Assembly (NCBI GenBank): GCA_026989505.1
Contig: JALSJF010000016.1
Span: forward strand, 1 to 33,131
Direction of reading: 5' to 3'
Length of the DNA stretch: 33,131 nt
DNA from: Cyclobacteriaceae bacterium
Lineage (GTDB): Bacteria > Bacteroidota > Bacteroidia > Cytophagales > Cyclobacteriaceae
Position 1 is the first letter of the stretch. Each line of letters begins with the position of its first letter. Made by a program: the position numbers and the translations under genes. The notes beneath the pieces are model-generated. The model searched no databases. It was not told the origin of the DNA and saw nothing but the letters and a program-made list of their open reading frames with translations. Positions 1 to 33,131 of the stretch are shown piece after piece.

Positions 1-55
1 TTACAGATTTCTAACTATAATTATGTCCGACTATTTAGGGGGCTGATTCGGATTA

Positions 56-1297
56 TTGGCGGGTTCACCCAATAATGGCGCCCCGGCCGCGTACCTGAAT
101 TACATCCTGTTCGACAACCAATTCACCTACCTTTCTTCAGGCTTCCGGGCCATCAGCACGGCTGCATCAGGCAGTTTCGAGCAGCTAGCCATTGCGGATA
201 TACTTATTAATCAGAAAGGATATTTGTATATTTATGTGAGCAACGAAGACATGAGCAACGTAAACGTACATTTTCCTGCCACGCCACAGGCGTGGGATGA
301 TTTAAAGATCACCCACCGCAGGTGCAGGATAGTGCAGATGCCTGCCCCGCCCCGGGCGGGGGATGATTACTATCCCTTTGGGCTAGCTTTTAACTCGTAT
401 CAACGGCCTTCGGAAACCCCGCAAAAGTTCTTATATAATGGTGTTGAAAATGTTAGAGATTTAGGGCTAAACCTTAACATGACATTGTTTAGACCCTATG
501 ATCCTGCTCTGGGAAGATTTACAGGGGTTGACCCATTGGCAGATATTTTTTCTGGGATATCACCTTACTCATTTGCTTATGACAATCCAATATTGTTTGG
601 TGATCCAGATGGATTGGGTCCTATTAAAAACTTCTTTACAAGGTTATTTAATCCTAGAAAGAGATTTATTGTTAAATCTGTTAATGGGAAGAAAGTACTT
701 GTTCATATTGGCAGAAAACCTCGAAAAAGTAAATCTGGTAGAAATAGAGGATCAGAATCTACTCCGCCCCCAGGTAGTAAAACCCAACAAGAGCCACTAT
801 TAGCCGTTTCTCCACAAAAAGCTACAGGGTTTGGTGATTTAGGCAAGCTTAGTATTAGTCAACCAGATTTTAATCCAGCAAAGGTTGATATTCCTGAAGT
901 ACCGAATAATATTATAGCAAGACCTCCTATAGAAAAAGCCCCCCAAGCTAGCCTTAAGCCAGGAGATATTGTTCAAGCAACAGGTAGTAATTTATTTCAT
1001 GGAGGTACTTCACGTTTCAGGAATCGTGCTTACGTTAGACGTAATTTGGTAAATATTTATACCTCTATGCAAGCAAATGATCGCATGATTATCATTATAC
1101 ATGGTGTTTCAAATCTTAAACCATCTTCTAAAAATGCTAGGATTAATGGCACTAATTTTGATCAAGTTGTAAAAAATAGAGCTACGGCTGTAAGGGATCT
1201 TTTAATTGAAATGGGAATTGATCCATCACGCATAGAAATTGGCGGGACAATTTACAGCATTGAACCAGGATACAATATAGAAATTTGGAAAAGATGA
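56..1297 (+). CDS. N-terminally truncated RHS-repeat protein with OmpA-like C-terminal tip (cassette 1)
   Basis: This is the end of an RHS/YD-repeat polymorphic-toxin-type protein of the Bacteroidota class. Residues about 1-75 resemble the GSPNNGAP/YILFD/GYLYIYVSNE region that precedes the core. DDYYPFG (about 102-108) and LGRFTGVDPLA...NPILFGDPDG (about 152-186) mark the RHS core end, where the variable tip begins. The tip has a basic linker (about 195-240) and a last ~100 residues (NRATAVRDLLIEMGIDPSRIEI) resembling the peptidoglycan-binding OmpA C-terminal fold. An in-frame stop at 44-46 lies just before the first usable codon (TTG at 56), so the usual 1,000+ residue YD-repeat body is missing. 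Two 21-nt palindromes are translated in-frame at 275-295 and 341-361. The tip is more AT-rich than the core. It overlaps the next gene by 4 nt. The RHS assignment is secure; the function of the tip and whether it is expressed are not. Confidence 0.75.
   Translation: MAGSPNNGAPAAYLNYILFDNQFTYLSSGFRAISTAASGSFEQLAIADILINQKGYLYIYVSNEDMSNVNVHFPATPQAWDDLKITHRRCRIVQMPAPPRAGDDYYPFGLAFNSYQRPSETPQKFLYNGVENVRDLGLNLNMTLFRPYDPALGRFTGVDPLADIFSGISPYSFAYDNPILFGDPDGLGPIKNFFTRLFNPRKRFIVKSVNGKKVLVHIGRKPRKSKSGRNRGSESTPPPGSKTQQEPLLAVSPQKATGFGDLGKLSISQPDFNPAKVDIPEVPNNIIARPPIEKAPQASLKPGDIVQATGSNLFHGGTSRFRNRAYVRRNLVNIYTSMQANDRMIIIIHGVSNLKPSSKNARINGTNFDQVVKNRATAVRDLLIEMGIDPSRIEIGGTIYSIEPGYNIEIWKR
275..295. repeat. 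21-nt palindromic element, copy 1 (in-frame)
   Basis: The sequence is CCTG, stem CCACGCC, loop ACA, stem GGCGTGG, followed by GATGAT. It adds seven codons (PATPQAW) between VHF and DDLKITH, where related RHS proteins normally read straight through. The stem differs from copies 2 and 3 at one base pair and both arms changed (A-T in place of C-G), so pairing is kept. Confidence 0.8.
341..361. repeat. 21-nt palindromic element, copy 2 (in-frame)
   Basis: The sequence is CCTG, stem CCCCGCC, loop CCG, stem GGCGGGG, followed by GATGAT. It encodes PAPPRAG immediately before DDYYPFG. It has the same length, reading phase and right-hand flank (GATGAT) as copy 1, which begins 66 nt upstream. Confidence 0.8.
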
Positions 1298-1881
1298 TTC
1301 TTCGATTAGTTTTCTCCTTGCTATTTATAGTGTCCAATACAGAATACACATATTCTCAATCAAGAAGTGACACTTTGATCTGGTCTGACAACCAACAGCT
1401 AGAATGGTCAGATTTTCAAGGTAAAATGGATACTATTATTACAACAGATGCTAATTCAACAGCAAAAGCAGCATCGAGTATATCTTTTATGTATTCAGAG
1501 ACATATTTTAATGAAGAGAATTGGGGATGGTGTTATAAAATCGTGGCTATTTTTATACCTAAAGATTCATGGTGTTTGGATAAAAATGATATACTCCTAC
1601 AACATGAGCAATTGCACTTTGATATTATGGAACTCACAATTAGGAAGTTAAGAAAGCGAGTTTACGAATTAGATGGGATATTAAGTGAGACCCGTTTCCA
1701 AGAAATTATAAATTTGGCAGAGTCTGAATTTAACTTACAAAGCGATAATTATGACAAGGAAACTTTATTTGGTACAGATATTAAACAACAATTATTTTGG
1801 GAGAATAAAATTGCACGCGAACTCAAAGAACTAGAGAAGTACAAACTCAGCAAATTTATTTGTGTTTCAGGTAAGAAGTAA
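1294..1881 (+). CDS. Secreted DUF922-type putative zinc metalloprotease
   Basis: This 195-residue protein has an N-terminal hydrophobic signal segment (residues 1-21) and then WSDNQQLEWSDFQG, a typical DUF922 opening. LLQHEQLHFDI follows, with an HExxH zinc-protease motif at H104-E105-H108, then a charged helix with RKLRKR. This matches the DUF922 family of predicted secreted Zn-dependent proteases. The ATG at 1294 overlaps the RHS stop as ATGA; a TTG at 1285 would add three residues but is less likely. The overlap suggests translational coupling to the RHS tip, the usual position of an immunity gene. A protease would be an atypical immunity protein, so it may instead be a second effector or a processing enzyme. 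Family call is fairly firm; role is inference. Confidence 0.72.
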   Translation: MILRLVFSLLFIVSNTEYTYSQSRSDTLIWSDNQQLEWSDFQGKMDTIITTDANSTAKAASSISFMYSETYFNEENWGWCYKIVAIFIPKDSWCLDKNDILLQHEQLHFDIMELTIRKLRKRVYELDGILSETRFQEIINLAESEFNLQSDNYDKETLFGTDIKQQLFWENKIARELKELEKYKLSKFICVSGKK

Positions 1882-1930
1882 TAGACCAGAATATAAGTAA
1901 AAAAGAATCAAAGCCCCTCACTCGTCCTCG

Positions 1931-1951
1931 CCTGCCTGTTCGGCAGACAGG
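1931..1951. repeat. 21-nt palindromic element, intergenic variant
   Basis: This copy starts with CCTGCCTG and ends with CAGACAGG around a TTCGG centre; the arms pair with one mismatch. It has the same 21-nt length and CCTGCC start as the in-frame copies but lies between the DUF922 gene and the second RHS cassette. The flanks (about 1917-1975) contain further imperfectly paired CCTC/GGAGG sequence, so it may be the core of a larger foldback. Confidence 0.55.
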
Positions 1952-1978
1952 TTTAGCATAGCGTAAGGAGGGTGGAAA

Positions 1979-2915
1979 AGCAACGAAGACATGAGTAACG
2001 TAAACATACATTCTCCTGCCCCGCCCCGGGCGGGGGATGATTATTACCCCTTTGGCCTAACCTATAACTCGTATAAACGCAGTACAGCACTGGAGAATAA
2101 GTTCAAGTTCCAGGGACAGGAGCATATTGATGATCTTGGGTTGAATTGGGTCTCATTTAAATGGAGAAACCATCAGCCGGATATCGGCAGGTTTTTTAAT
2201 GTTGACCCGTTGGCTGAAGATTATTATTATAATAGTCCGTATGCGTTTAGTGAGAATCATGTAACAACTCACATTGAGCTAGAAGGACTTGAGAAGGTTA
2301 GATTTCAAGCAGCAATGTTTACACCATTTGAAAAAGGAAGAACAATAGTAACTCAGCAACGTGGCATCTATCAAGACAATAATATATATAATAAGAATTT
2401 TGCTAATTCACCAGAGGGAGGCAGTACCTATAATAAAGCACGAACAACTGTTGAGACATCAGATGGATCAATGGGGGACACCCAAATGACAGAGACACGT
2501 GATTCAATGGTTGAAGAATTTTTTGATTTGTTCCTTTTCGGAGATATTGATGACTTTGGTTATGAACTTCAGGGGATCGAATACCGAAGATGGCTCAAAG
2601 TTGACTGGTGAGATTGAAGGTTCAAAGTTTGAGGTCAATATTTCGGTTAATGATGAAGAAATGACTTTTACAACCGTTATGAGTGGAGGTGACACAAAAA
2701 AGGCGGTCAGTCTGAAAGTAGCTAATGGCAGTAATGGGTCAGGCAGTTTTACAATTGGCACATTGAAATCCGGACGAGAAAAAGATACCAAATCATCGAC
2801 CACTATTAAAATAAAACATACCGTAGATTCAAATGGCAATGCAGTGTTCAATGTTCATGACTGGGTAAAGCAATATAATCAGGACAAGCAAGAAGATACA
2901 CGAACAAATCAGTAG
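1979..2915 (+). pseudogene. RHS tip cassette 2, N-terminally truncated and frameshifted
   Basis: Homology with cassette 1 begins abruptly at about 1979 (compare 239) and runs through MSNVN, a 21-nt palindrome and DDYYPFGL. The RHS core follows (IGRFFNVDPLAEDYYYNSPYAFSENHV, LEGLE). The first frame (ATG 1991) stops at 2611. The downstream frame continues without interruption from about 2577 to 2915 (GSNTEDGSKLTGEIEGSKFEV and onward). One extra base in the GGGGA run at 2572-2576 would explain the break. The restored tip would be about 307 residues in total, with a polar, beta-rich end of no recognised family. It is either a real pseudogene or a sequencing error. The upstream RHS body is absent. 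The next gene, 1 nt away, is a small membrane protein in the immunity position. Confidence 0.7.
2015..2035. repeat. 21-nt palindromic element, copy 3 (in-frame)
   Basis: This copy is identical to copy 2 (341-361) and encodes PAPPRAG directly before DDYYPFG. The DDLKITH segment that separates copies 1 and 2 in cassette 1 is absent here. VNIHS joins directly to this element, as expected from a 66-nt deletion between two palindromes. Confidence 0.8.
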
Positions 2916-2916
2916 A

Positions 2917-3231
2917 ATGAAGAAGATGAGAACAACTATTATCAAATTAAGGGTTATTGGATTAATCCTGCTATGCTTTACTTTGGTTTATGAGTATTTC
3001 AAGATAAAACAGATAGTAGATACTTCGGTTTCCTATATAGAATCTATACCTGGATTTACTGACCTAATCAGCTTGAAAGAAGAATCAAATAGATTCAGCT
3101 ATTTAATATTAGAGGATGTAGGTAAGTTGGGAGAACTATTGGTATTTCAGGCGGTGGTAATTACAATCTTGATGGCTTTAGGTATGGTTCTAAAGCGTAA
3201 TCAAAAGAGTAGTATTGCTAATGTGAAATAG
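2917..3231 (+). CDS. Small two-TM membrane protein, candidate immunity protein
   Basis: This 104-residue protein is of no family I recognise. Residues about 7-28 (IKLRVIGLILLCFTLVYEYF) and about 73-92 (LLVFQAVVITILMALGMVL) look like transmembrane helices. They are joined by an acidic/polar loop of about 45 residues, and the tail is basic (KRNQKSS). A second in-frame ATG lies nine bases downstream of the first. It begins 1 nt after the stop of the frameshifted RHS tip and is equally AT-rich. That position is typical of a membrane-bound immunity protein in polymorphic-toxin loci; this is inferred from context only. Confidence 0.6.
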   Translation: MKKMRTTIIKLRVIGLILLCFTLVYEYFKIKQIVDTSVSYIESIPGFTDLISLKEESNRFSYLILEDVGKLGELLVFQAVVITILMALGMVLKRNQKSSIANVK

Positions 3232-3243
3232 TTCCAACTTAAT

Positions 3244-3303
3244 CTGACAGTTAGGGATTAACTTTAAAGAAAAAACTAAATTATTAACCCCTAAAACTGT
3301 CAG
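3244..3303. repeat. Foldback next to the transposase remnant, possible IS end
   Basis: The left arm 3244-3261 (CTGACAGTTAGGGATTAA) is almost the reverse complement of the right arm 3284-3303, with a 2-nt gap and one mismatch. The spacer is AT-rich and about 22 nt long. It ends 2 nt before the transposase start codon. It could be an IS terminal repeat duplicated head to head, or a hairpin covering the transposase ribosome-binding region. Confidence 0.6.
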
Positions 3304-3305
3304 CA

Positions 3306-3497
3306 ATGAAAACTGAAACAAACGTAATCAAAACCAAGTTAGGTTTGCTTCGATTAGCCGAGCAATTAGGAAATGTATCAGAGGCTTGTAAGATATTTGG
3401 CTATAGTCGTGATAGCTTTTATCGCTACAAAGCGTTGTACGATCAAGGGGGGGCTGAATTTGGAATAGGGCGCCCCTCGTGCTACTCCACCCCGTAA
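3306..3497 (+). pseudogene. 5' remnant of an IS481-family-like transposase
   Basis: Residues 1-50 (KTKLGLLRLAEQLGNVSEAC, FGYSRDSFYRYKALYDQGG) match the helix-turn-helix start typical of IS481-family (IS3-related) transposases. After a G7 run at about 3446-3452 the reading frame gives GRPSCYSTP and stops, so the integrase-like DDE domain is missing. The fragment separates the AT-rich RHS cassettes from the metabolic core, so it may mark a deletion end point. Only the N-terminal domain remains, and activity is not expected. Confidence 0.75.
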
Positions 3498-3551
3498 AAT
3501 CCGCAAACTTTGGCTATCTTGCCAGCCGTTTATAGAATAAGCCTTACCAGG

Positions 3552-4313
3552 ATGAAGAAGATAGTTTTTCCGGCCCTGTTAGCCTTGCTCTTCTGGCAGG
3601 GGCACCTACAGGCGCAAATATTAAATTTTAACAAGCGGTTGCTGCAAAACGATACCATCCCCTGGCTTGGCCAGGTCAGGGTGTATTTCACTTTTATCGA
3701 CCAGGAGGTGAAAGTGGCCAATATGGGCTATAATCTCGATCTCGTGCGTAAGTTTAAGAAGCACAGCCTTATGGCGATATCCAAATTGAGTTTTGCCAGC
3801 AGCGATTCCGAGATCCTGCTAAGTGATGGCTATGCCCATTTGCGCTTTATCTTTAACCGCCACAAACGCTTTGGGCAAGAGGTGTTTGGCCAGGCCCAGT
3901 ACAATGCCATCCGCGGTATGGACGACCGCAACCTCATAGGGGCGGGCTTCCGTTTCCTTTTTATCAACAAAGAAAAATATGGCCTGATTGCCGGTACGGC
4001 CGTTATGCAGGAATGGGAAAACTGGACCTATAACGGGGAGCTAACTTCCACCAACCTCACCAAAAGCAGTAATTATATCATGTTGTTTGCCGATGTTAAC
4101 CGCCAGTTTCATTTTAATATAGCAAGCTATTACCAGGCCACCTATACCTCTTTTTTTACCCCCCGGATATCCCTCGAGGTTAACCTCAACCTTAATATTA
4201 CCCAAAAATTAACCTTTACCAGCAATTTTATCATGTACTACGACAACCTTCCGGTGGTGCCTATCGACAATTTTGTCTATAAGTTTAAAAACGGCCTGGG
4301 TTATCGGTTTTAG
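3552..4313 (+). CDS. DUF481-like outer-membrane beta-barrel protein
   Basis: This 253-residue protein starts with MKKIVFPALLALLFWQGHLQA, a clear Sec signal peptide, which decides the ATG at 3552; an open frame from 3510 adds 14 implausible residues. The mature part is made of alternating amphipathic beta strands (FNIASYYQATY, ISLEVNLNLNITQKLTFTSN) and ends in a C-terminal phenylalanine (GLGYRF), both features of outer-membrane barrels. The length and the aromatic strand pattern resemble DUF481 proteins of Bacteroidota. Function is unknown. Its 3' end overlaps the convergent ABC-F gene by 4 nt, with no room for a separate terminator. Confidence 0.7.
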   Translation: MKKIVFPALLALLFWQGHLQAQILNFNKRLLQNDTIPWLGQVRVYFTFIDQEVKVANMGYNLDLVRKFKKHSLMAISKLSFASSDSEILLSDGYAHLRFIFNRHKRFGQEVFGQAQYNAIRGMDDRNLIGAGFRFLFINKEKYGLIAGTAVMQEWENWTYNGELTSTNLTKSSNYIMLFADVNRQFHFNIASYYQATYTSFFTPRISLEVNLNLNITQKLTFTSNFIMYYDNLPVVPIDNFVYKFKNGLGYRF

Positions 4314-6250
4314 CCTATCTTCTGGTTTTCCAGGTCGTCAATCTGTGCGGCAATAAATTCCCAGTCTTTGTTTTTTAGCTGCAATTCCCCCTGGCAGTCA
4401 TGTAAGGCTATATTCAATTCCGCCAGTTTTTCGGGGTTACTGTAAACTTCCGGCCGGCTCATTTCGGTTTCAATTGTTTGTTGGCGGTTTTCCAGGTGGC
4501 CGATGTCTTTCTCTACCCCGGCCAGTTGCTGGCGTAGCTTTTTCAGCTCCTGTCCGGTTTTGTCACGGGGCCTGGCGCTTTTTTTTGCCGTGGGTTTGGT
4601 GTTTTTCTGTACTGCTGTTGCTGGGTGTTGCTCTTCCGTGGGGGCAGCAGGGGGTTCCCTCTTTGCCTGCCAGTACTCGTATTCGGCAAAGGTGCCGGGG
4701 TACTCTTTTACCTGCCGGTCTTCAATATACCAGATTTTATTGGCCACCTCGGAGATAAAATGGCGGTTGTGCGATACCACTACAAAGGAACCCTCGTATT
4801 GTTGCAGGGCCTGGATGAGAATATTCTCCGACAGGATATCCAGGTGGTTGGTAGGCTCATCGAGCATCAAAAAATTAGCCTCCGAAAGCAGGGTCTTGGC
4901 CAGCGCCACCCGTGATTTTTCACCTCCGGAGAGTACTTTTATTTTTTTAAACACATCATCCCCGGTAAACAGGAAACAGCCCAGGATGTTGCGCAACTCC
5001 TGCTCGGTTTTTTTACTGCCGGCCTGTTTAAGCTCGTCCAGGATTTCGTTTTTCAACGTCAACGACTCCAGTTGGTGCTGGGCGTAGAAGGCCGTAATTA
5101 CATTATACCCTACCACAACTTCCCCCGCCACCGGCTCGTTGCCGGCAATAATCCGCAGCAAGGTAGATTTGCCCTTGCCATTGGCCCCAATCAGGGCGAT
5201 CTTATCACCCCGCTCAATGCTGATATTGGTCTGCTGCAGTACTTGCAGGTTGCCATAGGCTTTGGCCACATCCTTTAGCTTTACAATATGCCGCCCTGAT
5301 TTCTGGCTGAAGGTGAACTTAAAATTCACCACGGCCTGTTCGTCCACCACGTCTTCGATAAGTTCCAGCTTATCTAAGGCCTTTACCCGCGATTGTACCT
5401 GGCGTGCTTTGGTGGCCTTGGCCTTAAAGCGCTCGATAAAACGCTCGGCTTGTTTGATGTGCTGTTGTTGGTTGAGGAAGGCATTTTTTTGCAGTTCGCT
5501 GCGTAAGGCCTTTTCCTGCACATAAAAATCGTAATTGCCTTCGTACAGGTTGAGGGTTTTATTGGCTACCTCTACCGTTTTGGTGGCCACATTATTCAGG
5601 AAGGTGCGGTCGTGGGACACCACGATTACCGCCCCTTCGTAGTTGCGCAGGTAATTTTCCACCCAGCGGATAGAGGGCAGGTCCAGGTGGTTGGTCGGCT
5701 CATCCAGCATCAGCAGCGAGGGCTTTTCCAGCAGCAGCCGGGCCAGCATTACCCGCATGCGCCAGCCCCCGGAAAACTCTTTCAGGGGTTGGTGCAATTG
5801 TTCGGTAGTAAAGCCAATACCCTCTAAAATCTCTTCGGCCCTGGCCTGCATGGAATACCCATCCAGGCGTTCAAATTGTTCCTGCAAATGGGTTAGTTTG
5901 TCCAGCAGTTCATCACTGTAATGCGCTTCCATGGCCTGTAGGGTTTCCTCCAATTGCCGCTGAATGTCCACCGCTTCTTTAAAGGCTTCCATGGCCACGG
6001 TAAGGATGGCATCATCGGTTTGGTAGGAGAGGAGGTCCTGGTTGAGGAAGCCGATGGTACAGTCTTTGGCGGCCGCAATACTGCCGCTGTCGGGTTGCAG
6101 TTCACCGTTGATAATCTTGAGCAGGGTGGACTTGCCTTTGCCATTCAGCCCGATCAGCCCGATTTTATCTTTGGGCCTGATGTGCAGGGACGAGTTCTCA
6201 AATAGCGCCCTGCCACTGATGTAATAGCTTAAGTTGGTGATTGACAACAT
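4310..6250 (-). CDS. ABC-F family ATPase (Uup-like), ribosome-associated
   Basis: The protein has 646 residues and no membrane segments. It has two ABC domains: Walker A GLNGKGKST (about 34-42) and GANGKGKST (about 355-363), signatures FSGGWRMR and LSGGEKSRVA, and Walker B LLMLDEPTNHLD and FLMLDEPTNHLD. The inter-domain linker is rich in K/R/Q, as in ABC-F proteins. The C-terminal ~70 residues form a charged coiled coil like the Uup C-terminal domain, preceded by a K/P-rich spacer. ABC-F proteins act on the ribosome in translation quality control or antibiotic resistance rather than in transport. The Uup-like architecture favours a housekeeping role. The start at 6250 places MLSITNLSYYISGRALF exactly where the family begins. 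It is divergent from the sugar dehydrogenase. Confidence 0.9.
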   Translation of the reverse strand: MLSITNLSYYISGRALFENSSLHIRPKDKIGLIGLNGKGKSTLLKIINGELQPDSGSIAAAKDCTIGFLNQDLLSYQTDDAILTVAMEAFKEAVDIQRQLEETLQAMEAHYSDELLDKLTHLQEQFERLDGYSMQARAEEILEGIGFTTEQLHQPLKEFSGGWRMRVMLARLLLEKPSLLMLDEPTNHLDLPSIRWVENYLRNYEGAVIVVSHDRTFLNNVATKTVEVANKTLNLYEGNYDFYVQEKALRSELQKNAFLNQQQHIKQAERFIERFKAKATKARQVQSRVKALDKLELIEDVVDEQAVVNFKFTFSQKSGRHIVKLKDVAKAYGNLQVLQQTNISIERGDKIALIGANGKGKSTLLRIIAGNEPVAGEVVVGYNVITAFYAQHQLESLTLKNEILDELKQAGSKKTEQELRNILGCFLFTGDDVFKKIKVLSGGEKSRVALAKTLLSEANFLMLDEPTNHLDILSENILIQALQQYEGSFVVVSHNRHFISEVANKIWYIEDRQVKEYPGTFAEYEYWQAKREPPAAPTEEQHPATAVQKNTKPTAKKSARPRDKTGQELKKLRQQLAGVEKDIGHLENRQQTIETEMSRPEVYSNPEKLAELNIALHDCQGELQLKNKDWEFIAAQIDDLENQKIG

Positions 6251-6255
6251 AATTG

Positions 6256-6263
6256 CAAAAGTA
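6256..6263 (-). promoter_or_regulatory. Putative -7 promoter element of the ABC-F gene
   Basis: On the minus strand this reads TACTTTTG, matching the Bacteroidota -7 consensus TAnnTTTG. It lies 5 nt before the ABC-F start codon, which would give a very short leader. A TTTA lies 20 nt upstream where TTTG would be expected. Confidence 0.5.
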
Positions 6264-6297
6264 TATCTTTATGCATTAGCGTTTAAACCGATTAACC

Positions 6298-7446
6298 ATG
6301 AAAACAAAGGTTTTTGTATTTTTAGTGGCCATCGCCTTGCTGGCCATTGCCGGGTTTTCCCTTACCTATTGGCAGCAAAGCAAAGCCAAAGCAGTTAGTG
6401 CCTTGCCCCTGGAACAAATTAAGTTGCCCCCCGGATTTAAAATAGCCATCTATGCCAGGGTGCCCAATGCCCGTTCCATGGTGCTGAGTGAAAGCGGTAC
6501 CTTGTTTGTGGGCAACCGTTCCGAAGATAAGGTGTATGCCGTGCAGGATACCGATGGCGACAATGTGGCGGATAAGACCTATGTTATTGATAAGGGCCTG
6601 AAAATGCCCAATGGGGTAGCCCTCAAAAATGGCGACCTTTATGTGGCAACCGTAAGCACCATTTACCGTTACCCCGATATTGAGGCTAACCTGGGCCATC
6701 CGCCAACACGTCAGGTAGTTTTTGATGGCTACCCTACCGATACCCACCACGGCTGGAAGTATATTGCTTTTGGGCCCGATGGTTTGTTATATGTACCGGT
6801 GGGTGCGCCCTGCAATATTTGCTTGCGCGAAGACAATGAACTGTATGCTTCCATCACCCGCCTTGATGTGGCTGACCCCAAACCTGAGGTAGTGGCCCGC
6901 GGAGTGCGCAATACCGTGGGTTTTGATTGGGACCCGCATACCGGTAAGCTGTGGTTTACCGACAACGGCCGTGATATGATGGGGGATGATATCCCCCCGT
7001 GTGAATTGAATGTGCTGAATGCCGCAGGGCAGCATTATGGCTACCCCTTTTGCCATGGCGGTGAGATACCCGACCCGGAATTCGGGGCGGGTACTTCCTG
7101 CAGCGACTACGTACCCCCGGTATGGAAGTTCGGTGCCCATGTAGCCCCGTTGGGGATGAATTTTTACCGGGGCGGGATGTTTCCGCAGGAATACGATAAC
7201 AAAATATTTGTAGCCCAGCACGGCTCCTGGAACCGCTCCCGTAAGGTGGGCTACCGGGTAATGGCCATCGACCATGATGCCCATGGCGCTACCAAAGCGG
7301 TACCCTTTGCCTATGGCTGGTTAGATGATGCCACCCAGAAGGCCTGGGGCCGGCCGGTAGATGTAATTACCATGCCCGATGGGGCTATCCTGGTATCGGA
7401 TGATTATGCCGATGTGATTTACCGGATCAGCTATGAAAACCGCTAA
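6298..7446 (+). CDS. PQQ-type sugar / L-sorbosone dehydrogenase family protein
   Basis: The protein has 382 residues. Residues 1-24 form a hydrophobic N-terminal segment (VFVFLVAIALLAIAGFSL), either an uncleaved anchor or a signal peptide, so the protein is probably periplasmic. The rest is a soluble-glucose-dehydrogenase-like six-bladed propeller: LPPGFKIAIYARVPNARSM at the start, then GVALKNGDLYVATVSTIYRY, YIAFGPDGLLYVPVGAPCNIC, RNTVGFDWDPHTGKLWFTDN and HGSWNRSRKVGYRV. These are hallmarks of the family annotated as PQQ-dependent sugar or sorbosone dehydrogenase; substrate and true cofactor are uncertain. No PQQ synthesis genes are in the window. Its stop overlaps the end of the convergent ackA by 4 nt. 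Confidence 0.85.
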   Translation: MKTKVFVFLVAIALLAIAGFSLTYWQQSKAKAVSALPLEQIKLPPGFKIAIYARVPNARSMVLSESGTLFVGNRSEDKVYAVQDTDGDNVADKTYVIDKGLKMPNGVALKNGDLYVATVSTIYRYPDIEANLGHPPTRQVVFDGYPTDTHHGWKYIAFGPDGLLYVPVGAPCNICLREDNELYASITRLDVADPKPEVVARGVRNTVGFDWDPHTGKLWFTDNGRDMMGDDIPPCELNVLNAAGQHYGYPFCHGGEIPDPEFGAGTSCSDYVPPVWKFGAHVAPLGMNFYRGGMFPQEYDNKIFVAQHGSWNRSRKVGYRVMAIDHDAHGATKAVPFAYGWLDDATQKAWGRPVDVITMPDGAILVSDDYADVIYRISYENR

Positions 7447-8651
7447 CCCGCAGCGTTGACCAACGCATACGCCTGCCGGGCAATTTCCAGTTCTTCGTTG
7501 GTAGGGATGACCAGGATACGCAGGGCCGACCCTCTGCCGGCTATGTCACCTTGGCCTGTGACGGCTTGATTACGTTTTTTATCTACAACGATACCGAGAT
7601 GTTCCAGGCCGGTTACGGCCATTTCGCGTACGAGGGCGCTGTTTTCGCCTACCCCGGCTGTAAAGATCAGGGCGTCAACCGGGCCGATGGCGGCCATATA
7701 GGCACCAATGTATTTTTTTATGCGGTAGGTATAAATTGCCAGGGCCAATTGGGCCTCTTTATCTCCCTGGTCTGCGTTAGCGGCAATCTGCCGCAGGTCG
7801 TTATGGCCGGTAAGGCCTTTCATGCCGCTCTCTTTGTTCAGCAGGTTTTTTATTTCGTTAACCGGCAACCCCAGGTGTTCGTGCAGATAAAAAATAATGG
7901 CCGGGTCAATATCGCCACTGCGGGTACCCATCACCAGGCCGGGCAGGGGGGTCAGGCCCAGGGAGGTATCGATACTCTGGCCGTTTTTAATGGCGGCCAT
8001 GCTGGCGCCATTGCCAAGGTGAATGGAAATAAGGTTGCATTCTGCCAGGGGCTTGTTGAGCAGGGCCGCAGCTTCTTTGGCCACATAGCGGTGCGAGGTG
8101 CCGTGGAAACCATATACCCGGATGCCGTGTTCATGATAAAATTTATTGGCGATGGCATACCGGTAGGCGTGCTCCGGCAGGGTTTGGTGAAAAGCCGTAT
8201 CAAATACCGCCACCTGGGTGGCCCGGGTAAATACCTTTTCGGCCATGCGGATGCCCGTGAGGTTGGGCGGGTTATGCAAAGGGGCCAGGGAGGCTAAGTT
8301 TTCGATGGTTTTTTTTACCGCACCGGTAATAATGGTGGTGCGGGCAAAATGTTCCCCGCCATGAACTACCCGGTGGCCGGCCAGTTCCACTTCGCTGGCC
8401 CCGGCAAGCACGCCAAATTCGGCATCGGTAAGCAGGCCGGCCAGTTGTTGCATGCCCGCCTGGTGGTTGAGGATGGGTGCCTGGTTGTTGTATTCCAGGG
8501 CCTCCCGGCCGGCAAACCGGATATGCCGGATATGCCCCTGTTCTTCTCCTATGCGCTCAATCAGTCCGCTGCACAGCACAGTACCTGCCGGCATGGCGAA
8601 TAACTGGTATTTTATTGACGAACTGCCGGTATTGATGACCAGGGTTTTCAT
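7443..8651 (-). CDS. ackA: Acetate kinase
   Basis: The protein has 402 residues, the usual length. It carries the acetate-kinase signatures: NTGSSSIKYQLF at the N-terminus, HRVVHGGEHF, VFDTAFHQTLP, GFHGTSHRYV, HLGNGASMAAI and MGTRSGDIDP, and TAGVGENS near the C-terminus. It converts acetyl phosphate and ADP to acetate and ATP in the cytoplasm, the second step of the Pta-AckA overflow pathway. Its start codon overlaps the pta stop by 4 nt (ATGA), so it is translationally coupled to pta and transcribed from the promoter upstream of pta. Confidence 0.97.
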   Translation of the reverse strand: MKTLVINTGSSSIKYQLFAMPAGTVLCSGLIERIGEEQGHIRHIRFAGREALEYNNQAPILNHQAGMQQLAGLLTDAEFGVLAGASEVELAGHRVVHGGEHFARTTIITGAVKKTIENLASLAPLHNPPNLTGIRMAEKVFTRATQVAVFDTAFHQTLPEHAYRYAIANKFYHEHGIRVYGFHGTSHRYVAKEAAALLNKPLAECNLISIHLGNGASMAAIKNGQSIDTSLGLTPLPGLVMGTRSGDIDPAIIFYLHEHLGLPVNEIKNLLNKESGMKGLTGHNDLRQIAANADQGDKEAQLALAIYTYRIKKYIGAYMAAIGPVDALIFTAGVGENSALVREMAVTGLEHLGIVVDKKRNQAVTGQGDIAGRGSALRILVIPTNEELEIARQAYALVNAAG

Positions 8652-10753
8652 CCGGCTTTGTTGTTTTGTGCCTGGATGGCGGTGATAACAATGGTGTTGA
8701 CAATATCTTCAACCAGGCAGCCGCGGCTCAAATCATTTACCGGTTTGTTTAACCCCTGTAAAACCGGGCCAATGGCCAGGGCCCCGGTCTCACGCTGTAC
8801 GGCTTTGTAGGTATTATTACCGGTGTTGAGGTCGGGGAAGATGAGGACGCTGGCCTGACCGGCTACTTCCGAGCCGGGGAGTTTTTTCCTGCCTACGGCC
8901 CTATCTACGGCTGCATCATACTGTATCGGACCTTCAATTTTTATGGCCGGTTTAAGTTTTTTCACGAGTTGGGTGGCCTGCCGCACTTTTTCCACTTCCT
9001 CCCCTTTGCCCGAATCACCGGAAGAGTAGGAGAGCATGGCTACCCTGGCCGGAATGCCGAACTGCTCGCTGGTATGGGCCGAGGCAATGGCAATTTCGGC
9101 CAGCTCTGCTGCGCTCGGGTTGGGGTTTACGGCACAATCGCCATAGGCTACCACCCGGTCATCGAGGCACATAAAAAATACCGAAGACACTACCTTGAAC
9201 CCGGGTTTGGTTTTGATGAACTGCAAAGCCGGCCGGATGGTATGCTGGGTGGTGTGGGCGGCACCCGATACCATGCCATCGGCTTCGCCTTTATACACCA
9301 TCATGGTGCCAAAATAGGATACATCGTGCATCAGGTCGGTGGCCATTTCCAACGACATGCCTTTGGCCTGGCGCAATTCATACAGGGTTTGGGCATACGG
9401 TTTAAGCTTTTTGCTGGTTAGGGGATTTACAATGGGGGTTTTTTTGAAATCAATAGCCAAACCCAGGGTGCCGCTACGGGTTTTTATTTCTTCGGGGTTG
9501 CCCAACACTACCATATCTACAATATCCTTCTTTTGCAGGATTTCAACGGCTTTCAGTATCCGGTCGTCACTGCCTTCGGGCAGCACGATGCGCTTGCGGC
9601 TGCGGGCGGCTATCTTTTGCAAATTATAGAGGAACATTTTGGGGGTCATTACCACCGGTTGGTCAACCTGCACCTCTTTGCTAAATGCTTCCAGGTCAAT
9701 ATGCTTTTCAAACAGGGCCAGGGCCAGGTTGATTTTCCGTTCACTGCCGGAGGTAATGGTAGAGACCACATTGCCGGCATTAACGGACGTCTGGAAAGTA
9801 TAGGTGTCAACTGCCAGGACGGGGAAAATATCCGGCAGCCCGGCCAGCACCTTCATCACGGTTTTGGCCGGTTTACTTCCCCCGGTAAGGATCATACCGG
9901 AAATGTGGGGGAGGTTTTTGGAGTGGTTGGCCATCAGGGCGCCCATAACAATATCGATACGGTCAGCCGGGGTAATGGCCACGCTGCCTTCTTTCATAAC
10001 CTTCAGGTAGTTGTTCAGCATCATGGCCACCGATTGAAAGCCGGTAGCCAGGTTGTCGAGGTGCTGCTCACCAAACAGGATTTCGGCATCCAGTTGCTCA
10101 GCTACTTCGCGTAAGGTAGGGCTGCTGAGGATATCGTTGGCGGGGATAACCGATAAAAAGCCAATATCATCCGGCAGTTGCCGCATGGCCTGCTTAATTT
10201 CTTTTGCCCGCCCGGGTTTTACCCGGTTGATGATCACGCCAATGATTTTGGTGTCCTGTTCCTGAAAGGCCTCGATAGCCATTTGTACCGGGTTAAAAAT
10301 TTCTTCGATGGCGCGGCCGTTGCCCTGGCCGATAATGAGGGTGGGCAAGCCCAGGTTTTTGGCGATCAGGGCATTGATATCGAACTCAAAAAAGGAGCCT
10401 TCGCCAATATAATCGGAGCCCTCACAAATAACGAAGTCATTCTTTTCCTCCAGCGCCTTGTACTTGCTCAGCACCCGGTCAATAAAGTCGTCATGTTTAC
10501 CCTTGCCCAGCAGGTCATGGGCTTCGGTACGGTAGAAGGCAAACGATTCTTCGTAGGCCTGTGGTAATGCATAGCGGCTACGGATCAGCTCGATGTTCTT
10601 ATCCTGGTCACCTTTTTTCCTGGGGTTACGGATAACCGGTTTGAAAAAAGCCACCTTGGGTGTTCTGCGCAGGATGGCCTCAAACACCCCGATGGTAACT
10701 AATGATTTGCCCGAATAAGGCTCGGCAGAGGAAATGAAAATGGAACGGATCAT
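8648..10753 (-). CDS. pta: Phosphate acetyltransferase, long form
   Basis: This 701-residue enzyme makes acetyl phosphate from acetyl-CoA and phosphate. The N-terminus MIRSIFISSAEPYSGKSLV carries the P-loop-like AAA_26/BioD domain of long Pta proteins. A DRTGG-type regulatory region lies at about 215-330, and the catalytic PTA_PTB domain starts at RKRIVLPEGSDDRILKAVEIL and ends with DLNTGNNTYKAVQR...AIGPVLQGLNKPVNDLSRG. The open frame extends 91 codons upstream, but that part runs antisense-like through the neighbouring gene and across the promoter. The ATG at 10753 gives the proper family start. First gene of a pta-ackA operon. Confidence 0.96.
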   Translation of the reverse strand: MIRSIFISSAEPYSGKSLVTIGVFEAILRRTPKVAFFKPVIRNPRKKGDQDKNIELIRSRYALPQAYEESFAFYRTEAHDLLGKGKHDDFIDRVLSKYKALEEKNDFVICEGSDYIGEGSFFEFDINALIAKNLGLPTLIIGQGNGRAIEEIFNPVQMAIEAFQEQDTKIIGVIINRVKPGRAKEIKQAMRQLPDDIGFLSVIPANDILSSPTLREVAEQLDAEILFGEQHLDNLATGFQSVAMMLNNYLKVMKEGSVAITPADRIDIVMGALMANHSKNLPHISGMILTGGSKPAKTVMKVLAGLPDIFPVLAVDTYTFQTSVNAGNVVSTITSGSERKINLALALFEKHIDLEAFSKEVQVDQPVVMTPKMFLYNLQKIAARSRKRIVLPEGSDDRILKAVEILQKKDIVDMVVLGNPEEIKTRSGTLGLAIDFKKTPIVNPLTSKKLKPYAQTLYELRQAKGMSLEMATDLMHDVSYFGTMMVYKGEADGMVSGAAHTTQHTIRPALQFIKTKPGFKVVSSVFFMCLDDRVVAYGDCAVNPNPSAAELAEIAIASAHTSEQFGIPARVAMLSYSSGDSGKGEEVEKVRQATQLVKKLKPAIKIEGPIQYDAAVDRAVGRKKLPGSEVAGQASVLIFPDLNTGNNTYKAVQRETGALAIGPVLQGLNKPVNDLSRGCLVEDIVNTIVITAIQAQNNKAG

Positions 10754-10767
10754 GCCTTGTTTTTTGG

Positions 10768-10798
10768 CAAATGTACATACTTGTGCAGAGCCTGCAAA
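10768..10798 (-). promoter_or_regulatory. Bacteroidota sigma-ABfr-type promoter of pta-ackA
   Basis: On the minus strand, TTTG (10798-10795) is followed by exactly 19 nt and then TACATTTG (10775-10768). This matches the Bacteroidota consensus TTTG-N19-TAnnTTTG. It lies 14 nt before the pta ATG and also supports that start over the longer open frame. It is the best-formed promoter in the window. Confidence 0.75.
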
Positions 10799-10838
10799 TG
10801 ATTTGGCCTGCTTTAAAGCAGAGGGGATAACGGCCAGG

Positions 10839-11681
10839 CTATGCAGGCTTTGCGGCCAGAAAACTATGATAGGCCCAAAGCTTTTTTTGCAGTGCCCGGT
10901 ACTGGTACAGCCCCGATTTATAATGGTGGCGGGCATAAGGCCGGGCGCCCAAAAAGGTGTTGTACACCACCGAGGGCAGCAGGCCCAGCCAGTAGCTCCA
11001 ATACATGCGCCTGGCGGTTTTAACAATGCCGCTGGTCAGGTTATGGGTATGCTTTACGGCAAAGCCGGACCGTTCGAGGCATTGCTGCAGGTAATCTGGG
11101 GTAACCAGCGGGCTCATCGCCCAGAGGTCCGACCATTGCGCTAACATTTGCTGGTTTGGCCCGCTCAATGTACCTGTTTTGAAGAAATCGGTGAGCACCA
11201 ACCTGCCCCCGGGCTTTAACAAACGAAACCATTCGTTGGCCATCACTTGCTTATCCGGGGCGGAAGAACTGCTTTCACAGGCCCAGATGAGGTCGAAATG
11301 CTGGTCGGGGAAATTGGTGGCCGTGTAGTCTTGCCGCATAAATTGCACCTGCTGCTGCACCTGGTGGCGGGCAGCGTTGGCAGTGGCTGTTTGCACCTGT
11401 AAGTCGCTCAGGGTTATGCCGGTTACCTGCACCTGGTATTCGCGGGCCAGGTAAATGGCCGCCCCGCCTACGCCACAACCGGCATCGAGCACCTGCTCTG
11501 CGGGTTTTATTTTGGCCAGGCCAGCGAGGTATTTGTTCATATTGTCCAGGGCTTCCACAAAAGAGGCCGTGTGTTTATCCCACAACCCATAGTGTAGCGC
11601 CATACCCTCCCGCAGGTGCCACCACCGCTGGTAATGGTTTTGCGTTTGGTCGTAATATGCCCCTACATCGTGCTTCACCAC
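10839..11681 (-). CDS. SAM-dependent methyltransferase (class I, small-molecule type)
   Basis: The protein has 280 residues. The opening YYDQTQNHYQRWWHLREGMALHYGLWD is typical of the sterol/tocopherol/cyclopropane-type methyltransferases. Motif I VLDAGCGVGGAAIYLA (about 64-79) binds SAM, followed by VTGITLSDLQ, FDLIWACESSSSAPDK and LLKPGGRLVLTDFF. The C-terminal ~70 residues are hydrophobic/aromatic. The substrate is probably a lipid or isoprenoid-like small molecule, but the sequence does not settle it. The start is a GTG at 11681, with a second GTG in the next codon; no ATG fits. It stands alone on the minus strand, 85 nt upstream of pta, and pta has its own promoter. Confidence 0.82.
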   Translation of the reverse strand: MVKHDVGAYYDQTQNHYQRWWHLREGMALHYGLWDKHTASFVEALDNMNKYLAGLAKIKPAEQVLDAGCGVGGAAIYLAREYQVQVTGITLSDLQVQTATANAARHQVQQQVQFMRQDYTATNFPDQHFDLIWACESSSSAPDKQVMANEWFRLLKPGGRLVLTDFFKTGTLSGPNQQMLAQWSDLWAMSPLVTPDYLQQCLERSGFAVKHTHNLTSGIVKTARRMYWSYWLGLLPSVVYNTFLGARPYARHHYKSGLYQYRALQKKLWAYHSFLAAKPA

Positions 11682-12017
11682 ACAAAAATGAGGACAATTC
11701 CCTAATAAATGACGAAAGCTGAAGAAAAAGCGGCTATCCCGGCAGTGCTATTAACAAAATTAACGCACGAAAATCAGACCGCACCAGCCGGAACAGCCGC
11801 CTACTTGATCAACTTAGCCCCTGACAGCTAATTGACCTTGCCCTTAACACCTACCAGGCTATGACGGCAAAGGCAATAAGTAGGTACTCCTGCCCGCCAT
11901 AACCCTTTACTTAGGTAGCTGCTACTGGCCTTGGCACTACCGGATTACCCGGTAATTACAGCCATAAGATAAAAACTGTCCCGGTAATTTCCTATGACTT
12001 ACGTCATAATGGCCCTG
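11682..12017. other. Intergenic region between the copA fusion gene and the methyltransferase
   Basis: This 336-nt stretch has no convincing gene. It should hold the 3' end signal of the copper gene and the methyltransferase promoter, but no good TAnnTTTG box or terminator hairpin was found. Weak structures are TACCGG/CCGGTA (11938-11943 and 11949-11954) and ATGAC-TTAC-GTCAT just before 12008. A CCTGCCCGCC half-element, like the left arm of the 21-nt palindromes, begins at about 11890 without its partner arm. A 40-codon open frame on the plus strand (11709-11831) has no visible support. Confidence 0.5.
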
Positions 12018-12239
12018 TCAGGCTTCTGCGGCTACCGGTTCAATAGTGTAGCCGGCCTTTTTTACGGCCTCCTCAACTACCTGTGGGTCAATGTCGTTAA
12101 CCTCCACGGTGAGGATTTTATCCGGATTGTCAATGTCCACATGCCAGGTAACAATACCTTTGGTAGCTTCCATATTTGGGGTAACCGAAGCAATGCAACC
12201 GTTGCAATTGATATTGGTTTTGTACGTTAGCTTTTTCAT
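12018..12239 (-). CDS. CopZ-like copper chaperone domain, possible separate product
   Basis: This is a 73-residue heavy-metal-associated domain within the 3' end of the copA frame. It begins with its own ATG, preceded by an AT-rich segment (12240-12290) that reads like a former intergenic leader. CxxC is at residues 12-15 (NCNGC); the beta-alpha-beta pattern is intact and the length is that of a complete chaperone. Such proteins pass Cu(I) to P1B ATPases. Whether it is made separately, only as a fusion, or both cannot be told from the sequence. Confidence 0.55.
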   Translation of the reverse strand: MKKLTYKTNINCNGCIASVTPNMEATKGIVTWHVDIDNPDKILTVEVNDIDPQVVEEAVKKAGYTIEPVAAEA

Positions 12240-14519
12240 TTTTATCGTGTTTATATAGTTTTTTGTTGTGTTTTTATTGGTTTTCTTGCCACTCAGCGTA
12301 AGGGGTTTCCATTTCAGGCGCAAGCTGTTGGTTACTACCGAAACCGAGCTGAAGGCCATGGCCGCGGCTGCCAGCATTGGGTTTAACAAGAAGCCATTAT
12401 AGGCATATAACACCCCGGCTGCAATAGGAATACCAATGACATTATAAATAAAGGCCCAGAAAAGATTTTGTTTGATGGTGGCCACGGTCTGGTACGACAA
12501 GGCGATAGCCCTGGGGATTACCGTCAGGTCGGAGCTGATGATGGTTAGTTTGGCCACATCTATGGCAATATCGGAGCCTTTGCCCATGGCAATGCTCACA
12601 TCGGCCTGGGCCAGGGCGTGCGAGTCGTTTATGCCATCGCCTACCATGGCTACGGTAAGCCCCTGTTGTTGCAGCCTTTTTACGTAGTCGGCTTTTTGGC
12701 CGGGCAGCATTTGTGCCTGGTAATTGCGCAGGCCAACCGCGGCCGCCACAGCCGCTGCTGTTTTGGGGTTGTCTCCGGTAAGCATGTAACCGGCAATGCC
12801 GTTATCGGCCAGGGTTTTAATGGCTTCTTTGGAGGTGCCTTTAATTTTATCGGCAATGGCCAGCAGGCACAAGGCCTGGCGGCTATTGGCGAAATAAATT
12901 ACCGTTTTGGCTTCTGCCTCCAGCTTATGTTCCTGCGCCAGCAGGTTGTCGCCAACCACAATACTGTTCTCCTCCAGGAGTTTTTTGCTGCCCACGTAAT
13001 AGGTTTGCCCCGCGACCGTGGCCTTTACCCCACGCCCGGTGATGCTGGTAAAATCGCTGACGGTTTTACTGTTGGCTTTCTCCGGCAAAAATTCCGTTAC
13101 GGCTTCTGCCAGGGGGTGTTCCGATTTTCTTTCGATGGCCAGTAAAGTCCCCTGTAAAGCAGTTGCGGTGGACTCATCTTGCCAAAAAATATCGGTTACC
13201 TGGGGCTTGCCCTCGGTAATGGTGCCGGTTTTATCAAAAATTATGGCGTTAACTTTCTTTAGTTGCTCCAGGCTTTCGGCATCCTTAATCAGGATATTGT
13301 TTTCGGCCCCTTTGCCTATGCCCACCATAATAGCGGTGGGTGTAGCCAGGCCCAGGGCACAGGGGCAGGCAATTACCAGCACGGTAATGGAGGTAATTAA
13401 GGCATGGGTAAAAGCATTCTCCCCCCCCACAATCATCCATACGGCAAAAGTAAGCAGGGCGATGCCGATGACCACCGGCACAAAAACAGCGGCTATTTTG
13501 TCCACCAAAGACTGCACCGGGGCTTTACTGCCCTGTGCTTCCTGCACCATTTTAATGATTTGTGCCAGCAGGGTATCGGCACCAACTTTTTCGGCCTTAA
13601 AGGTAAAGCTGCCTTTTTGGTTGATGGTGCCTGCGTAAACCTTGGCGGTGGCTACCTTTTCCTCCGGTATCGGTTCTCCGGTAATCATGCTTTCATCTAC
13701 AAAAGAGTGGCCGTCAACCACTTCACCGTCAACCGGTATCTTATCGCCCGGCTTCACCAGCAGGATATCGCCCATGGCCACTTCCCTGATGGGGATGGTT
13801 TGCTCAGAGCCATCGGTATTGATACGGGTAACGGTTTTCGGTTGCAGGCCAATCAGCTTTTTGATGGCCGAAGAGGTATTGGATTTGGCTTTCTCTTCCA
13901 GCAGTTTGCCCAGCAGGATAAAACTGATAATCGCGGCAGCCGCTTCAAAGTAAACGTGGGCTTCCAGGCCACGGCTGGTCCAGAATTCCGGGTACACCGT
14001 ATTAAATAAACTAAAGATAAAAGCTACCCCGGTACTCACCGCTACCAGGGTATCCATATTGGCCTTTTTATATTTTAACTGATTGAAAGCATTAACAAAA
14101 AACCGTTTACCAAACCAGCCTACTACGGGCATGGTAAGGGCCAGCATGATAGCGTTGCCGTAGGGTAATTCCGGCAGAAACATGGCGATAACCATGACCG
14201 GCAGGGTAAACAGGGCAGCCCCGAGGGTGTGGTTTTTCAACTGGTTATATTCCTCCCGGTGGCGTTCTTCCACTCTATCGGCCTGGTCTTCATCCTCATC
14301 AATAAACAAATCGTAACCGATTTGCTGAATTGTACTGCGCATGGTTTCCGGGGTGATTTTTTCCGGATTGTAGGCCACCAGCACCGAAGAATTGGCATAA
14401 TTAACCTCAGCCGACTCAACCCCTTGCTGGGCATTCAGCATGGTTTCTACGCTGGCGGCACATGAGGCACAGGTCATGCCGGTTACCGGGTAAGTTACCC
14501 TTCGTATTGTATCGCTCAT
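12018..14519 (-). CDS. copA: P1B-type copper ATPase fused to a C-terminal CopZ-like domain
   Basis: This 833-residue copper-exporting ATPase of the inner membrane has an N-terminal heavy-metal domain with MTCASC (C17, C20), eight predicted TM helices, TGEPIP, the channel motif CPC (C385, C387), DKTGT with the phosphorylated D429, SEHPLAEA and GDGINDSHALA. The ATPase normally ends near residue 742. Here the frame continues through a lysine/asparagine-rich 18-residue linker that looks like translated intergenic DNA. It then enters a complete second heavy-metal protein starting MKKLTYKTNINCNGC (residues 761-833; C772, C775). A TGA in another frame (12295-12293) sits where a native stop would be expected. 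The internal ATG at 12239 could still yield free chaperone. Upstream on the same strand is an AraC regulator that also has a metal domain. Confidence 0.93.
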   Translation of the reverse strand: MSDTIRRVTYPVTGMTCASCAASVETMLNAQQGVESAEVNYANSSVLVAYNPEKITPETMRSTIQQIGYDLFIDEDEDQADRVEERHREEYNQLKNHTLGAALFTLPVMVIAMFLPELPYGNAIMLALTMPVVGWFGKRFFVNAFNQLKYKKANMDTLVAVSTGVAFIFSLFNTVYPEFWTSRGLEAHVYFEAAAAIISFILLGKLLEEKAKSNTSSAIKKLIGLQPKTVTRINTDGSEQTIPIREVAMGDILLVKPGDKIPVDGEVVDGHSFVDESMITGEPIPEEKVATAKVYAGTINQKGSFTFKAEKVGADTLLAQIIKMVQEAQGSKAPVQSLVDKIAAVFVPVVIGIALLTFAVWMIVGGENAFTHALITSITVLVIACPCALGLATPTAIMVGIGKGAENNILIKDAESLEQLKKVNAIIFDKTGTITEGKPQVTDIFWQDESTATALQGTLLAIERKSEHPLAEAVTEFLPEKANSKTVSDFTSITGRGVKATVAGQTYYVGSKKLLEENSIVVGDNLLAQEHKLEAEAKTVIYFANSRQALCLLAIADKIKGTSKEAIKTLADNGIAGYMLTGDNPKTAAAVAAAVGLRNYQAQMLPGQKADYVKRLQQQGLTVAMVGDGINDSHALAQADVSIAMGKGSDIAIDVAKLTIISSDLTVIPRAIALSYQTVATIKQNLFWAFIYNVIGIPIAAGVLYAYNGFLLNPMLAAAAMAFSSVSVVTNSLRLKWKPLTLSGKKTNKNTTKNYINTIKMKKLTYKTNINCNGCIASVTPNMEATKGIVTWHVDIDNPDKILTVEVNDIDPQVVEEAVKKAGYTIEPVAAEA

Positions 14520-14548
14520 ACTATTTTTATCGTCATTTTATCACCCTG

Positions 14549-14578
14549 CAAAAGTAGTTTCATCAATTACCATTGATG
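14549..14578 (-). promoter_or_regulatory. Putative copA promoter with adjacent inverted repeat
   Basis: On the minus strand TACTTTTG (14556-14549) matches the TAnnTTTG -7 box, 29 nt before the copA start. Just upstream, CATCAA-TTACCA-TTGATG (14561-14578) is a perfect 6-bp inverted repeat. Its position over the spacer suggests an operator, possibly for the neighbouring AraC-type metal regulator. No clear -33 TTTG box was found, which would fit a promoter that needs an activator. Confidence 0.45.
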
Positions 14579-14608
14579 TTATACCATTTTGTAAATGACT
14601 TATAAAAT

Positions 14609-15175
14609 TTACAGTTTGTCGAGGGGTTTGCGTTGCCGGCTGTCTTTGCGCTGCTTGAATTGACTGGGGGTAAGCCCTGTAACCTTTTTAAACTGGTTGC
14701 TTAAATAGGCCACACTGCTATACCCGAGTTGCCAGGCTATTTCGCTAAGGGTAAGCTCATCGTAGGCCAGCAGTTCTTTTACTTTTTCTATCTTTTGCTG
14801 AATATGGAATTGTTCGATCGTAATGCCTTCTATAGACGAAAACAAATTGCTCAGGTAATTATAGTCGTAATGCAGGCGTTCGGCCAGATAAACCGAGAGC
14901 TTTACCGGCTCCTGGTGGTCCTGGTAATGTACCTGTTCGATAATGATGGTTTTTATATGTTCTATTAACCGCCTTTTTTTATCATCAAGCAATTCAAAAC
15001 CTATTTTTCCCAGGTTGGTGGCTAACGTTTGCAATTGCCCGGGCGATGGTTCCTTGTCGCCCAGGTCCACCTCACCGAGCACGATTTTTTTAGCGGTAAG
15101 GCCTACTTTTTGTAATTCGTTCTCCACGGCCAGGATGCAGCGGTCGCAAACCATGTTTTTGATATAGAGTTTCAC
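14609..15175 (-). CDS. AraC-family regulator with N-terminal heavy-metal-binding domain
   Basis: The protein has 188 residues. Residues 1-65 look like a heavy-metal-associated fold with MVCDRC (C10, C13), an MxCxxC-type site. A short charged link leads to a C-terminal AraC/XylS DNA-binding domain (about 80-180): LSVYLAERLHYDYNYLSNLF, ELTLSEIAWQLGYSSVAYLSNQFKKVTGLTPSQF. It lies immediately upstream of the copper ATPase on the same strand, with 89 nt between them, so it probably senses copper (or a similar soft metal) directly and controls copA. This direct metal-sensing layout differs from the common CueR and CsoR systems. Domain calls are firm; the inducer is inferred from context. Confidence 0.85.
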   Translation of the reverse strand: MKLYIKNMVCDRCILAVENELQKVGLTAKKIVLGEVDLGDKEPSPGQLQTLATNLGKIGFELLDDKKRRLIEHIKTIIIEQVHYQDHQEPVKLSVYLAERLHYDYNYLSNLFSSIEGITIEQFHIQQKIEKVKELLAYDELTLSEIAWQLGYSSVAYLSNQFKKVTGLTPSQFKQRKDSRQRKPLDKL

Positions 15176-15305
15176 GTGCGGTCGTTCAAATAACCCGCCT
15201 AAGTTAAGTAATTATTTCATTTAAAGGGAGAAATCAACCTTTATTACCCTACTTTTATTTGCTAACCCTTTTTTTTGATATATTTACCCTGATACCTTTT
15301 AAGCA

Positions 15306-16418
15306 TTGAGTAAAAAGAGAAAAAATACTTCCGGTACCCCGGCCTTGATTATGGTGGCTGCCTTTGTGGTGGTAATAGCCGGGGCCATGGCCTCTTCCTC
15401 TATTTTAAACCCTATTTTATTATCCCTGTTTATCAGCATAGTGTGTGCCCAGCCCCTGATGTGGATGTACAGCAAGGGAATGAACCACTCGCTGGCCGTC
15501 ATTATTGTGCTCTCGGGTATTGTAATTGTCTTTTTAGGCCTGGGTGCCTTGTTTGGCAACTCCATTAACAGCTTTGCCAACGATGCCCCCCGGTATGCCG
15601 CCAAGTTGCGGGAATTGGTGGACGGCACGATTCAAACCCTTAACGACCGGGGCCTAAGTATTTCCAGGGAGAAGTGGGACGGCACCATCAACCCGGGAAA
15701 GGTGTTGAATTATACGGCCAACATCCTGACCGAATTCGGGGCTTTTATGAGTAATGCCTTACTTATTTTCTTTATTGTAACCTTTATGCTTTTTGAGCGG
15801 GGCTCGTTGCGGTTGAAAGCCACAGTAATTGCCAATAGCTATGACAACAACCTTAGCGTTTTGACCGCTATTGTTGACAGCATCCGGAACTACCTGGGCC
15901 TGAAAACCATTATCAGCTTAATAACCGGGGTGTTTATCTGGTTATGGTTACTGGTTTTTGGCGTAGAGTATGCCATTCTCTGGGGCCTGATTGCCTTTCT
16001 GCTGAATTATATACCGAATATCGGCTCCATCATTGCCGGTATTCCGGCCGTGTTGTTTGCCCTGGTGCAATCGGGCCTGGCCGGGGCCGGGTGGACCGTT
16101 CTGGGGTATGTGGTGGTAAATATGGTGGTGGGCAATATTGTGGAGCCGAAAGTGATGGGCAAAGAAATGGGGCTATCCACCTTGATCGTATTTCTTTCCT
16201 TGCTTTTCTGGGGCTTTGTCCTCGGTACTATTGGCATGTTTTTGGCCGTGCCGCTCACCATGACGTTTAAAATTATCCTCGACCGCAACCCGAAAACCAA
16301 ATGGATAGCCATTTTACTGGGCAGCGATAAACATGCCCAGGAAATATTGGATCAGGCAGGGTATGAGGTAACGGAAGAAGAAGGCAGCGATTCCCTTAGT
16401 AGCGAACCGCAAGCTTAG
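15306..16418 (+). CDS. AI-2E family (PerM/YdiK-like) membrane transporter
   Basis: This 370-residue integral membrane protein of the AI-2E transporter family has about seven or eight TM segments: LIMVAAFVVVIAGAMASSSI and PILLSLFISIVCAQPLMW at the N-terminus, ALLIFFIVTFMLF, TIISLITGVFIWLWLLVFGV, and LIVFLSLLFWGFVLGTIGMF followed by AVPLTMTFKIIL. The family motif region YIPNIGSIIAGIPAVLFAL is present. The substrate is not predictable; members export diverse solutes. The likely start is TTG at 15306, one codon after an in-frame stop; the next candidate, ATG 15351, would cut into the first TM helix. The 3' end overlaps the convergent YCF48-like gene by 23 nt. Confidence 0.85.
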   Translation: MSKKRKNTSGTPALIMVAAFVVVIAGAMASSSILNPILLSLFISIVCAQPLMWMYSKGMNHSLAVIIVLSGIVIVFLGLGALFGNSINSFANDAPRYAAKLRELVDGTIQTLNDRGLSISREKWDGTINPGKVLNYTANILTEFGAFMSNALLIFFIVTFMLFERGSLRLKATVIANSYDNNLSVLTAIVDSIRNYLGLKTIISLITGVFIWLWLLVFGVEYAILWGLIAFLLNYIPNIGSIIAGIPAVLFALVQSGLAGAGWTVLGYVVVNMVVGNIVEPKVMGKEMGLSTLIVFLSLLFWGFVLGTIGMFLAVPLTMTFKIILDRNPKTKWIAILLGSDKHAQEILDQAGYEVTEEEGSDSLSSEPQA

Positions 16419-17418
16419 CGATCTTGCCTTGGGCGCCTGTCAGCCAGCCGGTATGCCTGTTGGCCAGCGCTACGGTATGATAACCCGTGGTGTCAACGGT
16501 CGTCCAGGTTAACCCGTTATCGGTAGAAAGACCCACCCCGGTTGGCCCTGCAGCCAGCCAGTTTTCACCCCCGGGAATATGGGCAATGGCTGATTTGTAG
16601 CCGTTTAAGCCACTGTCAGGTAGTAAATCCCAGGATTTGCCGGCATCTTTGGTCAGGGCGATTATCTTGGTGGTGTCGTTGGGGCGGGTGTAGTTGCCGC
16701 CCACGGCAAGGCCATAGCCCGTATCACTGAATGCCAGGGAAAATATACCGCCACCGGCTACCTCCCGGGCCATTGGGGTAGGGTAGGCCTGCCAGGTTTT
16801 TCCCCTGTCGGCAGAGAATAAAATGCGTGACCGGGGGGTGCCCATAGCCAGCCATACCCGGTGGTTGCCACCGGTGGTAATGCAGGTGCCGCTGGCAGCA
16901 TATCCGCCTTCACCGGGCAGAGCTTCAGGCCCTTGCTGTTGCTGCCAGGAGTTGCCCCCGTCATGGGTGGTGATGATTACCACCCGGCCATCCAGGGCAT
17001 CGCCAAAGGCGATGCCGGAGGTAGTATCCCAGAAATCCATGGCATCAAAAAATATCTGTGGGCGGTCATCGGCATAAACCACTTGCCAGCTTTGGCCGCC
17101 ATCAGTGGTTTTCACCACCAGGCCGGGGTAACCGGCTGTGAGTACCAGGGCCTCGGTAGCAGAAAAAGCTTCAATATCGCGAAAATCAAGGCTGTCGGCA
17201 GCGGTTGGGGAGACGTTCTGCCAAAAGGTGCCGCCATCAACGGTACGCAGTACGCTACCCCCGCTGCCACTGGCCCAGGCTATGTTTTCATCTACTACGG
17301 CCAGCCCGCGCAGACTGGCCATTACGCCACTGGTTTGCAGGGTGATGAGGACGGACGGCCTTTTTTGTGGGCTTTGGCAGGCGAACAGGAAGACCATGTA
17401 TAAGAGGAAATACTTCAT
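16396..17418 (-). CDS. YCF48/BNR-type beta-propeller lipoprotein
   Basis: The protein has 340 residues. The N-terminus MKYFLLYMVFLFACQSPQKR is a lipoprotein signal with the lipobox LFAC, so it is anchored in a membrane facing the periplasm. The rest is a repeated beta-propeller with WQ-type sialidase/BNR blades: VLRTVDGGTFWQNVS, VVKTTDGGQSWQVVY, ITTHDGGNSWQQQ, LFSADRGKTWQAYP, LTKDAGKSWDLLPD and LSTDNGLTWTTVD. The fold resembles photosystem-assembly factor Ycf48 and is often annotated as an oxidoreductase without evidence. Its ATG overlaps the stop of the AraC regulator gene by 4 nt, so they share an operon that is divergent from the hydroxyproline genes. Role unknown. Confidence 0.8.
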   Translation of the reverse strand: MKYFLLYMVFLFACQSPQKRPSVLITLQTSGVMASLRGLAVVDENIAWASGSGGSVLRTVDGGTFWQNVSPTAADSLDFRDIEAFSATEALVLTAGYPGLVVKTTDGGQSWQVVYADDRPQIFFDAMDFWDTTSGIAFGDALDGRVVIITTHDGGNSWQQQQGPEALPGEGGYAASGTCITTGGNHRVWLAMGTPRSRILFSADRGKTWQAYPTPMAREVAGGGIFSLAFSDTGYGLAVGGNYTRPNDTTKIIALTKDAGKSWDLLPDSGLNGYKSAIAHIPGGENWLAAGPTGVGLSTDNGLTWTTVDTTGYHTVALANRHTGWLTGAQGKIAKLAVRY

Positions 17419-18269
17419 CGGTGCATTTTCTGGTATTCGGAGGGGGTGAGGCCGGTCACCTTCTTAAACTGACGGTTAAAATTAGATACGTTGTTAAAAC
17501 CACTGTTGTAGCAGATATCGCCAACGGTATATTGGTCGTCCACCAGCATTTTACACGCCTGGCCTATCCTTATTTCATTTAAAAAGCGGGAGTAGGTTTT
17601 GCGGGTATGCTGCTTAAAATAACGGCAAAAGGCAGTGGGGCTCATGTGGGCCACATCGGCAATTTCCTCCAGCTTGATTTCGCGGGCGTAATTATCCAGC
17701 AAAAAATTAAACACATCATTGATTTTCCGGCCATCTACGGTGCGCTTGGGCTTGTGGTACCCGGGACTGGAAATAAAAGTGAGTTCTTCGGTTTGGGCAA
17801 TTTGTTCCAGTAGTTCAATCAGGGTAAGCAACCGGGGTAAGCCGCTCTGGCGGGTTACCTGCCAGATGCCGGCTGTGACCCGCTCCCGTAAATCACCCTC
17901 TACGAATACGCCCCGCTCGCTTTCTTTGATCAAGGTAGATAGCAACCTTGTCTCCGGGATTGCCAGAAAGCCATCACCCATGAAACCGGGAAGGAAAAAA
18001 ATGGAGATAGACTCAATACCGTTATTCCTTTTGGGGTCCATCTTATCCTTAAATACATGGGGTAGGTTCTGCCCCAGCAAATAAACATCACCCTCTTTAA
18101 ACTGCACTATTTTATCGCCAATATAGGCCGTGCCATGCCCCTTGATTACCAGCATCAGTTGCAGCTCTTCATGATTATGATAGGTGGCATAAAAGTGTGG
18201 CAGTTTATCATGATAAACCGTAATGGACTCCTTGCTTCCGGGGGGTATTTTAAAGGGCAACGGTTTCAT
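17415..18269 (-). CDS. AraC-family regulator with cupin sensor, likely regulator of hydroxyproline genes
   Basis: This 284-residue protein has an N-terminal cupin (about 20-90: HFYATYHNHEELQLMLVIKG, GDVYLLGQNLPHVFKD) and a C-terminal AraC double helix-turn-helix (about 185-284: IKLEEIADVAHMSPTAFCRY, YTVGDICYNSGFNNVSNFNR, GLTPSEYQK). It is transcribed divergently from the hydroxyproline catabolic genes across a 130-nt AT-rich intergenic region, the standard position of a pathway activator. The inducer may be a hydroxyproline isomer or an intermediate; this is inference. The next gene, a propeller lipoprotein, overlaps its stop. Confidence 0.88.
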   Translation of the reverse strand: MKPLPFKIPPGSKESITVYHDKLPHFYATYHNHEELQLMLVIKGHGTAYIGDKIVQFKEGDVYLLGQNLPHVFKDKMDPKRNNGIESISIFFLPGFMGDGFLAIPETRLLSTLIKESERGVFVEGDLRERVTAGIWQVTRQSGLPRLLTLIELLEQIAQTEELTFISSPGYHKPKRTVDGRKINDVFNFLLDNYAREIKLEEIADVAHMSPTAFCRYFKQHTRKTYSRFLNEIRIGQACKMLVDDQYTVGDICYNSGFNNVSNFNRQFKKVTGLTPSEYQKMHR

Positions 18270-18370
18270 AGATACTAAAATAGCGATAAAAATTAAATAA
18301 TATTTTAAAACATGTTAAAAAAGTATGATAAAGGGCTAATTTCTGTCTGCTGTAAGTCTAAGCTTCGCCT

Positions 18371-18378
18371 TACTTTTG
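18371..18378 (+). promoter_or_regulatory. Putative -7 promoter box of the hydroxyproline operon
   Basis: TACTTTTG matches the TAnnTTTG -7 consensus, 21 nt before the first gene. A weak TCTG lies at about the -33 distance. An AGGAG (18394-18398) is directly next to the ATG. Confidence 0.5.
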
Positions 18379-18399
18379 TTGCCGGATAAATAACAGGAG

Positions 18400-19308
18400 A
18401 TGAATTGGCAAGGAGTATTTCCGGCAGTTACCACTAAGTTTACTGCCGATGACGAATTAGATATGGCCGCTTTCAGGGCCAATATTTCCGCCCAGGTAGC
18501 GGCCGGGGTATCCGGCATTATCCTGGGCGGTACCCTGGGTGAGGCCAGTAGTCTGAGCAATCAGGAGAAAATGGTATTGTTGGCTGAAACGGTGGCCGAA
18601 ACGGAAGGTAAACTACCGGTAATTGTGAACATTGCCGAACAAACCACCAAAGCGGCTGTGGCGCTGGCAGAGGAGTTGCAGGCCAGGGGCGCCAGTGGCT
18701 TAATGTTGTTGCCGCCTATGCGTTATGCTGCCGACAGCCGCGAAACCCTGGTGTATTTTCAGGCTGTGGCTGCGGCTACCTCATTGCCGATTATGATCTA
18801 CAATAATCCGGTAGATTACAAAATACCGGTGACCCTGGAAATGTTTGCGGAGTTAATTAAAATCCCCAACATTCAGGCGGTAAAGGAGTCCAGCCGCGAT
18901 ATTGGCTATATAACCAGGCTGAGGATAGCCTTTGGCGACAGGCTAAAGATCCTGTCGGGGGTGGATACCCTGGCCCTGGAAAGCCTGATGATGGGCGCTG
19001 ACGGCTGGGTGGCCGGGCTGGTATGTGCTTTTCCGAGGGAGACGGTGGCTATCTTCCGCTTAGTGCAGGCCGGCCGCTATGCGGAGGCGCAGGCAATTTA
19101 CCGGTGGTTTATACCGGTGCTTGAGCTTGATGTGCACCCCAAGCTGGTACAGTACATTAAACTGGCTGAGGCCATGACCGGCCTCGGTACCGAGTACGTG
19201 CGGGCACCCAGACTGATGCTTGAGGGCGAGGAACGGCAGCGTATAAGTGAAATCATTAGCAGGGCCATAGAAACGCGGCCACAATTACCCGATTACGTAT
19301 CTTTATAA
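18400..19308 (+). CDS. DapA-superfamily deaminase/lyase, likely pyrroline-4-hydroxy-2-carboxylate deaminase
   Basis: This 302-residue TIM-barrel protein belongs to the dihydrodipicolinate synthase/N-acetylneuraminate lyase superfamily. Y134 in IMIYNNPVDY and the Schiff-base lysine K162 in VKESSRD are present, as is GGTLGEASSLSNQEK (about 46-60), the phosphate/carboxylate-binding loop. The following genes encode alpha-ketoglutarate semialdehyde dehydrogenase, a two-cysteine epimerase and a D-amino-acid dehydrogenase. In that company this enzyme most likely deaminates delta-1-pyrroline-4-hydroxy-2-carboxylate to alpha-ketoglutarate semialdehyde. True DapA activity is unlikely in this context. 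The stop is 1 nt before the next start. First gene of the operon. Confidence 0.87.
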   Translation: MNWQGVFPAVTTKFTADDELDMAAFRANISAQVAAGVSGIILGGTLGEASSLSNQEKMVLLAETVAETEGKLPVIVNIAEQTTKAAVALAEELQARGASGLMLLPPMRYAADSRETLVYFQAVAAATSLPIMIYNNPVDYKIPVTLEMFAELIKIPNIQAVKESSRDIGYITRLRIAFGDRLKILSGVDTLALESLMMGADGWVAGLVCAFPRETVAIFRLVQAGRYAEAQAIYRWFIPVLELDVHPKLVQYIKLAEAMTGLGTEYVRAPRLMLEGEERQRISEIISRAIETRPQLPDYVSL

Positions 19309-19309
19309 G

Positions 19310-20896
19310 ATGGAAATAAACACGAAAAATATCATTGGTTTTACCGAATCTACCGGTACCGGCAAAACCTTGCAGGGGGTTAACCCGGTTACCGGCACCA
19401 GGCTGGCGGAGAAATTTTACCTTGCCTCGGAGGAGGATGTAACCAGGGCTATGGCCAGGGCCGAAGCAGCTTTTGCTGAATTTAAGTTGACAGAGGCCGG
19501 GCAGCGGGCCAATTTTCTGGAAAAGATTGCCGATGAAATGGAGGCTTTGGGCGAGGTGCTGGTACAGCGGGCGGCAGCCGAAACCGGGCTGCCGGAAGCC
19601 AGGATTATCGGGGAACGGGGCCGCACCACCGGCCAGTTACGCATGTTTGCCGGTTACATCCGCGAGGGTTCCTACGTTGAGGCTGCCATAGATACGGCCA
19701 TTCCCGACCGGCACCCCATAGCCAAACCCGATTTACGTAAAATGATGGTGCCCTTGGGCCCTGTGGTAGTATTTGGCGCCAGTAACTTCCCGCTGGCTTA
19801 TTCGGTAGCGGGGGGGGATACGGCCGCGGCTTTTGCTGCGGGGTGCCCGGTGCTGGTAAAAGCACACCCGGGGCACCCGGGTACCAGTGCCCTGGTGGGG
19901 CAGGCTATTGTGCAGGCAGCTAAGGCCACCGGTATGCCCGATGGCGTGTTCTCTTTGTTATACGATGCCGGCTTTCAGGTAGGCAAGGCACTGGTCGGGC
20001 ACCCCGCCACCCGGGCCGTAGGGTTTACCGGTTCGGTGAACGGAGGGCGGGCGCTGTTCGACATTGCCGCCCAACGGCCCAGCCCTATTCCGGTATTTGC
20101 CGAAATGGGCAGTACCAACCCCTCCATCCTCTTACCGCAGGCCTTGCACCAGCGGGCGCAGCAGGTGGCTGAAAACTACAGCAACTCCATTACCCTGGGC
20201 GTAGGCCAGTTTTGTACCAACCCCGGGCTTATCCTGGCAGTAGCCGGTGCCGGCCTGGATGAATTTATCAGCCATTTATCGGCTGCCATTGCCCGGGCCC
20301 AGCCGGGCACCATGCTGCACAGGGGGATCAGCACCTCATTCCGGCAGAAAACACAGGAAATGGCCGAACAGCGGGGGGTGGAATTTATTACCATGGCCAG
20401 CAAAGAAGCGCAGGGGCAGGAAGGACGGCCGACCCTGGCTAAAGCCCCGGGCAAGGAGTTTATCAATAACCCTAAGCTCCATGAAGAAGTATTCGGCCCT
20501 TTTTCGTTGATTATCGAATGTGCCGATGAAGGCGAACTAAGGGAATGTGTCAACTGCCTGACCGGCCAGCTTACGGCCACGGTGATTGGTGAAGAGGAAG
20601 AATTTTCGGCCAATGCAGGGCTGATCAACCAACTGCGTGAAAAAGCCGGCCGGTTGATCTTTAATGGCGTGCCTACGGGCGTTGAGGTTTGCCCTTCCAT
20701 GACCCATGGCGGCCCGTACCCGGCCACTACCGACAGCCGCTTTACAGCAGTTGGGGTGCATTCTATCAAGCGCTTCCTGCGCCCCGTCAGCTTTCAGGAT
20801 GCCCCGCAGGCTATCTTGCCCGAAGCCCTGAAAGATAATAACCCCCTGGGAATCTGGCGTTTGCTTAATGGGGTGTTGACCAAAGAGGGAGTTTAA
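19310..20896 (+). CDS. Alpha-ketoglutarate semialdehyde dehydrogenase (NADP+-type ALDH)
   Basis: The 528-residue length and sequence fit the KGSADH branch of the aldehyde dehydrogenase superfamily. It has the Rossmann cofactor region (VVVFGASNFPLAYSVAGGDT), the general base E265 in AEMGSTNP and the catalytic C302 in GQFCTNPG. The C-terminal EVCPSMTHGGPYPATTDSRFTAVG segment is characteristic of this branch. It oxidises 2,5-dioxopentanoate to 2-oxoglutarate, the last step of hydroxyproline degradation; the same reaction also ends pentose and glucarate pathways, but the neighbours point to hydroxyproline. The glycine-rich AYSVAGGDT is encoded through a G8 run at about 19810, a possible sequencing trouble spot although the frame is intact. 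Confidence 0.92.
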   Translation: MEINTKNIIGFTESTGTGKTLQGVNPVTGTRLAEKFYLASEEDVTRAMARAEAAFAEFKLTEAGQRANFLEKIADEMEALGEVLVQRAAAETGLPEARIIGERGRTTGQLRMFAGYIREGSYVEAAIDTAIPDRHPIAKPDLRKMMVPLGPVVVFGASNFPLAYSVAGGDTAAAFAAGCPVLVKAHPGHPGTSALVGQAIVQAAKATGMPDGVFSLLYDAGFQVGKALVGHPATRAVGFTGSVNGGRALFDIAAQRPSPIPVFAEMGSTNPSILLPQALHQRAQQVAENYSNSITLGVGQFCTNPGLILAVAGAGLDEFISHLSAAIARAQPGTMLHRGISTSFRQKTQEMAEQRGVEFITMASKEAQGQEGRPTLAKAPGKEFINNPKLHEEVFGPFSLIIECADEGELRECVNCLTGQLTATVIGEEEEFSANAGLINQLREKAGRLIFNGVPTGVEVCPSMTHGGPYPATTDSRFTAVGVHSIKRFLRPVSFQDAPQAILPEALKDNNPLGIWRLLNGVLTKEGV

Positions 20897-20918
20897 TAAG
20901 CCATAGCGGATAAAAGGG

Positions 20919-21926
20919 ATGCCCATAAAACAAACTTTTGTCTGCGTTGATGCCCACACTTGCGGCAACCCCGTGCGGGTGGTTAAGTGTGGGGGGCCGG
21001 AGTTGCAGGGGGCTACCATGCAGGAAAAGCGGCTACACTTCCTGCAGGAGTTTGACTGGGTGCGCCTGGGGTTGATGTTTGAGCCCCGCGGCCATGATAT
21101 GATGTCGGGCAGCATTCTTTATCCGCCCGATGACCCGCAAAATGATGCGGCCGTGTTGTTTATTGAGACCAGTGGCTGTTTGCCCATGTGTGGCCACGGC
21201 ACCATTGGCACGGTAACGGTGGCAATAGAGGAAGGGCTGGTAAAACCTAAAACCCCCGGCAAGCTGAACCTGGAAACCCCGGCCGGGCTGGTGAAGGTAA
21301 CATATCAGCAGGAAAAGGGTAAAGTAAAATCGGTTAAACTGGTCAATGTGCCTTCGTTTGTGGCTATTGCCGGCCTGAAAATAACCAGCCCGCACCTGGG
21401 CGAATTAACGGTATCGGTAAGCTATGGGGGTAATTTCTATGCCATCATTGAACCGCAAGCGAACTTTCGCGATATGGCCGACTATACGGCTGACCAACTG
21501 ATTGCCATGAGTGGGCCGATACGCCAGGCGGTTAATGCAGCAGCAGGATTTGTCCACCCCGAAGATAAAAATATTCAGGGCTGCAGCCATGTAATGTGGA
21601 CAGGCGAACCCAAAAAATCAGACTCAGATGCCCGCAATGCCGTATTTTATGGCGATAAGGCTATCGACCGGTCACCCTGTGGTACGGGCACTTCGGCCCG
21701 GATGGCCCTGCTGGTGGCCCGGGGTGAACTTAAGCCCGGTGAAACCTTTGTGCATGAAAGCATTATCGGCAGCCAGTTTACCGGCCGGGTAGAAAGTAGG
21801 GTAAGGGTTGGGGACAAGGAAGGGATTATCCCGTCTATTGAAGGCTGGGCAAAGATCACCGGCCATAATACCATCACCATTGATGAGGCGGACGACCCCT
21901 ACGCCTTTGGCTTTCAGGTTATCTGA
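20919..21926 (+). CDS. 4-hydroxyproline 2-epimerase (proline racemase family)
   Basis: This 335-residue member of the proline racemase family has both catalytic cysteines: C91 in MCGHGTIG and C254 in DRSPCGTGTSARMA. Two cysteines indicate a racemase/epimerase rather than the trans-3-hydroxyproline dehydratase type, which has threonine at the first position. It interconverts trans-4-hydroxy-L-proline and cis-4-hydroxy-D-proline, step one of the pathway encoded here. Proline racemase activity is the alternative, but the operon context favours hydroxyproline. The start ATG lies 22 nt after the aldehyde dehydrogenase stop. The C-terminal half (TGRVESRVRVGDKEGIIPSI) matches the family end. Confidence 0.93.
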   Translation: MPIKQTFVCVDAHTCGNPVRVVKCGGPELQGATMQEKRLHFLQEFDWVRLGLMFEPRGHDMMSGSILYPPDDPQNDAAVLFIETSGCLPMCGHGTIGTVTVAIEEGLVKPKTPGKLNLETPAGLVKVTYQQEKGKVKSVKLVNVPSFVAIAGLKITSPHLGELTVSVSYGGNFYAIIEPQANFRDMADYTADQLIAMSGPIRQAVNAAAGFVHPEDKNIQGCSHVMWTGEPKKSDSDARNAVFYGDKAIDRSPCGTGTSARMALLVARGELKPGETFVHESIIGSQFTGRVESRVRVGDKEGIIPSIEGWAKITGHNTITIDEADDPYAFGFQVI

Positions 21927-21967
21927 TAAAGTTGATTTAAGTCAGGTGTAAATCGGTTGCCCGGCAC

Positions 21968-21975
21968 TATGTTTG
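21968..21975 (+). promoter_or_regulatory. Possible internal -7 promoter box before the D-hydroxyproline dehydrogenase
   Basis: TATGTTTG fits TAnnTTTG and lies 19 nt before the dehydrogenase start, within the only sizeable gap (68 nt) of the hydroxyproline operon. No clear -33 box was found, so support is weak. Confidence 0.35.
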
Positions 21976-21994
21976 CAGCAATTATAGTAAGCTA

Positions 21995-23242
21995 ATGAAT
22001 ACAAAGTCTGAAGTTATCGTGATTGGGGCCGGGGTTGTGGGGCTTAGTGCTGCCTACTATCTTGCCAGGGCCGGCCATGCCGTGACGGTGCTGGAGAAAA
22101 CCGATGGGGCAGACGGTTGTTCTTTTGGCAATGCCGGTTTTATTGCCCCCAGCCACTTTGTGCCGCTGGCAGCCCCCGGCATTGTGGCCAAAGGCTTGCG
22201 CTGGATGCTGAACCCCGAAAGCCCGTTTTACATTAAGCCGCGGTTCGACTTGTCCCTGGCCAGATGGGGCTGGCAGTTTATGCGGCACGCCACGCATAAG
22301 CATGTGAATGCCTCTAAAAAACTACTTTCCGACTTAACCTTACTGAGCCTCGACTTGCATAAACAGTTTGCCGGTGAACAGCAAATACCGCTGCATAACA
22401 GTGGTATTATTATGTTTTGCAAAACCGAAAGCTGCTTAGCGCATGAAATAGAACTGGCCGCTATGGCCGGGGAATTTGGCCTGCAGTCCGAGGTAATGGA
22501 CCTGGCGCAACTGCAGGAATATGATCCGCAACTGCGGCACACCGGGGCCGGGGCAGTATGGTTTAAAGATGATGCCTACATGGACCCGGGCATGTTTATG
22601 CGGCAGATGCACAAGGCTGTGGCCGGCCTGGGGGTACAGGTGCTTACCGGCCGGGAAGTAGTTGGCTTTGAGAAAACCAGTAGTAAAATCACCAAAGTAA
22701 TCACCAACAGCGGGGCCTACCAGGCCGATGAAGTGGTGCTGGCTACAGGCTCTTTTTCGGTGCCGGTATTAAAGCTGGTCGGCCATAAAATGCTGCTGGA
22801 GCCCGGCAAAGGTTACAGTGTTGACTGGCACGAGGAGTCGAAAATCCCGCGGGCCTCCTATATCCTGGTTGAAGCGCGGGTGGCCATTACGCCTATGGGC
22901 AACTTTGTGCGCCTCGCGGGCACGATGGAACTTGACGGCATCAGCCTGGCGGTGAAGCCCAGAAGGGTGGCCGGCTTCCTGAAATCAATAGAAGCCTACT
23001 TGCCTGATTATAAATATGCCGAAACCAAATCCCTGCCGGTGTGGGCCGGGTTACGGCCTTGCTCACCGGATGGCTTGCCCTACCTGGGGCGGGATAAAAA
23101 ATACCGAAACCTGACCATAGCTACCGGCCATGCCATGGTAGGCTTTACCCTGGGGCCGGTTACCGGTAAATTGGTCGCGGAAATAGTAGCCGGGGCGCAA
23201 CCTACGATAAATATTGACCAACTGGCCGTTGACCGTTACTAA
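21995..23242 (+). CDS. FAD-dependent D-amino acid dehydrogenase, likely cis-4-hydroxy-D-proline dehydrogenase
   Basis: This 415-residue DAO/DadA-family flavoprotein begins with the dinucleotide-binding motif VIGAGVVGLSAAYYLARAGHAVTVLEK (about 8-34, GxGxxG). The C-terminal FAD-contact region is WAGLRPCSPDGLPYLGR...ATGHAMVGFTLGPVTGKLVAEI. Located after the epimerase, it most likely oxidises cis-4-hydroxy-D-proline to delta-1-pyrroline-4-hydroxy-2-carboxylate, passing electrons to the respiratory chain. A general D-amino acid dehydrogenase is the alternative. With the deaminase and aldehyde dehydrogenase upstream it completes the route to 2-oxoglutarate. Last gene of the operon; the next gene has its own promoter-like box. 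Confidence 0.9.
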   Translation: MNTKSEVIVIGAGVVGLSAAYYLARAGHAVTVLEKTDGADGCSFGNAGFIAPSHFVPLAAPGIVAKGLRWMLNPESPFYIKPRFDLSLARWGWQFMRHATHKHVNASKKLLSDLTLLSLDLHKQFAGEQQIPLHNSGIIMFCKTESCLAHEIELAAMAGEFGLQSEVMDLAQLQEYDPQLRHTGAGAVWFKDDAYMDPGMFMRQMHKAVAGLGVQVLTGREVVGFEKTSSKITKVITNSGAYQADEVVLATGSFSVPVLKLVGHKMLLEPGKGYSVDWHEESKIPRASYILVEARVAITPMGNFVRLAGTMELDGISLAVKPRRVAGFLKSIEAYLPDYKYAETKSLPVWAGLRPCSPDGLPYLGRDKKYRNLTIATGHAMVGFTLGPVTGKLVAEIVAGAQPTINIDQLAVDRY

Positions 23243-23248
23243 TTGTCC

Positions 23249-23256
23249 TATTTTTG
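23249..23256 (+). promoter_or_regulatory. Putative -7 promoter box of the cysQ-cysC-cysD-cysN cluster
   Basis: TATTTTTG fits TAnnTTTG and is 17 nt before the cysQ ATG. A TTG lies 17 nt further upstream (23229-23231), close to the -33 distance, within the end of the preceding gene. Confidence 0.4.
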
Positions 23257-23273
23257 AGGCTTAATTAGCATGC

Positions 23274-24026
23274 ATGATCAAACAGCTTATTGCCCTGGCG
23301 CAGGAAGCCGGCCGGGAAGTTTTAAACATTTATAATAACCCCGGCCTGAGTAGTCAGGTGGACTACAAGGCCGATGACTCACCTTTGACTATGGCGGATA
23401 CGGCCGCCAATAAAATACTTATGGCCGGCCTAAAGGACCTAGCAGGCGCCCTGCCGGTTTTATCGGAAGAGGAAAAGCACCAGCCCTATGCCGAAAGAAA
23501 ACATTGGCAGCGTTTCTGGCTTGTTGACCCGCTGGATGGCACCAAAGAGTTTATTAACCGTAATGGCGAGTTTACCATTAATATTGCCTTGGTTGAAGAC
23601 AGGCAGCCTGTAGCAGGGGTGATTTACGTGCCGGTAAAAGATATTACCTATTATGGCGATGCTACCGGGGCCTGGAAGATCGATCATGGGACGGTAAGCG
23701 AAATCAAAGTGAATAAGGCCACCCATAACCGGATAGCCGTACGCAGCAAGTCACACGCCTCACCGGAGGAAGAAGAAGTACTTAACCGCTATCATGTGGC
23801 AGACAGTATTGCGGTGGGCAGTTCCTTGAAGTTTTGTATGGTGGCCGAGGGTAAAGCCGATGTTTATTACCGGCACGGGCCAACGATGGAATGGGACACC
23901 GGGGCCGGCCAGGCAATCGTGCAGGCGGCCGGGGGCAAAGTCTATCAGGGGGCCGCAGCGGAGAAAGAATTTAACTACAATAAGGAAAATTTGCGCAATG
24001 GTAGCTTTCTTTGTCTGGGATTTTAA
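23274..24026 (+). CDS. cysQ: 3'(2'),5'-bisphosphate nucleotidase
   Basis: This 250-residue member of the inositol-monophosphatase superfamily has the lithium-sensitive phosphatase metal site VLSEEEK, the core motif WLVDPLDGTKEFINRNGEFT (about 84-103) and the second motif MEWDTGAGQAIVQAAGGKV (about 205-223). It removes the 3'-phosphate from PAP (and PAPS), clearing the by-product of PAPS use. Its place as the first of four genes, followed by APS kinase and the two ATP sulfurylase subunits, supports CysQ over inositol monophosphatase. A second ATG in another frame at 23270 is not used. The gap to cysC is 3 nt. Confidence 0.94.
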   Translation: MIKQLIALAQEAGREVLNIYNNPGLSSQVDYKADDSPLTMADTAANKILMAGLKDLAGALPVLSEEEKHQPYAERKHWQRFWLVDPLDGTKEFINRNGEFTINIALVEDRQPVAGVIYVPVKDITYYGDATGAWKIDHGTVSEIKVNKATHNRIAVRSKSHASPEEEEVLNRYHVADSIAVGSSLKFCMVAEGKADVYYRHGPTMEWDTGAGQAIVQAAGGKVYQGAAAEKEFNYNKENLRNGSFLCLGF

Positions 24027-24029
24027 TCT

Positions 24030-24626
24030 ATGACGAAAAACATTCATCCCATATTTGCTACAATGCTGGCCAGGGAGGCCAAAGAACAACTCCTTGGGCA
24101 AAAAGCGGTGGTACTGTGGCTGACCGGCCTTTCCGGTTCGGGCAAGAGTACCATTGCCAAAGGCCTGGAAAAGAAGCTTTATGACCATGGGGTGTTGACC
24201 CGCCTGCTCGATGGCGATAACCTTCGGGCCGGCCTTAACAAAAACCTTGGCTTTAGTGCTGCCGACAGGGAAGAGAACATCCGCAGGGTAGCCGAAACCG
24301 CCCGCTTGTTCCTTGATACGGGTATCGTCACCATTTGTTCTTTTGTCAGCCCTACCCTGGAGATACGTTCACAAGCGGCTGAGATCATCGGCCGGGATGA
24401 TTTTCTGGAGATATTTGTTGATGCTTCCTTTGCGGCCTGTGCCCAGCGCGATGTGAAAGGCTTATACGCCAGGGCCCTGAAAGGGGAGATAAAAGATTTT
24501 ACCGGCCTGGATGCCCCCTTTGAGCCCCCTGAAAAGCCGTTTTTAAGGATAGATACAGAAAAACTTTCTGTTGAAGAATCGGTAGCCCTGGTTTTTCAGC
24601 AGGTGATGAAAATAATAAAGAAATAA
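24030..24626 (+). CDS. cysC: Adenylylsulfate (APS) kinase
   Basis: This 198-residue P-loop kinase has the Walker A motif WLTGLSGSGKST (about 30-41), the APS-binding region LLDGDNLRAGLNKNLGFSAADREENIRRVAE, CSFVSPTLEIRSQAAEIIG, and the lid segment VKGLYARALKGEIKDFTGLDAPFEPPEKP. It phosphorylates APS to PAPS. Here it is a separate gene rather than a CysN fusion. Its TAA overlaps the ATG of cysD (TAATG), indicating coupled translation. Confidence 0.96.
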   Translation: MTKNIHPIFATMLAREAKEQLLGQKAVVLWLTGLSGSGKSTIAKGLEKKLYDHGVLTRLLDGDNLRAGLNKNLGFSAADREENIRRVAETARLFLDTGIVTICSFVSPTLEIRSQAAEIIGRDDFLEIFVDASFAACAQRDVKGLYARALKGEIKDFTGLDAPFEPPEKPFLRIDTEKLSVEESVALVFQQVMKIIKK

Positions 24627-25534
24627 TGCAAAAAACGTATAGCTTAACCCATTTACAGGAACTGGAGGCCGAGGCCATATATGTGTTGCGCGAGGTGGCT
24701 GCCCAGTTTGAGCGTGTGGGGCTGCTGTTTTCGGGCGGTAAAGATTCTATTGTTGTGTCGCACCTGGCCCGCAAGGCTTTCTTTCCGGCTAAGTTGCCCT
24801 TCCCGCTGGTACATATCGATACCGGCCATAATTTCCCGGAAACAATTGCCTTCAGGGATAGTTACTGCCGGAAAATTGGCGCAGAACTGATTGTTGGTTC
24901 GGTACAGGAATCAATAGACCAGGGCAAAGTGGTAGAGGAAAAAGGCTATAATGCCAGCCGCAATGTCTTGCAAACGGTTACCCTGCTCGACACCATTGAA
25001 CGCGAAAAATTTGATGCCGTAATTGGCGGTGCCAGGCGTGATGAAGAAAAAGCCCGGGCCAAAGAACGTTTTTTTTCGCACCGGGATGAATTCGGCCAGT
25101 GGGACCCGAAAAACCAACGGCCGGAATTATGGAATATCTTCAATGGCCGCAAGCAGTTTGGGGAACACTTCCGGGTGTTTCCGATTTCCAATTGGACTGA
25201 GATGGATGTCTGGCAATATATCCTGGCCGAAAATATTGAACTTCCTTCCTTGTATTTTTCGCATCAACGGGAAGTATTTGCACGTGATGGGGTGCTGATG
25301 GCTGCCAGTGACTACATCCCGCGCAGGGATTCGGAGAAGGTAGAGAAAAAGGTTGTACGTTTTCGCACCATAGGCGACATTACCTGTACCGGGGCCGTAG
25401 AATCTGCTGCCGATTCGGTGGAGAAGATAATTGCCGAAGTAGCTGCCAGCCGCACTACCGAGCGCGGTACCCGGGCCGATGACAAGCGCTCGGAAGCAGC
25501 CATGGAAGACAGAAAAAAGGATGGGTATTTTTAG
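24626..25534 (+). CDS. cysD: Sulfate adenylyltransferase subunit 2
   Basis: This 302-residue PAPS-reductase/ATP-sulfurylase superfamily protein has the PP-loop motif LLFSGGKDSIVV (about 32-43), followed by VHIDTGHNFPETIAFRD, GGARRDEEKARAKERFFSHRDEFGQWDP, WNIFNGR and FPISNWTEMDVWQYI. With CysN it forms the GTP-driven ATP sulfurylase that makes APS from ATP and sulfate. It shares one base with the cysC stop and precedes cysN by 27 nt. Length and start agree with the family. Confidence 0.96.
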   Translation: MQKTYSLTHLQELEAEAIYVLREVAAQFERVGLLFSGGKDSIVVSHLARKAFFPAKLPFPLVHIDTGHNFPETIAFRDSYCRKIGAELIVGSVQESIDQGKVVEEKGYNASRNVLQTVTLLDTIEREKFDAVIGGARRDEEKARAKERFFSHRDEFGQWDPKNQRPELWNIFNGRKQFGEHFRVFPISNWTEMDVWQYILAENIELPSLYFSHQREVFARDGVLMAASDYIPRRDSEKVEKKVVRFRTIGDITCTGAVESAADSVEKIIAEVAASRTTERGTRADDKRSEAAMEDRKKDGYF

Positions 25535-25561
25535 GGCAGTTAGTGGATAAAATTAACAAGC

Positions 25562-26833
25562 ATGGAAAAATCAGCTAAAGGATATTTGGATATGGAACTG
25601 TTGCGGTTTACCACGGCCGGTAGTGTGGATGATGGCAAAAGCACCCTGATCGGGCGGCTGCTCTATGACTCGAAATCTATTTTTGAGGACCAATATGCCG
25701 CTATTGAAGAATCGAGCAAGCGCAAAGGCGATGCTACGGTAAACCTGGCCTTGCTGACCGATGGCCTGCGGGCGGAGCGGGAACAGGGGATTACCATTGA
25801 TGTGGCCTACCGTTATTTTGCTACCCCCAAGCGCAAATTCATCATTGCCGATACCCCCGGCCACATCCAATACACCCGCAACATGGTTACCGGGGCCTCC
25901 ACCGCCAACCTGGCCATCATCCTGATAGATGCCCGCCTCGGGATCCAGGAGCAAACCCACCGGCATACCATTATTGCCACCTTGCTGGGCATCCCCCATA
26001 TTGTGTTTTGTGTTAACAAAATGGATTTGGTTGACTATGCCGAGGACGTGTTTGAAAATATTAAGGCCGATATCGAGGCCTTTGCCTCAAAATTAAATGT
26101 GATTGACATCCGCTTTGTGCCCATCAGCGCCCTGAAAGGCGATAATGTCGTTCACCCTTCTGAAAATATGCCCTGGTACCAGGGAAGTACCCTGCTCTAC
26201 CTGCTGGAGACCATCCATATTGGCAGCGATCATAACCATATCGATTGCCGTTTTCCGGTGCAGGGCGTTATCCGGCCGCAATCAACCGAGTACCACGATT
26301 TCCGGGGTTATGCCGGCCGCATTGCCAGTGGTATTTTCAAACCCGGGGATGAAGTGGTGGTGCTGCCCTCAGGTTTTACTTCCACGATCCGGGCTATTCA
26401 TACCTTCAATGGGGAAATAGAAGAAGCTTTTGCCCCTATGTCGGTAACCATTACGTTAACAGATGATATTGATGTGAGCCGGGGGGACATGATTGTGCGC
26501 GAAAACAACCAGCCCGAAGTCAGCCAGGATATCGACCTCATGGTATGCTGGCTGCACGAAAAACCGTTGCAACCAAACGGCAAATATGCTATCAGGCATA
26601 CCACCAACGATGCCCGTTGCCTGATCAAGGAAGTCCGTTATAAGCTGGATATTAATACCCTGCACCGGCATGAGGAGGACAAGGTTATCGGCATGAATGA
26701 TATTGCCCGGGTAAAAATCCGTTCTACCAAACCGTTACTTTACGACCGCTATGCACGTAACCGGGAAACCGGCAGCCTGATTTTAATTGACGAAGGCACC
26801 AATGAAACGGTAGGGGCTGCTATGATACTATAA
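25562..26833 (+). CDS. cysN: Sulfate adenylyltransferase subunit 1 (GTPase)
   Basis: This 423-residue translation-factor-like GTPase has G1 GSVDDGKST (about 20-28), the switch I region REQGITIDVAYRYF, G3 DTPGH and G4 NKMD. Beta-barrel domains II and III follow (FPVQGVIRP, GYAGRIASGIFKPGDEVVVLPS). It couples GTP hydrolysis to APS formation by CysD. There is no C-terminal APS kinase fusion, consistent with the separate cysC upstream. Last gene of the cysQ-cysC-cysD-cysN cluster; no sulfate permease or PAPS/APS reductase follows in this window. Confidence 0.96.
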   Translation: MEKSAKGYLDMELLRFTTAGSVDDGKSTLIGRLLYDSKSIFEDQYAAIEESSKRKGDATVNLALLTDGLRAEREQGITIDVAYRYFATPKRKFIIADTPGHIQYTRNMVTGASTANLAIILIDARLGIQEQTHRHTIIATLLGIPHIVFCVNKMDLVDYAEDVFENIKADIEAFASKLNVIDIRFVPISALKGDNVVHPSENMPWYQGSTLLYLLETIHIGSDHNHIDCRFPVQGVIRPQSTEYHDFRGYAGRIASGIFKPGDEVVVLPSGFTSTIRAIHTFNGEIEEAFAPMSVTITLTDDIDVSRGDMIVRENNQPEVSQDIDLMVCWLHEKPLQPNGKYAIRHTTNDARCLIKEVRYKLDINTLHRHEEDKVIGMNDIARVKIRSTKPLLYDRYARNRETGSLILIDEGTNETVGAAMIL

Positions 26834-26868
26834 ATTAGCCCCGGAGCAACTATTTAGTAGTATTTGCT

Positions 26869-26876
26869 TAAATTTG
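26869..26876 (+). promoter_or_regulatory. Possible -7 promoter box of the histidine kinase gene
   Basis: TAAATTTG fits TAnnTTTG and is 19 nt before the kinase ATG. No TTTG was found at the expected upstream distance. Confidence 0.35.
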
Positions 26877-26895
26877 ACGTTTACGGGTTAAAAAA

Positions 26896-28773
26896 ATGCT
26901 GTTAAAGAGGCTTATTGATACCGGGATTTATGCCGACACGGATCCGTTGGAGGTAAGGTATATACGCTATACCAATATCTTCAGCCTGATGATCGTAACA
27001 ACTAATCTGGTGCTTTCAGCCGTGCTGTATGCAACTTATGGCCCCAACCTTGTTACCCAATTGGTATTTTATGGGGCCTTTGTAATTGGCTCCGTATTAA
27101 TCTTTTCGAGGTTACGCCTATATACGTTCAGCAGGCTGCTCCTTTCGGTTTTGGTGCCCTTGGCCACCATGGGAATTTCTTTCATGATAAAGGGCCGGGC
27201 CCCGGAGTTGATAACCCCTTATTCATATTTTGATACCCGTACCGTGCTCCTTGGCATCCTGGTGATACCGGTGGTTATCTTTCCGGTAAAAAACCGCTTG
27301 CACCTTTTTTTTTGCACGGCTTTGCCCGGTATTTTCATTATGTTTTACGATCCCATCCATGCCTTTTTTAGCCTCGGCTATGACGACCTGCTGGGCACAC
27401 CGTTGCTGGGTTATACCATGTCGGGGATGTATTATAATGTTACCTATGTGTTCCTGGTAACGGGCTTGTTGATCTTTAAATTCAACAACGAAAAACTGGT
27501 AAGCAAAAACCTGGCCCTGGTGGATGACCTGCGTGCTTCCAACAGAAAACTCCAGGATGCCAGCTACACCATCCATGAGCAATCGCTGGCCTTAATCCAA
27601 AGCAACAAAGAACTATCGGCATTGGTTGATCAGCGTACTACCGAGTTGCGTAATTCGAATGAGGAGTTGATAAAGCATAACCTTGAGCTACAGCAGTTTT
27701 CCAATACCATCTCCCATAACCTGCGGGGCCCGGTAGCTAACTTGCTGGGGCTGGCGCAGCTTTTTGAACTAGACAATGATGAAAATACCCGTACCGAACT
27801 GATTAAGCATATTAAAGGGGCGGCAAAATCCCTTGATGAGGTACTCAAAGACCTGGGGAAGATCATTGATATCCGCAGCCACTTATTTCAGATCAAAGAA
27901 AATATCCATTTTTCAGAGGAACTGGTTAAGGTGGAAGCCATGCTGGAAGACCAGATCAAAGCCCGCAAGGCTAAGATAACCCGTGATTTTCAGCATGATA
28001 GCCTTTACGGTATCCGGTCGTATGTGAATAGTATCCTGTATAACCTGATCAGCAATGCCATCAAATACCATGACCCCAAACGCCCGCTGAAAATAGCCGT
28101 CAGAAGCTACCTGCACGAGGATGCCATCCGGCTGGAGGTAGAGGATAACGGGGTGGGAATTGACCTGGAAAAATACGGGGATAAGCTTTTTGGTATGTAC
28201 AAAAGGTTTCATGAACACACCGATGGTAAAGGCCTGGGGCTGTTTCTGACCAAACAGCAAATAGAAACCATTGGCGGTACCATTGCCGTAGAAAGCAACC
28301 CGGGCGAAGGCACTAAGTTCAGGGTTACTTTCCCCAGGCCGAAAGAAAGCACGATTTCCGAGCAAGTATATTACGAGTCGGACGCAGCCACCATTTGGTT
28401 TGATGCCGTGCACTATGTTTCAACCCTGGTGTGGAAAAGGAAACCTACCTCAGAAGAGTACCGTGATACCCTGACCAAGAACCTGGAGGTATTCAAGACC
28501 TATAAATGCGACAGTTGCCTGGCAGATGTGCGCAGGCTGGGGATTGTCAGCGATGAAGACCGCAATTGGTTTGTCAACAATATCTTTGAGGAAGCCCAGG
28601 AAATTGGCTTGAAGAAATTCATCATCGTCCGCAACCGTGATGATGGTAAAGATGACCAGTATTTTGCCGACATGAAAAAAGCAGCCGAGGCCTATAATAT
28701 TTTCTTTGATTATAGCAGCTTTAACCTGGAAGAAGCCAAATATGTTATCCGGAATACCATTACCGGGCCATAA
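26896..28773 (+). CDS. Membrane sensor histidine kinase with unusual C-terminal domain
   Basis: The protein has 625 residues. Residues about 30-195 contain some six hydrophobic helices with short loops, a membrane-embedded sensor rather than a periplasmic one. A coiled coil (about 205-265: LRASNRKLQDA, LSALVDQRTTELRNSNEEL) leads to the HisKA domain with H274 in NTISHNLRGPVANLLG. The ATPase domain has NLISNAIKYHDP (N box), EDNGVGIDL (G1) and GKGLGLFLTKQ (G2), and ends with GTKFRVTFPRP near residue 485. About 140 further residues follow (VYYESDAATIWFDAVHYVST ... YSSFNLEEAKYVIRNT). They look like a globular alpha/beta domain resembling the STAS/SpoIIAA-like proteins common in Bacteroidota. No response regulator is adjacent, so the partner is unknown. 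Monocistronic. Confidence 0.9.
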   Translation: MLLKRLIDTGIYADTDPLEVRYIRYTNIFSLMIVTTNLVLSAVLYATYGPNLVTQLVFYGAFVIGSVLIFSRLRLYTFSRLLLSVLVPLATMGISFMIKGRAPELITPYSYFDTRTVLLGILVIPVVIFPVKNRLHLFFCTALPGIFIMFYDPIHAFFSLGYDDLLGTPLLGYTMSGMYYNVTYVFLVTGLLIFKFNNEKLVSKNLALVDDLRASNRKLQDASYTIHEQSLALIQSNKELSALVDQRTTELRNSNEELIKHNLELQQFSNTISHNLRGPVANLLGLAQLFELDNDENTRTELIKHIKGAAKSLDEVLKDLGKIIDIRSHLFQIKENIHFSEELVKVEAMLEDQIKARKAKITRDFQHDSLYGIRSYVNSILYNLISNAIKYHDPKRPLKIAVRSYLHEDAIRLEVEDNGVGIDLEKYGDKLFGMYKRFHEHTDGKGLGLFLTKQQIETIGGTIAVESNPGEGTKFRVTFPRPKESTISEQVYYESDAATIWFDAVHYVSTLVWKRKPTSEEYRDTLTKNLEVFKTYKCDSCLADVRRLGIVSDEDRNWFVNNIFEEAQEIGLKKFIIVRNRDDGKDDQYFADMKKAAEAYNIFFDYSSFNLEEAKYVIRNTITGP

Positions 28774-28775
28774 AA

Positions 28776-28807
28776 TTTACGTATAAAGCGTAAACAACCT
28801 ACTTTTG
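28776..28807 (+). promoter_or_regulatory. Putative promoter of the trhP-ferredoxin operon, with inverted repeat
   Basis: TACTTTTG (28800-28807) fits the -7 consensus and ends 4 nt before the start codon, giving a very short leader. TTTACG (28776-28781) and CGTAAA (28789-28794) form a 6-bp inverted repeat in the -33 region; TTTA occupies the place of the usual TTTG. Confidence 0.45.
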
Positions 28808-28811
28808 CAGG

Positions 28812-30059
28812 ATGAACAGGCGTGGAGAAGGAAAAATTGAGCTTATGGCACCGGCCGGCAGCTTTGAATCATTGCAGGCGGCTATTGACAATGGTGCCGA
28901 TGCCGTGTATTTTGGCGTTGAACAACTGAATATGCGGGCCAGGTCTAGCATTAATTTTACCCTTGATGACCTGCCCGAAATAGCCCTGCGTTGTGCAGCC
29001 CACAAGGTAAAAACCTACCTTACCCTCAACACCATTATTTATGACCATGACCTGAGCATCATCAAAACGTTGATCAACCGGGTAAAAGAGGCGGGCATAA
29101 CCGCCATCATTGCTTCGGACCAGGCGGTAATTAACTATGCCAGAACGGCCGGGGTGGAGGTGCATATTTCTACCCAGTTGAATGTAACCAACATTGAAAC
29201 GGTTAAGTTTTATGCCCTTTTTGCCGATGTAATGGTGCTTTCGCGCGAACTGAGCTTGCGGCAAGTGAAGAAAATATGTGATGCTATCCGGGACGAAGAT
29301 GTGCGCGGGCCTTCCGGTGAACTGATCAAGATCGAGATATTCGCCCACGGGGCCTTGTGCATGGCGGTTTCGGGCAAATGTTACCTTAGTTTGCACACCC
29401 AAAACTCATCGGCCAACCGGGGGGCTTGTGTGCAAAACTGCCGCAGGACGTACAAGGTGATCGACCTGGAGGATGGCCACGAGTTGGAAATTGACAATGA
29501 ATACATCATGTCGCCCAAAGACCTCTGCACCCTCGATTTCCTTGACCAGGTGATGGCTACCGGGGTGCAGGTACTCAAAATAGAGGGCCGTGCCAGGGCC
29601 CCCGAATATGTGGCTACGGTGATAAAAACCTATAACGAGGCCATTAATGCCTACTATGAGGGCAGCTATACCCCGGAAAAAATAAAGGGCTGGATGGAAC
29701 AACTGGCCACGGTGTATAACCGGGGGTTCTGGAGTGGGTATTACCTCGGGCAGCAACTGGGCGAGTGGGCGGAGGCCCCGGGCTCGTTGGCTACACGGAA
29801 GAAAATTTTTATCGGCAAAGGCATACACTACTACCCTAAGCAGCAGGCTGCCCATTTTAAGATTGAAACCCAGTCTGTTGCCGTGGGCGATGAGATACTG
29901 ATCACCGGGCCAACCACAGGGGTCGTAGAAACTACGATTGCCTCCATGCGGGTTGAAGACCAGGAGGTGGACACGGCCGGCAAAGGGGCCGATGTGACCA
30001 TCCCCCTGGCTACCAGGATCCGCCCTTCCGACAAAATTTATAAATATGTGCCGGCCTGA
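28812..30059 (+). CDS. trhP: U32 family tRNA uridine hydroxylation protein
   Basis: This 415-residue protein is of the former peptidase U32/YegQ family. The TIM-barrel start ELMAPAGSFESLQAAIDNGADAVYFG is diagnostic. STQLNVTNIETVKFYALF, FAHGALCMAVSGKCYLSLHT and RGACVQNCRR follow; the cysteines C183, C190, C206 and C210 are the expected iron-sulfur ligands. SPKDLCTLDFLDQV and LKIEGRARAPEYVATV are typical. YegQ/TrhP proteins are needed for prephenate-dependent 5-hydroxyuridine formation at the tRNA wobble position. The downstream ferredoxin begins at the last base of this stop codon (TGATG), suggesting that it supplies electrons. The trhP assignment rests on family similarity; other U32 members modify rRNA or quinones. 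Confidence 0.88.
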   Translation: MNRRGEGKIELMAPAGSFESLQAAIDNGADAVYFGVEQLNMRARSSINFTLDDLPEIALRCAAHKVKTYLTLNTIIYDHDLSIIKTLINRVKEAGITAIIASDQAVINYARTAGVEVHISTQLNVTNIETVKFYALFADVMVLSRELSLRQVKKICDAIRDEDVRGPSGELIKIEIFAHGALCMAVSGKCYLSLHTQNSSANRGACVQNCRRTYKVIDLEDGHELEIDNEYIMSPKDLCTLDFLDQVMATGVQVLKIEGRARAPEYVATVIKTYNEAINAYYEGSYTPEKIKGWMEQLATVYNRGFWSGYYLGQQLGEWAEAPGSLATRKKIFIGKGIHYYPKQQAAHFKIETQSVAVGDEILITGPTTGVVETTIASMRVEDQEVDTAGKGADVTIPLATRIRPSDKIYKYVPA

Positions 30060-30286
30060 TGGTGATCATCACACATCAGCGGGATAAATGTATTGGCTGC
30101 AATTATTGCGTAGAGCTGGCCTACGAACGCTGGCGGATGTCGAAGAAAGATGGTAAATGCACGTTGATTGGCGGGGAAAACCGGAAAGGCTTCTATACAG
30201 TGAAGGTGGGCGATGAGGAATTTGCCGAAAACAAACGTGCGGCCGAAGCTTGCCCGGTGAATATCATTCAGGTGAAAAAAATTTAA
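30059..30286 (+). CDS. Small single-cluster ferredoxin coupled to the U32 protein
   Basis: This 75-residue protein carries DKCIGCNYCVE (C11, C14, C17) and EACPVN (C65), the CxxCxxC...CP pattern of one 4Fe-4S cluster. The second cluster motif of 2[4Fe-4S] ferredoxins is absent. The ATG overlaps the stop of the upstream U32 gene (TGATG), so the two are translated together, consistent with electron supply to that enzyme. The stop TAA is built from the TA target site and the first base of the downstream MITE, so the natural C-terminus may have been cut or altered by the insertion. Confidence 0.88.
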   Translation: MVIITHQRDKCIGCNYCVELAYERWRMSKKDGKCTLIGGENRKGFYTVKVGDEEFAENKRAAEACPVNIIQVKKI

Positions 30287-30462
30287 CCCGGATTATTCTT
30301 ATTCATGACTTTCGTGAATAATGAGGGCAAAATAGTTTACCCTCAAATTTGGGTCATGCTTACTCTTTGATTCATCCTGTATTTTGTGCATAACATGTTG
30401 TTTTACACTATTTTGCAGTTCATCAGCCCTGCGGGTGAAAAATTCATATGAATTTTTCGGGT
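30286..30462 (-). mobile_element. MITE-like miniature inverted-repeat element, copy A (177 bp)
   Basis: The element begins ACCCGGATTATTC and ends with its inverted counterpart ...TTTTTCGGGT. It is flanked by TA on both sides (30284-30285 and 30463-30464). Subterminal hairpins lie at both ends: TTATTCATGA/TCGTGAATAA on the left and a perfect 22-bp palindrome at 30437-30458 on the right. A second inverted pair, GCAAAATAGT (30327-30336) and ACTATTTTGC (30407-30416), lies inside. It is homologous, in the opposite orientation, to copy B at 32652-32908. It has no transposase gene. A TA target suggests mobilisation by an IS630-like transposase elsewhere; that is inference. Confidence 0.8.
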
Positions 30463-31770
30463 TACCTTCGCCTGATCCAGGCCAGCGGTTATGATTTGCC
30501 TGCTGCCCTGGCCCCGGATGCCGATGCCGCTTCCCGGCTTTATGCCGATGACTTTACGGTCATCCATGAAAAAACCACCCGCAGCCTGAACGTCACCCAG
30601 GTTAACGACTATTACCCCTTTGGCGGGGTAATAGCCGGCACGGCCTATGATGATGAGAGCCGACCCGACCAACTTTACAAGTTTAATGGCAATGAGGTTT
30701 TAGAAGGAGAAGGGATACCCGCCACCCTTAACCTGATGAACTTTAACGCCCGCCTCTACAACCCAGCCTTGGGCGTGTTTTTGGCGGTTGACCCGCAGGG
30801 GCAGTTTGCCAGCCCCTATTTGGCGTTTGGGAATAATCCGGTTAACTTTATTGACCCGGACGGGGAGTTGGCGTTTGCACTGCCAATTCTATTCGCGGCC
30901 ATTAAAGCTGGTGTTATCTGGGGAGCATCGATGGCTGCTGTTTCATATATTATAGATACTGCCATATCAGGAAATACATTTAAAGTTGGTGACTTTCTTA
31001 AGTTTACTGTCTTGGGAGGAATAAGTGGTGCCGCAACAGCTGGGGTTGGAAATGTTGTTTCACAGATAGGGGTGCAATTGTTGGGGTCGGCAAGTGGAAT
31101 TGGTGCAGGTTTGGCAAATATTGGTTTTCAGGCTTTAGGTACTACTACAAGCTCGGTAGCAGGGAATTTAGTGACAGGCAACGATGTTTTTTCGTCCTTA
31201 AATATTGGCATAGGGCCATTTATTCTACCTCTTAATAATGGGAGAGTTAGCTTAGACCTCCTGAGCTTAGCACATAATGCTATGTCACTTTACGGCTACA
31301 CAAGAGGATTTTTTGATGTAGCAAATGGTAATGCAAGAGTGTTTTTTGACAAGACCACATTTGGGGCAGTATTTCAGGAAATTGAAGGAAAGTCTGGATA
31401 TATAAGTAGAATACTAACCAGTAAAGAGGGGAAGGCCTATGGACGTGCCAAATTTGGAATATCCTTTTTAACTTCAGATGATAGGTTAAATGCAGCAGCA
31501 GAATCGGCACGCTATTTCTTTGGTAAATCGGGTGAACCCATTGACCCCTCTAATATACATGCTCAAAAGCGATATGCACAAGTTTTGGATGCCAAGAAGG
31601 GAACAATCCACCATGAAGGTGTTCATATATTGCAAGAACGTTTTAGTGGAAATAGACTTTATCGTTTTGGGAACTGGTCAAAAATCTACCCTAATGGATA
31701 TTTTTCGTATCCTTGGGAAATTCAAGCTTATGAAAGAACGTTTTGGATGTTCCAAAGAAGATATAAATAG
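30448..31770 (+). CDS. RHS tip cassette 3 with putative HExxH metallopeptidase toxin
   Basis: The 440-codon frame starts inside the MITE (ATG 30448, centre of its palindrome), so the RHS body upstream is missing. RHS core: YADDFTVIHEKTTRSLNVTQ, VNDYYPFGG, YKFNGNEVLEGEGIP, YNPALGVFLAVDPQGQF and NFIDPDG (about residue 140). An alanine/glycine-rich hydrophobic stretch (about 145-260) follows, then an AT-rich tip. Near the end IHHEGVHILQERF gives HExxH (H389, E390, H393), with E424 in YPWEIQAYE as a possible third zinc ligand. This suggests a zincin-type metallopeptidase effector. The following lipoprotein gene, 9 nt away, is the candidate immunity gene. No signal or secretion domain is left, so it is probably an inactive or recombinational reservoir copy. 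Confidence 0.75.
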   Translation: MNFSGYLRLIQASGYDLPAALAPDADAASRLYADDFTVIHEKTTRSLNVTQVNDYYPFGGVIAGTAYDDESRPDQLYKFNGNEVLEGEGIPATLNLMNFNARLYNPALGVFLAVDPQGQFASPYLAFGNNPVNFIDPDGELAFALPILFAAIKAGVIWGASMAAVSYIIDTAISGNTFKVGDFLKFTVLGGISGAATAGVGNVVSQIGVQLLGSASGIGAGLANIGFQALGTTTSSVAGNLVTGNDVFSSLNIGIGPFILPLNNGRVSLDLLSLAHNAMSLYGYTRGFFDVANGNARVFFDKTTFGAVFQEIEGKSGYISRILTSKEGKAYGRAKFGISFLTSDDRLNAAAESARYFFGKSGEPIDPSNIHAQKRYAQVLDAKKGTIHHEGVHILQERFSGNRLYRFGNWSKIYPNGYFSYPWEIQAYERTFWMFQRRYK

Positions 31771-31779
31771 AATTTAGCT

Positions 31780-32427
31780 ATGAAGGATCATTATAGGATT
31801 TGGATTATGATAAATATTTATACCATTGCAAGTTGCACATTTCCTCAAGGACAGCCCCCTAAAGATGAAACTGACCTGTATGTTATGTTCCATGATCAAT
31901 ATCAGGCTGGAAATTACAAACAAGCCCTAATATCCCTTGATTCTATTTTAAAAATCACTCCTGATATTAGTATATCCATTTATATTGATGGATACACTAT
32001 TTATCAAAAGCTAGCGGAAGAGGCTAATGGGAGCAGAAAAGATTCACTCCTCATTAGAGCCGATGAGTTAATTAAATTGGGCAATAAATACTTTGGCCAT
32101 GATTTAAATAATTTTAATATTGAGGACTTACCTCTTACATTTGTTGCAAAAGATGCTTTCCCTAAGGAAGGGCTTAAGCAGTGGATTCGAAAAATCAGAT
32201 TAGAGCTAAATAGGAGTGATTGTAGGGGGGGGAGGAATGATGGTAGGGCGATGTTGGTTGAATTGATTATTGAAAGGGATGGAACAATAAGTAGTATAAA
32301 TATTTACAATAGTGAGCTTTATGAGTGTGCTGGATTTCTAATCAAACTCATAAATAAAACTGACACATGGTGTCCTGCAGAACATGATGGTAAAAAAGTG
32401 CGGCAACTCATGGTTCTGTCTATATGA
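31780..32427 (+). CDS. Lipoprotein with TPR-like helices and TonB-C-like domain, candidate immunity protein
   Basis: The protein has 215 residues. The N-terminus IWIMINIYTIASCTF has a lipobox-like IASC, so it is probably a lipoprotein. Residues about 30-60 (DLYVMFHDQYQAGNYKQALISLDSILKITPD) look like one TPR-type helical pair. The C-terminal ~70 residues (AMLVELIIERDGTISSINIY, ...DTWCPAEHDGKKVRQLMVLSI) resemble the TonB C-terminal fold. It lies 9 nt after the HExxH RHS tip, has the same AT-rich composition and ends just before another RHS cassette. That is the immunity position, and a periplasm-facing lipoprotein would suit protection against a delivered peptidase. Function is inferred from position only. 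Confidence 0.65.
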   Translation: MKDHYRIWIMINIYTIASCTFPQGQPPKDETDLYVMFHDQYQAGNYKQALISLDSILKITPDISISIYIDGYTIYQKLAEEANGSRKDSLLIRADELIKLGNKYFGHDLNNFNIEDLPLTFVAKDAFPKEGLKQWIRKIRLELNRSDCRGGRNDGRAMLVELIIERDGTISSINIYNSELYECAGFLIKLINKTDTWCPAEHDGKKVRQLMVLSI

Positions 32428-32790
32428 GACTATTTGCAGCTTAGAGGGAATAATGTCACTTGGCTTTTTCTTATGCAAAACCACCCGCAGCCTGAACGTC
32501 ACCCAGGTTAACGACTATTACCCCTTTGGCGGGGTAATAGAAGGCACCGCTTACAACGATGCAAGCTGCCAGGCCCAGCTGTATAAATTTAATGGCAACG
32601 AGGTGTTGGAAGGCGAAGGAATACCCACCACCCTTAACCTGATGAACTTTAACCCGAAAAATTCATATGAATTTTTCGCCCGCAGGGCTGATGAACTGCA
32701 AAATAGTGTAAAACATCATGTTATGCACAAAACATAGCATGAACCCAAGATTAAGCATGACCCAAATTTGAGAGTAAACTATTTTGCACT

Positions 32791-32836
32791 CATCAGGTCC
32801 TTAGACTCCGCTGAATCGGAGTCTAAGGACCTGATG
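32791..32836. repeat. Perfect 20-bp stem hairpin inside MITE copy B
   Basis: Arms 32791-32810 and 32817-32836 are exact reverse complements around the loop CTGAAT. The sequence is absent from copy A. No T-run follows and no gene stop precedes it closely, so it is not a typical intrinsic terminator. Confidence 0.85.
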
Positions 32837-32877
32837 TAATTAACTGACAAACAATCGTTTGTCGGTTAATTTACATC
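32833..32877. repeat. Second hairpin inside MITE copy B
   Basis: The core arms 32838-32852 and 32857-32871 pair over 15 bp with one T-G wobble around the loop AATC. A one-base bulge extends pairing to GATGT (32833-32837) with ACATC (32873-32877). It is directly adjacent to the 20-bp hairpin and also absent from copy A. Confidence 0.75.
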
Positions 32878-32930
32878 ATTATTCATGATTTTCATGAATA
32901 ATCCGGGTTAACGCCCGCCTCTACAACCCC

Positions 32931-32962
32931 GCCTCGCTTTCGCGTAGCTTCAGCGAAGCAAA
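32931..32962. repeat. 32-nt foldback insertion in RHS core
   Basis: Compared with cassette 3 (CCAGCCTTGGGCGTG), 32 nt are inserted after CCCCGCC, containing CTTTCGCG and CGAAGCAAAG arms around TAGCTTCAG. Unlike the 21-nt elements its length is not a multiple of three, so it shifts the reading frame. Boundaries are uncertain by 1-2 nt because of C/CC ambiguity. Confidence 0.65.
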
Positions 32963-33041
32963 GCCCTGGGCGTGTTTTTGGCGGTGGACCCTATGGTTGC
33001 CTCCTTTGCCCGGCTAACCCCTTATAACTTTGGCTTTAATA

Positions 33042-33062
33042 CCTGCCCGCCAGGAAGGCGGG
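33042..33062. repeat. 21-nt palindromic element, copy 4 (in-frame)
   Basis: The sequence is CCTG, stem CCCGCC, loop AGGAA, stem GGCGGG. It falls between FGFN and DPTLLSDPNG of an RHS core, with the first codon split (ACC). It is again exactly 21 nt long, so the flanking frame is kept, though in a different codon phase from copies 1-3. Confidence 0.75.
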
Positions 33063-33131
33063 ACCCTACCCTGCTAAGCGACCCGAATGGGGAGTGCCCG
33101 GTGTGTATTGGGGCATTAATTGGCCTGGTTT

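What the first reader, a model, noticed from the sequence alone, without database searches (positions are those of the whole stretch)
275..361. 21-nt palindromic elements inserted in-frame in RHS genes, with a compensatory stem change
Copies at 275-295, 341-361, 2015-2035 and 33042-33062 (plus a variant at 1931-1951) are all exactly 21 nt. They start with CCTGCC and form a 6-7 bp stem with a 3-5 nt loop. Four are translated as seven extra residues in RHS proteins without shifting the frame. Copy 1 has A-T where copies 2 and 3 have C-G, with both arms changed, so stem pairing seems to be under selection. Known parallels are the Rickettsia palindromic elements, which also sit in-frame in proteins; I know of no named family like this in Bacteroidota RHS genes. 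A length divisible by three plus a conserved fold suggests a small mobile or recombinogenic repeat.
Basis: partly seen in the sequence, partly recalled or inferred. Interest (0 to 1): 0.8.

Follow-up and report, generated by a model that had tools for sequence, protein, structure and literature searches.

The report
Tiny hairpin insertions in RHS genes
Hairpin-forming DNA pieces exactly 21 letters long have been inserted into RHS gene fragments of this bacterium, adding seven amino acids without shifting the reading frame, and similar pieces sit inside ordinary genes of a distant relative, which suggests an unusually small kind of spreading DNA.

Summary
The observation largely holds. Copies 275-295, 341-361 and 2015-2035 are CCTG plus a 17-nt hairpin (7-bp stem, 3-nt loop). 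They are genuine insertions: of 23 RHS homologues of other genomes covering each site, 12 (site 1) and 17 (site 2) lack exactly seven residues. A fourth strict copy lies on contig C136, at site 1 of a diverged RHS fragment.

Corrections: only these four strict copies were found in the genome, all in RHS fragments. Copy 2015 looks like a fusion of the two sites, not an independent insertion. Copy 33042 lies in a broken RHS fragment beside 259-nt and 32-nt inserts. 1931-1951 is a different, weaker palindrome outside the RHS frame. 'In-frame' follows from the length, as other hairpin inserts in these genes shift frame. The compensatory change is one event in this genome.

A same-order genome of another family (G038) carries such 21-mers in many copies, several inside long open frames (class II ribonucleotide reductase, acyl-CoA dehydrogenase, T9SS sorting tails). 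Best reading: minimal REP/RPE-like elements with a CCTG tag, moved in trans and nearly inactive in this genome. The enzyme is not identified; the genome's one Y1 transposase shows no link to them.

The parts
275..295 (+). 21-nt element, copy 1, at RHS site 1 (between ...VHF and DDLK...)
   Evidence: CCTG + 7-bp stem + 3-nt loop; 20 of 23 homologues lack 6-9 residues here, 12 exactly 7
341..361 (+). 21-nt element, copy 2, at RHS site 2 (before DDYYPFGL)
   Evidence: Same build; 17 of 23 homologues lack exactly 7 residues here
2015..2035 (+). 21-nt element, copy 3, letters of copy 2; read as fusion of site 1 upstream with site 2 downstream
   Evidence: 31 of 34 nt upstream like site 1, 42 of 60 nt downstream like site 2; the other pairings 11 of 34 and 15 of 45
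33042..33062 (+). 21-nt element, copy 4 (6-bp stem, 5-nt loop), in a broken RHS fragment
   Evidence: 18 of 21 letters like a 21-mer with 12 copies in G038
1931..1951 (+). Related but different 21-nt palindrome CCTGCCTGTTCGGCAGACAGG, outside an RHS frame
   Evidence: Weaker, other fold; same 21-mer 3 times in G038
56..1297 (+). RHS fragment (core + C-terminal part, 5' part missing) holding copies 1 and 2
   Evidence: TIGR03696, 44.5 bits; open frame 416 aa
1991..2611 (+). RHS fragment holding copy 3
   Evidence: TIGR03696, 40.5 bits
30448..31770 (+). RHS paralogue without a 21-nt element at either site
   Evidence: TIGR03696, 48.8 bits; translation
32486..33131 (+). Broken RHS fragment, close to the 30448 paralogue, holding three palindromic inserts
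   Evidence: Stops in the frame; alignment with the paralogue
32654..32912 (.). 259-nt composite palindromic insert with TTAAC at both ends (the aligner places it 2 nt further right)
   Evidence: pieces of it recur in other sampled stretches
32930..32961 (.). 32-nt hairpin insert, frame-shifting

Best explanation
The 21-mers are very small mobile palindromic elements: the tetranucleotide CCTG directly at the 5' foot of a 17-nt hairpin. They work like minimal REP/RPE elements. SHOWN: net insertions of 21 nt at two RHS sites; the same 21-mer at the homologous site of a diverged RHS fragment; stem letters that change on both sides in step; sister 21-mers in many copies in a same-order genome, several inside long open frames in different phases and both orientations. 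READ FROM THE SEQUENCE: the four strict copies all stand just before GATGAT; no consistent target duplication; no stop codon inside the element in any of its six frames. INFERRED: the hairpin is recognised as single-stranded DNA and moved in trans by a Y1/HUH enzyme that reads CCTG as REP enzymes read GTAG. INFERRED: in this genome the family is inactive or came in with RHS modules. Copies keep the frame because the element is 21 nt long, and RHS fragments tolerate additions. A deletion between the two neighbouring copies (45 nt apart) in a related gene made the fused copy at 2015.
For: Homologues without the seven residues: 12 and 17 of 23 exactly 7, and residues 74-80 and 95-102 (plus 191) are the only ones of 200 gapped in over 30% of rows. 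Genome-wide 4 matches, reversed control 0. C136 has the 21-mer of copy 1 at site 1 in flanks identical at only 31 of 60 and 24 of 45 nt, its site 2 empty. Free pairs complementary in 4 of 4 here and 15 of 15 in G038, against 4 of 36 listed matches of other genomes in the phylum draw. G038: 11 + 4 strict copies, 12 copies of a relative of copy 4, reversed controls 0; 9 of 15 strict copies in open frames of 450 aa or more. Fusion copy. A tetranucleotide at the hairpin foot is what REP/IS200 Y1 enzymes use (PMC6006769, passages).
Against: Only 4 strict copies in this genome, all in RHS fragments; none paired in 36 same-family relatives. The one Y1 gene of the genome has other flanking hairpins, found only at its two flanks, and its motif resembles the paper's subclass 1.2, listed there as without REPs. 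No Y1 gene of G038 has the CCTG-CCCCGNC hairpin listed beside it. GATGAT also encodes a conserved Asp-Asp, so target choice may be coincidence; G038 copies have other flanks. Copy 2 has GATG on both sides, and two G038 copies of the 1931 type have CATTG on both sides. In the sampled stretches of this genome CCTG is not the commonest tag of perfect 7-3-7 hairpins (ATTA 10, CCTG 6). 6 of 15 strict G038 copies lie in open frames of under 200 aa only.
Confidence: 0.55

Rival explanations
1. One old insertion per site, inherited: the element entered an ancestral RHS gene once at each site, and copying and recombination of RHS cassettes spread it. There is no mobile family in this genome.
For: All 4 strict copies are at two homologous RHS sites; copy 3 is explained by recombination alone; few copies.
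Against: The C136 and copy-1 elements are identical over 21 nt while flanks agree at only 31 of 60 and 24 of 45 nt; C136 lacks the site-2 copy; sister 21-mers are dispersed in G038.
Confidence: 0.27
2. The elements have no transposase: hairpins arise or spread by replication errors such as template switching between palindromes, as one of several hairpin types decorating decaying RHS genes.
For: Hairpin inserts of 32 nt, about 25 nt and 259 nt also lie in these RHS fragments; no linked Y1 gene found.
Against: Exactly 21 nt with the same CCTG tag each time, and exact multi-copy 21-mers in G038, suggest copying of a defined unit.
Confidence: 0.14
3. The seven residues are an ordinary protein feature (variable loop) and the palindrome is a by-product of GC-rich codons.
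For: Copies 1-3 lie in open frames.
Against: Homologues lack the residues; the hosts are 5'-truncated or broken fragments; sister elements are read in other phases and in antisense, giving unrelated peptides; the loop letters vary while stems stay paired.
Confidence: 0.04

Closest known systems
Rickettsia palindromic elements (RPE-4/RPE-6, and the longer RPE-1)
   Same: Small palindromes in frame inside protein genes (PMC3733652, passages and section 15).
   Different: R. conorii RPEs end with CGTC according to that paper; here CCTG, 21 nt and seven residues, and another lineage.
REP elements (GTAG-tagged) and their RAYT/TnpA-REP enzymes
   Same: A tetranucleotide at the 5' foot of a hairpin; REPs are 21-65 nt (PMC6006769, passages); some lie inside genes (PMC3733652).
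   Different: Tag CCTG instead of GTAG; no linked Y1 gene found; few copies in this genome.
Small dispersed repeats of cyanobacteria (SDR; Elhai et al. 2008)
   Same: Very small mobile repeats (title seen only in a reference list; the rest is recalled).
   Different: Not compared here; recalled as about 24 nt and mostly outside genes.
MITEs
   Same: Non-autonomous, palindromic, dispersed.
   Different: 70-300 bp with 15-30 bp terminal inverted repeats (PMC3733652, passages); here 21 nt. The neighbouring 259-nt insert resembles a MITE more.

Membership tests
Rickettsia palindromic element | Palindrome inserted in frame inside protein genes | tested here: met
   expression of the fragments not shown
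Rickettsia palindromic element | CGTC tag at one end (as PMC3733652 states for R. conorii) | tested here: not met
   CCTG in all four strict copies
GTAG REP | GTAG (GT[AG]G) at the foot of the hairpin | tested here: not met
   CCTG instead
GTAG REP | Tetranucleotide directly at the 5' foot of a short hairpin | tested here: met
GTAG REP | Cognate Y1 (RAYT) gene flanked by the same repeat | tested here: not met
   G000: 1 Y1 gene, other hairpins. G038: none beside the CCCCGNC type; the 1931-type 21-mer lies near 2 of 7 Y1 genes
GTAG REP | High copy number in the genome | tested here: not met
   4 strict copies; met in G038 for sister types
MITE | Terminal inverted repeats and target-site duplication | tested here: not met
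   Net gain is 7 residues in most homologue comparisons; no consistent flanking repeat, though copy 2 has GATG on both sides
Cyanobacterial SDR | Sequence membership | not tested
   No SDR sequence at hand

The most novel reading that the evidence does not exclude
A family of CCTG-tagged 21-nt palindromes in this lineage, among the smallest protein-coding mobile repeats, whose length and lack of stop codons let them settle in either direction inside working genes, including a class II ribonucleotide reductase and T9SS sorting tails, and which a still unidentified single-strand transposase moves.
Probability: 0.4. Interest if true: 0.72.

Novelty: new variant of a known kind. Interest (0 to 1): 0.52.

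Why it matters
In-frame palindromic inserts are best known from Rickettsia. Seven-residue versions in an unrelated lineage, one of them sitting in a ribonucleotide reductase frame, would give a small, testable system for how hairpin DNA enters coding genes and how proteins accept arbitrary peptides, and a handle on the enzyme behind such elements. The window itself holds only a residue of this: a few copies in decaying RHS fragments.

Tried and rejected
Spread in RHS genes at large: not found. The RHS core search of the own genome gave 5 matches, 3 over the cut-off. The genome-contig scan (pattern followed by GATGAT) gave 2 matches, in a Verrucomicrobiales and a Zoogloea record, GC 0.65 and 0.62, neither in an RHS context.

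Spread over the phylum: 29 of 395 genomes (own included) matched a looser pattern; of 36 listed matches outside the own genome 4 pair at both free positions (G357 two, G360, G383), so most look like chance; the control pattern also matched in several genomes.

More copies in the own genome: 3 mismatches gave 25 matches against 6 for the control. The covariance model gave 15 matches up to E = 10, but only 150 of 1519 candidates were scored. The best new ones, C104 (L015) and C137 (L021), lie in contigs with tRNA genes and are followed by tRNA T-arm-like sequence; ARAGORN calls no tRNA over either. C137 is a perfect CCTG-tagged hairpin; whether it is an element stays open. Both are left out of the four.

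Link to Y1 transposases: not found for the window's type. Plasmid collection, 261 bases around copies 1-2, distant mode: no match.

Limits. Tag statistics rest on the window plus 20 stretches of G000 and on 20 stretches of G038, mostly from contigs chosen because they had pattern matches or a Y1 gene, so fold values are inflated; of 6 CCTG hairpins in the G000 sample 4 are the known copies, 1 is C137, 1 looks like chance. The 8 rows behind the pair counts were picked by me from pattern matches; 15 of 500 shuffles reach the observed score. A first alignment with wrong strands was dropped. Homologues examined: the 29 loci returned, of 39 other genomes with a match. In one search, 3 of 23 rows at site 1 (0, -1, 3) and 6 of 23 at site 2 (1, 2, 3, 3, 14, 14) show no net gap of 6-9 residues. 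Ribonucleotide reductase: the solved homologue is about as long in that variable region, so this is an element in an open frame, not a clean empty site. Acyl-CoA dehydrogenase: the three alignments shown are shorter by 7 (AidB), about 6 and 2 residues. T9SS tail: of 4 paralogues without the insert, 1 lacks exactly seven residues.

Full report
Where it lies. The window is the whole contig C16 of a 3.51-Mb draft genome of 273 contigs (G000). RHS fragments stand at both ends: 56-1297, 1991-2611 and 30448-31770 (all TIGR03696) and the broken fragment 32486-33131. No call names the organism; that it belongs to Bacteroidota is an inference, helped by T9SS sorting domains in a same-order genome.

The observation. 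The five 21-mers stand at the stated places. Copies 275, 341 and 2015 are CCTG followed by a 17-nt hairpin (7-bp stem, 3-nt loop); copy 33042 is CCTG with a 6-bp stem and 5-nt loop; 1931 folds more weakly and otherwise. Genome-wide, CCTGCCNNGCCNNNGGCNNGG has 4 matches (275, 341, 2015 and C136:18054) and none for the reversed control; both unconstrained pairs are complementary in 4 of 4. A covariance model added no convincing member, though only 150 of 1519 candidates were scored. GC-rich hairpins as such are hardly above chance in the window (19 against 4 to 17 in 10 shuffles).

They are insertions. The 200-residue RHS query with copies 1 and 2 was compared with 29 loci of other genomes and the C136 stretch (30 rows). 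Of 23 homologues covering site 1, 12 lack exactly 7 residues and 20 lack 6 to 9; of 23 covering site 2, 17 lack exactly 7. Residues 74-80 and 95-102, and one other (191, 0.33), are the only ones gapped in more than 30% of rows. The best homologue (L106, 51% identical) is clean at both sites. In the window, the paralogue at 30448 has neither insert.

How many events. C136 carries the 21-mer of copy 1 at the same site in flanks identical at only 31 of 60 and 24 of 45 nt, and its site 2 is empty. Copy 2015 has the upstream flank of site 1 (31 of 34 nt) and the downstream flank of site 2 (42 of 60 nt); the other pairings give 11 of 34 and 15 of 45. The simplest account is a deletion between two elements 45 nt apart, so the repeat recombines. 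All four strict copies precede GATGAT, which also encodes a conserved Asp-Asp, so target choice and coincidence cannot be told apart.

Frame. The element is 21 nt long and, read by eye, holds no stop in any of six frames, so it keeps whatever frame it enters. Other hairpin inserts in these genes do not: against the 30448 paralogue, the 32486 fragment has inserts of 259 and 32 nt, and C136 has an extra hairpin of about 25 nt that shifts frame (read). Copy 33042 sits in this wreck. In-frame is explained by length and tolerance; selection on the frame is not shown.

Stem covariation. Within this genome there is one both-sided change (A-T against C-G). With G038, of another family in the same order, a second pair changes on both sides. 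On 7 distinct sequences 98% of cells pair, two pairs have both-sided changes, and 15 of 500 shuffles reach this. A less biased test leaves these two pairs free in the pattern: 15 of 15 matches in G038 and 4 of 4 here pair at both, against 4 of 36 listed matches of other genomes in the phylum draw. These are copies of a few types, not 15 independent events.

The relatives. In G038, CCTGCCCCGACAAAGTCGGGG has 11 exact copies and the GCC-stem type 4; CCTGTCCGCCAGACAGGCGGG, 18 of 21 letters like copy 33042, has 12; the exact 1931 21-mer occurs 3 times, twice near Y1 genes. Of the 15 strict copies, 9 lie in open frames of 450 aa or more, in both orientations, and 6 do not; of 11 distinct places of the second type seen, 6 do. 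Domain searches of ten such proteins found class II ribonucleotide reductase, AidB-like acyl-CoA dehydrogenase, OstA/LptA-like, TPR, two propeller sensor proteins and a T9SS tail; 3 of 10 had no family. One of four T9SS-tail paralogues lacks exactly the seven residues. Of the three solved acyl-CoA dehydrogenases shown, AidB is shorter by 7, the others by about 6 and 2. The ribonucleotide reductase site is in a region of variable length. Close relatives of the window's genome lack the element: of 36 of the same genus or family, 3 matched the pattern once each, none a paired hairpin.

Mechanism. A tetranucleotide at the 5' foot of a short hairpin is what IS200/REP-type Y1 enzymes read (PMC6006769, passages), and lack of a consistent target duplication fits. 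But the one Y1 gene of this genome has other flanking hairpins, present only at its two flanks, with a motif like that paper's subclass 1.2, listed as without REPs; and no Y1 gene of G038 has the CCTG-CCCCGNC type listed beside it. The enzyme is an inference. Scarcity here suggests that the family is inactive or came in with RHS modules.

What is known. PMC3733652 (passages; section 15) describes GTAG- and CGTC-tagged palindromes, some in frame inside genes, Rickettsia elements among them, and names Bacteroidetes among the phyla with CGTC repeats; no word beginning with CCTG is in its main text. Literature searches (listings) in the open-licence library showed no paper on a CCTG-tagged 21-nt family; most subscription papers are not held. 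I call it a new variant of a known kind: it works like RPE/REP elements but is not filed as a member of either, because the tags and the transposase association were tested and not met.

Noticed in passing
window 32654-32912 and about 30286-30465: A 259-nt composite of palindromes with TTAAC at both ends interrupts an RHS gene; pieces of it recur in several of the 20 sampled stretches of the genome and upstream of the 30448 RHS fragment. Looks like a MITE family.
   Followed up: partly
window 32930-32961: A 32-nt hairpin insert that shifts the frame of the RHS fragment, absent from the 30448 paralogue.
   Followed up: partly
L004 about 1460-1492 (contig C136): An extra hairpin of about 25 nt upstream of the C136 element that changes the reading frame of the RHS fragment.
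   Followed up: partly
L049 (G038, contig C71), element at 558 on the - strand: A CCTG 21-mer lies in the N-terminal domain region of a class II ribonucleotide reductase frame of at least 598 residues.
   Followed up: partly
L037 and L039 (G038): The exact 21-mer of window 1931-1951 lies near two Y1 transposase genes, nested in a larger palindrome with CATTG on both sides.
   Followed up: partly
L069 1-500 and L072 190-450 (G000): Tandem repeats of tRNA-like sequence (T-arm-like GGTTCGAATCC or a variant, hairpin where a long variable arm would be) near tRNA genes, not called by ARAGORN.
   Followed up: no
L038 (G000, contig C2): A Y1 transposase gene between two direct repeats, each with two hairpins, that occur nowhere else in the genome.
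   Followed up: partly
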